From Deltaproteobacteria bacterium (GTDB lineage Bacteria > Myxococcota_A > UBA9160 > SMWR01), in NCBI GenBank assembly GCA_002729515.1, contig PBYF01000040.1:1-64000 (forward strand): DNA of 64,000 nucleotides, in the 5' to 3' direction. Position numbers and translations under genes: made by a program. Below the pieces are notes generated by a model. It saw only the letters and a program-made list of their open reading frames with translations, was not told where the DNA came from and did no database searches. Below are positions 1 through 64,000 of the stretch, in pieces; within the stretch, counting starts at the first letter, position 1; every line of letters starts with the position of its first letter.

Positions 1-540
1 CGGGGATCGAACAAAACTGGATACCAAGGAGGATTGCGAAATGGCCCAGAGCTTCTTCGATCCCTCTCGCTACAAGTGGCGGAAGGTGACGGGCGAGCCC
101 GGGCTTTCCTACAAGGTCTGCCACGACTACACCATTCTCGGGTACGATCTGGCCGCCGGTACCCTCGACATGGTGGTGCGGTGGGGAAGCGACGGCGGTC
201 ATTGCCCGATCCATCGGCACACCTCGAGCACAACCGTCCTCGTGCTCGAGGGTGAGCAGCATCTGTGGGATCTTCATCCGGACGGCACTCGGGATAATCC
301 GAGGGTGCGGCGCGCCGGCGACTACGCGCTGACGGTGGGCGGTGTACCGCATCTCGAGCGCGGGGGAGAGGAGGGCGGAATCGCCTTCTTCGGGAATCAC
401 TCCAGCGATGGGCTCCTCTACGAGCTGCTCGACGAAGATTTGAAGTTCGTGATGGATGTCACGATGGAATTGCTGGTCGCCGACTGGAAAGAGAACACGT
501 GAGCGAACAGGAACTCTGGACCTCCTGCCGGAATGCTCGC
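1..540 (+). repeat. left copy of an inverted duplication carrying the cupin gene
   Basis: The sequence from base 1 to 505 is the reverse complement of 14014 down to 13510 wherever I compared it: the upstream leader, the ribosome binding site and the whole 153-residue gene. From 506 the copies become merely similar (to about 540), then diverge. Homology reaches base 1, so the true left end lies outside the window. The two copies face each other and enclose about 13 kb. Confidence 0.9.
41..502 (+). CDS. cupin-domain protein, copy 1
   Basis: This 153-residue protein looks like a single-domain cupin (beta-barrel metal or ligand binding fold). The HxH pair of cupin motif 1 is visible in 'CPIHRHTSSTTVLVLEG' (about residues 56-72), followed by a GDYALTVGGVPH segment that fits motif 2. 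Relatives include small dioxygenases and ligand-binding or storage cupins, so the reaction cannot be named. The start is supported by a strong AAGGAGG seven bases upstream. No signal peptide is visible, so it is probably cytoplasmic. An identical protein is encoded at 13513-13974 on the other strand. The next gene is a LuxR-type regulator 140 bases downstream. Confidence 0.85.
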   Translation: MAQSFFDPSRYKWRKVTGEPGLSYKVCHDYTILGYDLAAGTLDMVVRWGSDGGHCPIHRHTSSTTVLVLEGEQHLWDLHPDGTRDNPRVRRAGDYALTVGGVPHLERGGEEGGIAFFGNHSSDGLLYELLDEDLKFVMDVTMELLVADWKENT

Positions 541-641
541 TCGGGCAGGAACCGCAGGGCTTCGGACCCGGCGCGAGAAGGGAATGACATGACGAAATCA
601 TTCGATCCGTGCGACGTCGAATCTGGAGATGGGTGGAAGGT

Positions 642-1205
642 ATGACCGCCGACATACACGCTTCGGAGCACCCCGGGCAAGCATCTCCGGCGCCGGTGGC
701 ACGGGAGATTTCCGCAGTCCTGATCGCTCGCCGCGACGGAACGGTCGTCGCACAGAACGCCTCTGCCCGAAACGCGATGGGCGCCGGTACGGGGCATCCG
801 TGCTGGGATGTCATGCCGAGGCTGGACGAGGCCGAGCACCTGCCCTGCAGACGGGGCTGCGTGGCCGATCTGTTGAGAAACGGACTCGAACAATCGCAGA
901 ACGCGCGGATACGGGTCAGCGGCCGCCAGCACATGCTCACCTGCATCCCGCTCGGCGATAACGCCGTCTGCGTACTGAGTGGCGTGGCTGGCGAGGCGCC
1001 CGAGTCGTGGGAGCTGCTCACGCGGCGCGAGCGGAACGTGCTCCAACTCCTGGCCGATGGCGAGACGACCGCGTCCGCCGCCGGGAAGCTCGGGGTCAGC
1101 GGGTCGACCGTGCGAACCCACGTGGAACACATGCGATCAAAACTCGGCGTAAAGACACGCGCCGCGCTCGTCTCGCTGGGCTACCGGTTCGGGTTCCTGA
1201 GCTGA
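642..1205 (+). CDS. PAS-like / LuxR-type transcriptional regulator
   Basis: This is a 187-residue DNA-binding regulator. The C-terminal part (about 125-185) is a clear LuxR/GerE helix-turn-helix: 'LTRRERNVLQLLADGETT' then 'SGSTVRTHVEHMRSKLGVK'. The N-terminal half reads as a PAS-type sensor (VLIARRDGTVVAQNASA), followed by a cysteine-rich stretch (HPCWDVMP, then LPCRRGC) seen in some PAS-LuxR proteins and possibly binding a metal or cofactor; that role is inference. I prefer ATG 642; a GTG at 609 in the same frame would add 11 residues. It lies just downstream of the cupin gene and could regulate it. The signal it senses is unknown. Confidence 0.82.
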   Translation: MTADIHASEHPGQASPAPVAREISAVLIARRDGTVVAQNASARNAMGAGTGHPCWDVMPRLDEAEHLPCRRGCVADLLRNGLEQSQNARIRVSGRQHMLTCIPLGDNAVCVLSGVAGEAPESWELLTRRERNVLQLLADGETTASAAGKLGVSGSTVRTHVEHMRSKLGVKTRAALVSLGYRFGFLS

Positions 1206-1578
1206 GCGGGGGAACCGGCTGACATCCGGTTATGTACCGAACGTTGAGAGCGTGTGTCCATCACAAACCCAGTTTCGGGCCTGGCACCCACCCCGACGCA
1301 GTCGCGCAGATGCCGGGACGGGCATGGGCGGAGACACTCGCCGGTCTCCGGGTCCTGCGAGCGAGCCGGGTGAAGGTCATCGGATCTCCTCCTCCGCTGA
1401 GAGCCGGCGGCGCATCTTTCGCCGAACGTCGCATCTTCTACACAGGCGACATCTGCACGCACAGGCCATCTCGAGTCTGGAATCATTTGACGATGAACAC
1501 CGAGGGGATTGAGAAGGTCCCTTATTCTCGGTTACTTTGAAGCCAGGGGTCATTTCTATTTTGCTGAAGGGAGGAACC
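1206..1578. other. intergenic region without a supported gene
   Basis: This 373-base gap follows the LuxR gene. Short frames on both strands show no recognisable domain and no good ribosome binding site. The last 20 bases carry the AGGGAGGAACC ribosome binding site of the secreted protein that follows. Confidence 0.6.
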
Positions 1579-2091
1579 ATGGATTCCCGTAAAATCTTCT
1601 CACGCACTGTCATGTCGGCGGTAATTCTCATGGGCTTGCTGGGTTCGAGTCCGGCCGCAGCGGGTGACACGATCGGGCGGAAATTCGCAGGTACGTATTT
1701 GTGGGTGGAGGACGGCTCCTCCCAGCGGGTCGTGACCATCGCCAGGGACGGTTCCTTCGCGAGCGTCAGCCAGGCGGCATCGACTTATGGATTTACAGAC
1801 GGCCTCGGAAGCGCGAAGCAAACGGGCAAGCGCGCGATCACAGCCACGCAGATCGACTTCAACTTCGATGACGAAGGGACTCCTACCGGCGTAACTCGGG
1901 TCGTCTTCTCGATGGTTTTCGGGGACAAGAAGAAAGGCAAGTTTCAGTCCGTGAGAGGCTCGTTATTCGGCGAAACATTCGGGCCAGACGAGAACCCGCT
2001 CGACCCGGAGGGTTCACCGACGAGCACCTTCAGCTTCGCCTTTACTGGCCAACGCGTGAAGCCGGGCTCATCCTCAAGCCAATCACCATAA
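1579..2091 (+). CDS. secreted hypothetical protein
   Basis: This is a 170-residue protein of unknown function. It opens with a typical Sec signal peptide: basic MDSRKIFSR, hydrophobic TVMSAVILMGLLG, and a likely cleavage after SSPAAAG. The mature part is rich in Gly, Phe and Ser, with alternating beta-strand-like segments such as 'ATQIDFNFDDEG' and 'TRVVFSMVFGDKKKGKFQ'. It probably folds as a small periplasmic or extracellular beta protein. I recognise no family. ATG 1579 is chosen because GGGAGGAACC precedes it and the signal peptide begins there; an in-frame start at 1537 would spoil the signal. It is a lone gene on its strand. Confidence 0.72.
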   Translation: MDSRKIFSRTVMSAVILMGLLGSSPAAAGDTIGRKFAGTYLWVEDGSSQRVVTIARDGSFASVSQAASTYGFTDGLGSAKQTGKRAITATQIDFNFDDEGTPTGVTRVVFSMVFGDKKKGKFQSVRGSLFGETFGPDENPLDPEGSPTSTFSFAFTGQRVKPGSSSSQSP

Positions 2092-2162
2092 ACAAGCATC
2101 TGCACGTCGGCAGAACAACCTGGACAGCGAACGGCTCTGACTTCTGCTGACGGGTTATATGC

Positions 2163-2888
2163 TCAGGGCGTGGCCCGGCCCACCGGTTGTTCATATGTCC
2201 CGAAGAACCGGTCATAGATCATGGAGAGCGTCGCGTAGTTGCCGGAATCCATGTTCACGTGGTGGGCAGCATGGACCTGGGTGATATAGGTGAGCGTCTT
2301 GAACGGGAAGCCGGGCAGGTTCACGTAGGTGTGGTTGATGATGTTCAGCTGGGTGAAGATCAGCGTCGCGACAGCCATCGAGAAGGCGTTCAGGGGCGCG
2401 CCTGTGAGCACCGCGATCAGCGGGATCGACAGCAGGAAGAGACTGAGGCCCATTACCGTCTCGATCGGATGGACGTACAGCGCGTCGACGTAGGTCGGCG
2501 TGTGAGCCTGGTGATGCAGGGAGTGCACCTTCACCAAGGGCCCTCTCCCGTGGAAGAGGTAGCGGTGGGTCAGGTAGTAGAAGAAGTCGAATACCGCCAA
2601 CACGGCGACGATGTCGACGACGTATCGCCAGAAGGGCCGCGACTCGAGGCTTACGCAGAAGGGGAGGATCAGGATGTAGAAGATCACATTCGTGATCAGG
2701 CCCGATCGATTGTTGACCTTGACGGCATTGCGGTAACGATTTCGTGAGAGCTTTTCGCGGTCTGCCCCACGGTTGAGCTGCCGCATTCGCTGCAGGGCCG
2801 GGACCTTGAACGCCAGAAAGCGAGCGGACCAGGTGAGAACAATGAGGGTTGCGAGAAAAGCCAGGGCTGCCATCCAGTTGTAGGTCAT
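2163..2888 (-). CDS. fatty acid hydroxylase / sterol desaturase family membrane protein
   Basis: This is a 241-residue integral membrane di-iron oxygenase of the fatty acid hydroxylase superfamily, which hydroxylates or desaturates lipids, sterols or carotenoids. The three expected histidine clusters are present in order: HRYLFH, HSLHH and HAAHH (near the C-terminus), between several hydrophobic helices. ATG 2888 is preceded by GAGGAG and overlaps the stop of the upstream double-MarR gene by four bases (ATGA), so the two are translationally coupled and the regulator probably controls this enzyme. The length is normal for the family. The substrate cannot be told from sequence. Confidence 0.9.
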   Translation of the reverse strand: MTYNWMAALAFLATLIVLTWSARFLAFKVPALQRMRQLNRGADREKLSRNRYRNAVKVNNRSGLITNVIFYILILPFCVSLESRPFWRYVVDIVAVLAVFDFFYYLTHRYLFHGRGPLVKVHSLHHQAHTPTYVDALYVHPIETVMGLSLFLLSIPLIAVLTGAPLNAFSMAVATLIFTQLNIINHTYVNLPGFPFKTLTYITQVHAAHHVNMDSGNYATLSMIYDRFFGTYEQPVGRATP

Positions 2889-4009
2889 GTCGTACTTCTC
2901 CTCGTTCGGGGCTTGAGGGCAACTACTAGACGCGCCGCGTCTTCTCGCCCAAGCCATTGCTGCAGCCGCTCGGCGAGGGCTGCGATTTCACGCCCGCTCC
3001 TGCGGGCTTTCTCCGCGTCCGCATCTCTCGAAGCGGCAGACGCCTCGGCGCTCGTTTCGAAGACCTCGGCCTCGAGGTGCAATGCGAGATAGAGGTCGCG
3101 TGCAATCCGGTGCAGATCCGCGAGACGCTTCTCACCCAGGATCTCGAAAAAGGCGCGATCGAGTTCGTCGAGGGCGGCGACTGCATCTTCGATCAGCGCG
3201 ACGCCACGCGGCGTGAACGCCAGGACGACACCACGGCGGTCGCGCGGGTCGGGCTCACGCTCCAGGTAGCCGAGCGACTCGAGCTCCTGGGTGGTCGCGC
3301 TCGCGGCCTGTCGGCTGACACGCTGGATGCGGGCGATCTCGTGGATCCGCCCGCCATCGGGACCGATGAGCGGGAGCACCTGTCCGTGGGACATCTTGAG
3401 GCCCTCGTGGCCCCGGGCCAGCGTGGCCTCCATCAGGTCGCGCTGAATGCGCTCGGCGATCATCGTGAGCACGGCCACGGAGCGGTGAACGCCGGCCGGG
3501 AGCATGCGGCCCCGCTGGGTCCCGGGCTCCAGCCCGCGGCCCAGCTGGACGAGTGCAGCGGTGAACGCCCGGTAGGCCGCGTTTCCAGTCAGTGTCGCGT
3601 ACTCGGTCTCGATCTCACCGATGATCCGGATCCCCTGCTCCACGAGCTCGTGACCGCGGGGCGTCAACGTGACGAGCTTCGAGCGGCGGTCGCGCGGGTT
3701 GGGTATCCGCACCAGATAGCCGGCTTCCTCGATGAGGTTCGCGAGCTGGCTGGCAGCCTGGGTGCTGATCCCAAGCGTCGCCGCCACATCGCCAAGGGGC
3801 CGGCCCCCGCTCCAGATCATCGCGACGAGTGGGGCGAAGCTGAGCCGCAGGCCGCCGAATCCGTACTCGTGGGTCAGCGATTCGCGGAGACGGGACTGGA
3901 AGTCTCGTGAGATCCCGATCAGGTGGCGCGCGAGGTTGTCGCGATAGCGCGACCACGTGTCCTCCGCTGTGGCGCCAGCGACCTCGGCTCTCGCGACCGT
4001 GGATGCCAT
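2885..4009 (-). CDS. tandem double-MarR-domain transcriptional regulator
   Basis: This 374-residue protein contains two complete MarR winged-helix domains in one chain, whereas normal MarR proteins are about 140-170 residues and act as dimers. Domain 1 spans about 25-165, with recognition region 'ISTQAASQLANLIEEAG' and wing 'RIPNPRDRRSKLVTLTPRG'. Domain 2 spans about 175-325, with 'VSRQAASATTQELESLG' and 'EPDPRDRRGVVLAFTPRG'. A basic helical tail follows. The fusion would act as a built-in, asymmetric pseudo-dimer. Its stop overlaps the start of the hydroxylase gene. An inverted repeat 40 bases upstream of its start (4050-4070) is a candidate operator for autoregulation. The ligand is unknown. 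Confidence 0.88.
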   Translation of the reverse strand: MASTVARAEVAGATAEDTWSRYRDNLARHLIGISRDFQSRLRESLTHEYGFGGLRLSFAPLVAMIWSGGRPLGDVAATLGISTQAASQLANLIEEAGYLVRIPNPRDRRSKLVTLTPRGHELVEQGIRIIGEIETEYATLTGNAAYRAFTAALVQLGRGLEPGTQRGRMLPAGVHRSVAVLTMIAERIQRDLMEATLARGHEGLKMSHGQVLPLIGPDGGRIHEIARIQRVSRQAASATTQELESLGYLEREPDPRDRRGVVLAFTPRGVALIEDAVAALDELDRAFFEILGEKRLADLHRIARDLYLALHLEAEVFETSAEASAASRDADAEKARRSGREIAALAERLQQWLGREDAARLVVALKPRTRRSTT

Positions 4010-4040
4010 GGCGCGAGGGTAGGAACCCGGAGGCCAATAG

Positions 4041-4070
4041 TCAATGGAGATTGACGATGATTGTCAATCT
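4041..4070 (-). promoter_or_regulatory. candidate MarR operator
   Basis: Perfect inverted repeat GATTGAC (4050-4056), 7-base spacer, GTCAATC (4064-4070), with an additional GTCAAT half-site at 4041-4046. It sits just upstream of the double-MarR start codon (4009), the usual place for MarR autoregulation. Three half-sites would fit a protein with two DNA-binding domains. Binding is inferred. Confidence 0.55.
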
Positions 4071-4104
4071 AAGTTTCTTAACTGGCCCGTGCGCCTCGCC
4101 CGTC

Positions 4105-4250
4105 ACTAGCCGGGAGGCAGCCCCAGACGTGCTCCTAGATGCAGTTCAGCACCATCTCGTTCGAGATCGGGGCGATCTGGCAGACCCGCGGCCCGCACCA
4201 ATAGCGCGCGACGTTGCCTTCAATGAAGCGGATGGCAGAAGCAGTATGGG
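4105..4250 (-). pseudogene. C-terminal fragment of an acyl-CoA dehydrogenase-like gene
   Basis: On the minus strand one frame reads 'HTASAIRFIEGNVARYW' and then 'QIAPISNEMVLNCI', an in-frame TAG (4135-4137), and EHVWG. This resembles the end of an acyl-CoA dehydrogenase family whose members finish with an 'ISNEMVLNYIAEHVLGLPRS'-like sequence. No start or upstream body is present, and the stop interrupts the conserved tail. I read it as the eroded end of a lost gene. The family assignment is from memory of the motif. Confidence 0.45.
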
Positions 4251-4336
4251 CAAAGACACCGCGAGTGCCGCCGGAACTCAGGATCACGCCGAACCGGGCC
4301 ATGTGGATACCGCGCGGTTTGCACCATGACAGCCCC

Positions 4337-4495
4337 CTCCCCGCTCCCGATCCCCTCCCCGCTCCCGATCCCCTCCCCGCTCCCGATCCCCTCCCCGCTC
4401 CCGATTGGACGGAATCTCTACTGGACGGAATCTCTACTGGACGGAATCTCTACTCATCGGACTCGGGGAAAACACAGCTTGAACCTCCTGTGCTC
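4337..4495 (-). repeat. dispersed repeat copy A, expanded into two tandem arrays
   Basis: In minus-strand sense this matches the ~80 bp dispersed repeat found elsewhere in the window. Two segments have been amplified: an 18-base unit CTCCCCGCTCCCGATCCC in four copies (4337-4408, the last ending differently) and a 16-base unit GGACGGAATCTCTACT in three copies (4407-4454). The rest (4455-4495) matches the other copies as a single unit, including the AAGCTG core. Confidence 0.85.
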
Positions 4496-4832
4496 GGATC
4501 GGAATCCCGGCCAGGACCTCGCGCTGCCACCTGAGGTAACGGCGTTCGGCGCGCTGCAACCGACGGGTCAAAGGCGTGGGATCGAGGCTCCGGTAGATGC
4601 GTTCGAGGGGCCGGAGACTGCGGCGGACGCGCTCCGGACTGCGCGAGTTTGCGAGGTCCTCGAACCGCAGGGACTGAACCGCTGCGATCGACTCGGTCAG
4701 CGCGCGCGGCCCCGACAGCGCGCCTTCCGCCCAGCTGCCGCCACAGCTAGAGCCGAGCAGACCGACGCAGACCGCGACGATCACGGGAACGAGCGCCAGC
4801 CGCACCACACCAGATCCCCCTGGTGAGCACAT
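4434..4832 (-). CDS. small putative lipoprotein with a repeat-derived C-terminus
   Basis: This 132-residue hypothetical protein starts MCSPGGSGVV and has a hydrophobic stretch (LALVPVIVAVCVGLLG) ending in SSC, an imperfect lipobox. The middle is an Arg-rich helical region (RSLRPLERIYRSLDP, then RLQRAERRYLRWQRE). The last 20 or so residues and the stop are encoded by dispersed repeat copy A, so the original C-terminus may have been replaced. Longer in-frame starts exist up to 5039, but the signal-like segment favours 4832. Function unknown. It may be a decaying gene. Confidence 0.45.
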   Translation of the reverse strand: MCSPGGSGVVRLALVPVIVAVCVGLLGSSCGGSWAEGALSGPRALTESIAAVQSLRFEDLANSRSPERVRRSLRPLERIYRSLDPTPLTRRLQRAERRYLRWQREVLAGIPIRAQEVQAVFSPSPMSRDSVQ

Positions 4833-5021
4833 CGGCAGATCGGGCTCGATTCTTGTGCAGTCCGGAACTTTCGATCCGTCCCGTCCCGCACTGGCGTCCC
4901 AGCGCATGTTCGCGGGCGAATTCACGCCCGAGAGCGTCCCCGAGAAACTGGCCTGCCCCCCTTGGATCGCTTCAGATCCAATCTGGGTGACCGGGTCTAG
5001 GATCGAAAAAGCGAGGATGGA

Positions 5022-5190
5022 ATGGGCCGCAAGCGCCACACACCGGAACAGATCATGCGCAAGCTGCGCGAAGCAGAAGTCGCACTAGCCCACGATCAGA
5101 CGACAGCGGAGGTCGCGCGCAAGCGCAGCATCACGGAACAGACCTACTACCGCTGGCGTCAGGAGTTCGCGGGGGGGGCTCGCAGCCTGA
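5022..5190 (+). pseudogene. IS3-family transposase OrfA, N-terminal remnant
   Basis: The frame from ATG 5022 begins MGRKRHTPEQIMRKLREAEV and continues to 'ITEQTYYRWRQEFAG', the helix-turn-helix N-terminus of IS3-family OrfA transposases, which bind the element ends. After about 50 residues homology stops and the sequence runs into unrelated DNA antisense to the globin gene. No OrfB, no leucine zipper part and no clear terminal inverted repeats are visible, so this is the broken stub of an insertion sequence. Confidence 0.75.
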
Positions 5191-5254
5191 TCCCCAATCC
5201 CCGGCCCAGGTTGACCCGGGGAGCCAGCCCCGTCTTCGGGCCCGCGGGGTGTGC

Positions 5255-5665
5255 CTACTCGGGCGCCGCCTCTCGCATCAGCGTGCAGAGGTGCCCGATC
5301 CGGTCCCGCCACAGGTGCTCGAGACGCGGGCTCCAATCGGAATCGCTGAGCTCGGCGAGGGTCTCGATCACGCAGTCGGTCCACCAGTCGTACATCTCGT
5401 GCGTGACCTCATACTCGTGGTGCTTGACGCCCAGCAGATCCATGTTGCATTCGACCCAGGGCACACCATCGAGGCTGTCCACGGCGCTGATCAGCGTTTC
5501 GGTGAGCATGTCCTCCCGAACCGGTTTGCTGTTGGGCCCGAAGAGTTCGCGAGTGTGGGGACAGCGAGCGAAGAGCCGCTCGTAGAATCTCGCGGTCATG
5601 TCGGGATCTCGCTCGGTGACGAGGTGGAGATTCTCTGCCAGCAGCTCGTGGTCCACGGTCGTCAT
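5255..5665 (-). CDS. single-domain bacterial haemoglobin (globin)
   Basis: This 136-residue heme globin resembles Vitreoscilla haemoglobin or the globin domain of flavohaemoglobins. Family features: 'FYERLFARCPHTRELF' (helices A-C region), the proximal-His F-helix region 'VKHHEYEVTHEMY', and a terminal helix 'WRDRIGHLCTLM'. Such proteins bind O2 or NO; no reductase domain is attached. ATG 5665 (MTTVDHELL) fits the family start; an ATG at 5683 would add six residues. It lies 57 bases downstream of the P450-partner ferredoxin on the same strand and may be co-transcribed, possibly delivering O2 to or protecting the oxygenase. That link is inference. Confidence 0.85.
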   Translation of the reverse strand: MTTVDHELLAENLHLVTERDPDMTARFYERLFARCPHTRELFGPNSKPVREDMLTETLISAVDSLDGVPWVECNMDLLGVKHHEYEVTHEMYDWWTDCVIETLAELSDSDWSPRLEHLWRDRIGHLCTLMREAAPE

Positions 5666-5740
5666 CGGTGCGTATCTCAGCATTCACCGCGGCGGTATTC
5701 ACGCCGCGGTGCACGCACGGGCCGACGCCGCGCACGGATC

Positions 5741-5941
5741 TCAAGCGACATCGACCACGATCTCGATGGCCTGCTCCGGGCAGTTGTCGACTCCGGCTCG
5801 CGCCTGCTGCTCGAGCGCGGGCGGGATGACCTCGCACGTGATCAGGCAGTGGCCGCACTCGTCCTCCCCGAAGACATCCGAAGCGAGGGCATAACAGCGG
5901 CCATGTCCCACGCACTTGTCGCGGTCGACGCGCAGCTTCAT
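5741..5941 (-). CDS. [3Fe-4S]-type ferredoxin, P450 electron donor
   Basis: This is a 66-residue ferredoxin. The motif 'DKCVGHGRCYALASDVF' followed by a distal 'DNCPEQAIEI' is the pattern of the small ferredoxins that pair with actinobacterial-type P450s. The second cysteine position of a full [4Fe-4S] site is a His (CVGHGRC), which usually means a [3Fe-4S] cluster. Its start codon overlaps the stop of the P450 gene by four bases (ATGA), so the two are translationally coupled and this is very likely that enzyme's electron donor. No dedicated reductase is adjacent. Confidence 0.92.
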   Translation of the reverse strand: MKLRVDRDKCVGHGRCYALASDVFGEDECGHCLITCEVIPPALEQQARAGVDNCPEQAIEIVVDVA

Positions 5942-7158
5942 TCCGAGGCCTTCTGGCCCCCGCTCGCTGCGGCATCGCCGAAGACCAGAGGCAGATGCTG
6001 CACCTCGCGAATTCCCAGCCCGTACTTGGGCTCCTCCCCTGTCTTCAGCTGGTACTCGGGGATGCGGCGGTGGAACTCCTCATAGGCCACGCACAGCTCC
6101 ACGCGAGAGAGATGCGAGCCGAGGCAGCGATGGGCTCCGCCGCCGAAGGCCAGGTGACGATTGCGCTCGCGCCTGAAGTCGACGCGATTCGCTTCTGGGA
6201 ATTCCTGCTCGTCGACATCGGCGGCGCCCAGCAGCACCGTGACCGACTCACCCGCCTTGAGCTCGACGTCTCCGATCGTGACGTCCTGCTTCACGACCCG
6301 CGCCACGCCCATCACCGGCGTATCCCAGCGCAGCAGCTCCTCCGCCGCCGTGGGGATCAGCGAGGGATCCTCCACGATCAGTCGACGCTGCTCCGGGTGC
6401 GTGGCCAAGTAGGCGAAGCCGCAGCCGAGCGAAGCCGTGACCGTGTCGAGACCGCCGAGCAGGAAGAGGAAGCAGATATCGAGCACGTCGTTGCGGGTGA
6501 GACGCTCCCCGCCGACCTCGGCGGCGAGGAAGTAGCTGATCAGGTCCTCGCCGGACTTCTTCTCCCGGAGGTCGAGCACCTTCTCGAAGTACGCGTAGAT
6601 GCGCTGCGCCGTCTCAGCACGCAGACGCGTAGCCTCCTCGTAGTCGGTGGTCGTTGGGCGCACGATGCCGTTCTTCAGCTCCAGAAGCAGGTCCAGATCC
6701 TCCTGAGGCAGCCCCATCAGGCGCACGATGACCGTGCAGGGGTAGGGGATCGCGAAGTCCTTGGTGAACTCGCACTCGCCGGTGTCGATGAAGGCGTCGA
6801 TCAACTGGTTGGCGAGCTTGCGCATGTCCGGCGCCATCTCGAGCGACTTCTTGTGGGAGAAGAGCGGGTCTAGGAGCTTGCGATACTTCACGAGCTCCGG
6901 CGGATCGATCTGGAGCGGAATGAGCGGGCGCACATTGCCGAGCCGTGCTGCACCCATCGCCGAGGAAAAGTTCTCGGGATGCCGGAGAGCGAAGAGGACG
7001 TCCTCGTACCTCGTAAGAGCCCTCCCCCCGACGCCGGCGGTGTGCGCCACCGGACACTTCTTGTGCAGCTCCTGATAGACGGGCTGCGGATTGGCCGTAA
7101 AAGCCGGATCGAAGAGATTGATGCGACCTTCCTGCGTGTCAGTTCGCTGGCTACTCAT
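5938..7158 (-). CDS. cytochrome P450 (class I bacterial CYP)
   Basis: This is a 406-residue soluble P450 monooxygenase. All hallmarks are present: an I-helix oxygen-binding region 'FLLGGLDTVTASLG', a K-helix ExxR (AEELLRWDTPV), and the heme-thiolate loop FGGGAHRCLG near residue 350 with the axial Cys. It hydroxylates an organic substrate using electrons from the coupled ferredoxin (5741-5941). ATG 7158 is preceded by AAGGAGG and the protein then has normal length; the frame runs much further upstream without homology. The hyuA stop lies 53 bases upstream, so P450, ferredoxin and hyuBA could form one transcript. Substrate unknown. Confidence 0.95.
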   Translation of the reverse strand: MSSQRTDTQEGRINLFDPAFTANPQPVYQELHKKCPVAHTAGVGGRALTRYEDVLFALRHPENFSSAMGAARLGNVRPLIPLQIDPPELVKYRKLLDPLFSHKKSLEMAPDMRKLANQLIDAFIDTGECEFTKDFAIPYPCTVIVRLMGLPQEDLDLLLELKNGIVRPTTTDYEEATRLRAETAQRIYAYFEKVLDLREKKSGEDLISYFLAAEVGGERLTRNDVLDICFLFLLGGLDTVTASLGCGFAYLATHPEQRRLIVEDPSLIPTAAEELLRWDTPVMGVARVVKQDVTIGDVELKAGESVTVLLGAADVDEQEFPEANRVDFRRERNRHLAFGGGAHRCLGSHLSRVELCVAYEEFHRRIPEYQLKTGEEPKYGLGIREVQHLPLVFGDAAASGGQKASE

Positions 7159-7211
7159 GACTGATCGATCCTCCTTCTTTCTGGTCCGCCGGGCTACGGG
7201 AAACGCTTGCC

Positions 7212-9284
7212 TCAGCTGGACGTCACGTCGTAGTTTCTGTTTTCGTCGAGACGGACCCGATAGCCGGGAGCGAGCACGACGACCGTAAAGGGCTCCTCGA
7301 TCAACGCCGGCCCTTCGAGCTCCACCCCGACCGCGAGCTGCGGACCCTCGTAGAGAGGCGTGTCGACAAAGCCATCGCCGAAGTACGCGGGTCGCGTGCC
7401 CCTGCGCGCCTGCTCCGGATCGCCGGCGGTGCCGGGCTCCGCGGCGTGCTCCGGCTTGGGCGTCATGCCCTGGCCGATCAGGCGCACGCCGCGAATGATC
7501 GGGGCGTTCTCGCGGAACGCGAATCCCCGCGTGGCCTCGTGTAGATCGTGGAAGCGGCTCTCCAGGCTCCCCAGACCGGCCGCGTCGAGGTCGGTGCCCT
7601 CCGGACACGGCACGCTCATGTCGAAGTTCTGGCCCGGATAGGCCATCTGCACGAAGAGCTCGAGCTTCACCTCATCCTCGCGGAGACCGGCCGGAGCGAC
7701 GAGGTCCTTCTGCACTTCGTCGAGGGTCTCCTGCATGAGGCGGCGCAGCTGCCCCCGGTCGACCTGCGCGATCGGAACCACGTAGGCCTTCACGAGATCC
7801 ACGCGGTAATTCGCGACGAGCAGGCCGAGTGCCGAGAAGGCTGGAGCGGCCCTCGGAACCAGGTAGCGCTTTGCACCGAGCTCGGCGGCGATGGACCAGC
7901 CGTGCACGCCGCCGTTGCCGCCGTAGGCGATCAGCGACAGCTCGCGCGCGTCGGCACCGTGGGAGGAGAGGATGCGCCGCGTGGCGTTTGCCATGTTGGC
8001 AGTGACGATCCGCTCGATGCCCCAGGCGGCCTCGACGACGCCGATACCGAGGGGCTTGGCGATGTCGCGGTCGATCGCCTCACGCGCCGCCTCGATGTCG
8101 AGCGTCATGCGCCCGCCGGCGAAGCCCTCGTGCGGCAGGTACCCCAGAACGGCGTCGGCGTCGGCGACCGTGGGCCGCGTCCCCCCGCGCCCGTAGCAGA
8201 CCGGTCCCGGGTTCGCGCCGGCGCTTTCGGGTCCCACCAACAACGCTCCCTGCTGCACGTGTGCGATCGATCCGCCGCCGGCACCCACGCTCTGGACGTC
8301 GACCATCGGCAACCCGATGTAGTAGCGGTAGTGCCAGTTCCAATCGGTCTTGACCTCGGGGGTGCCGTCGCGGACGAGACAGACGTCGAAGCTGGTGCCA
8401 CCCATGTCGGCAGCGACGAAATCCGAAATTCCCACACGGCCGGCCGCGTAGGCTGCGCTCATCACGCCACCCGTCGGCCCGGAGGCCAGAACCGCAACGG
8501 CGCGGCGCGCCACGTATTCCGGCGGCATCACGCCCCCGGTCGACTGCATGATCAGCAGCTGCCCGGCGTAGCCTGCCGCGGCCAGCTGTTCCCGGAGGTG
8601 GCCGACGTAGCGCGTGATTCTCGGCGCCACGTAGGCGTTCACCAGGGTCGTCGAGGTCCGCTCGTACTCAGGACCGCGGGGCATCACCTCGTGGGAAAGC
8701 GTGATGTGCTCGACGTCGGGGTACTCCTCGCGGATGATCTCGGCCGCGCGGCGTTCGTGCTGGGGGTTCCTGAAGCTGAACAGGAACGTCACGGCGATCG
8801 ACTTCACACCGAGCTTCGCGAGCCGGCGGACGCCTCGGCGCACCGCTTCCTCGTCGAGAGGCAGCACGACCTCGCCCTCGTGGTCGAGGCGCTCGGGGAT
8901 GGGGATCCGCGCGCGGCGGCGCGCGATCTGGGGCGGGGCCGGGAAGGTCGGATCCCAGATCGACTCCTTGAAGTCCCGGCGCATCTCGATCTCGTCTCGG
9001 TGCCCCTCGGTCACGAGCAGACCCGTGGGCGAGCCCTTCATCTGGATCATCGTGTTGTCGGCCGTGGTGGTGCCGTGCACCACGATGTCCAGCTGTTTGC
9101 AGAAATCCTCGAGCGACAGTCCGAAATGCTCCGTGAGCTGACGCAAGCCCTGCATTACACCCCGGGATTCGTCCTCCGGAGTCGTCGGGGCCTTGTCGAA
9201 GATGACGCCGCCCTCGGGCGTCACACAGATCAGGTCGGTGAACGTGCCGCCGACGTCGATGCCTACCCTGTAACCCGTGGCCAT
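7212..9284 (-). CDS. hyuA: hydantoinase/oxoprolinase family subunit A
   Basis: This is a 690-residue ATP-binding subunit of the hydantoinase/5-oxoprolinase/acetone-carboxylase superfamily. The N-terminal ATPase signature 'YRVGIDVGGTFTDLICV' is intact, with 'VVHGTTTADNTMIQMKG', 'AADMGGTSFDVCLV' and 'IAYGGNGGVHGWSIAAELG' further on. With HyuB it would hydrolyse a cyclic amide (for example N-methylhydantoin or oxoproline) or carboxylate a ketone at the cost of ATP; sequence alone does not decide. The stop of hyuB is ten bases upstream. ATG 9284 is favoured, with AGGCGG before it; GTG 9290 is an alternative. Confidence 0.93.
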   Translation of the reverse strand: MATGYRVGIDVGGTFTDLICVTPEGGVIFDKAPTTPEDESRGVMQGLRQLTEHFGLSLEDFCKQLDIVVHGTTTADNTMIQMKGSPTGLLVTEGHRDEIEMRRDFKESIWDPTFPAPPQIARRRARIPIPERLDHEGEVVLPLDEEAVRRGVRRLAKLGVKSIAVTFLFSFRNPQHERRAAEIIREEYPDVEHITLSHEVMPRGPEYERTSTTLVNAYVAPRITRYVGHLREQLAAAGYAGQLLIMQSTGGVMPPEYVARRAVAVLASGPTGGVMSAAYAAGRVGISDFVAADMGGTSFDVCLVRDGTPEVKTDWNWHYRYYIGLPMVDVQSVGAGGGSIAHVQQGALLVGPESAGANPGPVCYGRGGTRPTVADADAVLGYLPHEGFAGGRMTLDIEAAREAIDRDIAKPLGIGVVEAAWGIERIVTANMANATRRILSSHGADARELSLIAYGGNGGVHGWSIAAELGAKRYLVPRAAPAFSALGLLVANYRVDLVKAYVVPIAQVDRGQLRRLMQETLDEVQKDLVAPAGLREDEVKLELFVQMAYPGQNFDMSVPCPEGTDLDAAGLGSLESRFHDLHEATRGFAFRENAPIIRGVRLIGQGMTPKPEHAAEPGTAGDPEQARRGTRPAYFGDGFVDTPLYEGPQLAVGVELEGPALIEEPFTVVVLAPGYRVRLDENRNYDVTSS

Positions 9285-9293
9285 GTTCACCGC

Positions 9294-11093
9294 CTATCCC
9301 GCGCGCATCTCGGCGCGGAGCTTTTCTGTGGATGCGGTGTCGATCTCGAGGGTCAGGTCTTCTAGCGACCCCTTCAGCACGACTCCGTACTCGCGGCGGG
9401 CGCTATCGACGCTCACGTACTCGTCGAGAACGTCGTCGAGCACGGCCTGGGGGTCGCGCTCGGTGGGATCGCCCCAGCCGCCGCCGCCGCCGTAGTCGAA
9501 CATGATCCGCTGACCGGCCTGGATCGGCACCCAGTCGGCGGTGTGCTCCACCTCGTAGGGATCGCCGGAACCGTGGCGGATCACGAGCCGGTTGGGCTCC
9601 CCGGGCTGGCCGCCGGCGATGCCCGGCATCGGATACTTCTTGCCGACTACGTAGGTGTAGACCTTCCCATCGGTCAGCAGCTCCTTCTCGTAGTGGCTCC
9701 CGCACAGGCCCCGCCACTGGCCGGCGCCACCGGAGTCGGTCCGGTAGTCGCGGCTCCACTGGATGTGCGGGAAGAGGCTCTCGTTGATCTCCGCGGTGGC
9801 CTTCCAGAGATTTCCGAAGGACGCGTTCTGGGCGCCCCAGGCATCGATCCCCTTGGCGGCGTTGCACCACCCCGCATAGACCTCGGCGGAGTGATCGGTG
9901 AAGCTCTCCCCGCTCCGCGGGTCCGTGCCGACGATCACCGTCGGGATGCCGGTCTTGTAGACCTGGGGAACGGCCCGGTCGGGGTGAATTTCCTGGAGGG
10001 CCAGCGCGATCGCCTCGCCGACCTCGGTGCCCGGGTGGTGGGTACCGGCACTCACGGGCTTTCCGTAGCCCGGGTTCAGCACACAACCCTCGGGAACGAA
10101 CAACTCGATGCCCTCGAAGAACCCCTCGTTCTTGGGGATCTCCGGGTTCATGCAGGCCGCCACCTGAGCGATCGTGTAGGCACGCGTGTTGCCAAAGCTC
10201 GACCAGGCCTGAAGCTCGGGGCGATCGTCGGTGCCGCTGAAGTCGACCCGGAGCCGGCCGCCGTCGACCGTCACCTTGACGTGAACCTTGATGTCCTTGT
10301 TGCCCCAGGGGTCGTGGTCCACGAAGACGTCCGAGTCGTAGTCGCCGTCGGGCCAGGACGACACCTCCTCGCGGAAACGCTTGCCCGTCGAGTCGATGAA
10401 GTAGTCGATCGCCGCCTCGACCGTGGCTGCCCCATGATGCTCGAGCACCTCGGTCAGGCGCGCGGCGCCGAGCTGCGCCGCGCCCATCTGCGCGCGAAGG
10501 TCTCCCAGGTAGCCGGGCGAGCGGTTGTTGACTCCCAGTGCGTACAGGAGATCGCGGCGCTCCACGCCAGCGTCCATGACCCGGATGGCCGGGAAGCGCA
10601 CACCCTCACCCCAGACGGAGTCCGCCGTGACGTTGTAGCCGCCGGGAACCGAACCGCCGGTGTCGCCGTGGTGACACTGGATGGACGCGAACATGATGCG
10701 ACGCCCGTCGGCGAAGACCGGGGCAAAGACGTTGTAATCGGGCAGGTGCCCGCCGCCGTGATAGGGGTCGTTTGCCAGGAAGACGTCACCGGGGTGAATG
10801 TCGTCGCCGAAGAACTCGGCCGCGAAGCGCACGGGCAACGACGAGCACAGCATGAGCTGGGGCACACCCACCGAGACCGCGGTGATGCGACCGTTGCGGT
10901 CCAGGAGAGAGGCGTTGCGCTCGTTGCTCTGGTTGAGAATCGGTGTCGTGGCCGTCCGCGACACGTAGATCGCCATCTCGAAGCAGATCGTCTCCATTGC
11001 GCCGCGGATCACCTCGGCGGTGACCGGATCCACCGGTGCCTGATCCGTCAGACACGGACGGGGAGTGGCGAGCTGTTCCAGGTCGACGCGCAT
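9294..11093 (-). CDS. hyuB: hydantoinase/oxoprolinase family subunit B
   Basis: This 599-residue partner of HyuA belongs to the HyuB (PF02538) family. Conserved segments are near the start ('AMETICFEMAIYVSRTATT', 'NQSNERNASLLDRNG') and in the middle ('DVFLANDPYHGGGHLPD', 'QCHHGDTGG', 'DFSGTDDRPELQAWSSFGN'). The His/Asp-rich DPYHGGGH and CHHGD segments are plausible metal or active-site regions. ATG 11093 follows an excellent AAAGGAGGAG. It is the first gene of the hyuB-hyuA pair, 110 bases after the amidohydrolase gene on the same strand, so a shared catabolic transcript is likely. Confidence 0.93.
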   Translation of the reverse strand: MRVDLEQLATPRPCLTDQAPVDPVTAEVIRGAMETICFEMAIYVSRTATTPILNQSNERNASLLDRNGRITAVSVGVPQLMLCSSLPVRFAAEFFGDDIHPGDVFLANDPYHGGGHLPDYNVFAPVFADGRRIMFASIQCHHGDTGGSVPGGYNVTADSVWGEGVRFPAIRVMDAGVERRDLLYALGVNNRSPGYLGDLRAQMGAAQLGAARLTEVLEHHGAATVEAAIDYFIDSTGKRFREEVSSWPDGDYDSDVFVDHDPWGNKDIKVHVKVTVDGGRLRVDFSGTDDRPELQAWSSFGNTRAYTIAQVAACMNPEIPKNEGFFEGIELFVPEGCVLNPGYGKPVSAGTHHPGTEVGEAIALALQEIHPDRAVPQVYKTGIPTVIVGTDPRSGESFTDHSAEVYAGWCNAAKGIDAWGAQNASFGNLWKATAEINESLFPHIQWSRDYRTDSGGAGQWRGLCGSHYEKELLTDGKVYTYVVGKKYPMPGIAGGQPGEPNRLVIRHGSGDPYEVEHTADWVPIQAGQRIMFDYGGGGGWGDPTERDPQAVLDDVLDEYVSVDSARREYGVVLKGSLEDLTLEIDTASTEKLRAEMRAG

Positions 11094-11202
11094 CGACTCC
11101 TCCTTTGCTCCTCTGGGGCCCTGCTCTCCCCTCCGGCGACCCGGTGTGGCCGGGGCGCCTCAGGGGAGAGACCGACTCACCGCTTGGGTCCGATCTCCTG
11201 AT

Positions 11203-12342
11203 TCACAGCCCGAGTCCGAACAGCCGGATCGCGTTGTCCCGAACGATCTTACGGGTCTCGTCCGCCGGAATGTCCTTGAACCGTTCCGCCACGAGTTCCT
11301 TCGACCGCGGGAATGTCGTGTCGCTATGCGGGTAGTCGGTCTCGAAGAGGATGTTCTCGACGCCGATGTGGTGGCGGCAGGTGAGCCCCGCCGGGTCGTC
11401 GAGAAAGTTCGCAAAGATCTGGCGCTTGAAGTAGAAGCTCGGCTTCTCCGAGATCTTCGGATTCGTCCAGTGGCGGTGCTTCTCCCACGTCTGGTCGGCA
11501 CGCTGCACCAGGTAGGCGAGCCAGCCGATCCCCCCTTCGACGGAGAGGAAGCGCAGCTTCGGATGTTCCTGGAGCACCCCGCTCCACATCAGCGTCGCGA
11601 CCGTGGTGAAGTTCGTGCTCGGTGCGATGGTGATGAAAACCTCCGCGGGTGCCCCCACGGCCGGCTCGAGGGGCAGGGTCCCGGCCAGCGCCCCCGACGC
11701 GATGTGGACGCTCACGGGAACCTCCGCCGCCTCGACGGCGCTCCAGAGCGGATCCCAGTGCGGGTCGGCGAGACCGGGGAGATTCAGACTCTCGGGTGCG
11801 TTGGGGAAGGAGAGCGCCTTGTGGCCGAGCTTCATGCTGCGCTCGAACTCCGCCACCGCGAGATCGATGTCCCACAGCGGCACGATCGCCTGACCGATCA
11901 GACGCTGCGGATTCGCCGCGCACCAGGTGTCCGCCAGCCAGTCGTTGTAGGCCCGGAGACAGCTCAGAGCGAGCTGCTTGTCCTGGGCCTGGGCGAACAT
12001 CGTCCCCGCCATGCCGGGGACGGTCGCAAACAGTACGGAGGCCTCGACCCCGTCGGAATCCATGTCCTCGAGCCGCTTCTTGGGGTCGTAGCAGCCGGGA
12101 CGCATGTCGCTGAAGCGCACCGCCTTGGGCGAGTAGTCCTCGTACTTCCTGCCCGCCATCACCGAAAGCCCGATGTTGGGAATGCGCCGGCCCTCGAACT
12201 CCCAGAACTCCGCGTCACCGTCCTCGACGACGTGGGGCATCGCGTCCTTGAACTTCGACTCCAGCCGATCCGTCCAGAGGTCGGGCGGCTCGATGATGTG
12301 ATCATCCGTCGAGATGAAGGGGTAATCGATAGTGCTTGCCAC
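11203..12342 (-). CDS. amidohydrolase-2 family (ACMSD-like) metal-dependent hydrolase 1
   Basis: This is a 379-residue TIM-barrel protein of the amidohydrolase_2 family (PF04909), which contains decarboxylases such as ACMSD and gamma-resorcylate decarboxylase as well as hydrolases. The family features visible are 'FISTDDHIIEPPDLW' at the N-terminus (DDH in place of the usual HxH), a central VSVHIASG histidine, 'LRFLSVEGGIGWLAY', and the C-terminal 'ILFETDYPHSD' with the metal/acid Asp. The start is GTG 12342, preceded by ACAGGAGG. It stands at the head of a possible P450/hyu transcript. A paralogue is at 16260-17474. The reaction cannot be specified. Confidence 0.9.
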   Translation of the reverse strand: MASTIDYPFISTDDHIIEPPDLWTDRLESKFKDAMPHVVEDGDAEFWEFEGRRIPNIGLSVMAGRKYEDYSPKAVRFSDMRPGCYDPKKRLEDMDSDGVEASVLFATVPGMAGTMFAQAQDKQLALSCLRAYNDWLADTWCAANPQRLIGQAIVPLWDIDLAVAEFERSMKLGHKALSFPNAPESLNLPGLADPHWDPLWSAVEAAEVPVSVHIASGALAGTLPLEPAVGAPAEVFITIAPSTNFTTVATLMWSGVLQEHPKLRFLSVEGGIGWLAYLVQRADQTWEKHRHWTNPKISEKPSFYFKRQIFANFLDDPAGLTCRHHIGVENILFETDYPHSDTTFPRSKELVAERFKDIPADETRKIVRDNAIRLFGLGL

Positions 12343-12360
12343 CGTGAATCCTCCTGTCTC

Positions 12361-12561
12361 TCAGCCGGGGCGATTCTTCCTCGGCTTGCTGCTGCCCCTC
12401 TCAGCGAGGGCGATTCTTCCTCGGCTTGCTGCTGCCCCTCTCAGCAAGCGCCTTCTTCCTCGGCCCAGCAAGCGCCTTCTTCCTCGGCCCAGCAAGCGCC
12501 TTCTTCCTCGGCCCAGCGAGCGCCTTCTTCCTCGGCCCAGCAAGCGCCTTCTTCCTCGGCT
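12361..12561 (-). repeat. coding tandem repeats at the 3' end of the TetR gene
   Basis: Two nested arrays. Five units of 24 bases (12442-12561), consensus CAGCAAGCGCCTTCTTCCTC plus GGCC on the plus strand, encode GPRKKALA repeats; unit 4 differs by one silent base. Next to it lies a 40-base unit present twice (12361-12400 and 12401-12440, two mismatches), each ending in a stop codon in the TetR frame. The second 40-base unit lies past the functional stop at 12401. Confidence 0.88.
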
Positions 12562-13267
12562 TGCTGCTGCCGGACACCTTGCCGGCCGCGCGCTTGCGAC
12601 GGCCTCGCGGTGCCGGCGGGGCTTCTTCCTCGACCTGCGCCAGGATCTGGTACGCCGTCCTCATGGACCGCGCCGTCGCTTCGGGATTGGCCTCCGGGAA
12701 CAGGAACATCGAAATCATCATCCGCGCCGTCCAGCCGGCGAGTTGTTCCGCGGTCACGACGCCTCGTCGCACCAGGCTGCTCTCTTCGAGAACCGTAATG
12801 AGAAGGCGCTGGAGGACATCGCGAATATCGGGAAAACGCTCGCGGAGAGCCGTGAGGACAAAGGCGGGATCGGTCTCGGGCAGCCGCTGAATCAGCGGGT
12901 GGTCCCGCGCCAGCTTGCCGAGGTAGTCGAGAACGACGCGAAGGCGCTCCTCGCCCGACGGCACCTCTTCGAGCACTGCCCACACCTGCTGCTCGAACTT
13001 CTCGGCCTCGCGCCGGCCGAGTTCGCTGAGGAGCACCTCGGTGTTCGGGAAGTAGCGATAGGCGGTGCCCCGCGACACCCCGGCGAACTCGCTCACGTCG
13101 CTCATGGCCAACTTGGCGAGGCCGCGGGTGGCCACGGCGCGCAGCGCGCCCTCGAGCAGACGCTCCTCGGTGCGCCGCTGCGTCGCCCGGACCCGCCCGC
13201 CCGACGACGGGGTTCGCTTCTCGGCCCTCTCGCTCGCGTGCTGCTCGGCGACCCGGTCCAAACCCAT
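12401..13267 (-). CDS. TetR-family regulator with a lysine/arginine-rich repeat tail
   Basis: This is a 288-residue regulator. The TetR DNA-binding domain is at about 28-90 ('EERLLEGALRAVATRGLAKL', then 'SEFAGVSRGTAYRYFPNTE'), followed by an ordinary ligand domain to about 225. The last ~60 residues are unusual: RGRRKRAAGK, then five GPRKKALA repeats, ending SSKPRKNRPR. This histone-H1- or AlgP-like basic tail should bind DNA non-specifically. It is built from 24-base tandem repeats, so its length probably varies between strains. A near-perfect inverted repeat 67 bases upstream (13334-13359) is a likely operator. It is divergent from nothing and stands upstream of the amidohydrolase/hyu/P450 run, which it may control. 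Confidence 0.9.
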   Translation of the reverse strand: MGLDRVAEQHASERAEKRTPSSGGRVRATQRRTEERLLEGALRAVATRGLAKLAMSDVSEFAGVSRGTAYRYFPNTEVLLSELGRREAEKFEQQVWAVLEEVPSGEERLRVVLDYLGKLARDHPLIQRLPETDPAFVLTALRERFPDIRDVLQRLLITVLEESSLVRRGVVTAEQLAGWTARMMISMFLFPEANPEATARSMRTAYQILAQVEEEAPPAPRGRRKRAAGKVSGSSKPRKKALAGPRKKALAGPRKKALAGPRKKALAGPRKKALAERGSSKPRKNRPR

Positions 13268-13333
13268 CCCTAGCCTTTTGCGGGGGCTCTACGGGCGCTC
13301 CCGCTCGCTGGAATCACGGGAGCCACGCTAGCA

Positions 13334-13359
13334 CAGATCAGACATTTTTGTCTAATCTG
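13334..13359 (-). promoter_or_regulatory. candidate TetR operator
   Basis: Inverted repeat CAGATCAGACA (13334-13344), spacer TTTT, TGTCTAATCTG (13349-13359). Ten of eleven arm positions pair. Size and symmetry are typical of TetR operators, and it lies between the TetR start (13267) and the end of the cupin copy. Autoregulation is inferred. Confidence 0.6.
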
Positions 13360-13474
13360 GCTATCTCGTGTCGAGTCCGAAACCCGGCGTTTCGGGCCCG
13401 GTCCGGTTCCGGCCTGGGCGGCTGGCGGCCTGCGAAGGGAGCGAGCGCACGGAACTCGACTGGAGCCCTCACGA

Positions 13475-14014
13475 CGAGGCGTTCGGGCAGGAGGTCCGGA
13501 GTTCCTGTCCGCTCACGTGTTCTCTTTCCAGTCGGCGACCAGCAATTCCATCGTGACATCCATCACGAACTTCAGGTCTTCGTCGAGCAACTCGTAGAGG
13601 AGCCCATCGCTGGAGTGATTCCCGAAGAAGGCGATTCCGCCCTCCTCTCCCCCGCGCTCGAGATGCGGTACACCGCCCACCGTCAGCGCGTAGTCGCCGG
13701 CGCGCCGCACCCTCGGATTATCCCGAGTGCCGTCCGGATGAAGATCCCACAGATGCTGCTCACCCTCGAGCACGAGGACGGTTGTGCTCGAGGTGTGCCG
13801 ATGGATCGGGCAATGACCGCCGTCGCTTCCCCACCGCACCACCATGTCGAGGGTACCGGCGGCCAGATCGTACCCGAGAATGGTGTAGTCGTGGCAGACC
13901 TTGTAGGAAAGCCCGGGCTCGCCCGTCACCTTCCGCCACTTGTAGCGAGAGGGATCGAAGAAGCTCTGGGCCATTTCGCAATCCTCCTTGGTATCCAGTT
14001 TTGTTCGATCCCCG
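13475..14014 (-). repeat. right copy of the inverted cupin duplication
   Basis: Reverse-complement match to bases 1-540. It is identical in the parts compared from 13510 to 14014, then only similar to about 13475. Beyond 14014 the sequence continues in the same frame (MTFEEMVILGDRTKL upstream of the cupin start), so the true boundary of the duplication on this side cannot be placed because copy 1 is cut by the window edge. Confidence 0.9.
13513..13974 (-). CDS. cupin-domain protein, copy 2
   Basis: The protein is identical in all 153 residues to the gene at 41-502, including the HxH motif 'CPIHRHTSS' and the GDYALTVGGVPH segment. The same AAGGAGG ribosome binding site precedes ATG 13974. The frame stays open upstream to 14451, and an in-frame ATG at 14041 would add 22 residues (MTFEEMVILGDRTKL...), but the spacing of AAGGAGG favours 13974. 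Upstream on the same strand is a ferredoxin gene, which may share its transcript. Complete identity points to a very recent duplication, gene conversion or an assembly artefact. Confidence 0.85.
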   Translation of the reverse strand: MAQSFFDPSRYKWRKVTGEPGLSYKVCHDYTILGYDLAAGTLDMVVRWGSDGGHCPIHRHTSSTTVLVLEGEQHLWDLHPDGTRDNPRVRRAGDYALTVGGVPHLERGGEEGGIAFFGNHSSDGLLYELLDEDLKFVMDVTMELLVADWKENT

Positions 14015-14074
14015 AGTATGACCATTTCCTCGAATGTCATCGATCCGGTCTCCCTCCCGCCGTGGGCACCGCGA

Positions 14075-14332
14075 TCATGACGCGGCTGCTGCCGCAACTG
14101 TTGCTGCGGGCGGGTGCTCGTCTGACGACTCCGGGGTGACGACGGACAGAGCGCCCATCGGGCAGTAGTCGGCGGCCTCCATGCAGGCCCGCTCTTCGTC
14201 TTCGTTCGCGGGCTGCGCGACGACGCGCACGGCGGCCTCTTTCGGCACCATCTCCAGGTTGTCGGGGGCTCGTTCCTCGCACAGAGAACAGCCGATGCAG
14301 TCGTCCCGCAAGACCTCGAAGCGAGCCAGCAT
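14075..14332 (-). CDS. ferredoxin
   Basis: This is an 85-residue small ferredoxin. 'DDCIGCSLCEERAPDNL' plus distal 'ADYCPMGAL' gives CxxCxxC...CP, enough for one [4Fe-4S] cluster. The last 15 residues are an Ala-rich tail. The start is well supported (ACAGGAGG ten bases upstream). It lies about 100 bases upstream of cupin copy 2 on the same strand and is divergent from the TetR/Rieske genes. It could feed electrons to the Rieske oxygenase at 15273; that pairing is inference from proximity. Confidence 0.88.
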   Translation of the reverse strand: MLARFEVLRDDCIGCSLCEERAPDNLEMVPKEAAVRVVAQPANEDEERACMEAADYCPMGALSVVTPESSDEHPPAATVAAAAAS

Positions 14333-14402
14333 CTTCGGGCGCCTCCTGTCCGTGCCGCCGCGACGGCGGACCCCGCGGTCCGTCTCCCGGCCCCCATCGT
14401 TC

Positions 14403-14452
14403 CAGTATACTGTTGAATTGGTTGAGGATCCAGTCTTGGAGGATTCTCCAAG
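14403..14452. promoter_or_regulatory. palindromes in the divergent ferredoxin / TetR promoter region
   Basis: Perfect palindrome CAGTATACTG (14403-14412), then a perfect stem CTTGGAG-GATT-CTCCAAG (14435-14452), followed by a 15-base direct repeat TGGCGAGCGGCTGGC (from about 14459 and from 14481). These lie between divergently transcribed genes for a ferredoxin and a TetR regulator, a natural place for that regulator to bind. Which element is bound is not known. Confidence 0.5.
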
Positions 14453-14562
14453 TGAAATGGCGAGCGGCTGGCTCGAGAATTGGCGAGCGGCTGGCGCGAT
14501 TCACCGAAGCGCGCCTCTACTGGTAACCGGTTGTTTCAATACATTTTTACGAATCATTTGGC

Positions 14563-15267
14563 ATGTTCACCATTATTACGCCACAGAGTATTTTTATACG
14601 ACAGATTCTTCTTGCATTGACCTGTAAGATCTGTTTGGCTGCGACTGTGCGCGCCGATCCCCAGCAGATTCCCCGCCGCGAGCGCCGCAAGCTCGAGGTC
14701 CGGAACCGGATTCTCGAGGCCAGCGTCGAGCTGGTCGAGGCGAACGGGGTCGAGGCCACCAGGGTCGTGGAGATCTGCGAGCGGGCGGACGTCGCCCACA
14801 AGACATTCTTCAACCACTTCGCCTCGAAGCAGCATCTGTTGAGCGAGATCGCCCGCCACGCGCTCAACGAGCTGCTCGCGGACATCGAGCAGGCCCGCAA
14901 GCAGCTCACCTCGACCCGCGGTCGGATCCAGCACTTCTTCGAGAACCTCGCCCACAACGTGGACGAGGCGGGTCCGATGCACCGCGAGCTGATCAACGAG
15001 ATCGTGCGCATCATCCACGAGGAGGGCGACGAGCCCGATCAGGCGCGCAAGCTGCACGACGCCTTCGAGTCGATCATCCGCGAGGGCGCGGTGTCCGGCG
15101 ATCTGACCGATCGCCACAGCTTCGAGACGCTGACCGAGATGCTGATGGGCGCCTTCTACGTGCTGATGTTCAACTGGGCCAATCTGAACGGCTACCCGAT
15201 GCGCGAACGCGCGCTTGCGACCGCGAGGTTTCTGGCGGATTCCATGACAATTCCGAAGGAGGAGTGA
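14563..15267 (+). CDS. TetR-family transcriptional regulator
   Basis: The TetR helix-turn-helix lies at about 40-90 ('RNRILEASVELVEANGVEAT', 'CERADVAHKTFFNHFASKQ') and a helical ligand domain follows. The start is uncertain: the first ~28 residues from ATG 14563 (MFTIITPQSIF...) do not look like family sequence, and GTG 14647 (VRADPQQIPRRE) gives a more typical protein of 206 residues. The gene ends six bases before the Rieske oxygenase start, so the two are one transcription unit and the regulator probably responds to that enzyme's substrate or product. Confidence 0.85.
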   Translation: MFTIITPQSIFIRQILLALTCKICLAATVRADPQQIPRRERRKLEVRNRILEASVELVEANGVEATRVVEICERADVAHKTFFNHFASKQHLLSEIARHALNELLADIEQARKQLTSTRGRIQHFFENLAHNVDEAGPMHRELINEIVRIIHEEGDEPDQARKLHDAFESIIREGAVSGDLTDRHSFETLTEMLMGAFYVLMFNWANLNGYPMRERALATARFLADSMTIPKEE

Positions 15268-15272
15268 GAACG

Positions 15273-16247
15273 ATGACGCAAAAAATCGGTGGAGTGGGAA
15301 CTGAACTCATCGCCAAGGATCCCGGAATCCCCAACGGCTGGTACGCCGTGGCCTGGAGCAAGGAGCTCGATCGGGGTGAGGTGCAGCGCCTCTACTGTTT
15401 CGAACACGAGCTGGTGCTCTTCCGCGCGCGCTCGGGCGAGCCGAAGGTGCTCTCCGCCTACTGCCCCCACCTGGGCATCCACATGGCCAAAGGTGGCCGG
15501 GTCATGGGCGAGACCGTTCGCTGCCCCCAACACGGCTGGCAGTTCGACGGAGACTCCGGGAAGTGCACGGAAATCCCCTACTGCGACGAGATTCCGAAGC
15601 GGGCCTGCGTGCGCAAGTGGGACGTCGTCGAGCGCAATCGCATGATCTTCGTCTGGCACCACGCAGAGGAGAAACCGCCCTCTTGGGAGGTTCCCGTCGT
15701 CTCCCAGCTCGAGGATCCGGAATGGTCCGAGCCGCGCACCTTCACTCTCGAGGTTCCGGTTCACATGCAGGACATGGCCGAGAACAATCTGGACCCGGTG
15801 CACTTTCAATACGTCCACGGGATGGACTCGGTCCCGGAGACCGAGTTCGAAATCTCTGAAGACGGCCGCTTCCTGAAGGCCATCGGTCACTCCGAAATGG
15901 TGACGCCGGTCGGCACCTTCCAGACGTCCCTGATTCGCGATACCTGGGGACTCGGCCTGTCGAGCGTCGAGACCACAGGCATTCCCGGGGTGGGGCTCTT
16001 CATGTTCTCGTCGACGACGCCCGTCGACAACCGCAACACGACCACGCGTTGGCTGCTCTTCGCGACGAAGAACGCCATCGACATCGCCGGTGAGGAGTGG
16101 TTCGAGGGCATCACGAAAGGGGTGATGGCCGACTGGGACGTCTGGACGAACAAGATCCACATCGAAAATCCCGTCTTCTGCAAGGCGGACGCCCCGCTGA
16201 TCGCGTTTCGGAAGTGGGCGCGGCAGTTCTACTCGAACACGGACTAA
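15273..16247 (+). CDS. Rieske non-heme iron oxygenase
   Basis: This is a 324-residue oxygenase. The Rieske [2Fe-2S] motif is intact (YCPHLGIHMAKGG ... CPQHGWQFD, about residues 60-90). The mononuclear iron site reads 'MAENNLDPVHFQYVHG', supplying Asp and two His. This pattern resembles KshA (3-ketosteroid 9-alpha-hydroxylase) and sterol-desaturating Rieske proteins, so a hydrophobic polycyclic or terpenoid substrate is plausible but unproven. ATG 15273 has AAGGAGGAG upstream, overlapping the end of the TetR gene. The next gene, 12 bases on, is an amidohydrolase-2 protein, suggesting an oxidation-then-cleavage sequence. No reductase is encoded nearby. Confidence 0.93.
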   Translation: MTQKIGGVGTELIAKDPGIPNGWYAVAWSKELDRGEVQRLYCFEHELVLFRARSGEPKVLSAYCPHLGIHMAKGGRVMGETVRCPQHGWQFDGDSGKCTEIPYCDEIPKRACVRKWDVVERNRMIFVWHHAEEKPPSWEVPVVSQLEDPEWSEPRTFTLEVPVHMQDMAENNLDPVHFQYVHGMDSVPETEFEISEDGRFLKAIGHSEMVTPVGTFQTSLIRDTWGLGLSSVETTGIPGVGLFMFSSTTPVDNRNTTTRWLLFATKNAIDIAGEEWFEGITKGVMADWDVWTNKIHIENPVFCKADAPLIAFRKWARQFYSNTD

Positions 16248-16259
16248 AGGAGCGAAGCC

Positions 16260-17474
16260 ATGGACCGCCATCTCGTCGTTTCTTCCGACTGTCATGCCGG
16301 GCTTCCGCCCGACCAATACCGGAGCTACGTCGATCCGAAGTACCGCGATGCCTTTGATCAGGCGCTTCCCATCCAGGTCAAGACGACGAAGACGATGGAG
16401 GAGAGCTTCCTGATCGCCGACGTCAATGCGGAATGGCGCAAAGGTCACGAGAAGGCGCTCACCGGCGCCTGGGACCACTCGGAACGCACGAAGGTGATGG
16501 ACGGCGACGGAATCGCCCTGGAGATCATCTTCCCCGACGGCATCACGGAGCAGAATGCGCCGCCCTTTGGCGCGGGCTTCGCCATGCCGACCGGGGGGGG
16601 GGTGGTGCCGGAACTCCAGTGGGCGGGCTGCCACGCCCACAACCGCTGGGTGGCCGAACTGGTGGACATGGCCCCCGAGCGCAGGCTCGGTCTGGCGTGC
16701 ATTCCCGCGCTGTGGGACGTGGAGCAGTCCGTGCGGGAGATCCGCCTCGCCCACGAGAACGGGCTCCGGGGGGTCATCTTTCCCCCCATGTGGGGAGAGC
16801 TCCCGGCCTATCACTTCACGAAGTACGACCCGCTCTGGGAGGTCTGTCAGGACCTCGACATGCCGGTTCACTTCCACATCGGCCCGTCGCCGATCGAAGA
16901 GTACTTCGGTCCGATCTCGGAGCTGCAGAGCGGGGAACGAACCGCCCCCACCGGGGCCATGGGTGCCTACCTGTCCGAGTGTGTCTGGTGGGTCAGCCGA
17001 ACGGCCACCTTCATGATCTGGGGGGGGGTCTTCGAGCGCTACCCGCGGCTCAAGATGGCAATCGTCGAGGGCGCCATCGACTGGGTTCCGGACTACCTGC
17101 GCCTGATCGACGTGCGCTACGAGGTGACGCCCCAGGCCCAGAAGCTGGGCGATTACATTAGCCACCTATCGATGAAGCCGAGCGATTACTTCCGCCGCAA
17201 CATCCGGCTCGGCGCCGCGTGCATGTCGCCCGGGGACGGCCAGCTCGGCGAGCTGATCGGTAGCGAGTGCATCATGTGGGGCAGCGACTACCCGCATCCC
17301 GAGGGGAGCTGGCCTCACACGGGCGACCAGATGCTGAAGGCGCTGGCCGGACTTTCCGACGACGAGGTCACCGCCCAACTCAGCGGCAATGCCGTGGAGT
17401 TCTACAGCCTGGACGCCGAGAAGCTCGCTCCCATCGCGGCACGCATCGGTCCGGAGAAGGCATCGTTCCGCTAG
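16260..17474 (+). CDS. amidohydrolase-2 family (ACMSD-like) protein 2
   Basis: This is a 404-residue TIM-barrel amidohydrolase_2 member and paralogue of the gene at 11203-12342. Features: 'LVVSSDCHAGLPPDQY' at the N-terminus, 'DMPVHFHIGPSP' (metal-binding His region), 'LKMAIVEGAIDWVPDY', and 'CIMWGSDYPHPEGSWPHT' with the C-terminal Asp. The start follows AAGGAGCGAAGCC. It is 12 bases downstream of the Rieske oxygenase gene and almost certainly co-transcribed. Family members decarboxylate or hydrolyse ring-cleavage and related products; the exact reaction here is unknown. Confidence 0.92.
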   Translation: MDRHLVVSSDCHAGLPPDQYRSYVDPKYRDAFDQALPIQVKTTKTMEESFLIADVNAEWRKGHEKALTGAWDHSERTKVMDGDGIALEIIFPDGITEQNAPPFGAGFAMPTGGGVVPELQWAGCHAHNRWVAELVDMAPERRLGLACIPALWDVEQSVREIRLAHENGLRGVIFPPMWGELPAYHFTKYDPLWEVCQDLDMPVHFHIGPSPIEEYFGPISELQSGERTAPTGAMGAYLSECVWWVSRTATFMIWGGVFERYPRLKMAIVEGAIDWVPDYLRLIDVRYEVTPQAQKLGDYISHLSMKPSDYFRRNIRLGAACMSPGDGQLGELIGSECIMWGSDYPHPEGSWPHTGDQMLKALAGLSDDEVTAQLSGNAVEFYSLDAEKLAPIAARIGPEKASFR

Positions 17475-17739
17475 GACTCGGTGCGGCCCGTGTGGCTGGA
17501 TCCCGACCCCACGTACCAGTTCGAGACAGGTGTGCCTCTTTTGGGAGAATGAGGCCCACTGGGACGGGCCGCAGCGGTGTGACTGCGGCCGGCCCGCCGC
17601 GAGCGAGCGGAAGTGGGTTGTCTGCCCGAGCCCGAAGTAGCGGCCCTCCCGACGCGCAAGTGCTACTAGAGAACCGACCGGTTGACGTTCGGCCGGGGTA
17701 AGATGAGCCCTCGCGGCTCCTGCTCGGAAGGAACTCCCC

Positions 17740-18723
17740 ATGACCCTCGAAGAAATCGTCACTCCCCTCAAGACCCTCTGGAAGTTCGACTACGAGACTC
17801 ACGTGCAGGCCCTGCGCGATCTCTACGAGATGGCGAAGAAGGAGCAGTGGAACGCCGCGAGCGACATTCCGTGGGATCTCGAAATCAACAAGGAGGGAGT
17901 CGGGGACATCCTGGATCCGGACGGAGAGCGCTTTCCGCGCTACGACTTCGTCAAGGCGCTTTCCGACGAGACGCGGGAGCAGTTCGCGGCACGCCGCTCC
18001 GCCTGGACGCTCTCCCAGTTCCTGCACGGCGAGCAGGGAGCGCTGCTCTGCTGCGGGCAGCTCGTCGAGGCCGTTCCGGACATCGACGGGAAGCTCTACG
18101 CCGCCACCCAGGTGATCGACGAGGCTCGCCACGTCGAGGTGTTCCATCGCTACATCACGCGGCTCGACCAGGTCTACTCGATCGAGCCTTCGCTGTACGC
18201 GGTCCTCAACGCAATCCTCGAGGCGGACCTGTGGCAGATGAAGTGCGTTGGGATGCAGGTCATCACCGAGAGCCTGGCCATGGGGACCTTCAAGACGATG
18301 AAGGAGAACACCCAGGACGACCTGCTGCGCAGCGTCGTGGAGCTGACTGCGCAGGACGAGGCGCGCCACGTCTCCTACGGGCTGATCTACATGAAGGAGG
18401 AGCTGCCCCGCATGTCCGATCCCGACCGCGAGCGCGTGGAGGACTTCGCGCTGGCGGCGGTTCGTCTGCTCACGACGGGTGGTGGAGGCGCAGCGGACTC
18501 CGCGGGTGGCGGCATCCTCTCGTCGCGCGAGGCGGTGTACACCGAGCTCGGGATCGACTACGACAAAGCCATGGCGGAGATCTCGGAGAAGGCAAACGAT
18601 CCCGAGTTCGTCAACTCGGGACCCCGGATGTTCGAGGACCATGTGATCCCGCAGCTCCAGCGAGTCGGCCTCGTCACCGATCGCGTCGCTCCCGGCTATC
18701 GCGAACTGGGCTTCGACGTCTAG
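17740..18723 (+). CDS. ferritin-like di-iron oxidase/oxygenase
   Basis: This 327-residue four-helix-bundle protein has a complete di-iron carboxylate site: a Glu in HGEQGALL, the pair DEARHVEVFHRY, a Glu in ITESLAMGTF, and QDEARHVSYG. That E / ExxH / E / ExxH order is shared by ribonucleotide reductase R2, bacterial multicomponent monooxygenases and N-oxygenases such as AurF. It therefore probably activates O2, but a substrate cannot be assigned. The start follows GGAAGGAACTCCCC. It lies downstream of the Rieske/amidohydrolase pair after a 265-base gap without a gene. Its 3' end overlaps the convergent protease gene by 50 bases. Confidence 0.88.
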   Translation: MTLEEIVTPLKTLWKFDYETHVQALRDLYEMAKKEQWNAASDIPWDLEINKEGVGDILDPDGERFPRYDFVKALSDETREQFAARRSAWTLSQFLHGEQGALLCCGQLVEAVPDIDGKLYAATQVIDEARHVEVFHRYITRLDQVYSIEPSLYAVLNAILEADLWQMKCVGMQVITESLAMGTFKTMKENTQDDLLRSVVELTAQDEARHVSYGLIYMKEELPRMSDPDRERVEDFALAAVRLLTTGGGGAADSAGGGILSSREAVYTELGIDYDKAMAEISEKANDPEFVNSGPRMFEDHVIPQLQRVGLVTDRVAPGYRELGFDV

Positions 18724-20383
18724 CAGGCCCGGCCGCGGGGCTTGCCGTGCGCCGTGCGGGTCGGGAGAGCGTATGGCCGGCCGCCGCCGCGATGGCCAGG
18801 GCCACGAGCGGGATCGCGGTCGGGGGGAGACCCGGCACGCTCGGGATCGAATTTCCGTAGGCTTCCAACTCGTGGAGGCCGATGCTGTAGTCGCAAGGGG
18901 GCTGGCTGCAGGTCTGCAGGACGACTTTCAGGAAACGCGCGGAATGAGGCGGATCTCCCGCCCCGCGCACCCATGCGCGCCACATCATGTGGTGCCCGCT
19001 CGCGGCCCCGATCAGTTGCTCGGTGGGCATGTCGTGGGTGCCATTGCCAAGAGGCGTCCAGTCGTTTCCGTGGGTTGATGCGTAGAGTTCCCAGCTGTAG
19101 GCGGGGGGCGCCGGCGGTGAATAGTTCGAGAAGGAGGATGGCGCCCACTCGAAGCTCGGTTGACTCGTCGCCGTGTCGTAGCTGCCGAAGTGCAGCTCGA
19201 CCCGCTCGAGGGCATGCAATGAGCCGAGGTCGAGGATCTCCGCGTGGGGACTGCCATCGGCCGGGGCGAAGGAGCCCGCGTCCGCGTAGCAACCGTCCAG
19301 GAAGTCGGAACTCACCATTGGGACGATCAGGGGGACGCAGAGGCCGTCGGCCGATTGCCGGTGACCCGGCAGACAACTTCCGCAGGCCGCTCCGGCGGTG
19401 GTGCAGCCCGCCCGAGCCAGGGAGCCGCAGTTCTCCTGGCAGCCGCTTTCGAGGGTCGGCGCGTAGTAGGCCGCCGTGACGTCCCAGCGCGCTTCCACCT
19501 GGGTGCGGTTGTCGTGGAGTTCGGTGCCGATGGGCTCGCCATGGGCCGCGAGATCGTTGGAAGGCAGTTGGGCGACGGCGCCGTTCGGGCACGCGACGGC
19601 ATGGGTTCCGTTCTGATTGTCGCGCAGTGTGCAGATCTGACCCAGCGTGTCGCCGGGCCCGGCATGCATGTACCAGAGGTCCGGAGAGGAGAATGCGTTG
19701 AGCTGATTTTCGGCGCACGGCTCGCAGGTGTACTGGCCGTTGCCGCTGGGGTCCGGGAAGGTCGAGTAGGCGAGCAGGGTTCGGAAATAGGGCTCTTCCT
19801 GCCAGTGCAGGTAGCCGTAGTTGCTGGCCGTGGGCGGGTCGGGGAGGATCAGGATTTCCGTGTTGTGCGAGCAGCCGAGGATGTGACCCAACTCGTGACC
19901 GAAGGTGAGCGTCCCGAGTGCAAAGGCCTCCGCGGTGATGAAGGCGTGCTTGCGATGGCCCGGCGAGTCCGAGTAGATCCCCCAGGCCTGACCTCCGTAG
20001 TTCGAAGTTCCCGTCAACAGGAATACGACGTCGGCCCCCTGCGCCTCGCGGCGTGCCGCCACCGCCAGGCTTTCGTGTAACCACTGCAGGTCCATGCGGA
20101 TCTTTCCACGCTCTTCGAAGCAAATCTCTTGAATATCGGTGACTTCGTAGAAGAGGCTCTCGTGGAGGTTCGAATTCGCGAAGGCCTGGTTGGCTTCGGC
20201 GAGCTCGGCGGCGATGGCGGTCGCAACGGCGTCGTGCGTGCCCCCGAGCGCCTGCCTGGCGAGTGGGGTGTAGAGCACGAGCACGTCGATGGGTTCGCTG
20301 GCGAGGCTCGTCGAGGCGCAGGTCAGGACCAGTGCCCCGGCCAGAGCACGAACCCGCCAGGCATTCCTTCGCGCGGAGTGCAT
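18674..20383 (-). CDS. secreted metzincin-type zinc metalloprotease with C-terminal membrane tail
   Basis: This 569-residue exported protease has a signal peptide (RRNAWRVRALAGALVLTCAS, cleavage near SLASEP). The zinc site is FGHELGHILGCSHN, i.e. HExxHxxGxxH, in the reprolysin-like M12 style. A Cys-rich EGF-like segment follows (SGCQENCGSLARAGC). A discoidin-like beta domain comes next (about 390-520). The C-terminus reads SIPSVPGLPPTAIPLVALAI, Ala-rich helix, then an Arg-rich end, a layout that resembles PEP/IPTL-CTERM sorting tails and recurs in the subtilase at 33650. ATG 20383 is chosen for the signal peptide; the frame is open to 20593. The last 50 bases overlap the ferritin-like gene. 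Confidence 0.85.
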   Translation of the reverse strand: MHSARRNAWRVRALAGALVLTCASTSLASEPIDVLVLYTPLARQALGGTHDAVATAIAAELAEANQAFANSNLHESLFYEVTDIQEICFEERGKIRMDLQWLHESLAVAARREAQGADVVFLLTGTSNYGGQAWGIYSDSPGHRKHAFITAEAFALGTLTFGHELGHILGCSHNTEILILPDPPTASNYGYLHWQEEPYFRTLLAYSTFPDPSGNGQYTCEPCAENQLNAFSSPDLWYMHAGPGDTLGQICTLRDNQNGTHAVACPNGAVAQLPSNDLAAHGEPIGTELHDNRTQVEARWDVTAAYYAPTLESGCQENCGSLARAGCTTAGAACGSCLPGHRQSADGLCVPLIVPMVSSDFLDGCYADAGSFAPADGSPHAEILDLGSLHALERVELHFGSYDTATSQPSFEWAPSSFSNYSPPAPPAYSWELYASTHGNDWTPLGNGTHDMPTEQLIGAASGHHMMWRAWVRGAGDPPHSARFLKVVLQTCSQPPCDYSIGLHELEAYGNSIPSVPGLPPTAIPLVALAIAAAAGHTLSRPARRTASPAAGPARRRSPVRDSRERRDR

Positions 20384-20581
20384 CCTCAGCCTTCTGCCTC
20401 CGCAGGACCCCGCACGGGGTCCGGAATGGTCGATTTCGCAGTCGTCGGGAAGGTACTCGCCGGCTGGAAATGAGTGGGAAGAAGCTCCCCGCCCCGAGGG
20501 CCCCAGTCCGGCCAGGATTCTCGGGGACTTTCCATGATCCACCTTATCGGACGGGGGAGGGGCAGCCTTCATTCGCGAGCA

Positions 20582-20663
20582 CAGGAAGTTCAAGCTGCGT
20601 CTTCGCTGGGTCCGATTAGCAGAGATTCTGTCAAATGGAGACCGGGGAGGGGATCCGGCTCCA
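20582..20663 (+). repeat. dispersed repeat copy C
   Basis: Begins CAGGAAGTTCAAGCTGCG, continues through CTGGGTCCGATTAGCAGAG and ends GACCGGGGAGGGGATCCGG. It lies between the divergent protease and subtilase genes. About 75-80% identical by eye to copies D, E and B. Confidence 0.85.
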
Positions 20664-20721
20664 ATTCTTCACCGATCGTGAGCATAGGGGGTCCCCAGCG
20701 GCGTTCTTGTCGGATCTCCCA

Positions 20722-20743
20722 TTATCGGACGTAAATCCGATAA
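20722..20743 (+). promoter_or_regulatory. perfect inverted repeat upstream of the subtilase
   Basis: TTATCGGA (20722-20729), 6-base spacer, TCCGATAA (20736-20743), 37 bases before the subtilase start. A third TTATCGGA lies near 20544 in the same gap. Candidate operator or UV-type enhancer; the binding factor is unknown. Confidence 0.5.
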
Positions 20744-20780
20744 GGCAGCTTCATTTTTCTATACTCACTCTGGAGGTTCC

Positions 20781-22130
20781 ATGCGGCTTCAGCTTAGAGG
20801 TGTGGGCAACATCGGAACTTTGGTCGTCATTCTTTGCATCGGATCGGGATTCTCGACCCCGGCTGCCGCTCAGTCCTACGTACCGGGAGAGATTCTCGTC
20901 AAGTTTCGCCCCGGAGTCAGTCAAGCCGCGGCCGACCAGTTCCGCGCTGCCCGCGGGATACAGCTGCTCGAAGCCATCCCGTCCTCGGGCGTACAACGAG
21001 TCGCGATCCCCGCGGGCAGCACTATCGCGGAGATGGTGGAGCAATGCGGAGCCGATCCCGACTGTGAATACGCAGAGCCGAACTACATCGGGCAGGGCGG
21101 CTTCGTCCCGAACGACACATCCTTCTCGCTGCAGTGGCATCACAACAACACTGGCCAGACCGGTGGGACCCCCGACGCCGATATCGACGGCACAGAGTGC
21201 TGGGACACTAGTCGCGGCAACGCCGCGATCCGCATCGCGGTGCTCGACACCGGCATCGATGGGGACCACCCGGAATTCGCGGGTCGGATCCTACCCGGCT
21301 ACGACGCCGTCAACGAGGACAACGATCCCGAAGCCGATCACTCACACGGGCCGTATGTGACCGGGATTGCCGCCGCGAATGCCAATAACAGCTTTGCAGT
21401 CGCCGGCGTCGACCATTTTGTGAGCATTGTGCCCGTCAAGGTGCTCAACTCGAGCAACGCAGGAACCTCTTTCGACCTCGCACAGGGCTTGGATTTCGCC
21501 GACGATGAGGCCGAGGTGATCAGCATGAGTCTGATCAACTACCCGACCGGTTCGTTCACGATCAACAATGCACTCCAAGCGGCCCGCGATGCGGGCGCGA
21601 TCCTGATCGCGTGCGCGGGAAACGGAGGCATCGGCGATGCGGACGTTTCGGGCCCCGGTGCATCGCCGCTGACGATCTCGGTGGGTGCCACCAATGACGA
21701 CGACGAGCGGGCTTCGTTTTCCGGGACCGGCAGCGCGCTCGATATCGTCGCGCCGGGCAGTTCGGTCCGCACGATCGCCTACAACACCTCGGCCGATACG
21801 ACGACTACGTTCAGCGGCTGCTCTGCGGCGACGCCGATCGTGGGAGGTATGGCGACGCTACTGCTCTCAGTCGACCCGACACTTACCCACGACGAGATCG
21901 CAACGATCCTCACCACGACCGCGGACGATCGAGTCGGACCGCCGGGTGAGGATACGCCGGGGCGCGACGATTTCTTCGGGTACGGTCGGGTGAACCTGAA
22001 TGCAGCGTTAGCGGCGGTCAGTGTGCAGGTTCCCTCTGGCAGTCCACTTGCATTTGCGGTGTTGATCGCATGTCTGATCGGCATCGCGTGGTCGGTCGAC
22101 GGGCGCACGCACCGAGAACGCATACCGTGA
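20781..22130 (+). CDS. secreted subtilisin-like serine protease (S8) 1
   Basis: This is a 449-residue exported S8 peptidase. It has a signal peptide (to about AAAQS), then a fervidolysin-like propeptide ('PGEILVKFRPGVSQAAADQF' to about residue 100). The catalytic domain has Asp in IAVLDTGIDGDHPEF, His in HSHGPYVTG and Ser in SGCSAATPIVGG. The His and Ser motifs are divergent: HGPYVTG for the usual HGTHVAG and CSAATP for TSMATP, but the triad residues themselves are kept. A C-terminal hydrophobic helix (PSGSPLAFAVLIACLIGIAW) and RTHRERIP follow, probably a membrane or sorting anchor. GGAGGTTCC precedes ATG 20781. A second subtilase is at 33650-35374. Confidence 0.92.
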   Translation: MRLQLRGVGNIGTLVVILCIGSGFSTPAAAQSYVPGEILVKFRPGVSQAAADQFRAARGIQLLEAIPSSGVQRVAIPAGSTIAEMVEQCGADPDCEYAEPNYIGQGGFVPNDTSFSLQWHHNNTGQTGGTPDADIDGTECWDTSRGNAAIRIAVLDTGIDGDHPEFAGRILPGYDAVNEDNDPEADHSHGPYVTGIAAANANNSFAVAGVDHFVSIVPVKVLNSSNAGTSFDLAQGLDFADDEAEVISMSLINYPTGSFTINNALQAARDAGAILIACAGNGGIGDADVSGPGASPLTISVGATNDDDERASFSGTGSALDIVAPGSSVRTIAYNTSADTTTTFSGCSAATPIVGGMATLLLSVDPTLTHDEIATILTTTADDRVGPPGEDTPGRDDFFGYGRVNLNAALAAVSVQVPSGSPLAFAVLIACLIGIAWSVDGRTHRERIP

Positions 22131-22328
22131 GCAACGCAACTCGAACGCGACCGAAGTTTCGCGTCGCGTGATTCCACGAATTCACACTCGATCTGATCCG
22201 GCGAATCGATGGCGAACGCGTAGAAGGGATACGGGCCGTCCGCGTTCGGGGGATCGAGGCAGGCGAATTCGTCGGGTGATTTCAGCTGCGTAGCTTCAGC
22301 GCCGGGGTCCTGGGGGTGGAGCGTTGAC

Positions 22329-24071
22329 TCAGGCGCCGCGCACGAGATCGATGATCTTTTCGGCCCGATCGATGCGATCGTGGGTGCCTTCCTTGATGCG
22401 CTGGGTGCGGCTCTCGAGGTCGACCATGCGGCGGTTGATCCACGAGGCCGCGAGGTCGAAGCGTTTCGGTTCCGCCTCGGCCTGCTTCAGCAGCTCCGCG
22501 CCCACGATCACGCTGATCACCACTTCAGCGAGGGAGCGAGCCGACATCAGCGCGTAGGCGAAGTCGGACATCAGGGCGCTCGAGGCGTCGAGGATGAGTT
22601 GCATGCCGTGGCGTACCTTGTCGCCGTACTCGCGCAACTCAGCGCTCTCGAACGACGCGATCTCCGCCTCGAGGCTCTCGAAGACGGCCGCCAACGCGCC
22701 CTTGCCGATCTCCTTCAGGGCAAACGATACCTGGATCTCGGAGGTGCCCTCGTAGATCGTCGTGATGATGGCGTCGTTGTGGAGCTTCCCCACCTCGGAC
22801 TCGGCCATGAAGCCGATGCCGCCGTGCACCTGGATCGCCATGCGGGTCACGTGGTCGGCGGTCTCGGTGGCCATGTACTTGGCCAGGGGCGTCAGCAGGC
22901 GGATCCGCGTGTCGTTCGTCTGGTGATGCGCCTCCATCTCGACCCGTTCGGCCTCGGAGAACTCGTCGGTCCCGGCCGAGCGCGCCAGTGCCTTCTCGAG
23001 AGCCCGGTTCACGTCGAACAGACGGCAGGCGCGGTAGAGAAGGGCACGGCTTGCCTCCACGTCGATCGTCATGCGCGCGAGCATGTTCTTCATCAGGGGC
23101 TGATCGGCGATCGGCACGCCGAATTGCACGCGCTCCCCGGCGTAGCGGATGGCCACCTCCAGGGCGGCTTCAGCGATGCCCACACCCTGGGCGGCGACGC
23201 CCAGGCGGGCCCGGTTCATCAGGGTGAGCATGGCCTTGAAGCCTTCTCCCGGGGTGCCCAGGAGGAAGCTCTCGGCGTCGTCGAAGCGAATCGCCGCCGT
23301 CGGCGACCCGTGGATGCCGAGCTTGTGCTCGAGGCGCTCCACGTGAAGCCCGTTCTTGCTGCCGTCGGGCAGCGTGCGGGGGCAGAGATAGAGGGAGAGC
23401 CCGCGGGTCGTGCCCTTCGACTCCTCGAAGGTGGCTTCGTCGCGGGCCAGTACCAGGTGGATCTCACAACCGCCGTTCGTGATGAAGATCTTCTCTCCAT
23501 CGAGGAAGTAGCGACCATCCCGCTCGCTGGCGCGTGTCGTGATGGCGCCGAGGTCCGAGCCGGCCTGGGGCTCGGTGAGGTCCATCGCTCCCATCACCTC
23601 GCCCGAGGCGAAGCGCGGCAGATACTGCTCCTTGAGCTCTTCGCTCGCGTAGATCTGGATGTCTTCCGCGACGCCCGACTGCAAGCCGACGATGGTCATC
23701 AGTCCCGCATCGGCTCGGGCAATCATCTGGATGATGATGTTCTGGATGGTGTCGGGGAGTTCGAAGCCACCGTACTTCGATTCGACACCCAGGCTCACGA
23801 GACCCACCTCGGCGAGTTTCTCGTAGCCTTTCTGGATGTGCTCGGGGTAGACGACCTGGCCGTTTTCGAGCTCAGCGACCTGGTCCCAACACTCGCGGCT
23901 GGAACTCTCGATTTCGCTGCAGACTCCGGCGGCGGTCTCCAGGATCTCGACCAGGGCGTCGCGCTCGGCCGCGGTATCGACGTCCCGGCCCTGGCTCCAA
24001 CGGTAGAAGCTGTCCCAATCGATCAACTGGTTCACGTAGAGGAGCACGCCGTCGTTCAGGTAACCGCTCAT
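22329..24071 (-). CDS. acyl-CoA dehydrogenase (long form)
   Basis: This is a 580-residue FAD-dependent acyl-CoA dehydrogenase. Family signatures are clear: 'GAMDLTEPQAGSDLGAI' (flavin/substrate loop), 'YFLDGEKIFITNGG', 'VQFGVPIADQPLMKNMLA', and 'TIYEGTSEIQ' with the expected catalytic Glu. At 580 residues it exceeds the 380-residue core; the N- and C-terminal extensions are as in the FadE5/DmdC-like long acyl-CoA dehydrogenases. It would introduce the alpha-beta double bond in a CoA thioester during beta-oxidation. GAGGAATTTCCC precedes ATG 24071. No other beta-oxidation gene is adjacent. Confidence 0.95.
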   Translation of the reverse strand: MSGYLNDGVLLYVNQLIDWDSFYRWSQGRDVDTAAERDALVEILETAAGVCSEIESSSRECWDQVAELENGQVVYPEHIQKGYEKLAEVGLVSLGVESKYGGFELPDTIQNIIIQMIARADAGLMTIVGLQSGVAEDIQIYASEELKEQYLPRFASGEVMGAMDLTEPQAGSDLGAITTRASERDGRYFLDGEKIFITNGGCEIHLVLARDEATFEESKGTTRGLSLYLCPRTLPDGSKNGLHVERLEHKLGIHGSPTAAIRFDDAESFLLGTPGEGFKAMLTLMNRARLGVAAQGVGIAEAALEVAIRYAGERVQFGVPIADQPLMKNMLARMTIDVEASRALLYRACRLFDVNRALEKALARSAGTDEFSEAERVEMEAHHQTNDTRIRLLTPLAKYMATETADHVTRMAIQVHGGIGFMAESEVGKLHNDAIITTIYEGTSEIQVSFALKEIGKGALAAVFESLEAEIASFESAELREYGDKVRHGMQLILDASSALMSDFAYALMSARSLAEVVISVIVGAELLKQAEAEPKRFDLAASWINRRMVDLESRTQRIKEGTHDRIDRAEKIIDLVRGA

Positions 24072-24417
24072 GGGAAATTCCTCGTGGGGTCCCCGACATT
24101 CCGTGAAATTGCATCGAAGCGCCCAGCAGAAACCCCTAGAGCATAGGGGAAAACCGGGCCTCTCTCTTCGTGTCCGGTTGCGAGGGAGCGCGATAAATCG
24201 GGCTGAATTCAGCTGCGGGGCAGACGCAATCGGACCGCTTGCCTCCGAGCGGCGGCGGGCCGCGGCCGCAGCGAAGCTGAGAAACGGTGCGCGCCCGCGG
24301 CGGGCGAGCGATTTACTCTGAACCCATCACTTGGCACGAACCCCAAGAATCGCCACCCTGCCGAAGCTGCCACCGAGCCCGGCTGCTCGACGCAATCGTC
24401 AGGTGGCGGAAAACGCC
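24072..24417. other. intergenic region without a supported gene
   Basis: Upstream of the acyl-CoA dehydrogenase. GC-rich with short frames only. I see no homology, repeat or hairpin that can be defended. Confidence 0.5.
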
Positions 24418-24747
24418 ATGAATCTTTGGAAATACCTCGCCATCTGGCACGAGCCCCGTGCTTTCTGCAATCCGCTCAGCGAAGCCAAAGTGGATGAGTC
24501 GATCGAACTCTTGGCTCTGCCAGATGAGGTTCGGGTTCTCGACATTGCGTGTGAAAAAGTCGAGTCCCTGGTTCGGACCGCCAGGCGATGGAAGTGTGGC
24601 GGCGTGGGCGACAACGCCGCCCGCGTTCCCAGCCTGTCGCCCATTGGCTGCGGGCTCCTGATCGCGTTGCTACTCAGCGTCGGGCGGATTTGGTTGCGCC
24701 GGGCAACGGGTCGTGCGACCGGGCCTCCGCTGCGGGGAAGAGGGTGA
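24418..24747 (+). pseudogene. SAM-dependent methyltransferase, truncated and degraded
   Basis: The frame from ATG 24418 reads 'MNLWKYLAIWHEPRAFCNPL', then LSEAKVDESIELLALP and VRVLDIACEKVESLVRTARRW. This is the N-terminus of a class I methyltransferase: helix, FCNPLSEAK-type segment, and motif I LDIACGKG. Here motif I is CEK, so the glycine-rich SAM loop is destroyed, and after about 65 residues homology ends in a random hydrophobic stretch. It was probably a methyltransferase of about 250 residues, now broken. It lies just upstream of the phosphotransferase gene. Confidence 0.6.
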
Positions 24748-24825
24748 GTCGACTGAATGAGTGCATCGCGTGGGGACGAGAGGAATACAAGCCGTCATAC
24801 TCTGGGCGCGCACAGGAGCCATCCC

Positions 24826-25917
24826 ATGCAGGAGTGGAAGTTTCCCGATGACCCGAGTCAGCTCACACCCGAGTTGCTGACGGCGGCGATGGCGGTGGAT
24901 CGGCCGGGGCTCGTGGTGCGCGAGGTCGAGGTGGTCGAAACGATCGCCTGCGAGAGCGGGTTCGCCTCGACCGCCGACCGCGTCGTACTCGATCTCGCGT
25001 ACGCTCCGGGTGCGGCCTCGGCGGATCTGCCGAAGCGGGTGATCCTGAAGACGATGCTCGTCGCGCCGCACGCGCCAGCCGTGATGTACGAGACCGAGGT
25101 GCGTTTCTACCGCGAGATCCGGCCCGGGGTTCCGTTCGAAGCGCCGCAGTTCTACGCGGGGCTCTTCGATGCGAAGACGGGGCAGTTTGGCATCGTGATG
25201 GAAGATCTGCGCGAATGCGATGCCGTCTTCGGCAACGTGACACTGTCGATTTCCCTCGCGCAGGTGCACTCGCTCATCCGCAATCTGGCAGCGCTGCACG
25301 CCAAGTACTGGGAGAGCCCGGCGCTGAAGCAGGAGCTCGGCTGGCTGGCGACGCCGGCCGGCGGCGGGATGAGCGATTTCTTTCAGCAGGTCCTGCCGCT
25401 GATCGAGGGCCATCTCCGGACCGACCCGTGGCGCAACGAGATCCTGGCGGCCATCGGCCGGCCCGTGAAGCAGCTCTTCGCGGACATGCTGGCAATCCAG
25501 GCAGGCCCGCTCGAGAGCGGGCCCCGCACCCTGCTGCACGGCGACACGCATCTCGGCAACACCTATCTGCTCACCGGTAACGAGACGGGCCTGCTCGATT
25601 TCCAGCTCGCGATGCAGGGCTGCTACAGCCGGGATCTCACCTACATCCTCACGACGGCGCTGACGATCGAGCAGCGACGTCGGCACGAGCGCGAACTCAT
25701 CGCCTTCTACCTGCAGGAGCTGCGCCGGGGCGGTGTCGCGAACGTGCCGGACATGAACCAGGCCTGGCAGCTCCATCGACTCTCCGCCTACTGGGGGCTG
25801 GTGATCGGCTGGCTCACCTGTCCGACACCCAACTACGGCCGCGAGATCACCGAGGAGAATCTCCGGCGCCTGACGGCAGCCATGATCGACCTCGAGTCGG
25901 TTGCCGCATTCGGCTAG
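24826..25917 (+). CDS. aminoglycoside-phosphotransferase-like / ecdysteroid-kinase-like protein
   Basis: This is a 363-residue small-molecule kinase of the APH/EcKinase-like superfamily. The catalytic loop 'LLHGDTHLGNTYLL' (HGDxHxxN) and the metal-binding LLDFQ are intact, and an ATP-lobe lysine (KRVILKTML) lies about residue 70. Such proteins in lipid- and sterol-degrading bacteria phosphorylate hydroxylated substrates or resemble acyl-CoA-linked kinases; the substrate here is unknown. ATG 24826 follows ACAGGAGCC. It is a lone gene, followed by dispersed repeat copy B. Confidence 0.88.
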   Translation: MQEWKFPDDPSQLTPELLTAAMAVDRPGLVVREVEVVETIACESGFASTADRVVLDLAYAPGAASADLPKRVILKTMLVAPHAPAVMYETEVRFYREIRPGVPFEAPQFYAGLFDAKTGQFGIVMEDLRECDAVFGNVTLSISLAQVHSLIRNLAALHAKYWESPALKQELGWLATPAGGGMSDFFQQVLPLIEGHLRTDPWRNEILAAIGRPVKQLFADMLAIQAGPLESGPRTLLHGDTHLGNTYLLTGNETGLLDFQLAMQGCYSRDLTYILTTALTIEQRRRHERELIAFYLQELRRGGVANVPDMNQAWQLHRLSAYWGLVIGWLTCPTPNYGREITEENLRRLTAAMIDLESVAAFG

Positions 25918-25979
25918 AAGCGCGCCGGCACGTCGCCGCGCCTGGCGTCGTCGGACGGCGCGTCGTGCCCCGCGTCTGG

Positions 25980-26056
25980 ACCCGATCGCCTCCCCGGTCC
26001 CTATGGGACGGAATCTCTACTGATCGGACCCAGGGAAAACGCAGCTGGGCTTCCTC
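25980..26056 (-). repeat. dispersed repeat copy B
   Basis: In minus-strand sense it carries the same blocks as the other copies: GGAAGCCCAGCTGCGTTTTC, CCTGGGTCCGATCAGTAGAG and ATAGGGACCGGGGAGGCGAT. It sits between the convergent phosphotransferase and DUF3237 genes and has no tandem expansion, so with copy D it best represents the unexpanded unit. Confidence 0.85.
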
Positions 26057-26073
26057 TGCTCTTCGCAAACTGC

Positions 26074-26499
26074 TCAGAGCAGTTCGTAGATATCGTAGAC
26101 CACAGCGGTCCCGTCCAGCCCGCCGATTCCAACTGCCTGAATGTTGTTCAGCCATGCGTATCGCTCGTCCCCGGTCTCGAAGAGCGGGGCGCAGCGTGCC
26201 TTGAGTTGGCCCTCTACCACGACGCCGACGCCGTTGTAAGTCACGAGGATGTTGGCATCGTCGTCGGTCTGCAAAATCGCGCGCACATCGAGCTTGATGC
26301 TGCCATCCGCTCGCTGCGTGACCCAGTCACCTCCGGGTGCCACCACCTTTCCGTTCAGCCTTTCGCCTTCGAAGTGCCCGCCCTTTATCCCGACCACCAT
26401 GCGGGTTCCCTGCGGCCCGGCGGGCAGCATGACGGGAGCACCCATGGTTTCGAGGGTGATCTTGTAGAGATGTCGGACAGGGAGTGAAGTTTCCGCCAC
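26074..26499 (-). CDS. DUF3237 family protein
   Basis: This 141-residue protein matches the DUF3237 beta-barrel family: 'HLYKITLETMGAPVMLP', 'GGHFEGERLNGKVVAPGGDW', and 'DVRAILQTDDDANILVTYNG', ending with a VYDIYELL strand. The family is common in bacteria that degrade aromatics and terpenoids, but no reaction is established. The start is GTG 26499, preceded by GAGGAGG. No signal peptide is present. It is a lone gene on its strand between repeat copy B and a GC-rich spacer of 250 bases. Confidence 0.88.
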   Translation of the reverse strand: MAETSLPVRHLYKITLETMGAPVMLPAGPQGTRMVVGIKGGHFEGERLNGKVVAPGGDWVTQRADGSIKLDVRAILQTDDDANILVTYNGVGVVVEGQLKARCAPLFETGDERYAWLNNIQAVGIGGLDGTAVVYDIYELL

Positions 26500-26752
26500 G
26501 CGGCCTCCTCATGTGTTGAATGCCGGGTTGGTACGAGAGAGTAAAGAAAGGCGCGCCTCTGCGCCCCGGGGCTTTGCGGGCCAGCCTCTGAAACAATCAG
26601 GAGACTCGCGCCCGCACGCGGTGCTTCTCGCCTCTGTGGGTAGTTCACCGAACACCCGTTACCGGACGTACTGTCGGAGACGCGGTTTGAGTTTCCTGTC
26701 TGCGACCAGAGCGGTGCAACACCAGGCTGGTCACCGGTGCCTCGCATGAGCA

Positions 26753-28471
26753 TCAGCGCAGGTGGCCGATGTTGAACCGCTTGGCGGTGAAGAAGCCGCC
26801 GAGCAGGAGGTCTCCGTCCTCGAGGAGACTCGTCATGCCGCCCCAGGTATTCCAGCGGATGCTGTCGTCGGGAAAGCGCCAGCGAGCTACCAGTTCGCCC
26901 GTGTCCCAATCGATGCCCTGGTACTCGTAGCGTCCATTTTCCTTGTGGGCGATGTAGGCGAGGCCCGTCTGGGGCGAGACGCCGGGTGGCATCCAATCCG
27001 TGTTGTCCACGTAGTCGAGCGTCCAGTCCAGGACGAAGCGGTCCTCGTCAGGAAGCCAGTCGAACTTGTGCATGCCCCGCGGTGCTTCGCGCGTGATGCC
27101 CGCGAGGAGCGCGTTGGGGAGGATGCTGAGCGGGAACGGAATCGGAGCGGACTCCGGGTAGGTCGAATCGATCACGATCACTCCGTAGCCATAGGCAACG
27201 GGCGAAGCTTCGATGGTCGTGCGCGCGTCGGGGATGCGGATCTGATCCGCGATGCGCCTCGAGCGGGTTTCGGGCTTCTGCTCGAAGGCGGCCGGGATCG
27301 CATCGCGCCAGAACGCGACGAGCTGTGCGCCGTCGGGGTGTCCGTCGGAGATGACGACGAGGTGGTCCTCGTCGTCGCCGAAGCCCATCAGTGTCGGAGT
27401 CGTGCCCGAGCCGTGCGACGCGGCACCCAGCTTCAACGCCTCGCCCTCTGGCATCACGTCGTAGGCGCTCTTCCAGCCACCGCGGGCCTCTTCGGCCGAG
27501 AGGCTCTCACCGTCCCACGCGAGGCCGTACATATGCTTCGAGGTCGTGACGTAGATGCGCTTCTCGTCGATGGCGATGCCGTTCTCGACGTGCTCGCCGG
27601 GAAAGAACATGTAGTCGCGCAGCGTCAGATCCCGGTCGAATACGAATACGCCTCCGGAGGCAGCGGCGACGAGGTGGCCGTCGTAGCTCATCGAGATGCT
27701 CTTGAGGTGCAGGTCCTCCGCCTGTTCGGCGACGCTGGCCGGCAACAGGTCGAGCACGTCGACATGCTTGACGGCCCGCAGCGGTGCATCGATCTGGTTG
27801 TCGTCGAAGGCCTTCAGCAGGTTCGTGCGGTTGTAGGTGGTGTAGAAGTATCCGTCCTTGTCGATCAGGCCGTAGGGCCCGTTGGCCATGCCCGTGAGAT
27901 CGAGTTGGAGCACCATCCACAGGGAACGGAACAGCAGCCGCCAGTCCTGCTTCTTGCGACGGCTCTCATCGATCCCGGCCATTACACTTTCGATCTTCTC
28001 GGGTGTCACATCGGAGTGATCCGCATCGCCCGGGTAGGCCAGCACCGAGATCTGCTCGAACGCCTCGCCCGTGGCGCGAATCTTGACGAGGCCCGTAGCG
28101 GTCCCCGCAATCACCGTCGTCTCGCCACCCATCTTTTTGACGAGTGGCGACGACGACCAGGTGACGGGCACCGTCTTGACGTCGGCAGCCACGAGATCCT
28201 TGCCTCGCGTGGGCCCGTGCTCGGTCGAGACATCGGTCTGCGCCGGGTTGTGATGCGACATCGGGTAGGGGCCATCCGCGATCCACGGGTTGCGCGCGGG
28301 CGTTGCGAACTTGCTCGTCGCGTGCGCGGGTGTGACGGTACCCGGCGAAGCCTGCGACGCGGCGTCATCGTCCGTGCCGAACGCGGGGCTGGCCAGCGTG
28401 GCTGCACCGAGCGCAGCGAGCAGGGGGCGCAGCGATCGGTTTTTGCAACCCAGTCTCGGCCGAATTTCCAT
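26753..28471 (-). CDS. secreted beta-propeller-like (PQQ-type) protein
   Basis: This 572-residue exported protein has a signal peptide (RSLRPLLAALGAATLASPAF, cleavage about G35). The mature part shows repeated short strands ending in Asp-Gly turns ('GLIDKDGYFYTTYNRT', 'SMSYDGHLVAAASGGVFVFD', 'GIAIDEKRIYVTTSKHMYGL'), as in PQQ-dehydrogenase-like or YVTN-type propellers. I see no quinoprotein active-site signature, heme motif or protease motif. ATG 28471 (MEIRPRLG) follows CGGGAGTGCAA; GTG 28477 is an alternative. It could be a periplasmic ligand-binding or structural protein. Function unknown. Confidence 0.75.
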   Translation of the reverse strand: MEIRPRLGCKNRSLRPLLAALGAATLASPAFGTDDDAASQASPGTVTPAHATSKFATPARNPWIADGPYPMSHHNPAQTDVSTEHGPTRGKDLVAADVKTVPVTWSSSPLVKKMGGETTVIAGTATGLVKIRATGEAFEQISVLAYPGDADHSDVTPEKIESVMAGIDESRRKKQDWRLLFRSLWMVLQLDLTGMANGPYGLIDKDGYFYTTYNRTNLLKAFDDNQIDAPLRAVKHVDVLDLLPASVAEQAEDLHLKSISMSYDGHLVAAASGGVFVFDRDLTLRDYMFFPGEHVENGIAIDEKRIYVTTSKHMYGLAWDGESLSAEEARGGWKSAYDVMPEGEALKLGAASHGSGTTPTLMGFGDDEDHLVVISDGHPDGAQLVAFWRDAIPAAFEQKPETRSRRIADQIRIPDARTTIEASPVAYGYGVIVIDSTYPESAPIPFPLSILPNALLAGITREAPRGMHKFDWLPDEDRFVLDWTLDYVDNTDWMPPGVSPQTGLAYIAHKENGRYEYQGIDWDTGELVARWRFPDDSIRWNTWGGMTSLLEDGDLLLGGFFTAKRFNIGHLR

Positions 28472-28597
28472 TTGCACTCCCGCTGGTGATCGGCTGGCGA
28501 GGTAAGGAGCGAGCCGTGCCCGAGCCCCTCGAGGAGATCCGAGGCAATACGAGAGATTCCCTTCTCTCTCCCTGGCGAATCCGAGGCCTGTTTCTTC

Positions 28598-29326
28598 CTA
28601 TGCGTGAGGTACGTCCAGGAACCGATCGTAGCCGTCGCGCATGCCCCGGTGTGCAAGCACGCTGAATCGGAAGGCGCGCCGGATCAACGCCTGCTGCTCG
28701 CATGTCTGCCCGCACAGCTCGAGCACCGCCTGGGCGTTTGCACCGTGTTCCGGCTCCGCCTCGATATGGATGGACCAGAATTCCAGCGCGCCTGGATCGA
28801 TGTGATAATGCTTGCGGAACGCATCGTAGAGGAGCTGACCCGCCTTCGCGCTTCCGGGCACTTCCATCTCGACGGCAAGCCCGAATCCTCCGAGTCCCTC
28901 GAGGAAGGAGCTGCGACAGTAGTAGCCGACGCACGCCGCCGCCCCGATGGTGCCGGGTGTGGGAAGGAAATCCAGAATTTCCTGGCGTGAGATGCCGAGG
29001 CCCTGCTCGCAGAACTTCAGATACAGCTCGTTGTGGTCCGCCTCCTGGAGGTAGCCCATCTCGCCCGCCAGATTGCGCCCGATGAGCTTGTACACGCGGC
29101 GATCGGGCAGCGTGGGGGTCGCAGCCAGCCACGCCGCGATGCTCGGGATCACCGGCTCGATGTAGTGATAGAAGTCCTTCGCAAACAGGACTACCTGATG
29201 GCGCTCGAGCTTGCCCAGGATGAGTTCCCCCAAGAAGTTGCTCGAAGCCTCCTGTTCGCGCTTGAACTCGATGCATTCCTCGACGAACTCCTGTGAAGAG
29301 AGCACACGCTCACCTACCAGTCCCAT
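28598..29326 (-). CDS. haem-oxygenase-like di-iron protein (PF14518-type)
   Basis: This 242-residue helical protein resembles the iron-containing haem-oxygenase-like superfamily (relatives: PqqC, TenA, UndA, CADD). A metal-ligand set is visible: Glu/His in 'GEMGYLQEADHNELYLKF', and 'FWSIHIEAEPEHGANAQAV' giving His-x3-Glu-x3-His. Members bearing these residues use two irons to activate O2, for example fatty-acid decarboxylation or N-oxygenation; those lacking them are cofactor-free. The residues seen favour di-iron chemistry, but the substrate is unknown. GAGGAGAAATGATCC precedes ATG 29326. The propeller-like gene follows 126 bases later on the same strand. Confidence 0.8.
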   Translation of the reverse strand: MGLVGERVLSSQEFVEECIEFKREQEASSNFLGELILGKLERHQVVLFAKDFYHYIEPVIPSIAAWLAATPTLPDRRVYKLIGRNLAGEMGYLQEADHNELYLKFCEQGLGISRQEILDFLPTPGTIGAAACVGYYCRSSFLEGLGGFGLAVEMEVPGSAKAGQLLYDAFRKHYHIDPGALEFWSIHIEAEPEHGANAQAVLELCGQTCEQQALIRRAFRFSVLAHRGMRDGYDRFLDVPHA

Positions 29327-29407
29327 GGATCATTTCTCCTCGTCCTACTGCGATCACCGTAGTTATGGTAGATGACGAAGTCAAAGAGTTACCGGGAAAT
29401 TTGGAGC

Positions 29408-29490
29408 ATGGGAAGTTCAAGCTGCGTTTCCCCTGGGTCCGAGTCGTAGACATTCTGTCCAATAGGGACCGGGGAGGGGATCCGGCCCCA
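29408..29490 (+). repeat. dispersed repeat copy D
   Basis: Carries GGGAAGTTCAAGCTGCG, CCCTGGGTCCGAG and AATAGGGACCGGGGAGGGGA. It lies upstream of the di-iron protein gene. In plus sense the frame reads KFKLRFPWVR then NRDRGGD, the same peptide encoded by the other copies. Confidence 0.88.
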
Positions 29491-29767
29491 ATGCGGCAAC
29501 CGCTTCCGTCGGGAAAGCGGAATTCCGGCTCGATGAACACCAGCGTGACCCAGACCGGGTGTTCGACAGCCTCGACGGCCCGAGCGATGTGACAGAAGGA
29601 TTCGTGGCCGCTGGCGAATGGGTGCCGCTCACGGTCAGCCATATCTCGGCGCTCATGAATCAGATCTGCGAGAGCACGGGAGAGAATACGGCAGCCGCCA
29701 TTGAGTTCGCTGAAGCCCTCCGTCGAAGCCTTGCGCGAACAGGTGCGTCGATTCCAGATCCGGGGAT
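29491..29767. other. gap with an unrecognised minus-strand frame
   Basis: A minus-strand frame here reads GGCRILSRALADLIHERR, MADRERHPFASGHESFCHIA and VEHPVWVTLVFIEPEFRFP before entering repeat copy D. It looks protein-like but has no recognisable family, no ribosome binding site and no separate stop, so it may be a gene remnant cut by the repeat. Confidence 0.35.
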
Positions 29768-30430
29768 TCAGGACGAAGGGAGAGTCGGGACGTCTTCGTC
29801 GATCTCCCCGAAACGTTGTGCCCAGATCAAGACGATGGTCACGATCAATGCAATGACGAGCAAGCTATTGTAGATGGCTGTCTTGATTCCGAGGTATTCG
29901 ATGCCGTCCGCGTATATGAGAAGTGATGCATGGTAGGGCTCGGCAGCGAGGTTCTCCCGCAATACCGCCGTGCGAAGATCGTAGGAGCGAAACAGATTCG
30001 CCTCGAAGGAGAATCTCTGCAGCCCGCCGTCTGTGTGTTCGAGGTGCGGGTTGCTGTAGATCTTCCACTCCCGAGTGCTGGTATCTGTTTCGAGCAGCGA
30101 TCTTCCACTCCCGTCCTCTAGGACGAGTTCAAGGTCGACGCCGAGATCCTCGTGGATCCTCTTCGCACCGATTCCGCGGTAGAAGTTCCCGGTCTCCTTG
30201 AAATCGGAAGGGAGTGAGAATTCGATCGCGAGATGGTACGGGCCTGGGAAAAGCCCGCCGAGTTCGATCGCAGTCCCCTGATTCTGTCGTGTCAGGTCGA
30301 GTGCCACGGAGAAAGGCACGCTCGTCTTCATTTTCCAGAGGAGCATTCCGTTGAGGGCGATGAGGGCCACGACGGAAGCGACAGCAGCACCCAAGAGAAA
30401 ATGCCGCTTCGCGGCTGTCAGTCCATTCAA
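29768..30430 (-). CDS. membrane protein with two end helices and a periplasmic domain
   Basis: This 220-residue protein has an N-terminal helix (HFLLGAAVASVVALIALNG), about 135 polar residues, and a C-terminal helix (SLLVIALIVTIVLIWAQRFG). This is a hairpin topology with the middle domain probably in the periplasm. The start is TTG 30430, with GGAGG eight bases upstream; there is no ATG near. I recognise no family. It is divergent from the heme-copper oxidoreductase pair across a 414-base spacer and might be an accessory or assembly protein for it; that is inference from position only. Confidence 0.7.
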   Translation of the reverse strand: MNGLTAAKRHFLLGAAVASVVALIALNGMLLWKMKTSVPFSVALDLTRQNQGTAIELGGLFPGPYHLAIEFSLPSDFKETGNFYRGIGAKRIHEDLGVDLELVLEDGSGRSLLETDTSTREWKIYSNPHLEHTDGGLQRFSFEANLFRSYDLRTAVLRENLAAEPYHASLLIYADGIEYLGIKTAIYNSLLVIALIVTIVLIWAQRFGEIDEDVPTLPSS

Positions 30431-30844
30431 ACCAGTGGCCTCCAGTTGCTCGCCGTCTTTCCCACGCAGCTTTGCCCAGACTCCTCACGAAGTCTTCCAA
30501 CACCCTGGCTAGCGCTTGATGAAATCGAATTCAAAAGGGAGCAGTCGCTTCGTTCAGTTTTACTGGAGCTTCGCAGAGGTCGGGCCTGCCTATTCGAGGT
30601 GCGGTAGCTGCTCAACTACTGGTCACTCGTCTTCGAGCAGCTGTGCATGGAGGTGCTCACCTGTGCAAGAGCGATCTCATACCTGTGAATGAAATGACAC
30701 AGCGCGGGCCGGGTCTTGCCCGCACAGCCGTCTGGCACGGAGATTGCGTCAATGCTGGGTGTTTCGTGGACATCTGGATCTCTTGATCGGCTGTCTGCCA
30801 CCCTGTTGATTCGCGCCGCCGCGTGTGAGTCGTGGAGATTGATC
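30431..30844. other. divergent promoter region of the oxidoreductase pair
   Basis: This 414-base spacer lies between the divergent membrane protein (29768-30430) and the subunit II gene (30845). It is less GC-rich than its surroundings. It must hold both promoters. I searched for a clear FNR-type TTGAT-N4-ATCAA box and did not find one. Confidence 0.5.
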
Positions 30845-31426
30845 GTGACAGATTCAGCCGACATTTTTGCGCTGATGAAGGTCGTCTACCTCAGCTATAC
30901 GCTGATCGCGATTTCGTTCATCGGTTATTTCTCCTTGCGCGTGACCAGGGCTGGCCCAACCAACCCCGGTGCCAAGAAGGCCTTCTATACCTGGGTCACC
31001 TGTCTCGTTTGTCTCGGCGTGGGGATCCACGTGCTCACCTTCAATAAGGTCCCGTGGGTAAAGTGGGATCTGACCCGTGACAAGCAGCAAATCGATCAGG
31101 AATTCGAGATCGCGATGGCAGAGCACGAGTTCTTGCTCCCCTCTCCGAAGCTCGACATTGGGATCGGCAATATGGTGCGCTTCAACGTGACCTCGGCGGA
31201 CCTTACCTACGGCTTCGGGGTGTTTCGCGAAGACGGTTCCATGATGTTTCAGATGCAGGTCGTGCCCGGGCACGACAACGATCTCGTCTGGCTCTTCGAC
31301 AAACCGGGGACCTATACGATTCGCTCGACCGAGTATTCCGGGCCGAGGGGGGAAGGCCTCGTGATGGAGGACGTGGTGATCGTCTCCGGTCCCAAATACG
31401 AATCCCTGGTCGCAGTCGAATTCTAA
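30845..31426 (+). CDS. heme-copper oxidoreductase subunit II-like protein lacking CuA ligands
   Basis: This 193-residue protein has two N-terminal membrane helices (MKVVYLSYTLIAISFIGYF; TWVTCLVCLGVGIHVLTF) and a C-terminal cupredoxin domain, the layout of oxidase subunit II. The CuA signature is gone: where a CuA protein has His ... Cys-x-E-Y-Cys-G-x-x-His-x-x-Met, this one reads LTYGFGVF ... 'YTIRSTEYSGPRGEGLVM', with Ser for both Cys. It therefore cannot take electrons from cytochrome c through CuA and more likely works with quinol. GTG 30845 follows GGAGATTGATC. The subunit I gene starts 56 bases downstream. Confidence 0.82.
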   Translation: MTDSADIFALMKVVYLSYTLIAISFIGYFSLRVTRAGPTNPGAKKAFYTWVTCLVCLGVGIHVLTFNKVPWVKWDLTRDKQQIDQEFEIAMAEHEFLLPSPKLDIGIGNMVRFNVTSADLTYGFGVFREDGSMMFQMQVVPGHDNDLVWLFDKPGTYTIRSTEYSGPRGEGLVMEDVVIVSGPKYESLVAVEF

Positions 31427-31481
31427 TCCTTTTGCACCGGCGCGATGCTTGTGCTCTCCAAGCCATCGAGGAGCTGACGTC

Positions 31482-33074
31482 ATGCTGGATGCTTCGAGAC
31501 TGACTCCCCTGCAGCGTGTCGCACTCAGGTTCGCTGTGATCTCCCTGCTCTTCTATGGGCTCTGCATCATGGAGGGGATGATCATGCGCGGGCATCAGAT
31601 CGACTTCGATCTGATGGAGGCAGATCACTATTTTGCCCTGATGGGAGCCCATCCGATGGTGGGCATATTCGGCAGTAGCTTCATGCTGGTCTTCGGTGCT
31701 TTCTACTTTCTCGTGCCGACCTTGATGAAGAAGAGCCTGTACAGCCAGAAATTGGCAGAGATCAACTGGATGACCATGGCCGCCGGCGTGCTGACAGTCT
31801 GGCTGGCAGGGTTCCTCTTCCGCTATGGCGCCCTCTATACCAACTACTGGCCCCTGCCCGTAACGGAGTTCAAGCCCATTGCGCTCCTGGTCTTCGCCAC
31901 GGGCAATATCATGATCATGACCGGTGTCGTGATCTTCTGTTACAACATTTTCGCAACGGTCTTTCATCGCCGTGATACCGAGGAGCCCGTCGGTCCGCTC
32001 CTGATGTCGGCTGTCGGCATCGATGGATTTGTGAACATCTACCGACGTTGGCGGGGCAAGAAGGTGGAAGAGCCGCTGATGCCCCTGCCCCTCGTGGCGA
32101 TCTTTCGCGGAACCATCGATACCCTGCTGGATGCGGTCGTGCTCGGTGGAATCTCCATCGTCTTTCTGATTCACGCCGTCTACATCTTCACCGGGGAGCC
32201 GCTGCCGACGGACTGGTTCGACGCCCTTGTCTACAAGAATATCTACTGGTGGGGGCTGGACCTGATTGCCGACGGCCTGGTGCTGATCTACGTGGCGGGC
32301 ACCTGGTATCTACTGGCCGGGCTGATCTCCGGTCGAAAGCTCTACATGGAGAATGTCGCGCGTGCCGCATTGCTCGTGGAGTTGGTGGTGTCCTGGAATG
32401 TTTGGGCTCATCATCTGCTCGCGGATCAAGCGCAGTGGAACTGGATGAAGATTCTGTCAGGGGAGATGGTCACGGCCTTCGAGCTGGTGACGTCTGGAAT
32501 CGCCATCTTCGTGACGCTCAAGACACTGCACGACGCTCGGCCGCTGAAGATGACACCGCAGCTGAAGTTCCTCTTGGGTGGCATCCTCGGCTTCTCCCTG
32601 GGTGTGCCGGCTGGGGTCATTCAGGCAGATCTTGGCATGAACCGCATTCTGCATAACACGCAGTGGGTGATCGGAGCTCACGCCCATATGCAACTACTGG
32701 TCGGCCTGGGTATGACGCTCTACGCCGCGCTCTACGCGCTCTTCCCCATGCTCACCAACGACACCCAGCTAAAGAGCAAGTTTCTGACGAGTTTCCACTT
32801 CTGGGCCCATCTGATTGGTGGAATCGGGATGTCGGTCTGTATGGGTTTTGCGGGAATGGACGGCATGCTCCGCCGCACGATTTACGGGGCGGAGCATCCC
32901 TTCGAGTTGGAGATGATCGGCGCTGCTTTCTTTGGCAGCCTGATGGTCGTGGCGTACCTGGCCATGATGTACAACATCATCAACTCCATCGGGATCCGCG
33001 GCTTGGTTGGGATCTTCATCAATCTTCCGAGTGACCAGGGGCAGGAGGGGGACGAAGTTGTAGCAACGGCCTAG
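31482..33074 (+). CDS. NOR-like heme-copper oxidoreductase subunit I with Asp in the metal site
   Basis: This is a 530-residue, roughly 12-helix catalytic subunit. Heme ligands match the superfamily: His57 (MGAHPMVG) and the pair His400/His402 (IGAHAHMQLLVGLG, NOR-like HxHL). The two adjacent metal-site histidines are His310-His311 (WAHHLL). In the helix that normally supplies the third His (HLWVEG in NorB, GHPEVY in oxidases) the sequence is WWGLDLIADGLVLIY: Asp260 replaces His, and Asp264 replaces the NorB Glu. No oxidase cross-linking Tyr motif is seen. This points to a nitric-oxide-reductase-like enzyme with an Asp-His-His iron site. ATG 31482 follows GAGGAG. Substrate inferred, not shown. 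Confidence 0.85.
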   Translation: MLDASRLTPLQRVALRFAVISLLFYGLCIMEGMIMRGHQIDFDLMEADHYFALMGAHPMVGIFGSSFMLVFGAFYFLVPTLMKKSLYSQKLAEINWMTMAAGVLTVWLAGFLFRYGALYTNYWPLPVTEFKPIALLVFATGNIMIMTGVVIFCYNIFATVFHRRDTEEPVGPLLMSAVGIDGFVNIYRRWRGKKVEEPLMPLPLVAIFRGTIDTLLDAVVLGGISIVFLIHAVYIFTGEPLPTDWFDALVYKNIYWWGLDLIADGLVLIYVAGTWYLLAGLISGRKLYMENVARAALLVELVVSWNVWAHHLLADQAQWNWMKILSGEMVTAFELVTSGIAIFVTLKTLHDARPLKMTPQLKFLLGGILGFSLGVPAGVIQADLGMNRILHNTQWVIGAHAHMQLLVGLGMTLYAALYALFPMLTNDTQLKSKFLTSFHFWAHLIGGIGMSVCMGFAGMDGMLRRTIYGAEHPFELEMIGAAFFGSLMVVAYLAMMYNIINSIGIRGLVGIFINLPSDQGQEGDEVVATA

Positions 33075-33087
33075 GGCCTCGCTATTG

Positions 33088-33348
33088 CTACCAGCGCTTT
33101 CGCTCGTCGAGGTTCAGGGGAATGTGCTGTGCCAGCTCTTCTTCGGAAGGCGGATACAGAATCTCGACTGCGATAGCTGCGAGAAGCCCGATACCGGCCA
33201 GGCACATCATGAGAAAGAGGGTCAGTTGAAGGGGTACCAGGACGAGCCACGCGAGCACAGCGCCGAGTATCAGCGCGGTCCTGAGGCGGAACGGAAGGGT
33301 GTAGGAGCGTTCTAGACTAGCCGCATCCATCTGGTCATTCCCCAACAT
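33088..33348 (-). CDS. small two-helix membrane protein
   Basis: This 86-residue hypothetical protein (MLGNDQMDAASLERSYTLPF...) has two membrane helices (RTALILGAVLAWLVLVPLQL; TLFLMMCLAGIGLLAAIAVE) and a charged C-terminus (PPSEEELAQHIPLNLDERKRW, shown here only to mark the soluble end). An alternative start is ATG 33330. It is convergent with the heme-copper subunit I gene, 13 bases away. It may be an accessory subunit of that complex, as small membrane proteins often are, but nothing in the sequence proves it. Confidence 0.6.
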   Translation of the reverse strand: MLGNDQMDAASLERSYTLPFRLRTALILGAVLAWLVLVPLQLTLFLMMCLAGIGLLAAIAVEILYPPSEEELAQHIPLNLDERKRW

Positions 33349-33414
33349 GAAGTCTGCCTGGACTGTTGAACCAGTGCCAGCCCATAATCGATGGCCCACC
33401 GCGGGGCTTCCCGG

Positions 33415-33566
33415 GCCTCCCGTAGGGGCCTGGCAGAACGCCCATACTCGGACGTCGAGCCAGAATCCAGCTTGAATGCCCTGTCCGCGAGCCTCCCGTA
33501 GGGGCCTGGCAGAACGCCCATACTCGGACGTCGAGCCAGAATCCAGCTTGAATGCCCTGTCCGCGA
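33415..33566. repeat. two perfect tandem copies of a 76-base unit
   Basis: Units 33415-33490 and 33491-33566 are identical over all 76 bases (start GCCTCCCGTAGGGGCCTGGC, end ATGCCCTGTCCGCGA). They lie in the gap before the second subtilase. No frame through both units looks coding. Complete identity means a very recent duplication. They contain AATCCAGCTTGAATG, only loosely like the dispersed repeat. Confidence 0.92.
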
Positions 33567-33649
33567 TTGGGGTCGCCGCCGCACCACTGTCGGACTCCTA
33601 TTTACTTTGCATCCCGATATGAGATTCTTTCAGGGCCAGAACTCGGGGA

Positions 33650-35374
33650 GTGGGCCGGACGAATCGACTGCGATCATTGCGAGTAGATAGGTTCATCTGC
33701 ATCGGCCTGATTCTAATCGGCCTTTTCGCCTCAGGGTTGAGTCCACGGGCCATCGCTTCGCAATTTCTCTCCCCCGCGCCCGATTGGCGAGCGAAAGTGG
33801 ACGACTCGCTACTGGAGAGTTCGTCGAAGCCAGGGAGTATCGAGTTTCTTCTCTTCCTGCGCGAACAAGCGGATTCCTCGGATTTCAGCGATCGGAAAAA
33901 GGAAGGCCGCCAGTCGGGTCTCTCGCGTATCGAGAGAGGGGCTGCGGCCGTTGCTCGATTGCAGAAGCTGGCGACAGTCTCCCAGGCAAGTCTCGTGGAC
34001 GCGCTCACACGCGTGCGGTCTCTCGCGCCGAAGAGCGGGCTCCCGGAGTTCCGAAGCTTCTGGGTGGCGAATATGATCTGGGTCCGCGGGAGCACGACGC
34101 TGATGCGAGAGCTGGCCCACGATCCAGCAGTTGCACGGGTCATGGCCAATCCCAGGGTGCAGTTTTCCTTGCCACCGCAGCCGTCAATTGATCACTTGCC
34201 GTCAGGGATTGCAGGCATCGAATCCAACCTGTCTCTCGTCGGAGCCCCCCAGGTCTGGAGCATGGGAATTACTGGACAGGGGGCAGTGATCGGAGGACAG
34301 GATACGGGCTACGAATGGGACCATCCTGCTCTCAAGAATCAGTATCGCGGCTGGGATGGATCCACGGCGGACCATGCCTACAACTGGCATGATGCAATCC
34401 ATTCGGGCGGTGGGAGCTGCGGCGCGAACTCGATCACCCCCTGCGACGATGAAGACCACGGGACCCATACCATGGGCATCATGGTCGGTGATGACGGTGT
34501 CAGCAACCAGATCGGTATGGCGCCGGGCGCCCGCTGGATCGGCTGCAGAAACATGGATGTGGGCTTTGGGACTCCTGCGACCTACACCGAGTGCTTCCAG
34601 TGGTTCATGGCACCGACCGACGAGAACGGACTCAACCCGGATGCGAGCAAAGCTCCCCATGTCATCAACAACTCGTGGAGCTGTCCAGATTTCGAGGGAT
34701 GCGTGGACCCGCTCATCCTGGAGACTGTCGTGAACAACGTGCGCAGCTCGGGAATTTTTGTTGCGGTCAGTGCAGCAAATGACGGACCCAGCTGCAGTAG
34801 CATCGTCGATCCGCCGGCAATTTACGAAGGGAGCTTCACTGTCGGTGCTACAAACAACTCGGACGTCATCGCCAACTTCAGCAGTCGCGGCCCCGTAACG
34901 GTGGGCGGCGATCCCGCCAAGCCCGACATCAGCGCTCCAGGTGTGAGCATTCGCTCGAGTGTCCGCGGCGGCGCGTATAAGGCGCTCAGTGGAACCAGCA
35001 TGTCGGGGCCGCATGTAGCGGGTCTGGTCGCGTTGCTCATCTCGGCTTCCCCGGAACTTGCAGGCGATGTCGATTCTCTCGAGTCGATCATCGAGGCGAG
35101 CGCATTGCCACTCACCACCAGCGAGGGATGCGGGGGAGACGGCCCCGCGGACATTCCCAACCACACCTTTGGTCATGGGAGGATCGACGCCCTAGCAGCG
35201 GTGCTCTCCATCCCCGTGTCCGTACCGGGTCTCTCTTCAGCAGGTCTCGTCGTCTTGGCGGCGGGGCTCCTCTTCCCGGCGCTCCACTTCGCGCGGATTC
35301 CCGCGGTGGGCTCGCCCCGCAGCGGGGCTTCCCGTGGCAGTGGAAGCTGCGTTGTCCCTGGGTCCGGTCAGTAG
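33650..35374 (+). CDS. secreted subtilisin-like serine protease (S8) 2
   Basis: This is a 574-residue exported S8 peptidase with a signal peptide (RFICIGLILIGLFASG) and an I9-like propeptide to about 180. The triad is complete: Asp in IGGQDTGYEWDHPAL, His in DEDHGTHTMG, Ser in SGTSMSGPHVAGL, with the oxyanion Asn in HVINNSWSC. The C-terminus has SIPVSVPGLSSAGLVVLAAG, a hydrophobic helix and basic residues, the same layout as the metzincin at 18674. The final ~13 residues and the TAG stop are supplied by dispersed repeat copy E, so the native end may have been altered. GTG 33650 is the likeliest start; other in-frame TTG/GTG codons exist. Confidence 0.92.
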   Translation: MGRTNRLRSLRVDRFICIGLILIGLFASGLSPRAIASQFLSPAPDWRAKVDDSLLESSSKPGSIEFLLFLREQADSSDFSDRKKEGRQSGLSRIERGAAAVARLQKLATVSQASLVDALTRVRSLAPKSGLPEFRSFWVANMIWVRGSTTLMRELAHDPAVARVMANPRVQFSLPPQPSIDHLPSGIAGIESNLSLVGAPQVWSMGITGQGAVIGGQDTGYEWDHPALKNQYRGWDGSTADHAYNWHDAIHSGGGSCGANSITPCDDEDHGTHTMGIMVGDDGVSNQIGMAPGARWIGCRNMDVGFGTPATYTECFQWFMAPTDENGLNPDASKAPHVINNSWSCPDFEGCVDPLILETVVNNVRSSGIFVAVSAANDGPSCSSIVDPPAIYEGSFTVGATNNSDVIANFSSRGPVTVGGDPAKPDISAPGVSIRSSVRGGAYKALSGTSMSGPHVAGLVALLISASPELAGDVDSLESIIEASALPLTTSEGCGGDGPADIPNHTFGHGRIDALAAVLSIPVSVPGLSSAGLVVLAAGLLFPALHFARIPAVGSPRSGASRGSGSCVVPGSGQ

Positions 35375-35428
35375 AGATTCCGTCCAAGCGGTTCTGTCCA
35401 ATAGGGACCGGGGAGGGGATCGGGCCCG
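35334..35428 (+). repeat. dispersed repeat copy E
   Basis: Contains GGAAGCTGCGTTGTCCCTGG, GGTCAGTAGAGATTCCGTCC and ATAGGGACCGGGGAGGGGAT. An internal ~19-base partial duplication (TCCGTCCAAGCGGTTCTGTC) resembles the region amplified in copy A. The TAG in GTCAGTAGAG is the stop codon of the subtilase gene. Confidence 0.88.
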
Positions 35429-35596
35429 AATACGGGGCCTCGGGCTGCGGGGCCAGCCCTTCATCCGGCCGCTTCTCGCGCCGCTCGGTCGCGAGCGGTG
35501 GCCGGGAGTGATGGGAGTCCCCCACAGGCCGCCACTGGGGGCACCCGTGGACTCGCGGGGCGAGTCGGTGCTTGCGTGTCACTCAGACTAGCGTAT

Positions 35597-35727
35597 GGTA
35601 CAGATGTCAGCGCGCGTCAGGTACAGGGCAGAAGTCTGCGGGTAAACAGCAGCTGGAGCCTCGTAAGGTACAGATGGCTGAAGCTGGATCTCATCGGAAA
35701 ACCACACGAAATTCCAAGAAGGTACAG
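35597..35727 (+). repeat. four GGTACAG direct repeats at the operon head
   Basis: GGTACAG occurs at 35597-35603, 35620-35626, 35667-35673 and 35721-35727, spaced 23, 47 and 54 bases apart, around the first start codon of the Nfn-Kor operon. They may be binding sites for a regulator or recombinase, or relics of local duplication. No partner protein can be named. Confidence 0.5.
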
Positions 35728-36939
35728 CACTCGGCTGCTGCCGGATCGGACCCCGAGCGGCCTCGAGCCCGCGGCGGCTCGGACGATACCCGGTACCTTT
35801 TTCAACGCGACCAGATCTGGTGGGTCAAGGTCGCCGTGCCGCGAACGCTGCGAGGCGTGTTGGGTTACGACCTGCGCCGGTCGCTGCAGACCCGGGATCT
35901 GGACGTCGCGAGAGCGGCGCGCGGGAAGGTCGTGGAGGGGCTGCGCGAGAAGATCGCGGAGGCCCGCGCGCAACACGAGGCCGAGAGCGCTGGCCGGAAG
36001 CCCAGACCGCGGCGCCGGGCCGCCCGGTTGGCGCATCGAGCGTCGGCTGAGCCGGCGGCAGCGTCCGAGGGCGGGCGGGAGCCGGGGCCCGGATTCGAGA
36101 TCACCGCACGGCAGGACTTCTCGGACGTCACGTACCTGCTGGAAGTCCATCACCCGATGCTGGCCCGGGCGGCGGCGCCGGGGCAGTTCGTCATCGTCAT
36201 CTCCCACGAGCGCGGCGAGCGCATCCCGTTGACCATCGCGGACTTCGACCGGAGCCGGGGGACGGTCACGCTCGTGGTGCAGGCGGTCGGCAAGACCACG
36301 AGGGAGATGCAGCAGCGCTGCCAGGTGGGGAGCCAGCTCTTCAGCATGGTGGGTCCCATGGGCATCCCCAGCCACATCGGCGGCGGCGGGAAGGTGGTGT
36401 GCGTGGGCGGTGGCCTGGGCGTGGCTCCGATCTACCCGCAGCTGCGGGCCTTCAAGGAGTGCGGCGCCTACGTCATCGGCATCGTCGGGTTCAGGACCCG
36501 GGAGCTGATCTTCTGGCAGGAGAAGTTCGAGGAATACTGCGACGAACTCATCATCTGCACGGATGACGGCTCGGTGGGCATCAAGGGGCTGGTCACCGAT
36601 GGCATCGAGGCGGCCCTTTCGAAACACAGCGACATCACCAGGCTCGTCGCCATCGGTCCGCCCATCATGATGCGGGCCTGCGCCGAGGCGACCCGTCCCC
36701 ACAAGATTCCGACCACCGTCAGCTTGAATCCCATCATGGTCGACGGGACGGGGATGTGCGGTGGCTGCCGTGTAAAGGTGGGCGGCAGCACGAAGTTCGT
36801 CTGCGTCGACGGTCCCGAGTTCGATGGGCACGGGGTCGACTTCGACGACCTGATGGGGCGACTGCGCCGCTTCTCGACCCAGGAGAAGCTGGCTCTGGAA
36901 TCCTGGCTGGAGGCTCGCGGAGCCACGGCTGGAGGCTGA
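35674..36939 (+). CDS. integrase-N-domain / NfnA(SudB)-like flavoprotein fusion
   Basis: This 421-residue protein is a fusion. About residues 35-100 ('YLFQRDQIWWVKVAVP', 'LRRSLQTRDLDVARAAR') match the N-terminal domain of phage-type tyrosine recombinases (DUF6538-like); no recombinase catalytic domain follows. From about 150 ('FEITARQDFSDVTYLLEV', APGQFVIVISHERGERIPL) it is a ferredoxin:NADP reductase-type subunit (SudB/NfnA/PyrK), ending with the [2Fe-2S] ligands 'GTGMCGGCRVKVGG' and CVDGPEFDGHGVDF. No start codon lies between the two parts, so they are translated together. It heads the operon; the NfnB-like gene begins 56 bases later. ATG 35674 is one of several possible starts (frame open from 35572). 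Confidence 0.82.
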   Translation: MAEAGSHRKTTRNSKKVQHSAAAGSDPERPRARGGSDDTRYLFQRDQIWWVKVAVPRTLRGVLGYDLRRSLQTRDLDVARAARGKVVEGLREKIAEARAQHEAESAGRKPRPRRRAARLAHRASAEPAAASEGGREPGPGFEITARQDFSDVTYLLEVHHPMLARAAAPGQFVIVISHERGERIPLTIADFDRSRGTVTLVVQAVGKTTREMQQRCQVGSQLFSMVGPMGIPSHIGGGGKVVCVGGGLGVAPIYPQLRAFKECGAYVIGIVGFRTRELIFWQEKFEEYCDELIICTDDGSVGIKGLVTDGIEAALSKHSDITRLVAIGPPIMMRACAEATRPHKIPTTVSLNPIMVDGTGMCGGCRVKVGGSTKFVCVDGPEFDGHGVDFDDLMGRLRRFSTQEKLALESWLEARGATAGG

Positions 36940-36995
36940 GGAAGCGATGTGAATGCGGGTTGGCACCACCCGTGTGCCGAGTCGGGGAAACGATA

Positions 36996-38498
36996 ATGAA
37001 GAAGAAGACGATCCGGACCATCCCCCAGGAGCGGACCTCGATCCCCGTGCAGGCTCCCGCCGCGCGGGTGGAGAATTTCGAGGAAGTCGCGCTGGGTTAC
37101 CGGCTGGAGCAGGCGTTGAACGAGGCCGAGCGCTGTCTCATGTGCTCAGACCCCGCCTGTATTCCCGCCTGTCCCGTCGCGATCGACATCCCCGGCTTCA
37201 TCGAGAGGATCTCCGAGGAGGACTACCGCCGCGCCTACAACACCCTCACCGAGGCGAACCTGCTGCCGGCGATCTGCGGCCGGGTGTGCCCCCAGGAAGA
37301 CCAGTGCGAGCGCGTCTGCCCCGTCGGCGACACGCTGGAGCCGGTCGCCATCGGCAGGCTCGAGCGTTGGGTCGGGGACCTGGCGCTCGCCAAGGGATGG
37401 ACTACCACGCCGTACATCGAGCCCAACGGCTTCAAGGTCGGCATCGTGGGCTCCGGCCCCGCCGGCATCGCCTGCGCGGCGGACATGGCCAAGGCGGGTT
37501 GCGACGTCACGATCTACGAGGCCCTGCACGCATCGGGTGGTGTACTCCGGTACGGCATCCCCGAGTTCCGGCTTCCAAACCACGTGATCGATTCCGAGAT
37601 CGAGAACCTGACCCGCCTGGGCATCGCGATCGAGTGCAACACCCTGGTGGGACGTCTCTTCACGATCGAGCAGATGCTCGATGAGATGGGCTTCGACGCC
37701 GTCTTCATCGGGAGCGGTGCGGGCTATCCGAAGTTCATGGGAATCCCGGGAGAGTCGCTCCACGGCGTGCTCTCGGCCAACGAGCTCCTGACGCGCTGCA
37801 ACCTGATGGGAGCGCTGGAATTTCCAAAGTACGACACACCGCTGGATCTGGGCGCCCGCGTGGCCGTCATCGGTGCGGGCAACACCGCGATGGATGCCAT
37901 GAGGGTCGCTCTGAGATCGGGCGCGGAGAAGGCCCATTGCATCTACCGCCGCACCCGGGCAGAGAGTCCGGCGCGGGAGGAGGAGATCGGGCACGCCGAG
38001 GAGGAGGGGGTCGATTTCCACTGGCTGACCGCCCCCGTCGAGATCCTGGGCGACGACGCGGGAAATGTGCGCGCGATGGTCTGCCTGCGCATGGAGCTCG
38101 GCGAGCCGGACGAATCGGGCCGGCGGCGTCCGGTCCCGATCGAGGGCAGCGAGTACGAGTTCGAGACCGACACGGTCGTCTATGCGATCGGCACGAACGC
38201 GAACCCGGTGATCGGGCAGACGTCAAAGATCGCGCTCGACGATTGGGGCCACGTCCGGACGGACGAGAGCCTCGCAACCTCCATGGCGGGCGTGTACGCG
38301 GGAGGCGACATCGTGACCGGTGCCGCCACCGTGATCCTGGCCATGGGCGCGGGCCGCAAGGCGGCGTGCAGCATGAAGGCGTACCTGGGTATACGCGAGA
38401 GCGAGGACGTCTATCTCCCCGAGCGGAGCGGCAGCGAAGACAAGCTGTTCGGAATTCCCGTGGATGAGCACAACTTCTCGCGGGTGCGGTTGAGGTAG
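36996..38498 (+). CDS. NfnB / glutamate-synthase-small-subunit-like flavoprotein
   Basis: This is a 500-residue FAD/NAD(P)-binding iron-sulfur flavoprotein of the GltD/NfnB/SudA family. The N-terminal Fe-S domain has 'ERCLMCSDPACIPACPVAID' and 'GRVCPQEDQCERVCPVG'; dinucleotide folds start at VGIVGSGPAGIACAADMA and RVAVIGAGNTAMDAMRVA; the FAD-closing motif is 'TSMAGVYAGGDIVTGAATV'. With the preceding subunit it should form an NfnAB or sulfide-dehydrogenase-like complex moving electrons between NAD(P)H and reduced ferredoxin, possibly by flavin-based bifurcation. GGGGAAACGATA precedes ATG 36996. No glutamate synthase large subunit is nearby, which favours the Nfn role. Confidence 0.92.
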   Translation: MKKKTIRTIPQERTSIPVQAPAARVENFEEVALGYRLEQALNEAERCLMCSDPACIPACPVAIDIPGFIERISEEDYRRAYNTLTEANLLPAICGRVCPQEDQCERVCPVGDTLEPVAIGRLERWVGDLALAKGWTTTPYIEPNGFKVGIVGSGPAGIACAADMAKAGCDVTIYEALHASGGVLRYGIPEFRLPNHVIDSEIENLTRLGIAIECNTLVGRLFTIEQMLDEMGFDAVFIGSGAGYPKFMGIPGESLHGVLSANELLTRCNLMGALEFPKYDTPLDLGARVAVIGAGNTAMDAMRVALRSGAEKAHCIYRRTRAESPAREEEIGHAEEEGVDFHWLTAPVEILGDDAGNVRAMVCLRMELGEPDESGRRRPVPIEGSEYEFETDTVVYAIGTNANPVIGQTSKIALDDWGHVRTDESLATSMAGVYAGGDIVTGAATVILAMGAGRKAACSMKAYLGIRESEDVYLPERSGSEDKLFGIPVDEHNFSRVRLR

Positions 38499-38605
38499 CT
38501 GCCGGGATGCAGCCGCCCGCGCCGCTCGACTCCGTGCGGACCGGGACGACGGGGAGCGGAGCAGAACCGAAGTAGCACCTGGAAGGAAGGCGCAGGACGG
38601 ATCCG

Positions 38606-40486
38606 ATGCCCAGCAAGAAGCGAAGGGGACGCTCGGCGGCGAGCAAGAGCTCCGCAGTGACCGTCGAGGAGCACGTCGTCGAGATCATCAGCGACTCCGG
38701 TGAAGGCGCGCAGAAGTGCGGTCAGTCGTTCGGGTCGATCGCCGCCAGGATGGGAAACGGTATCTGGACCGTCGAGGTCATCCCCGCCGAGATCCAGCCT
38801 CCCGCGCGCAGCGTCGAGGGGGCCAGCGGGAACCGCGTCCGCCTGGGGTCCCACGACGTCACCAACGGGGGCGATCAGGCCGACCTGGTGGTGGCCTTCA
38901 ACGAGCAGGTGTTGCTGGGCAGACTCCGGGCCAAGGAGCTGAAGCCCGACTGCATCGTCCTGCTGGAGAGCAAGTGGCGCACCAGTGCGGATCCGGAGGT
39001 CGTGGCGTCGTACACCCGTGTCCACGACGAGCTGGTGGCGAGTGGATACCGCGTCTACGAGATCCCGATGGAAGTCGAGTGTCTCAAATGTGCCGCCGAC
39101 ACGCAGCGCGGCAAGAACATGTTCGTCCTGGGCGTGCTCTGCAACGTCTACAGCCTGGACATGGAGCTGGCGCGCGAGCAGGTGACTTTCACCTTCGCGA
39201 AGAAGACCCAGCGCGTGATCGCCACCAACCAGCGGCTGCTGGAGGCGGGCTGGGATTGGGCGGAGGCGAATCTCGACGTCCGGTTCAGGATTCCCGCCTC
39301 TCCCGTGAGCGAGTCACGGATCGTCGTCAACGGAAACACGTCCCTGGCCCTCGGGGTGATGGCGTCGGGCATGGAGATCTGCGCCATGTACCCCATCACG
39401 CCGGCCACGTCGGCTTCTCACTACCTGAGCGACGTCTTCGAGAAGGTGGGGGGCGTCGTGCACCAGGCGGAAGATGAGATCGCCGCCTGCTCCTTCGCCA
39501 TCGGGGCGTCCTACGCGGGCAAGTGCGCCGTGACGATCACCTCCGGGCCCGGCTACTCGTTGAAGCAGGAGGCCATCGGAATGGCTGCGATGGCGGAGAT
39601 CCCGCTGGTCGTGGTGAACGTCCAGCGCGGCGGTCCCGCCACGGGGCAGCCCACGAAGGCGGAGCAGGGGGATCTGCTGTCGGCCTGCTTCGGGACCCAT
39701 GGAGACGCGCCGAAGGTGGTCATGGCGGTCACGGACATCGAGGACTGCTTCTATTCGGTCATCACCGCGCGCAAGATCGCCGAGACGTTCAACACGGTGG
39801 TCGTCCTGCTGTCGGACGCCAGCCTGGCGACCGCCCAGCAGCCCTTTCCGAGGCCGCAGTTCAGCGAGGCGTGGCTGGCACCTCCGGTGGACCAGAGCCC
39901 CGTTGCCGAGGGCGCCAAGCCCTACGACTGGGACCCCCGCACGGGCCTGTCCCGCAGGTTCGTCCCCGGTCAGCCGGGCGGCATGCACACCCTGACCGGG
40001 CTTGCCCACGACAGCATGAGCCATGTCGCCTACGACCCGCAGGTCAACCAGGAGGCGATCCGGCTGCGCAGCCTGAAGCTCGCGGCGTTCCAGAAGACAC
40101 TCAAGACACCGAAGGTATTCGGGGACGAGGAAGGCGAGCTCCTGGTGGTGGGCTGGGGCAGCACCCGGGGAGCGATCGAGGAAGCCGTCGGGCGCGTGCG
40201 CCAAGACGGCCATCGGGTGTCCTCTCTGCACATCCGGTTCCTTCAGCCCATGGCTTCGGGCATCAAGGATGTGCTTCAGCGTTTCAAGCGGGTGGTGACG
40301 GTGGAGAACAACTGGTGCGACAGCCTGCAAGACGAGCTGATCGACCAGGAGAATCGCCGCTACTCGAATCTGGCGTGGATGCTGCGGGCGAGGTGCCTCG
40401 TCGACATCGACTGCTGGGGTGAGACCAGAGGCCAGCCCATCAAGCCGGGCAGCGTCGAGCGGGTCATCCGCGAGAGGCTGAACTAG
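38606..40486 (+). CDS. korA: 2-oxoacid:ferredoxin oxidoreductase, fused gamma-alpha subunit
   Basis: This is a 626-residue KorA-type subunit with the gamma domain fused in front (about 25-215, 'ISDSGEGAQKCGQSFGSIAA', 'DVTNGGDQADLVVAFNE') and the alpha domain behind ('ICAMYPITPATSASHYL', 'RGGPATGQPTKAEQGDL', the CoA/substrate region). With KorB it converts a 2-oxoacid (2-oxoglutarate or another) plus CoA to acyl-CoA, CO2 and reduced ferredoxin, or the reverse. The first ~20 residues are a basic extension. It follows the NfnB-like gene by 107 bases in the same operon. The 2-oxoacid cannot be decided from sequence. Confidence 0.93.
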   Translation: MPSKKRRGRSAASKSSAVTVEEHVVEIISDSGEGAQKCGQSFGSIAARMGNGIWTVEVIPAEIQPPARSVEGASGNRVRLGSHDVTNGGDQADLVVAFNEQVLLGRLRAKELKPDCIVLLESKWRTSADPEVVASYTRVHDELVASGYRVYEIPMEVECLKCAADTQRGKNMFVLGVLCNVYSLDMELAREQVTFTFAKKTQRVIATNQRLLEAGWDWAEANLDVRFRIPASPVSESRIVVNGNTSLALGVMASGMEICAMYPITPATSASHYLSDVFEKVGGVVHQAEDEIAACSFAIGASYAGKCAVTITSGPGYSLKQEAIGMAAMAEIPLVVVNVQRGGPATGQPTKAEQGDLLSACFGTHGDAPKVVMAVTDIEDCFYSVITARKIAETFNTVVVLLSDASLATAQQPFPRPQFSEAWLAPPVDQSPVAEGAKPYDWDPRTGLSRRFVPGQPGGMHTLTGLAHDSMSHVAYDPQVNQEAIRLRSLKLAAFQKTLKTPKVFGDEEGELLVVGWGSTRGAIEEAVGRVRQDGHRVSSLHIRFLQPMASGIKDVLQRFKRVVTVENNWCDSLQDELIDQENRRYSNLAWMLRARCLVDIDCWGETRGQPIKPGSVERVIRERLN

Positions 40487-40501
40487 GACGAGGTGAACGC
40501 A

Positions 40502-41467
40502 ATGGCGCTTCCCGCCACACAGTTTTTGCTCAATTCCAGCGACGAGAGCTACTGCCTCGACGACTACGAGGGCGGTGTTCCCAGGTGGTGCACGGGATGC
40601 GGAGACCTTGCCATCCGCACGGCCGTGCAGCGCCTCTGTCGCGACGAGCAGTTGCCGCTGGAGAAGGTCGTCTTCGTGTCCGGGATCGGTTGCTCGAGCA
40701 GGTTCCCGCACTACATGAAGACCTACGGGTTTCACGGCCTCCACGGCCGGCCACTGCCGGTTGCGGAAGGCATCAAGATGAGGAGGCCCGACCTCCACGT
40801 CTTCGTGAACACCGGAGACGGCGATTGCTGCAGCATCGGTGCCGCCCACTGGATCCACGCCATTCGTTACAACATGAACATGACCGTACTGTTGCACGAT
40901 AACCAGATCTACGGTCTGACGAAGAACCAGGTGTCTCCCACCTCGCCCAAGGGCCTCACGAGCAACACCACGCCGCGAGGCAATACCCTGGAGCCCCTCA
41001 ACCCCCTGAGCGCGACACTCGGCGTGGCGAACTCTTCGTTCGTCGCGCAGGTGGTGGACTGGGCCCCCGATCTCCTGCTCGAGATCCTCTCGCAAGCCTT
41101 TCGCCACAGGGGCTTCTCGTTTGTTCGGGTGCTTCAGCGGTGTCCCGAGTTCCTGCCGACTCACTTCGATCCCTGGCTGCAGGATCCGGACGCGCTGCTC
41201 GTGCTGACGCACGAGGATACGATCCAGGAGACCCCGAACCTCGCGAAGACCTACCGGCACCGCGAGGAGCACGACCCCAGCAACTTGAACCGGGCCAGGG
41301 AGATCGCCTCCATGACCGAACGGATCCCGGTGGGCATTCTGCATCGCGACGAGAACGTGCCGTGTTACGAGGATCTCTCGGAGCCCCAGGGTGTCTTCAC
41401 GCCCGAGGTCATCCGGGCCGGTCTGGAAGAGGAGTTCGACAAGTTCACGATCGCGCCGGCGGACTGA
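40502..41467 (+). CDS. korB: 2-oxoacid:ferredoxin oxidoreductase, beta subunit (TPP-binding)
   Basis: This is a 321-residue thiamine-diphosphate subunit. The cofactor motif is 'NTGDGDCCSIGAAHWIHA' followed by LLHDNQIYGLTKNQVSPTS, and 'RWCTGCGDLAIRTAVQRL' at the N-terminus supplies Cys residues of the KorB Fe-S/TPP region. ATG 40502 has GGACGAGG eight bases upstream, and the gap from korA is only 15 bases. The length and motifs are standard for KorB. It works with the fused korA product, passing electrons to a ferredoxin, probably the domain carried by the next gene. Confidence 0.93.
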   Translation: MALPATQFLLNSSDESYCLDDYEGGVPRWCTGCGDLAIRTAVQRLCRDEQLPLEKVVFVSGIGCSSRFPHYMKTYGFHGLHGRPLPVAEGIKMRRPDLHVFVNTGDGDCCSIGAAHWIHAIRYNMNMTVLLHDNQIYGLTKNQVSPTSPKGLTSNTTPRGNTLEPLNPLSATLGVANSSFVAQVVDWAPDLLLEILSQAFRHRGFSFVRVLQRCPEFLPTHFDPWLQDPDALLVLTHEDTIQETPNLAKTYRHREEHDPSNLNRAREIASMTERIPVGILHRDENVPCYEDLSEPQGVFTPEVIRAGLEEEFDKFTIAPAD

Positions 41468-41514
41468 GCCGGCGCCGACGCTCACGCCCGCGGGCCGAGC
41501 GGAGGGTTTGACCG

Positions 41515-43755
41515 ATGAGCGCGGATCTTCGAGAAATGGTCCGCTTCCACCGAACGCGGCAGGGAAGCGGCGACGAGCGGGTCGCGGGGACGCAGCCGGG
41601 ACTTCGCTCGGCTCTTCTCGCCCCCTACAGGGACCTCTCGCAGCTTCGTTACGATTTTCCCCTGGTGCTCGTCGAGGGCGGTACCGAGGGCGAGTTCGTG
41701 CGCCCCCTGTCGGGCGTCGTGGGCAGCGTCCTTCAGGAGGTCGCTCCGCCGGGTATCAATGGGGAGCGCCTGAGGAAGCACGTCCTCCGGCTCGAGGCCA
41801 CCATCCGCACTCTCATGGCGGACGGTGCCGAGGGCCTGCTCTCCGAGTTCTGGGAGCTGGCCGAACGGGAGCTGCTCTCCGGGAGCGACGAGGCGGTCAA
41901 CGAGCGGCTCGAGGACAGCCCCGGCCGCGCCAAGGCCGCGCTGCGCGTCGACGGGGAGGTCGTCGACTGCGACGAGGACGTGGCCACCCGACTCCTCGAG
42001 CACACCTGGCGCGCGGTCCACGAGGAGCACCGTCGAAGGGCCCTGGAGGTGATCGACGCGCTCATCCTGAAGCTCTCCGACATTTTGCAGGCCAACTACC
42101 TGAGGTCGGAGGAAGGACGAGCGCCGGAGCAACTCCGGGGGGCGGTGGGGGGCCGCTACGCGGACGTCTTCGACTTCGCGGCGATGTCGCGCTTGCTGAA
42201 GGAGGCTTTGCCCGGGAGCGTGCTCCCCGAGAGCCGGCTTCGGCGCATCCGCTCCGCCCTCTCGACGCTCGAGTCACAGCGGTTCTTTGGGCGGGCGGGC
42301 GACGCGGCGGAAGAGCCGGACGGCGAGTGGCCGTACTCCTTTCTCTTCGAGAGCTGCACGCGCGCGCTGGAGGCCTTCCGCGAGCGGCTGCCGGAGATGC
42401 TCGAGCTCCTCAAGGCCATCTCCATCGCGGAGCTGGAGATCGAGAACCAGTACCGGGAGTCGAAGCACGATGTGTTCTTCGCGCGGTTCGACGAGAGTTC
42501 CCTGGTGCCAGCGGATCTGGAACTCTTCCCCTCGTATCTGGTCTGTCTGCGCGACAAGGACTGCGACGCGCGGGAGAGGGCGGAGATCTTCGAGGTGCTC
42601 TCCTCCGGCCTGCCGGTAAAGGTCCTGGTGGAGGCGAGCGACATCCTGGGGGATCCGTCGCTGGGGGACGGGCGGTTCTCGTTCGGCGTGAAGAGCCTGC
42701 AGCTGGCCAGCATGGCGGTCGGCCTGGGCAGCGCCTACGTCCTGCAGTCGGCCAGCTCGAACCTGTATCAGCTGAGAGACCGGATCGTCCGGGGACTGAC
42801 CCGGCAGGGGCCGGCGCTGTTCAGCGTCTTCTCGGGCTCGGCCGAGAATGCCCCCGAGCTTCCGCCGTACCTGACGGCGGCCACCGCGATGTGGTCGCGC
42901 ACCTTTCCCGCCTTCACGTACGACCCCGCGGCGGGTGAAGACTGGGCGTCGCGCTTCAGCATCGAGGACAACCCCCAGGCCGAGGTCGACTGGCCGGTCC
43001 AGCGTTTTTCTTACGGAGACGAAGATCTCCAGAGGGTTTCGGAGGACCTCGCATGCACCTTCGTCGACTTCGCGGCCGCTGACAGGCGCTACGCCCGGCA
43101 CTTCTCGCGGGTTCCGCGCAGCAGTTGGAACGCGGGCATGGTTCCGGCGAGTGCGTATCTCGTGCGGGAGGCGCCGGCGCGCGACGAGGTTCCGTACATC
43201 CTGATGGTCGACGAGGACGACCTCCTGCACAGGGTCGTGGTCGACGACAAGCTGATCCGGGCCGCGCGCCACTGCTCCCGGATCTGGCGCAGCCTGCAGG
43301 AACTGGGGGGGATTCACAACTCCCACGCCCGGAGAACGCTCGAGCGGGAGCGAGAAGTCTGGGAGCAGGAGAAGGAGCGGGAGCTGGAGGAGCTGGGGCG
43401 CCAGCCCGCGCTTGAGGCCGGAGAGGCGGCTAGCGCGCAGGCAGAGGGGGAGGGCGCGGCGGCGGAGGTGGTGCTGGAGGAGGCGCCGGAGACGGAACAG
43501 CCGGCTGCGGGCGAGCTGTACATCGAGACGTCGCGCTGCACGACCTGCGACGAGTGCACCGAGAAAAACCCCAGGATGTTCGCGTACAACGAGGACAAGC
43601 AGGCGTACATCGCGGATCCCGACGCGGGGACCTACCGGCAGCTCGTGGAGGCGGCCGAGGCCTGCCAGGTCTGCATCATCCACCCGGGCCAGCCGAGGAA
43701 TCCGGACGAATCGGGCCTGGCTGAGTTGATCCAGCGAGCCGAAGCTTTTAATTAG
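41515..43755 (+). CDS. 746-residue protein of unknown class with a C-terminal ferredoxin domain
   Basis: This is a large soluble protein. Residues 1-600 are alpha-helical, rich in Glu, Arg and Leu, and match no family I know ('VVGSVLQEVAPPG', 'YPSYLVCLRDKDCDARERAE'-like stretches). About 600-665 is an acidic/Ala linker with coiled-coil character ('LEREREVWEQEKERELEEL'). Residues ~668-735 are a ferredoxin: 'SRCTTCDECTEKNPRMF' and 'EACQVCIIHPGQP', enough Cys (about 675, 678, 681, 717, 720) for a [4Fe-4S] cluster. Its place right after korB, with GAGGG before the ATG, suggests it is the dedicated ferredoxin and possibly scaffold of the Kor/Nfn complex. That role is inferred. Confidence 0.85.
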   Translation: MSADLREMVRFHRTRQGSGDERVAGTQPGLRSALLAPYRDLSQLRYDFPLVLVEGGTEGEFVRPLSGVVGSVLQEVAPPGINGERLRKHVLRLEATIRTLMADGAEGLLSEFWELAERELLSGSDEAVNERLEDSPGRAKAALRVDGEVVDCDEDVATRLLEHTWRAVHEEHRRRALEVIDALILKLSDILQANYLRSEEGRAPEQLRGAVGGRYADVFDFAAMSRLLKEALPGSVLPESRLRRIRSALSTLESQRFFGRAGDAAEEPDGEWPYSFLFESCTRALEAFRERLPEMLELLKAISIAELEIENQYRESKHDVFFARFDESSLVPADLELFPSYLVCLRDKDCDARERAEIFEVLSSGLPVKVLVEASDILGDPSLGDGRFSFGVKSLQLASMAVGLGSAYVLQSASSNLYQLRDRIVRGLTRQGPALFSVFSGSAENAPELPPYLTAATAMWSRTFPAFTYDPAAGEDWASRFSIEDNPQAEVDWPVQRFSYGDEDLQRVSEDLACTFVDFAAADRRYARHFSRVPRSSWNAGMVPASAYLVREAPARDEVPYILMVDEDDLLHRVVVDDKLIRAARHCSRIWRSLQELGGIHNSHARRTLEREREVWEQEKERELEELGRQPALEAGEAASAQAEGEGAAAEVVLEEAPETEQPAAGELYIETSRCTTCDECTEKNPRMFAYNEDKQAYIADPDAGTYRQLVEAAEACQVCIIHPGQPRNPDESGLAELIQRAEAFN

Positions 43756-43807
43756 CCCGGTGAGCCAATGAATCGGTTATTCTATCGATGCATTGGAGGG
43801 GGCTCCG

Positions 43808-44347
43808 ATGGCGGGCCGGACCGACGACGCGGGTGACGAAGTCTATTACGAGCGCCTGAAGCAGAGGCGTGTCGGCTTCGATGAGAACCTGCTTGGCGAG
43901 CCGCTCACCGCGCTCCCGGTGCGCGCGCCGCTAATCGTGTCGCCGGTGGCCACGGCGACGGAGGCCATGCGCGCCATGCAGGGCGGGCACCGCGGCTGCG
44001 TGCTCGTCACCGACGACGGCACCGGGACCAGCAAGCTCGTCGGCATCTTCACCGAGCGCGACGTATTGCTTCGCATCGTCGACAAGGGCCGCAACCCGAG
44101 ATCGCTGTGCGTCAGGGAAGTGATGACGCAGGGCCCGAAGGCGCTGCCCGTGGGTGCCACCGTGGGCAATGCCCTCAAGATGATGTCGATTGGCTACCGC
44201 CACGTCCCCGTGCTCGACGACGAGTGTCGCGTCGCCTGCGTCGTCTCCGTCCGCGACATCGTGGATTTCCTGGTGGAGGCCTTCCCGCGCGAGGTACTCA
44301 ACCTGCCCCTCGGCGACGGCCCGCCGCGAGCCCGCGAAGGGGCCTAG
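43808..44347 (+). CDS. twin CBS-domain protein
   Basis: This 179-residue protein is made of two CBS motifs: about 45-100 ('ATATEAMRAMQGGHRGCVLV', GIFTERDVLLRI) and 108-165 ('LPVGATVGNALKMMSIGYRH', VVSVRDIVDFL). CBS pairs bind adenine nucleotides (ATP, AMP, NAD or SAM) and report energy or redox state. As last gene of the Nfn-Kor operon (52 bases after the ferredoxin protein), it may regulate that complex. ATG 43808 follows GGAGGGGG; a TTG at 43793 is possible but less likely. No catalytic domain is attached. Confidence 0.9.
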   Translation: MAGRTDDAGDEVYYERLKQRRVGFDENLLGEPLTALPVRAPLIVSPVATATEAMRAMQGGHRGCVLVTDDGTGTSKLVGIFTERDVLLRIVDKGRNPRSLCVREVMTQGPKALPVGATVGNALKMMSIGYRHVPVLDDECRVACVVSVRDIVDFLVEAFPREVLNLPLGDGPPRAREGA

Positions 44348-44531
44348 CTGCCTCTTCCGCGATCGTCCGTTCGAGAGCCCTGGGTCCGCGAGCAGACGCC
44401 TGAGGTGGCGCCCCAATACGGGAATGATGTCGCTCTGCCCCTGGGGGTCAGCTCCGAGGGCTCGATACCCAGTTCACCACAGATGCTGTCCGAGGTTCGC
44501 GCGAACACCGCCCGAGATCTCGCGGTACCCC

Positions 44532-45080
44532 TTACGGCTTTGCCGGAGGTCGGAGCGAGTTCCAGTAGGCGGAGGGGAAGCCCCGAGCGTCCGGCTCATC
44601 CACTGCCTTTGTAATCTGCGGCTCGCCGCCAGCACATCGCCACTCATAGACGGTGGTTCGGCCCGTCACGAACGCAGGGAGATAACTTGAATCGGGGTTC
44701 GACTTGCAAAAGTCGACCATGGGAGCTGAGGGTGTCCGGCTGGTATCGGCTCGCTGGTCACAGGGGATGTTCGCTCCGACGAAGCAGACCTCGACCGCGC
44801 CGCCCATACAACGCCAGAAGATTCCTCGCTCGATCTGTCGCTGCGGCACGTCACCGAGTAGAGCCTCGCGTTGCATACCCGCAACGATGACGGGGGGCAC
44901 CTGGGGACCAGCCCAACGCGAATCGGGCTGGTCGATATTTTCCACCGCCTGGCAATAGTGGAACGGGTCGCGAAAACTCGAACCGTCGGCTGTCGGGTCC
45001 GGCGCCGGGTTTTCCCCCGGCCCACAAGCCAGACCGGCGGCGCCCAAGCCGATCGAGATCCACAGGGGAATCCGTGCCAT
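44532..45080 (-). CDS. putative lipoprotein
   Basis: This 182-residue protein begins MARIPLWISIGLGAAGLACG, a clear lipoprotein signal with lipobox GLAC; Cys19 would be lipidated. The mature part has six further cysteines (YCQAVEN, FWRCMGGAVEVCFVG, NIPCDQRAD, VDFCKSN, YEWRCAGGE), probably disulfide-bonded, i.e. periplasmic or outer-membrane. No family is recognised. GTGAGGAATACC precedes the ATG. It follows the permease gene on the same strand, with weak repeat copy G between them. Confidence 0.72.
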   Translation of the reverse strand: MARIPLWISIGLGAAGLACGPGENPAPDPTADGSSFRDPFHYCQAVENIDQPDSRWAGPQVPPVIVAGMQREALLGDVPQRQIERGIFWRCMGGAVEVCFVGANIPCDQRADTSRTPSAPMVDFCKSNPDSSYLPAFVTGRTTVYEWRCAGGEPQITKAVDEPDARGFPSAYWNSLRPPAKP

Positions 45081-45114
45081 GGTATTCCTCACGACCGAAC
45101 GCTCATCAGAAGAT

Positions 45115-45153
45115 GGTTCTCCGGCTCCAACATAGGGACCGGCGAGCGGATCA
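45115..45153 (+). repeat. possible partial copy G of the dispersed repeat
   Basis: CCAACATAGGGACCGGCGAG and GGATCAGGC match the 3' third of the repeat with several mismatches; GGTTCTCC before it recalls copy E. The 5' two thirds are absent. Weak but in the usual intergenic position. Confidence 0.4.
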
Positions 45154-45166
45154 GGCGTTCGCAAGA

Positions 45167-46636
45167 TCACCCCGTCCCATCCCGATCCGACCCACTGGCA
45201 GAAACCGGGGCGTCCCTCCGTTTCCACTGCGGGCGACGCATCTGATAGATCACGGCCGGGGCAATCAACGCCGCGGTGAGGCCAATACCCAAGAAGGTGA
45301 CGAACGTTCTGGGGCTCATTTCCGTACTGGACAATTGAATCGGTGGAAAGAATCCCACGACGATCGCAAGAAGGGCCCCGGCAATCCCGAGGCCACAAGT
45401 TGCCCACAAGCCGGGGAGGCCGCCGGGGATTCGAAACGCACGAGCCTTCTCCGGCTGAGTTCTCCGAAGACGGATCACGGCAGCAAACATCATCAGATAC
45501 ATCAGCAGGTACATCTGGATCGTCAGCACGCTGATCATGAAGTAGGCAGCGGCTACCGTGGGTTGAAGTGTGAATGCCTGGCTGATCAGCGACACGATTG
45601 CGGCCTGAAGCACGAGAATTCGGGTTGGGACTTTTCTGGAATTCGTGCTGAAGAGCCACGGGGGAAGGGTTCCGTCCTCGGCCGAGGCGAGCAGGCCTTT
45701 GCTCGGCCCGACAATCCACGCACTCACACTGCCAAAAACGCCGACGGCCATCCCCAGTGCAATCAATCGGGCCAGACCATCCATCTCGTAGCGATGAAGC
45801 ATGACCTTCAAGGCTTCGGTCACGCCACTCTGCAGATGATATTGGTCCGGGGCCAATGCCACCGCGATCGACAGGGCCCCGAAGATGAATATCGTCAAGA
45901 TCACGAAAACGGCCACGAGAATCCCAAGGGGGTAACTCCGCTCCGGTGACCGCACTTCGCGTGCGTGGGCAGCCGTCATTTCTATTCCGGCGAAAGCCAG
46001 CAACACGCTCGCGGAAAAAGTGAGGTTCCCAAAGTTCGTCAGATCGGGAATCCAGCGGGCGCCGTTTTCCATCAGATGCGGAGGGTCTCCACGCAGCAGA
46101 AGCATCGCCGCCAAGACGATCAGAAAGACCCCCGGAATGATGACGCCGCAAAAGGCTCCGACGATGCTGATCCGGGCAGAGCCAGAAAGGCCGCGAAAAT
46201 TGAGGAAGACCGCGCTCCAATACGCGACTAGGACGACGGTGATGATGAAGGCTTTGCTTTCCACCAACTCAGCGGCCCGCTCGGGCAAGATGGCAAAAGC
46301 CAAAGAAGCGGCCCCAAAGGTCAGAACCACCGGGAACCAGCAGAGGTTCTGGAACCATTGCAGGAAGACCGCGACGAAGCCCCACCGCCCACCGAATGCT
46401 TCGCGGATCCAAATATAGACCCCGCCTCGCTCGGGCCAGCCCGAAGCCAATTCGGCGGCGACCAGCGAGACCGGAAAGAAGAAGATCAGTGCGGCCAGTA
46501 TGTAGAAAAAGATCGAGCCAACTCCGTAAGTCGCCATCTGCGGCAGATCGCGCAGGCTCGCAATCGCGACGATGTTGATCATCGCCACCCCGAAGACGCC
46601 CAGAACTCTCGCTTCAGCCTGCGGACCCCCCTTCAT
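45167..46636 (-). CDS. APC-family amino acid transporter (GadC-like)
   Basis: This is a 489-residue, 12-helix APC superfamily permease. The glycine-free helix-1 region and 'GWPERGGVYIWIREAFGGRW' with the following LQWFQNLCWFPVVL are typical of the glutamate:GABA antiporter / YjeM-GadC branch. It would exchange or import amino acids or amines across the inner membrane. The start follows AGGAGTGTTCGTGCG. A second APC permease is at 56084-57427; the two are not close copies. The upstream 100 bases are unusually AT-rich and probably contain its promoter. Confidence 0.9.
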   Translation of the reverse strand: MKGGPQAEARVLGVFGVAMINIVAIASLRDLPQMATYGVGSIFFYILAALIFFFPVSLVAAELASGWPERGGVYIWIREAFGGRWGFVAVFLQWFQNLCWFPVVLTFGAASLAFAILPERAAELVESKAFIITVVLVAYWSAVFLNFRGLSGSARISIVGAFCGVIIPGVFLIVLAAMLLLRGDPPHLMENGARWIPDLTNFGNLTFSASVLLAFAGIEMTAAHAREVRSPERSYPLGILVAVFVILTIFIFGALSIAVALAPDQYHLQSGVTEALKVMLHRYEMDGLARLIALGMAVGVFGSVSAWIVGPSKGLLASAEDGTLPPWLFSTNSRKVPTRILVLQAAIVSLISQAFTLQPTVAAAYFMISVLTIQMYLLMYLMMFAAVIRLRRTQPEKARAFRIPGGLPGLWATCGLGIAGALLAIVVGFFPPIQLSSTEMSPRTFVTFLGIGLTAALIAPAVIYQMRRPQWKRRDAPVSASGSDRDGTG

Positions 46637-46927
46637 CGCACGAACACTCCTGTTTTCTGTTCACGTCCGAGTACGGATGCTATGGCAAGCTCCCGAGGGA
46701 GCAGTCTGGCGGGTCGATCTGTCACATTCTGTTAATTATACGAATCAGATTTGAATTACTCATACAAAAAACGTATCTAGCAGATTCGACTGCTTCACCG
46801 TGCACTGGAGAGGATCCACCGGCTTGGCACGAGTCGTAAAAGGGAAGAAGCACGCACCCTCCACACGGGTGTCGCCCTGCCAGGGGAGCGCAGTCGGTGC
46901 AGCAGCGGGCAGTTTGGGCACGCGGTC

Positions 46928-47202
46928 TTGATAGGCAGCCTGCTCATGCTGGCCGGGGGCGAGGCCTCGACGCAGGGTTCCGGGATCGACCTCTCGCCGG
47001 TGATCCTCGGGGAGGCGGAACTACCGAAGGGCCGGGAACTCTTCCCGGCGATTCTGCACGCCGCCATCGCGCCGGACTCGAGCGGGCAACACCGCTCGAC
47101 TTCCGCACGGGTGAGCGTTGGGTCGAGAACGACGCGCCGGCGGACGAGGAGCTGAGCGACGACCGGCGCGAGCGGCTGCACGGACTCGGCAGCCTCCGCT
47201 AG
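46928..47202 (+). pseudogene. possible degraded sulfatase C-terminus
   Basis: One frame reads SGIDLSPVILGEAELPKGRE and a shifted frame at the end reads DEELSDDRRERLHGLGSLR before a stop. Both resemble the end of arylsulfatases (GVDLSPLLxGE..., then a final RERLRALGY). A frameshift separates them and no N-terminal part exists. The assignment is by motif only and weak. The remaining gap up to 46636 shows no gene but is AT-rich near the permease promoter. Confidence 0.35.
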
Positions 47203-48554
47203 TCCGCGTCCGACATGAGAAACTCGAACGGGCGTGGCCCCGCGCGCAGGCAGCGGAGCAGCTGCGGGTCGCGCCAGTCCCACAATCGCGATTCGTCCAG
47301 ATCGATGGGCACGGGCTCCTCGTGCCAACCGCAGGGCGTGTAGAAGGCACCGATTACCTGGACGGCGAAGCTGAACGCGATGCAGACGGCAAAGCCGGTG
47401 CGAAGGAACGGACGCCGTGCGATCCGCGGCCAGAGCCACGCGAGCACGAGTGCAAAAGCGGTTTGCAGCTCGCAGAAATAGCGCGGACCGAAGCCCGAAC
47501 CACCCCACCACAGCTGGTTCTGCGCCAGCGCGACAACGACGATGACGACCCACAACGAGAGATAGGGACTGAGCGGAAATTCTTTCGAGCGGAGGGATGC
47601 AGCGAGGCCGACGATCGCGAAGATCGCCCAGGGACTGTAGACCAGGAGTCCCTTGTTGGGGTTCAGGAGCAGATTGACGACGCCCGCCCCGATCGGATGG
47701 GTGAACGCGTTTTGTTGATTCAGCCCTCGCCACCCATGCCACGGGCTCGTCCAGATCGCTTCGTAACCACCGCGGATTTCTCCGAAAGTCGAAACGTTGT
47801 ACCCCCCCTGCCACACGCCAACGAGGATGAGCGGCAGGCCGAAGTGCAGCACCCAGCGCCGGTGGCGAACGAGCACGAAGAGCCCCAGGCAGGCGCTCGG
47901 AATGAGGTTCAGGCTGCGGCAGGCCACGGCAAGAGCCAGGAACACCCCGGCGGCCAACGCCGTCCGCGCGCCCCCGTTGCGCTCCAGGCGCAGGACCAGT
48001 AGCAGGGCCGCCGAGAGGCAGAGCATTCCGGGGCCGTGCTGCCACAGGGCCTGGCTCGCCACCGTCCAGGCATTGCTCGCGGCGCCGTAGGTGATTGCCG
48101 CCACGAGCGCGGCCTCCACGCCCCCGATCCGGACGCCGGCGAGGAAAAGTAAGCCAGCGGAGAGTGCGACCATGAACGAGGCCGCCAGCTTGGCCACGAG
48201 CCGGTAGTCCGCAATATCGTCGAGCCAGCCAAGCCAGACGGGCAGCGCGTAGAACGGCACGGCGAGCACCGGGACGCCGATCGGATAGCTGCTCACCAGG
48301 TGGCCGTCGCGTTCCTGGACCGTTCCGAAGGCGACCAGGGCCCGACCGTGGGCATCACCGGCCAGCAGCTCGCGGAATTCGTCGAGGTCGGCGTTTCCCT
48401 CGACCAGGAGACTCACTGGAAGCAAAGTGGCAGGAAGCGGGTCGAGCACACCGATCTCGCGAAGGTTCAGGTTGTAGAGAACGAACAGCGAGATCACGAG
48501 CGTCACGAAGCAACGGCGGATGCGGACGAGGTCGGTAGGTGTCGCGTCGGTCAT
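47199..48554 (-). CDS. polytopic membrane protein, glycosyltransferase-C-like
   Basis: This 451-residue protein has about eleven hydrophobic helices, with a large first periplasmic loop (NADLDEFRELLAGDAHGRAL, VSSYPIGVPVLAVPFY) and a second loop carrying WHGWRGLNQQNAF. The layout resembles dolichol/undecaprenyl-phosphate-mannose-dependent GT-C enzymes (GT39/GT83-like), which glycosylate envelope lipids or proteins. A clear catalytic DE motif is not certain. GGGGATCGGGGACCG precedes ATG 48554. It is divergent, with 34 bases between, from a methyltransferase-UbiA operon, together suggesting an envelope-polymer locus. Confidence 0.7.
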   Translation of the reverse strand: MTDATPTDLVRIRRCFVTLVISLFVLYNLNLREIGVLDPLPATLLPVSLLVEGNADLDEFRELLAGDAHGRALVAFGTVQERDGHLVSSYPIGVPVLAVPFYALPVWLGWLDDIADYRLVAKLAASFMVALSAGLLFLAGVRIGGVEAALVAAITYGAASNAWTVASQALWQHGPGMLCLSAALLLVLRLERNGGARTALAAGVFLALAVACRSLNLIPSACLGLFVLVRHRRWVLHFGLPLILVGVWQGGYNVSTFGEIRGGYEAIWTSPWHGWRGLNQQNAFTHPIGAGVVNLLLNPNKGLLVYSPWAIFAIVGLAASLRSKEFPLSPYLSLWVVIVVVALAQNQLWWGGSGFGPRYFCELQTAFALVLAWLWPRIARRPFLRTGFAVCIAFSFAVQVIGAFYTPCGWHEEPVPIDLDESRLWDWRDPQLLRCLRAGPRPFEFLMSDAD

Positions 48555-48588
48555 CGGTCCCCGATCCCCATGCTATCCTGAGTTGCAG

Positions 48589-49530
48589 ATGGTGTCTCCG
48601 GTAGCACCGGTTTCTACTCAGGGCCCGCCGGCTTGCCGGGTGTGCGGCGCTCGCGAAGGTGTGCCCTGGAAGCCGCGCAACCTCGAGCGGGATCTCCTGC
48701 CCGCGGACCTGCGCATCACGGACGATCGTTATGGCGTCACCCTTGCCCTGTGGCGTTGTGGACGCTGTGAGTTCATCTACTCCGACTCTCGTGAAGTGGC
48801 GGAACTGGTCACGCTTTACTCCCGGCTCGACGATCCCGCCTACGAGGAAGGCGAGGTCAGTCGGACGTTGCAGATGCGCTGGCTCGTGTCGCGTGCACGG
48901 CGTGCATGCCCAGACGCCAGGAGCCTTCTGGACGTTGGCGCCGCCGCCGGCCTGTTCGTGGGAGAAGCGACCCGCGCTGGGTTTTGCGCCGAAGGAGTCG
49001 AGCCCAGTCGCTCGTTGGTTGCGGCGGGCCGCGGGGCAGGGCGCACGTTGCACGAGGGCGTGCTGCCCCATCCCGCTCTCGCCGGCCGACGCTTCGATGT
49101 CGTGGCCCTCGTCGACGTCATCGAGCACGTGGCCGATCCCCTCGCGCTGCTCCGCGCCGCACGCGAGCAGGTGGCTCCCGACGGTCTCGTCCTCCTGGTC
49201 ACCCCGGACGTGGACAGCCGGGCTTCCCGGCTCCTGGGCAAGCGCTGGTGGCACCTGCGTCTGGCCCACGTGGGATACTTCAACCGCCGCTCTCTCGATG
49301 AGGCGGTTCGACTGTCTGGCTTCGAGACCGAAGAGGAATTTCGCGCGCGCTGGTTCTTCGAAGTGGGCTATCTCGCCGATCGCATGGTTCAGTACCTGCC
49401 GGTCTCCGGTTTGAACCGTGCGGTGCGTGCCACTCCCGGGCTGCGCGCCCTGTACGACGTGGTGATTCCGCTCAACCTGGGAGATTCGTTCGTCCGCATG
49501 CTGCGCCCCGCCGGAGCTGTGTCTGCATGA
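48589..49530 (+). CDS. class I SAM-dependent methyltransferase with zinc-ribbon N-terminus
   Basis: This 313-residue protein has an N-terminal zinc-ribbon-like Cys set (PACRVCGAREG ... LWRCGRCEFIY) and a Methyltransf_23-type domain. Motif I is SLLDVGAAAGLFVGEATRAG, and further motifs are 'VVALVDVIEHVADPLALL' and LVLLVTPDVDSRASRLLG. Zinc-ribbon methyltransferases of this form commonly modify sugars in O-antigen or polysaccharide pathways. ATG 48589 gives the full Cys motif. Its stop overlaps the UbiA gene start (ATGA), so the two are coupled. Confidence 0.88.
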   Translation: MVSPVAPVSTQGPPACRVCGAREGVPWKPRNLERDLLPADLRITDDRYGVTLALWRCGRCEFIYSDSREVAELVTLYSRLDDPAYEEGEVSRTLQMRWLVSRARRACPDARSLLDVGAAAGLFVGEATRAGFCAEGVEPSRSLVAAGRGAGRTLHEGVLPHPALAGRRFDVVALVDVIEHVADPLALLRAAREQVAPDGLVLLVTPDVDSRASRLLGKRWWHLRLAHVGYFNRRSLDEAVRLSGFETEEEFRARWFFEVGYLADRMVQYLPVSGLNRAVRATPGLRALYDVVIPLNLGDSFVRMLRPAGAVSA

Positions 49531-50492
49531 GCAGTGTGGCGCAGACGCCGACACTCGCGGGCCACTGGGAAATCCTGCGAGTCGACCATTGGTTCAAGAA
49601 CGTATTCGCCGTACCCGGTGTCATCGTGGCGTTGACGGTGGTGCAGCACATCAACACGGAGGGGCTGTTCGCGCGACTCTTGCTGGCCTCGGTCTCCCTG
49701 TGCCTCGTCGCTTCCAGCAACTACGTGATCAACGAGTTGCTCGACGCACCGCACGATCGGTTGCATCCGACGAAGTCCTCACGGCCGGTTCCGTCCGGGC
49801 GCGTGCACGTGCCGCTTGCCTGGCTCCAGTGGCTCGTGGTCGGTGCGCTCGGGATCTGGATCGGCTCGCGGGTTTCGACCGGGTTCTTTGTCGCAGCGGC
49901 AGTACTCTGGGGAATGGGCTGCGTCTACAACGTGCGCCCTCTGCGTACCAAGGAAGTGCCGTATCTCGATGTGCTCACTGAATCGGTGAACAACCTGCTC
50001 CGGCTACTCGCGGGCTGGTTTGCCGTCGATCCCGGCGTCTATCCCCCGGGTTCGCTTCAGCTGAGCTACTGGATGGTGGGTGCGTATTTCATGGCGATAA
50101 AGCGCTACGCAGAGTTCCGATTCATCGGAGATGCGAGCCGTGCCGCCGCCTACCGGGCGTCCTTTGCCTACTACACCGAAGCGCGCCTGCTCACCTCGAT
50201 CATGTTCTACGCAGCTTCCGCCATGCTTTTTTTCGGCATCTTCATCGCCCGGTATCGCATCGAATTGATCCTCGCGTTTCCGCTCGTCGCCCTCGTCATG
50301 GCCGTGTACTTCAACACGGGTCTCAAGCCCGACAGCGCGGCTCAGCACCCGGAGCGTCTCTACCACGAGCGGGCCCTCATGGCGGCGGTCGTGGTCTGCA
50401 CGCTCGTGATGGCCCTGTGCTTCGTCGTCGACATCCCCGCCCTCGACCGCTTGCTCGAAATGTTCCCGCGTTCGGGCTACAGGCCCTTCTGA
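49527..50492 (+). CDS. UbiA-family prenyltransferase (decaprenyl-phosphate phosphoribosyltransferase-like)
   Basis: This is a 321-residue, nine-helix UbiA superfamily membrane enzyme. The first Asp-rich site is 'YVINELLDAPHDRLHPTKSS' with RPVPSGR after it; the second is less classical ('YRASFAYYTEARLL' region). N-terminal 'RVDHWFKNVFAVPGVIV' resembles decaprenyl-phosphate 5-phosphoribosyltransferases, which load ribose-phosphate on a polyprenyl phosphate for arabinan or similar polymers. Coupled by a four-base overlap to a sugar-type methyltransferase, it probably belongs to a cell-envelope glycan pathway. Quinone or heme prenylation is less likely. Confidence 0.87.
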   Translation: MSSVAQTPTLAGHWEILRVDHWFKNVFAVPGVIVALTVVQHINTEGLFARLLLASVSLCLVASSNYVINELLDAPHDRLHPTKSSRPVPSGRVHVPLAWLQWLVVGALGIWIGSRVSTGFFVAAAVLWGMGCVYNVRPLRTKEVPYLDVLTESVNNLLRLLAGWFAVDPGVYPPGSLQLSYWMVGAYFMAIKRYAEFRFIGDASRAAAYRASFAYYTEARLLTSIMFYAASAMLFFGIFIARYRIELILAFPLVALVMAVYFNTGLKPDSAAQHPERLYHERALMAAVVVCTLVMALCFVVDIPALDRLLEMFPRSGYRPF

Positions 50493-50641
50493 CCGTGGAT
50501 CTACACCCGATGTGTAACGGAGCCGATGCGCGCATCGCAAACGGCGAGGGGCTTGGGCCGGTTGGTTGGCCGTGTCTGCTCCTCGGCGTGAGGGCGCTTG
50601 CCAACGCGGTCTGGATGCTCGCGGTGCCGCTGAACTGATAC

Positions 50642-51697
50642 CTACCGCACTGATCGCCTGAAGTCGCTCGGGGTCTGCCCGGACTGACGCTTGAAGGCTC
50701 TGGCGAAAGCTCGAACCTCCGAGTAGCCGAGAAGAAATGACACTTCTTCCAGGTTCAGTTTCTGGCTTGACAGCAGTTTCATCGCATGCGCCATTCGGGC
50801 CTCATTTACCATGTCAATCAGCCGAATGTTTCTCTTCTTCGCTTTCCGCTGAATCGATCGCACACTCAGCTGCAGTCGGTCTGCCAAGCCTTGAATACTG
50901 TAGTCCGCACTCCTGGCATTTTCTTCGATGGCTTTACGGATTCCTTTGAGAAAGCTGGGTTCCGCTTCGTTTCTCAGCACAGCACTGACTTCTTCGAGAT
51001 ATTGAACGAGAGAGTCCGACAGATCGCTGTCGATTTTGCCGATGGAGCTTGCGAGGAGATCTGTTCTGAACGTCAGTTCGGTTCTGCCCGTCTCGAACTC
51101 GATGGGAACACCAAAGAAGTCTTTGTATAACTTCAATGGCCCGTGCGCTGCGGCTGCAAATTGGACGCGCAAGAGTGCATCGCCTCCGAAATACTTTCGA
51201 CCAAACGACGCCGTTGCTGCAGCGCCAACCTCGGCGCCGCAGCCGCCATCAATGCTGTCTGACGGATGAGAGAAATGAACTGAGGTCTCGTTGGACCCTT
51301 GTGATACTTCGAGGTGAAGCCGGTCTGCTAGTGTCTTGTGAAACCGTACAAAGAGATTCAGAACATTCTGTGGATCTTCAGAATACCGCCATACGTGCGC
51401 GAGGACGCCAAAGTAGGTATCCGGTACGGCTGACGCCATCTTCAAGGGAATCGCTTCGCCCGGCCTGATCGCGTCAATCAGCTGCCAGACATTGGCGACG
51501 ATATGATCCGGAAGGCGATCGCCCACATCGAATAGGTCCTCCGATCTGAGGCCCGTGTTGGCGGTGATCTGCTCCATCGAAACGCCATGCGAAACGGCAA
51601 AGTGGACCGTTGCGGCGACTACCGAAGATCGCATCCCCCTTCCGCTGCTCTCGCCTTCGCCAGACTCGCGAAGAGGGGGTCTGTTGCCCTTCTTCAT
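50642..51697 (-). CDS. AraC-family transcriptional regulator
   Basis: This is a 351-residue regulator with the N-terminal arabinose-binding-like domain (PF12625; residues ~25-215) of the OruR/ArgR/MmsR group and a C-terminal AraC double helix-turn-helix ('YSIQGLADRLQLSVRSIQRK', 'EEVSFLLGYSEVRAFARAFK', ending QSGQTPSDFRR). GGGAGACCA precedes ATG 51697. Codon use and base composition are less GC-rich than the neighbours, possibly a sign of transfer. It is isolated; its target cannot be named. Confidence 0.92.
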   Translation of the reverse strand: MKKGNRPPLRESGEGESSGRGMRSSVVAATVHFAVSHGVSMEQITANTGLRSEDLFDVGDRLPDHIVANVWQLIDAIRPGEAIPLKMASAVPDTYFGVLAHVWRYSEDPQNVLNLFVRFHKTLADRLHLEVSQGSNETSVHFSHPSDSIDGGCGAEVGAAATASFGRKYFGGDALLRVQFAAAAHGPLKLYKDFFGVPIEFETGRTELTFRTDLLASSIGKIDSDLSDSLVQYLEEVSAVLRNEAEPSFLKGIRKAIEENARSADYSIQGLADRLQLSVRSIQRKAKKRNIRLIDMVNEARMAHAMKLLSSQKLNLEEVSFLLGYSEVRAFARAFKRQSGQTPSDFRRSVR

Positions 51698-51947
51698 TGG
51701 TCTCCCAGTGGAGGGGGCCGGCTATTCCCTGCTGTTGATGAGAACTTCTGCGACGAACTCGGCACGTGAGTTCCCCGCCGGGAACGCGTGTCGCGAATTG
51801 TCCCCAAAGAGTCGTCTCAAGTCCTCGTTGTTTCCAGTCCTATCTGGCTAAATAGGATTCGGAGAAGTAGATCCGCCTAAGCCGGGACTTTCTTGGCCCG
51901 TCACGCGTATACGCCGCTGCTGCCGTGGTGGATGAGGCGCCGCTCTA

Positions 51948-52508
51948 ATGCCTTTTTACGTGACCAGATTGCAGGTGCTACATGGCGGCATCATGCTCGC
52001 TTCTGTGCCCGACGTCGCCCCGATCAGTGATTCGGCAACTATAGACGTCGCAGTACAGGCGCTCAATGCAGTTCATCTCGAGATCGCCCCTGCGACGATC
52101 GCCTCGAGCCGGCAATTCGGAGACTGTGACGAGATTGTGGTCGAGAGCTCCATCCCGGAAGGGCACTCGAGTTTCGCGACATTTGCGTCCATCGGTGTCC
52201 CTGCTGTCTTGACTGCTGTGGCGGGCCCTCTCACTGTGACTGGCAGCTTGGGGGCGACAGACTCGACCGGTGTCAATCCTCCGGGCAGCAGAAATTCGAT
52301 TGCGTTCCCGGTCCTGTCTCTGACTGAACTGGTCGATGCAAGTCCACGACTTGAGAACGACTCGGCCACTATTGACAGCATTGACGGCACTCCATTCGGG
52401 CATCCGGACGAGCACCTGAGCGTTGTCAGAAATTAAGTCGTGACGACACGGGAGCCCGGGACGGGCGCGCTGCTGATCCTCGGTCTAGCGGGATTGGGGA
52501 TGAGGCGA
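51948..52508 (+). pseudogene. broken secreted protein with a PEP-CTERM tail after an in-frame stop
   Basis: An open frame (51948-52436, Ser/Thr/Asp-rich, no recognised domain) ends in TAA. In the same frame, immediately after, comes VVTTREPGTGALLILGLAGL then GMRRW, which is a PEP-CTERM sorting tail: the EPGTG core, hydrophobic helix, Arg-Arg. Normally this is the C-terminus of an exported protein handled by exosortase. The stop codon cuts it off, and no new start is visible, so this is a pseudogene or a readthrough case. The upstream part is weak as coding sequence. Confidence 0.5.
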
Positions 52509-52599
52509 TGGCCGAGCCCTTCAGCGCTTACGGCGTGCTCGAGTCCAGGGAATCCAAGGATCAAGGCGATCGAGAGGGGATCTGGTGCCGCTGCGGTGA

Positions 52600-52982
52600 A
52601 CAAGCGGGACGAGGCGATCAGCACCTACTCGGACACGGGCATGGCCTACATGGTTGGGCGATGGCGGCTGGAGCCGGAAGGGGTGCTCATGGTGGACATC
52701 CTGCCGCCGGCCGGAGACTTCGCGTACTGGGGGCTCGTGATCACGAATCCCTGGCTCGAATCCTACGATTACCGCTACACCCAGACGCACAGGAGCAGCG
52801 GCACGGCCCGCGCCACCGGCGACGGTTCCTGGACACTCGTCATCTCTCCGGGGGAGCCGGACCCCGGCCACGCGCAGGACTGGATCGATACGGGTGGCCG
52901 TCTCGAGGGGTACGCAATCCTGCGCTGGGTGCTCGTCCGCGATGCCCCCAACCCGAAATATGAGGTCGTTCCCGAAGCATAG
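52600..52982 (+). pseudogene. C-terminal fragment of a DUF1214-domain protein
   Basis: The frame reads 'GVLMVDILPPAGDFAYWGLV', 'NPWLESYDYRYTQTHRSSG', DGSWTLVISPGEPDPG and 'DWIDTGGRLEGYAILRWVL', which is the C-terminal domain of DUF1214 proteins, normally about 350-450 residues. Only the last ~110 residues remain. Its 5' side joins directly to the PEP-CTERM remnant in the same frame, and dispersed repeat copy F begins at its stop codon. It marks a rearrangement junction. Confidence 0.65.
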
Positions 52983-53045
52983 GAAGTTCAACCTGTGTTT
53001 TCCCTGGGTTCGATGAGTAGAGATTGTGTCCAATAGAGGCGGGTG
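52979..53045 (+). repeat. dispersed repeat copy F (3'-truncated)
   Basis: Contains AGGAAGTTCAACCTGTG, TTCCCTGGGTTCGATGAGTA and GTGTCCAATAGAGG, then departs from the consensus. It begins at the stop codon of the DUF1214 fragment and ends about 95 bases before the 2OG oxygenase gene. Confidence 0.8.
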
Positions 53046-53138
53046 CGGGACGGCGCTCCAGAGTGCGTGGTGCGCAGCCGAGACACGCCAGCGGGCGCTT
53101 CTGCAGCCGTTTTCCGCTTTCGCTAGCATTCGTTTCCC

Positions 53139-53837
53139 ATGAATTACCTCGACCTGGAACACCTGACTGCAATCGACCCGGTCGCCTACCAGACGCAACA
53201 CCCCTTTCCGTACGTGAATCCGGAGGGGATCCTGCATCCGGAGGCCCACCTGAAGCTGGTGGAGAACCTGCCTCCCATCGAGCTATTCACGAAGATCGAG
53301 GGGAAAAAGCGGTCCTACGGCCAGAAGCCCCACAATCGTTATGTACTCGAGTACGAGGACGGCCTGCCGCTGCCCGCACCCTGGCAGGAGTTCATCAACG
53401 AACTCCGGGAGGGGACCTATCGCACGATCCTGTGTCGGCTGATGGGGGTTCCGGACCTCGAGCTGCGCTTCCACTGGCACTGGGCCACCCGGGGCGACTC
53501 CGTCTCTCCGCACTGCGACGCCAGGCGAAAGGTCGGCTCCCACATCTTCTATCTCAACACCGCGGACGAGTGGGACTCCGCCTGGGGTGGCGAGACCCTG
53601 GTGCTGGACGACGGCGGGAAGAACTTTTCCCACGGCTCTGCGCCCGAGTTCGAGGACTTCACGAGTGAGGTCCATGCCAAGGCCCTGGGCAACTGGAGCT
53701 TCATCTTCACCCGGCGGGGTGATTCCTGGCACGGTGTGAAGGAGATCACCTGCCCGGAAGGCCACTTCCGCAAGATCTTCATCGCCGTTTTCGACAAGCC
53801 CGGCCCCTTGCACCGGATCAGCCGTCTCTTCGGCTAA
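53139..53837 (+). CDS. 2-oxoglutarate/Fe(II)-dependent oxygenase
   Basis: This is a 232-residue double-stranded beta-helix dioxygenase. The iron triad is His125 and Asp127 in SVSPHCDARRKVGSHIFYLN and His198 in RRGDSWHGVKEI; the 2OG-binding basic residue fits 'EGHFRKIFIAVF'. It couples succinate and CO2 formation to hydroxylation of a protein, lipid or sugar; substrate unknown. The ATG at 53139 has only a weak ribosome binding site, but the fold starts soon after. Its 3' end overlaps the convergent membrane protein gene by four bases. Confidence 0.88.
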   Translation: MNYLDLEHLTAIDPVAYQTQHPFPYVNPEGILHPEAHLKLVENLPPIELFTKIEGKKRSYGQKPHNRYVLEYEDGLPLPAPWQEFINELREGTYRTILCRLMGVPDLELRFHWHWATRGDSVSPHCDARRKVGSHIFYLNTADEWDSAWGGETLVLDDGGKNFSHGSAPEFEDFTSEVHAKALGNWSFIFTRRGDSWHGVKEITCPEGHFRKIFIAVFDKPGPLHRISRLFG

Positions 53838-55456
53838 GTCGATGGAGATCGAGCCCGCAATGTCTGCCGCGATGACTCGGCGAGCGGTGCGCCATTGCGA
53901 TAGATCCTGAGCAGCGTGCCGCGTTGGCGCTTGATCTCGAAAGCCGGTGTCAACCGGGTCTCGGCATGTCGCATCAGGGTCTGGTACATCGCCCGGCGAG
54001 TGATGAACATCAGGTATCGCGGCCGACTCGTGTCATTGAACTTCTCTGCTGTCAATGGCGACTCGATCTCTCGATCGAGGTAGTACTCGGCCACGTGAGC
54101 GGCGATTGGGACGAATACCACAGCGTTGGGCTCGGTGTGTTCGTTGATCCACTCCGACCCTTCCTTGAGTGCGTGACCCCAGTACTCCACTTCGACCCAC
54201 TCATCGATTTGCTCTCCCCCGAAGGCGGACGCGATCTGATTCAGGTACGCCGATTGGTAGGGGTGGATCCGGATGCACTCCCAACCCGCCAGGGCGATGA
54301 GGCATCCGACGAGGACCCAGCCCGTGCGGTTCGCACCGCGGCGATCGAGACCGAGGGGTTGCCGGTCTTCGAGCCACTCGACCAGCCAATCACCGCCGGC
54401 ACCGATGAGTAGCGACAGACCCACCAGCACCATCAAGTAGTGCCGCATTCCGTCATAGCGAGCCGGGGCGATCAGATCTCCCGCCAACAACACACCGGTC
54501 CACAGTGCGCCGGTAAGGACGAGTTCGCGAGATTCGGACCGGCGCAGCTTGCCGAGAAGACCGGCAAGGACGGGGACTAGCACCAGCAGCAGGAGCGAGA
54601 GAGGCAGGCCGGCCAGGAGATGGAAGAGGCGGAAATGCCAGGGGAGCTCAGTCCACACCTGCAACTCACCCAGATAGAGCACTTGAAACGGTTCCTCGAA
54701 CTGGCCGGCGATGATCTTTCCGGCCCTAGTGATCTGATCGAGCGAGGGGTCGAGCCACAACCACGGCCACAGCAGGATCGCTATCGCAGCCGCGACTGAA
54801 CCGATGACGACGAGTTGTCCCATGCGCTGCCCCAGAAGGACAGGCCAACGAATGAACAACAGGAGGGTGAAAAGTGGGATCAGCGCCACAGAGAAGGTTC
54901 GGGTATTCAAGCTGATCCCGAGTACGACCGCCGCGAGTGCTGTTCGCAGAAAACCCGGCTTTCGCACCGCGCGCAACAACAGCAGGAAGGTCAGCGGGAA
55001 GGTCACCAGCGTTACAACGTCTTTGGGATTGTTTCTCGAGTGGGCGATGACAGCGGGCATTACGGCCATCGCTATCATGGCGAGAGCGGCCGCACGCCTG
55101 CTGCGACCGATCTCCCACGCGAGCAGGTACGTGCAAACGAGTCCGGCGGTGGCCAAGATGAGATTGAACGCGTGTTCCGCTGTGACCCGATCCAGGTCCA
55201 ACGAAAGCATCGCCATGCCGCGAACAAAAGCTTCTCGGGACAGATCGAGGGTGAGGTAGTAGCCGGGGATCGCGTGAATCTGTGAGAACTGGTCCTGATC
55301 TCCAGTGAGTACGGCCCAGGCCTCTCGAGAGGCGCGAGTACTCTCTGGTTCATCGAAGGTCAGGCCATACGAGTCGAGCGTGATCAGGCCCAATGCGAAG
55401 AACACAGCACCAATCAGGACAGGGGGCCAGAGCGGTGCGAGGCGTCGAACGCTCAC
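53834..55456 (-). CDS. glycosyltransferase-C family (GT39/ArnT-like) membrane protein
   Basis: This 540-residue protein has about eleven helices. The first periplasmic loop contains 'SYGLTFDEPESTRASREAW', whose Asp-Glu matches the catalytic DE of polyprenyl-phosphate-dependent GT-C enzymes (PMT, ArnT). A later segment GGEQIDEWVEVEYWGHALKE and a soluble C-terminal domain follow. It would move a sugar from a lipid carrier to an envelope acceptor. No ATG is available; GTG 55456 (VSVRRLAPLW) begins just before the first helix and is my choice, though the frame is open to 55621 over the sulfatase remnant. Confidence 0.78.
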   Translation of the reverse strand: MSVRRLAPLWPPVLIGAVFFALGLITLDSYGLTFDEPESTRASREAWAVLTGDQDQFSQIHAIPGYYLTLDLSREAFVRGMAMLSLDLDRVTAEHAFNLILATAGLVCTYLLAWEIGRSRRAAALAMIAMAVMPAVIAHSRNNPKDVVTLVTFPLTFLLLLRAVRKPGFLRTALAAVVLGISLNTRTFSVALIPLFTLLLFIRWPVLLGQRMGQLVVIGSVAAAIAILLWPWLWLDPSLDQITRAGKIIAGQFEEPFQVLYLGELQVWTELPWHFRLFHLLAGLPLSLLLLVLVPVLAGLLGKLRRSESRELVLTGALWTGVLLAGDLIAPARYDGMRHYLMVLVGLSLLIGAGGDWLVEWLEDRQPLGLDRRGANRTGWVLVGCLIALAGWECIRIHPYQSAYLNQIASAFGGEQIDEWVEVEYWGHALKEGSEWINEHTEPNAVVFVPIAAHVAEYYLDREIESPLTAEKFNDTSRPRYLMFITRRAMYQTLMRHAETRLTPAFEIKRQRGTLLRIYRNGAPLAESSRQTLRARSPST

Positions 55457-55543
55457 GAGTCGTGCAGGTTCTCCTGGCGCTATGTCCGTGCGGTACCACC
55501 GGAACGAACGGCTGTTTAGCGTGTGTACCTCAGAGCCTTCGGT

Positions 55544-55568
55544 GCCACCAGCACGGGGTGCTGGTGGC
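55544..55568. repeat. perfect 11-bp hairpin
   Basis: GCCACCAGCAC (55544-55554), loop GGG, GTGCTGGTGGC (55558-55568). Eleven paired bases with no mismatch. Neither strand has a T-run after it, so it is not a standard intrinsic terminator. It lies at the 3' end of the sulfatase fragment, upstream of the glycosyltransferase gene. Confidence 0.7.
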
Positions 55569-55579
55569 GGAGCAAAGGC

Positions 55580-55980
55580 ATAAGTCGCACCCCTCCATTC
55601 CCTTCGGTGTCGCGATGTCAAGATAGCTCAGTACGGTGGGTGCAACGTCCAGGCAGGTCACATGCTTGGGTTGCCTAACCAGCGGAAAACTCGAAGGGTT
55701 TGGAGAGTGCGGTGCGAAAGGGGTGCGCATGGTCTCCTCGTAGAACTGGGTGTAGAGCAGCTTCTCGTGCTTCATGAACTCTTCACCGTAATCGGATATG
55801 AGCACGAGCAGGCTGTTCTCGAGAAGTCCTCGAGAGCCGAGCAGGGTCAGGCCCTCTCCAGTGCGATCGTCGGTGTATCGAATTCCCGCGGCGTATAGCG
55901 AGTGGATGTAGGCGATAGCGTCTTCCGCAACAGCCCTCGCTCCGCTGCCGACCTGAGCAATGAAGCCCCCCCCGCCCCAG
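55580..55980 (-). pseudogene. sulfatase C-terminal fragment
   Basis: One minus-strand frame reads 'ARAVAEDAIAYIHSLYAAG', IRYTDDRTG, 'NSLLVLISDYGEEFMKHEK', 'RQPKHVTCLDVAPTVLSYLD' and IATPKGMEGCDL. This is the C-terminal half of an alkaline-phosphatase-superfamily sulfatase. The N-terminal part with the formylglycine motif (C/S-x-P-x-R) is missing, there is no start codon at the break (about 55980), and the usual SDHGE metal motif is SDYGE. A truncated gene, adjoining the permease gene that is divergent from it. Confidence 0.8.
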
Positions 55981-56083
55981 AAAACTTTCCATTCATCATT
56001 TGTGCAATCATCTATTTGTCAATGCTTATGAAGCACACTTGGGCCGGATACCGATCGGAGCGGCCAGAGCAAAAGGAAGAAGC

Positions 56084-57427
56084 GTGAAGGAATCCAGGAT
56101 CGGTACGTTTTCCGCTCTCTCAATCGGCATCGGTGGCATGGTCGGAGGAGGCATCTTCGCCGTCACCGGGCTCACTGTCGAATTGACAAGAGGTGCTGCT
56201 CCCCTGGCCTTCGTTGTCGCTGGCGTCGTGGCCCTGCTGACTGCTTTCTCCTACTGGAGACTCAGCCTCCGCTACCCGAGCGAGGGAGGAACCGTCGAGT
56301 TCCTCAACATTGCCTTTGGTACGGGCCTCTTCACCGGAGCCCTGAATATCCTGCTCTGCCTTTCCTATGTGATCTTGCTCGCCGTCTACGCCTACGCTTT
56401 CGGGGCTTACGGAGCAAGCTTCTTCTCAGAGGCCGATTACTCCTTCTGGAAGCACATGTTGCTCTCCCTCGTCATCGTCCTTCTGGCCGTGATCAATTGG
56501 TTCGGTGCGGATATCGCGATCCGATCGGAGAACTTCTTCAACGTCCTCAAACTCATTCTTCTGGGCATATTTGTGGTGATCGGCCTTTCCACGCCCATGG
56601 AGTGGTCACATCTGTCACCCGACACCTGGGTGGGGCCCTTTGAGTTGGTCGCCGGATCCATGGTGATCTTTCTCAACTACGAGGGGTTCGAACTGATCGC
56701 GAATGCGTCGAATTCGATGCGCAATCCCAGGAAGTCACTTCCGATTGCCTATCTGGGCGGTGTCAGCGCTGTCATTGTCATCTATGTCCTGATCGCCATC
56801 GTTGTGGTGGGACATCTGGATTTCAAGGTCATTGCCGCCGATTCCGATGCGACGCTTTCGCTCGCCGCACAATCATTCATGGGTTCTGGCGGCGCGGCCA
56901 TGATCGCCATCGCGGCCATGCTGGCCACTTCGTCGGCCATCAACGCCACTTTCTACGGGTCGGGTCGGCTCACCTATCTGATCGCAAAAACAGGTGAGCT
57001 CCCCACCGAGCTCGAGCGGGATTTCCACGGGCAACCCCTCGAAGGCATGTTGATCTTTGCTGGGCTCACCCTGATCGTCGCCAACTCTGTTCCCCTGGCG
57101 GCGATCGCCACCATGGGGAGCGCAGGATTTCTCTTGATCTTTCTGGCCGTCAACGTCGCCAACTACAAGCAGCGCCATGAGACAGGAGGCGGTTGGTGGG
57201 TCTCGCTGCTCGGCGTCCTGGCCTGCCTCATCGCCCTGGGCGCTCTGGTTGGCCAGACGGTCACCACCGCAGGTCAGGCTTGGCAAGTCTTCGTACTGCT
57301 CGGCATGGTGGTGGTTTCGCTGGTCGTTGAGTGGGTCTACAGAGCGAAAACGGGTCGTGCGGTTACCCTGCGCCATTACACGCTGAAAAACCGTGGCCGA
57401 CCCTCCCAAGAGACTTCGACTTCGTGA
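56084..57427 (+). CDS. APC-family amino acid permease
   Basis: This is a 447-residue, twelve-helix APC superfamily transporter. Helix 1 has the substrate-binding glycine signature SIGIGGMVGGGIFAVTG, and helix 6 has FLNYEGFELIANASNSM; 'TSSAINATFYGSGRLTYLIA' matches the amino acid/cationic transporter group. It probably imports amino acids across the inner membrane. GTG 56084 follows AAAAGGAAGAAGC; an ATG at 56000 lies in the wrong context. It is not closely similar to the permease at 45167. Confidence 0.9.
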   Translation: MKESRIGTFSALSIGIGGMVGGGIFAVTGLTVELTRGAAPLAFVVAGVVALLTAFSYWRLSLRYPSEGGTVEFLNIAFGTGLFTGALNILLCLSYVILLAVYAYAFGAYGASFFSEADYSFWKHMLLSLVIVLLAVINWFGADIAIRSENFFNVLKLILLGIFVVIGLSTPMEWSHLSPDTWVGPFELVAGSMVIFLNYEGFELIANASNSMRNPRKSLPIAYLGGVSAVIVIYVLIAIVVVGHLDFKVIAADSDATLSLAAQSFMGSGGAAMIAIAAMLATSSAINATFYGSGRLTYLIAKTGELPTELERDFHGQPLEGMLIFAGLTLIVANSVPLAAIATMGSAGFLLIFLAVNVANYKQRHETGGGWWVSLLGVLACLIALGALVGQTVTTAGQAWQVFVLLGMVVVSLVVEWVYRAKTGRAVTLRHYTLKNRGRPSQETSTS

Positions 57428-57469
57428 TTTCTGGCCCGACGCTTTTCTCTCCCTTGCACCCCATCACCC

Positions 57470-57578
57470 GATGAACGAGCTGTGGGTCCCCATCACGGTC
57501 GCTGCGTCGATGGGCCGGCCCCCGAGCCCAGCGCCGCCGGACCGCGAGCGCCTGCGTCGGCTCGGCTATGCCGAGTAG
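57470..57578 (+). pseudogene. possible sulfatase tail remnant
   Basis: A plus-strand frame ends PSPAPPDRERLRRLGYAE and stop, resembling the last residues of many arylsulfatases (RERLRALGY...). Nothing upstream is recognisable, and the neighbouring permease occupies the DNA to 57427. Very weak on its own; listed because two other sulfatase-like remnants lie within 11 kb. Confidence 0.25.
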
Positions 57579-57625
57579 CTGCGATCCGCATTGAGCGGCA
57601 CCTGGGGCTTCCGGCTGCGCTCCCG

Positions 57626-58243
57626 TCAGCGTGCGGCGGGGGCTCCTGGCCCGAGACCGACGACGACGAACTCGTTGTGGGGGAAGAGGCCCCCCACGAT
57701 GCGTGGAAACGGGAACGAATAGCTGCGCTCGTGCGCCAACCCGTGATGATCGAGCAGTGCCCGCAGCCGGGCGGGGTCCATGTACTCGACGTGAGTGGGG
57801 TCCGAGCGGAAACCCGCCTGCTGGGGCGTGATCAGCGCGACACGGCCACCCGGTCGCAGATAGCGCAGATGGTCCCCGACCAGGGCGGCCGCCTCGTCGA
57901 AGTGCATGTGCTCCACGACGTGTGCGAAGAGCAGGGCATCGAAGCTGCCGTCGCGGCAATACCCGGAGGTCGCAAACTCCTCCGGGGTGAAGGCGATGCA
58001 GCCGCGCTCCCGGGCGACCTCGATGGCGTGCGGGTTGTGATCGAGGCCAACGCCGTTGCACCCGAGGTGTGCCAGGTTGCGGCCAATGCCGCAGCCGATG
58101 TCCAGCGTGTAGCCGAGTTCCAGGCGCCGCACGTTCCAGCGATACGGGGCCTGCACGTCGAGCCAGCGTTTCCAGCCCGCTGCCGAGAGCGTTTCCAGCC
58201 GCTTGGCGTAGCCGGCCTCGCGCGTGTCCCGCAGATCTGCCAC
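57626..58243 (-). CDS. class I SAM-dependent methyltransferase
   Basis: This 205-residue methyltransferase has motif I YTLDIGCGIGRNLAHLGC, an acidic residue GVGLDHNPHAIEVARERG, and post-motif 'FDALLFAHVVEHMHFDEAAA' with RPGGRVALITPQQAG. Core and length are typical of small-molecule methyltransferases (Methyltransf_11/23). The N-terminus 'LETLSAAGWKRWLDVQAPY' with the 'HVEYM' near the C-terminus recalls lipid or glycan methyltransferases. GTG 58243 is my start; the frame is open to 58342 without homology. Substrate unknown. Confidence 0.85.
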   Translation of the reverse strand: MADLRDTREAGYAKRLETLSAAGWKRWLDVQAPYRWNVRRLELGYTLDIGCGIGRNLAHLGCNGVGLDHNPHAIEVARERGCIAFTPEEFATSGYCRDGSFDALLFAHVVEHMHFDEAAALVGDHLRYLRPGGRVALITPQQAGFRSDPTHVEYMDPARLRALLDHHGLAHERSYSFPFPRIVGGLFPHNEFVVVGLGPGAPAAR

Positions 58244-58270
58244 GTCCCGGAGTCTACGCCGCCCATCGCG

Positions 58271-58792
58271 ATGCTTCCCCCCCCGGCCGCGGCACACAGG
58301 TTGCCGGCCGTGAGCAGCTTCGCGCGACTCGCGGCGCGGCATTTCCAGATCCTGCTCGGTGCGGCCGGCCTGGAGGCGCCTTCTGCCCCGCTCCTGTGGG
58401 CATACGTGCTAGCGAACTTCCTGGCGCTCGTGCTGCCCAGCGCGCTGCTCTCGGATATCTACCGCGTGGTGGATGCTCGACGCGATACGAGGCGCTCCCT
58501 CGATATCATCGCGATGGTCACAGCCGAGCGCATCGCGTCACGGGCCGACGAGTGCGGTTGGCACGAGGCCGCGCGGGTCTTCCGCGGCAAGCGCCGGCTA
58601 CAGCGACTGACCTGGCCGGCTGGGGTAGTCCTGTTCGCAGAGCCTGGACGCGGGAGGGTCCCGGGCCAGACGGGTCGAGCGCGCGGGGCTGCGCGCGCTC
58701 CTTCGATCTCGGTGTACTCGGTCCATTCTGCCAGGCGCGCCGGCACTGGCAGTGGTACATCGCCGCCTGACGGAGGCGAGGTGTTGCCCTAG
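58271..58792 (+). CDS. hypothetical protein with one membrane segment
   Basis: This frame gives 173 residues: ATG 58271, a hydrophobic span LLWAYVLANFLALVLPSALL at about 40-60, then a helical Arg-rich part (VVDARRDTRRSLDIIAMVTA, 'RADECGWHEAARVFRGKRR'), then low-complexity Gly/Arg/Ser. No family recognised and no ribosome binding site. The middle looks protein-like, the end does not. It lies between a divergent methyltransferase and the VWA gene. Confidence 0.4.
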   Translation: MLPPPAAAHRLPAVSSFARLAARHFQILLGAAGLEAPSAPLLWAYVLANFLALVLPSALLSDIYRVVDARRDTRRSLDIIAMVTAERIASRADECGWHEAARVFRGKRRLQRLTWPAGVVLFAEPGRGRVPGQTGRARGAARAPSISVYSVHSARRAGTGSGTSPPDGGEVLP

Positions 58793-58802
58793 CTTTTGCA
58801 GG

Positions 58803-60137
58803 GTGCTGATCTCGCGCTGCGCCTCATGGGTCTGGCTCGGAATCCTGCTCGCGGCGGCTCCCGCAGCCGCGCAGGAGGAGGAGGGCTCGCTCGCGCGCCC
58901 CCAGCTGGCGCTGGAGTCGCGTCTGCGGGTGGTGTTCCAATATCCGGCGCCGGGTGCGCGGGTTTCCGCATCGCGCGGGTGCGGCACGTTCGTGGCCGGC
59001 CGTGCGAAAGTGCACCAGTTCGACATCGTGCTGGTACTGGATACGTCGGGCTCGACCGACCGCCCCTCCGGCGGTGACATCGATGGCGATGGAGAGGTCG
59101 GCCGCGCCTCGCTCGATGCAGCGGGGCTCCAGCGCACCAGCGACCGCGGCGATTCGGTGCTGGCGGCCGAGATCTCGGCGGCGCGCCAGCTGCTGGCAGA
59201 GCTCGACGCGGCGAGTACCCGCGTCGGCGTCGTGGCGTTTGCCGGCAGCGAGCCGGGGGCGCTCGACTGGCTGCTGCCGCGCACGCCCTCGGCGCGAACA
59301 CTCCAGACGCTGACGACGCAGCACGAAGCGGTCGATGGCGCACTCGATGCACTGCTGGCCGAGGATCCGTCCGGCGGCACCGACATGGCCGGAGCCATCG
59401 ATCGGGCGCTGGCAGTCTTTTCCGCTGCGGCCGACACGGCTGCAACCCCCGGCGATGTGCACCGCATGGTCCTGTTCTTCACGGATGGCTACCCGACGCT
59501 GCCCTTTGGGCACGGTGAGGAGGCGCGCAACGTGTCGGCGGTATTCGCGGCCGCCGAGCGAGCCCGCGAGGCCGGTGTCGAGCTGCACACGTTTGCGATC
59601 GGCAAGGAGGCGGTCGCCTGGCCGTTGGCCCTGCTCGAGGCCGCCGAGCGCACCGGAGGCGTCTTCACGCCGGTACGGCACCCCGCAGATTTGATCGACA
59701 TGATCGCGCACGCTGGCGTTGGCGGGCTCGAGGGCGTCAGGTTGTACAACGCAACGACCGGGCAGGTGGCCATGCCGTTTCGCGTGGCTCCAGACGGCGC
59801 GTTTCACGGTTTCGTCGAGCTCGTGCCGGGCCTGAACCGCATTGCGGCGCTCGCGCGCACGACGCTGGGAGTGGAGGCCCGCCAAGAGCGGGTGCTGCAG
59901 CTCGAAGCGGACGCACCGTCGGCGCAGGTGCCCTATGAGCTGCTGCGGCGCCAGACGGCGCTGCTCGAGGATTGCCTGTTGCTGGCCAAGCGTCGCCGTT
60001 CGGCGGCCGAGGCGGCGCGCGCCGAGGAGCTGCGCCGTCAGCTCGTCGTGGAGATAGAGCGCGCGCGTGAACTCGCGCGGCAGAGAGCACGCGAGCAGCG
60101 CAAGCGCCTGCAGCTCGAGCTCCAGGCTCCGCGCTAG
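58803..60137 (+). CDS. secreted von Willebrand factor A domain protein
   Basis: This 444-residue exported protein has a signal peptide (SWVWLGILLAAAPAAAQ) and a VWA domain at about 60-265 with an intact MIDAS metal motif, DTSGSTD, plus a Thr in 'GGTDMAGAIDRAL' and Asp in LFFTDGYPTLPF. The C-terminal 80 residues are a long charged coiled coil (EIERARELARQRAREQRKRL). VWA proteins bind partner proteins through a metal; target unknown. GTG 58803 gives a normal signal peptide; GTG 58752 would lengthen it. Its end overlaps the convergent ankyrin gene by four bases. Confidence 0.85.
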   Translation: MLISRCASWVWLGILLAAAPAAAQEEEGSLARPQLALESRLRVVFQYPAPGARVSASRGCGTFVAGRAKVHQFDIVLVLDTSGSTDRPSGGDIDGDGEVGRASLDAAGLQRTSDRGDSVLAAEISAARQLLAELDAASTRVGVVAFAGSEPGALDWLLPRTPSARTLQTLTTQHEAVDGALDALLAEDPSGGTDMAGAIDRALAVFSAAADTAATPGDVHRMVLFFTDGYPTLPFGHGEEARNVSAVFAAAERAREAGVELHTFAIGKEAVAWPLALLEAAERTGGVFTPVRHPADLIDMIAHAGVGGLEGVRLYNATTGQVAMPFRVAPDGAFHGFVELVPGLNRIAALARTTLGVEARQERVLQLEADAPSAQVPYELLRRQTALLEDCLLLAKRRRSAAEAARAEELRRQLVVEIERARELARQRAREQRKRLQLELQAPR

Positions 60138-62155
60138 AAGCGGCTCAGGAAGCCGCCGGTGTCGCGGCTCTCGAGCAGCGCGACGATGGTCTCGTGGCCG
60201 TGGGCCCGTGCGAGTGCGAGGGCGTTCTCGCCGTCTCTATCTCGCAGGTCGGTGTCGGCACCCGCACGCAGCAGCCGCGCGACGACGTAGCGCTGTCCCG
60301 CCGCCGCGGCGGCCATCAACGCCGTGCACCGACCGTGCCCGCGCAGATCGATCTCGGCTCCGTGACGCAGCAGGATCTCGACCAGCTCGGCGGCCCCGCT
60401 GCGTGCGGCAATCATGAGCGCGGTATTCTGCTTGGTGTTGCGCGCGTCGATGTCTACACCCCATCGGAGCAGCATCGCGACGAGCGCCGGGTCGGCCCGG
60501 AGGGTGTGGTGCAGCAGGGGCTCGCGATCTGCACAGCGTGTCGTCGACGGTGTGCCGGCCTCCAGCAGGGCCTGCACGATGTCGCCGTGCCCGGCGTCGG
60601 CTGCCTCGCACAGCGCGGCGGCGCGGGAGTCACCGATTCCCACCGGCGGCGGTGTGCGCCGCAGCAGCGCGCGGATGCCTGCGGCGTTGCCACTGGTGGC
60701 GGCGAGGGACAATGCTCGGGCGTGCTGAGTGGCGTGCGTGCCGGGTGCGGAAGCCAGCCACTCGACGAGCTTGCCGTCGCCAGATCGTGCGGCGAGATCG
60801 AGCGCCGAATCTCCGTCCTCAGTCCGCTCCTCTGGATCGGCGCCGGCGTCGAGCAGCGCGACGGCAGCCGCTGCGTGGCCTCCCGCGACGGCGTGTAGCA
60901 GCGGAGTCCAGCCGGTGTCACCGCCCTCATCGGCGTTGGCGCCAGCCGCCAGGAGTGCTTCGACACAGGCCGTCCGGCCGCGGCTGGCCGCACGCGAGAG
61001 TGCGGTGTGGCCTTCGGGATCCCGCGCATCGATCGCCGTCTCTTGCACCAGGAGCGCACGCACCAGCTCGGGCTGGCCACGCGAAGCCGCGATCGCCAGC
61101 GGCGACCAGCCATTGTAGCTGCCCGGTGCCTCTGCGGCGTCCGCGTCCGGCTGGCTTTGCAGCCACCCGACCTCTTCGGCACGCGGATCGCGCGCGCTCT
61201 GCGCCGGCCGGGCACCGGCGCCGCGCAGCGCTGCGGCAATTGCCGTGTGCTCGAACGCCCGGGCCATGGCGAGGGGCGAGCGGCCGGTGGCGTCGGTCGC
61301 ATTCGCGTCGGCACCGGCGCGCAGCAGCGCCGAAACGACGCGGCGGTGGCCGAGCTGCACCGCCAGCGTGAGCGCGGTAGCACCGTGGCGATCCGCCGAA
61401 TTCGCGCCCGCACCTCGGGTCAGGAGCCACTCCACCGCGCCGACGTCACCATTGCGCGCCGCCAGCGTGAGTGGCGAGTCGCCTAGCCCGTCCAGTGCGT
61501 TGAGGTCGGCGCCCGAGCGCAGCAGCAGTGCCAGCACTTCGAAGCGCCCGCGGTCGAGCGCATCGGTCAGCGGCGTGCGTCCGGTGGCGTGCGGGTCGCC
61601 GGGCAGGGCGCCAGCGTCGAGTGCCCGTTGCGCGCCGAGGAGGTCGTCGAGTGCGATCGCCTGGTGCAGCCGCCGGGTGGGTGTGTGGGCACTCGCGCTG
61701 AACCGCATGGGAGCGAGCGAAGCGGCACCCGCGCCCGCGGCTTCGAGCTTCGCAGCGGCTCGCACGTGCCCGCGGCGCGCGGCTTCCCGGTACCAGTGCA
61801 GCGCCTGCTCCCGGTCTATCGGTACGCCCCAGGCGTTCTCGTGCATCGCAGCTAGATTGAACTGCGCATCGTGGTGGCCCTGTTGGGCGGCGATCTCGAG
61901 CCAGCGTACGGCCTCCGCGTCGTCGCGCGCCACGCCGCGCCCGGCGCGGTAGCTCGAGCCGAGGCGGTAGGCTGCCTCGGCAGAGTCGCGTTGCGCCAGA
62001 TCGCGCCAGATGATGATTGCGTCCTCGAAGCGCCGCTCCAGGACCGCCTGCTCCGCGTCGTCCAGGCTGCCCGCTGCAAAGGCCAGGGCCGGCAGCACCA
62101 GCGCGCACAACAAGCCGATGGCGCCGGCATGCACCGCACCGCGTGTGCCGCTCAT
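60134..62155 (-). CDS. exported Sel1-repeat / ankyrin-repeat protein
   Basis: This 673-residue exported protein has a signal peptide (AIGLLCALVLPALAFAAG). About 45-125 are Sel1/TPR-like repeats ('DSAEAAYRLGSSYRAGRGVA', 'HHDAQFNLAAMHENAWGVP'). The rest is about fourteen ankyrin repeats of 33 residues ('GDSPLTLAARNGDVGAVEWL', 'GHTALSRAASRGRTACVEAL', 'DGENALALARAHGHETIVAL'). It should bind proteins in the periplasm or outside. Its ATG overlaps the stop of the Fe-S flavoprotein gene (ATGA), so the two are translationally coupled. Partner unknown. Confidence 0.9.
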   Translation of the reverse strand: MSGTRGAVHAGAIGLLCALVLPALAFAAGSLDDAEQAVLERRFEDAIIIWRDLAQRDSAEAAYRLGSSYRAGRGVARDDAEAVRWLEIAAQQGHHDAQFNLAAMHENAWGVPIDREQALHWYREAARRGHVRAAAKLEAAGAGAASLAPMRFSASAHTPTRRLHQAIALDDLLGAQRALDAGALPGDPHATGRTPLTDALDRGRFEVLALLLRSGADLNALDGLGDSPLTLAARNGDVGAVEWLLTRGAGANSADRHGATALTLAVQLGHRRVVSALLRAGADANATDATGRSPLAMARAFEHTAIAAALRGAGARPAQSARDPRAEEVGWLQSQPDADAAEAPGSYNGWSPLAIAASRGQPELVRALLVQETAIDARDPEGHTALSRAASRGRTACVEALLAAGANADEGGDTGWTPLLHAVAGGHAAAAVALLDAGADPEERTEDGDSALDLAARSGDGKLVEWLASAPGTHATQHARALSLAATSGNAAGIRALLRRTPPPVGIGDSRAAALCEAADAGHGDIVQALLEAGTPSTTRCADREPLLHHTLRADPALVAMLLRWGVDIDARNTKQNTALMIAARSGAAELVEILLRHGAEIDLRGHGRCTALMAAAAAGQRYVVARLLRAGADTDLRDRDGENALALARAHGHETIVALLESRDTGGFLSRF

Positions 62156-63462
62156 AGGGTCCCCCACTTCGTTTCCATGTCGACGCCTATGGCGCGCAGA
62201 AATGATGTCGGCAGGACGCCGCCGGCACACACGATGACGGCATCATTCGGGATCTCGACGACTTCGTCCTCGAGCCGCAATGAGACGGTCTTCTCGCCAA
62301 TCGAGATGACCTCGGTCTGCAGGAGCATGTGCACGTCACCCCGTGTTGTGGCCTCGTTGATGGCCTCGCGATTCTTCTGCTTCGCGCGCGAGAACGTTTC
62401 GCCGCGGTACGACAGGCTCACCTGAGTGCCAGGCTCCTCACACAGCGCCACAGCGGCCTCGAGTGCGCTGTCTCCACCGCCGACCACGAGTACGTGCTTG
62501 CCGCGGTACTGTGTGGGATCGATGAGGCGGTACAAGACCTTCTCACTCTCCTCGCCGGGCACCTCGAGCTTGCGCGGTGTGCCGCGCCGGCCGATCGCGA
62601 GGAGCACGGTGCGCGCCTCGTACGTGCCGCGATTTGTCTCGATGCGGAAGTACTTGCCGGCCCGTACGATGCTGGTGACGCGCTCCTGGTATGTGATCTC
62701 GATGCCGGTCTGTGAGGCGACTCGGGTCCATAGCTCGAGCAGTGCCTCCTTTGTCGTCTTGCGCAGCTTCACCGCACCGACGAGGGGCAGTTCGACCGGC
62801 GCGGTCATCACGATCTTGCCGCGGGGATAGTGGGCGACGGTCCCTCCCAGCGTCTCCTGTTCGATGGTCCGCGCGCGCAGGCCGCGCTCGCGGGCCGCGA
62901 GCGAGGCCGCAAAGCCCGCCGGCCCGGCACCCACGATCAATACGTCGAGGCTGTCTCCGCTGGCCACCCCTGGGTGCTGCGCGATGGCCGCCAGCGCCTG
63001 CTTGCCCTGCTCGATGGCGTTGCGGATCAAACCCATGCCGCCGAGCTCGCCGGCGACGTAGATGCCCGGCACATTCGTCTGGAAGTCCTCGCCGAGCATC
63101 GGGATCTCGACACCGCGGGTCTCGCTGCCGAGTACCAGCGTGATCGCGTCCCGGGGGCAGGCTTTGCGGCATGCGCCGTGTCCGATGCAGTTGGCGGGTG
63201 TCGTGAGGACTGCCCGGCCATACAGGATGCCGAGCACGTCGCACTCGGGGCAGGCCTTGACGCAGGCGGCGCAGCCGAAGCAGCGGCCCGGATCGATCAC
63301 GGGATGCAGGGATGCCGGCTCCATCAGCCCGTCGCTATGCGCCTCCTCGAGCAGGGCCAGGCTGGCGGCGTTGCGCCGGATGCGGCGCCGGGCGTAGGGC
63401 AGCATTACGCAGGCGAGTAGCACCAGGTAGATCAGGGCGGGTGTGGTTTCGGGTAGCGGCAC
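62152..63462 (-). CDS. membrane-anchored Fe-S flavoprotein, circularly permuted pyridine-nucleotide oxidoreductase
   Basis: This is a 436-residue protein. Residues 8-26 form a membrane anchor. Two [4Fe-4S] motifs follow: 'GRCFGCAACVKACPECDVL' and 'NCIGHGACRKACPRDAI'. Then comes 'TNVPGIYVAGELGGMGLIRN' (about 131-150), which in thioredoxin-reductase-like enzymes is the C-terminal FAD motif, and only after it the GxGxxG of the FAD fold (VLIVGAGPAGFAASLA) and the NAD(P) fold (VLVVGGGDSALEAAVA). The order is therefore permuted. It probably transfers electrons between NAD(P)H and Fe-S or quinone partners at the membrane. Start GTG 63462. It overlaps the ankyrin gene by four bases. Confidence 0.85.
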   Translation of the reverse strand: MPLPETTPALIYLVLLACVMLPYARRRIRRNAASLALLEEAHSDGLMEPASLHPVIDPGRCFGCAACVKACPECDVLGILYGRAVLTTPANCIGHGACRKACPRDAITLVLGSETRGVEIPMLGEDFQTNVPGIYVAGELGGMGLIRNAIEQGKQALAAIAQHPGVASGDSLDVLIVGAGPAGFAASLAARERGLRARTIEQETLGGTVAHYPRGKIVMTAPVELPLVGAVKLRKTTKEALLELWTRVASQTGIEITYQERVTSIVRAGKYFRIETNRGTYEARTVLLAIGRRGTPRKLEVPGEESEKVLYRLIDPTQYRGKHVLVVGGGDSALEAAVALCEEPGTQVSLSYRGETFSRAKQKNREAINEATTRGDVHMLLQTEVISIGEKTVSLRLEDEVVEIPNDAVIVCAGGVLPTSFLRAIGVDMETKWGTL

Positions 63463-63475
63463 GGTTCACTCCAGC

Positions 63476-64000
63476 TCAGAAATCATGTCGGATTCCAGCA
63501 GAGAAGAAGAAATCCATCTCGGACTTGCCGCCGCCCTGCGGGAGCTCCAGGTCGAGGCCCCCCTGTGCATCGAGGCGCAGTTTCCAGATGCCGAGATCGA
63601 GGCGCAGCGAGGGGCTCACGATCACGAGGTCCTGTGCCGCCCGTTGCATCCGGTAGTCGGCGCGCAGCTGCGGTGTGATGTAGAAGCGCTTCATGAGCGG
63701 ATAGCGCGCGTTCAATGTGCCCGAGACGGTGTCGGAAAACCTGGTGTCGGCATAACGCAAGCCCACGGAGCCGACGTCGCCTTCGGTCAGAATGTCGTTC
63801 ACGATGAGCTGCCCGCTGGAGTAGAACTCGAACCCCGTGCCCTCGATGGCAGTGACACCACCCGAGGCGGGCATCTCCGACAGGTGGCTCGTGCCGACAT
63901 CGAAGGCCAGCTGGGAGTCCTCGGTCAGCAGTTGCGAGACCGAAAGACTCAGGTTCGCCGCACGTGCCGTGCGGTCCTTTGCGAGCGCTTCGATCTCGCT
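63476..64000 (-). CDS. outer-membrane beta-barrel-like protein, C-terminal part
   Basis: The frame enters from the right edge (SEIEALAKDRTARAANLS...) and runs 174 codons to the stop at 63476. It shows alternating beta strands with Tyr/Phe/Arg (YADTRFSDTVSGTLNARY, 'FYITPQLRADYRM') and ends MDFFFSAGIRHDF, with the terminal Phe typical of outer-membrane proteins inserted by Bam. The start lies outside the window. The Fe-S flavoprotein gene follows 13 bases later, so outer-membrane protein, flavoprotein and ankyrin protein form one operon. Confidence 0.7.
   Translation of the reverse strand, partial: SEIEALAKDRTARAANLSLSVSQLLTEDSQLAFDVGTSHLSEMPASGGVTAIEGTGFEFYSSGQLIVNDILTEGDVGSVGLRYADTRFSDTVSGTLNARYPLMKRFYITPQLRADYRMQRAAQDLVIVSPSLRLDLGIWKLRLDAQGGLDLELPQGGGKSEMDFFFSAGIRHDF

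Follow-up and report, generated by a model that had tools for sequence, protein, structure and literature searches.

Introduction

The gNOR proteins are a named family of heme-copper enzymes with an aspartate in the active site, and Sulfurimonas, Sulfurovum and Persephonella are among their hosts (PMC8756737 Table A4). They were described as quinone-oxidising, non-electrogenic enzymes encoded by the genes norGH (PMC8906906) and as lacking an input proton channel (PMC8756737, PMC8906906). In Methylomirabilis, one gNor occurs besides a qNor, an sNor and two NODs (PMC6094997). A further group of interest here, the NO dismutases, is marked by a His-to-Asn and a Glu-to-Gln replacement and by the loss of the quinol site (PMC3413370, PMC10286720).

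Here we investigated a pair of genes in a stretch of 64,000 nt from a Deltaproteobacteria bacterium (contig PBYF01000040.1; from here: the window). A first-pass annotation, made from the sequence, had proposed that this pair encodes either a quinol-fed NO reductase variant or a new heme-copper chemistry. The pair was compared with its homologues, with the other heme-copper families and with solved structures, and its genomic context was analyzed.

Results

Gene pair and coordinates

The frames of subunit II and subunit I are co-directional and separated by a gap of 55 bases (Table 1). Subunit I matched the Pfam COX1 family PF00115 with E=3e-49, and none of the subunit I models in NCBIfam reached its cut-off. 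Subunit II matched the CoxB model TIGR02866 at E=1e-8, which is below the cut-off of this model, and CuA domains in the PDB at E=4.5e-5.

Table 1. Features of the gNOR gene pair in the window, with conservation among homologues
Feature	Position	Strand	Remarks
gNOR subunit II (norGH second subunit)	30845..31426	+	GTG start, 193 aa; two N-terminal TM helices and a CuA-less cupredoxin domain
gNOR subunit I, catalytic heme-copper oxidoreductase subunit	31482..33074	+	ATG start, 530 aa
Glu31 to His49 codons	31572..31628	+	span with the residues aligned to bo3 D75 and H98; E31 82/82, H49 75/82 (7 Gln)
His57 codon	31650..31652	+	low-spin heme ligand; 82/82; pairs with the heme His in every family compared
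Asp260 codon	32259..32261	+	replaces the helix VI metal His; aligned to ba3 H233; 82/82
Asp264 codon	32271..32273	+	stands where oxidases have the cross-linked Tyr and cNOR/qNOR a Glu; aligned to ba3 Y237; 82/82
His310-His311 codons	32409..32414	+	remaining metal ligands; 82/82
His400-Ala-His402 codons	32679..32687	+	active-site heme and low-spin heme ligands; both His 82/82

Active site of subunit I

Numbered from the ATG at 31482, all active-site residues listed in the first-pass annotation (His57, Asp260, Asp264, His310-311, His400 and His402) are present. Helix VI of subunit I reads GLDLIADG. In a profile of 56 homologues the top solved relative was the Thermus ba3 oxidase, and the profile alignment, which is independent of the motif, placed fwwGldliadG against the ba3 helix FWWTGHPIxYF, pairing D260 with H233 and D264 with Tyr237. 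In the ba3 numbering used here, H233 is the CuB ligand and Tyr237 the cross-linked residue. An alignment of 63 sequences agreed with this pairing. The two columns read D/D in the gNOR-type family alone; A and B oxidases have H/Y, C oxidases H/G, cNOR and qNOR H/E, sNOR H/N and eNOR-like proteins H/Q. The third metal His was thus found at the D260 position in every other heme-copper family compared. Both alignments thus bear out the earlier reading that Asp260 stands for the metal His in the helix DLIADG. The parallel reading of Asp264 as a substitute for the NorB Glu holds relative to cNOR and qNOR, whereas the oxidases have the cross-linked Tyr at this position.

The five histidines H57, H310, H311, H400 and H402, each conserved in all homologues, make up the six-His framework except for helix VI. 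Because both Asp residues are likewise invariant in 82/82 homologues over an identity range of 52-91%, the D/D site is not due to chance. Residues E300, E328 and E334 were also conserved in the alignment of subunit I. The invariant H391 was considered as a substitute metal ligand and rejected, since its aligned His is also present in ba3 and in an sNOR, which retain all three metal His; no other His was found to replace D260 in the alignment. These comparisons confirm the odd Asp metal site; being invariant throughout a widespread family, it is not new here.

The AF2 model of subunit I (pLDDT 84, pTM 0.86) placed D260 and D264 in a helix spanning residues 248-283, H310-311 at the start of a helix and H400 and H402 in a helix spanning residues 394-424. 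Foldseek matches of this model were heme-copper oxidases, with TM scores of about 0.8.

Subunit II and the lost CuA site

Both CuA Cys positions are Ser in subunit II of the window; S161 is Ser in 82/82 homologues, and S165 is Ser in 77 and Ala in 5. These two serines in a cupredoxin frame had been recognized before, but the loss goes further than was then stated: a Tyr replaces the first CuA His (Y122, 81/81), and the window protein also lacks the second His and the Met, so that it retains none of the CuA ligands. The motif STEYSGP takes the place of the CuA loop. In the AF2 model (pLDDT 87), the two TM helices are followed by a beta-sandwich, and the closest solved folds were the CuA-less subunit II of E. 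coli bo3 and the ba3 CuA domain. The loss of CuA is not accompanied by any heme c replacement in the gene pair.

Relatives and family identity

A homologue scan of 84,980 species genomes returned 80 loci with 52-91% identity over nearly the whole length. The hosts were Nitrospirota, Nitrospinota, Methylomirabilis, WOR-1, Campylobacterota (Sulfurimonas, Sulfurovum and others), Persephonella, Bacteroidota, Omnitrophota and Myxococcales MAGs. In 80/80 fetched loci, the gene immediately preceding subunit I encodes a subunit II homologue. No gNOR was detected in a search of a plasmid collection.

In a maximum-likelihood tree of the heme-copper superfamily, the 28 sampled gNOR-type members formed one clade on a long branch (SH-aLRT 95.8, UFBoot 81). 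This clade lies on the A/B/sNOR/eNOR side of the tree (side support 100/100) and outside each oxidase family, cNOR/qNOR, sNOR and eNOR, with poor support for the deeper order within its side. Neither a His in place of D260 nor a position inside the ordinary oxidases, either of which would have spoken against the first-pass annotation, was thus found. Membership in the other families was rejected on motifs and on the tree: helix VI lacks the HxxxE of cNOR/qNOR, having DxxxD instead, and the HxxxN of sNOR; there is no Gln at the Tyr position as in eNOR; and with regard to the A, B and C oxygen reductases, the HxxxY of the A and B types is absent and the branch stands outside the oxidase clades.

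The pair has the six-His framework minus helix VI, an Asp at the Tyr/Glu position and an adjacent cupredoxin subunit II. It shares the active-site Asp, the upstream CuA-less cupredoxin subunit II and the clade with gNOR (norGH) of Sulfurimonas, Sulfurovum, Persephonella and Methylomirabilis, from which it differs in sequence divergence only, with 54-64% identity in subunit I. Its nearest relatives are two MAGs of the same order (91-92%) and Nitrospirota/Nitrospinota MAGs (73-78%). Based on the shared hosts, the shared active-site Asp and the cupredoxin subunit, the pair is very likely gNOR (norGH), a two-subunit heme-copper enzyme and predicted quinol-fed NO reductase, where the grouping with sequences from named gNOR hosts was made by host and motif. 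The first-pass annotation had already mentioned gNOR families with an Asp for a His; the active-site Asp listed for gNOR in PMC8756737 corresponds to D264 here. There is no support for regarding the annotation's alternative, a new heme-copper chemistry, as new, since the family already has a published name.

Comparison with other heme-copper enzymes

Cytochrome ba3 (B-type), the best solved profile match, can be aligned with gNOR along helix VI, at the two paired His and at the His ligands of the hemes. It differs in having His233/Tyr237 in place of Asp260/Asp264 and in retaining CuA, which is lost in gNOR. The sNOR enzymes (Ruegeria pomeroyi, Thermomicrobium and relatives of the window genome) are likewise two-subunit, NOR-like heme-copper proteins and share their side of the tree with gNOR, but carry HxxxN instead of DxxxD and share only about 27% identity. 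With cNOR and qNOR the pair has in common the predicted reaction 2 NO -> N2O and an acidic residue at the Glu position; in contrast, these families possess HxxxE and a heme c subunit (cNOR) or a fused N-terminal domain (qNOR), and are found on the opposite side of the tree. E. coli bo3 quinol oxidase has a CuA-less subunit II as well, and its D75 and H98 align with E31 and H49 of gNOR (conservation in Table 1). However, R71 and Q101 of bo3 have no match in gNOR, and the O2-reducing His/Tyr site is Asp/Asp in gNOR. Among the aligned families, a His at the H98/H49 position was found in CyoB and gNOR only. D75, H98, R71 and Q101 belong to the quinol site of bo3.

Locus and neighbouring genes

Within the phylum of the window, the gNOR pair was present in 3 of 379 sampled genomes, its own genome counted, and one genome of the same genus gave no gNOR match. 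The two MAGs with the pair at 91-92% identity belong to another family of the same order. Centred on the pair and its neighbours, the stretch 29000-34500 has a GC content of about 57% compared to 65% on both sides. The rarity in the phylum, the close copies in another family of the order and the low-GC stretch suggest a horizontal acquisition.

The pair is bordered by two genes, at 29768-30430 (-) and 33088-33399 (-), whose proteins are of unknown family. Both are conserved next to it in the two same-order relatives (L006, L025), and they may therefore be part of the same transferred unit. A heme-oxygenase-like/CADD-type iron redox enzyme is encoded nearby at 28598-29326 (-). In the neighbourhoods of 27 loci (92 proteins), the genes adjoining gNOR were poorly conserved; Rrf2 regulators (3 loci), a CRP-type regulator, NarK and hemerythrin were found with scattered support. 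In many Campylobacterota loci, a protein of ~200 aa is encoded just downstream of gNOR (e.g. L041:6621-7214), for the first member of which Pfam and NCBIfam gave no match.

N-oxide genes in gNOR genomes

NosZ-type matches were found in 30 of 50 gNOR genomes tested (25 of them strong) and strong NirS-type matches in 26 of 49, both counts being confounded by the many Campylobacterota. Most of the NirS-bearing genomes also have a canonical NOR, so gNOR is not needed there to close the pathway; two NirS genomes, both MAGs (L031, L034), were without a c/qNOR match. The genomes of relatives encode eNOR-like proteins with Gln and sNOR-like proteins with Asn at the Tyr position (L015, L022, L024 and L007-L009), which indicates that the order holds several NOR types.

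The window's own genome contains NosZ and two A-type oxidases, and neither NirS nor NirK was detected in it above the cut-off. It also encodes a qNOR-like putative NO dismutase (L004, G000:C4:27559-28896, minus strand) with 61% identity over 790 aa to one copy of a tandem qNOR-like pair in a Methylomirabilis genome. All three NO dismutase signatures are present in L004, namely SHNFYW, STLQVLPL and the lack of a His/Glu quinol site. Together with NosZ and gNOR, the sequence of L004 suggests that NO dismutation may extend beyond the NC10 lineage.

Discussion

The proposed quinol-fed NO reductase variant agrees with the gNOR membership, the loss of CuA without heme c, the bo3-like fold of subunit II and the bo3-type quinol residues. 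The NosZ and NirS genes in gNOR genomes also fit this reading. Against it stand the unmatched R71 and Q101, the canonical NOR in most NirS-bearing genomes, the missing NirS and NirK of the window's own genome and the poorly conserved gene neighbourhood. As an alternative, the pair could be an O2-reducing quinol oxidase with a rearranged active site, given that the clade is placed on the A/B oxidase side of the tree rather than on that of cNOR/qNOR and that the fold of subunit II is nearest to that of a quinol oxidase. We regard this as unlikely, because there is neither a Tyr at the cross-link position nor a third metal His, and sNOR and eNOR-like proteins, in which an N or Q replaces this Tyr and which are called NO reductases in PMC8756737, share that side of the tree. 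The D/D site, unique among the compared heme-copper families, and the NOD-like gene in the window's own genome and in one Methylomirabilis genome would fit an enzyme that binds NO or N2O but catalyses a different reaction, for instance the dismutation or oxidation of NO, next to the putative NO dismutase. Most gNOR hosts in our set are, however, Campylobacterota, in which the other NOR matches are mostly ~480-aa frames of the cNOR type and not of NOD length, and the CuA loss and the conserved bo3-type residues point to external electrons from quinol. We consider it quite improbable that the Asp-His-His centre with its second Asp converts NO in a way different from plain N2O formation and in coupling with the NO dismutase of the own genome and of Methylomirabilis. 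Finally, the sparse occurrence in the phylum and a MAG contamination estimate of 7.7% for the window's genome might raise the suspicion of a decayed pair or an assembly artefact without function; with both open frames intact, every conserved residue present and close copies in two other MAGs of this order, this appears very improbable.

For gNOR as a quinol-fed NO reductase, the most likely mechanism is as follows. Since subunit II is without CuA and there is no heme c, quinol is favoured as the donor, and it would most likely be oxidised at a bo3-like site at the start of helices I-II of subunit I (E31, H49). Electrons would then travel via the low-spin heme with its ligands H57 and H402 and arrive at the binuclear centre, in which a high-spin heme on H400 would be combined with a non-heme metal that is probably iron and is ligated by D260, H310 and H311. 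D264 might act in the role of the catalytic Glu or Tyr, as an extra ligand or as a proton donor, and the predicted activity would be 2 NO -> N2O.

The gNOR family is named, widespread and a predicted source of N2O. The invariant D260 and D264 and the proposed quinol residues E31 and H49 provide handles on a heme-copper enzyme with a carboxylate instead of a metal His. As the hosts include Nitrospirota, Nitrospinota, Bacteroidota, WOR-1, Omnitrophota and Deltaproteobacteria MAGs, the N2O-producing potential that is missed by searches for cNOR and qNOR would be broader than the cited host lists.
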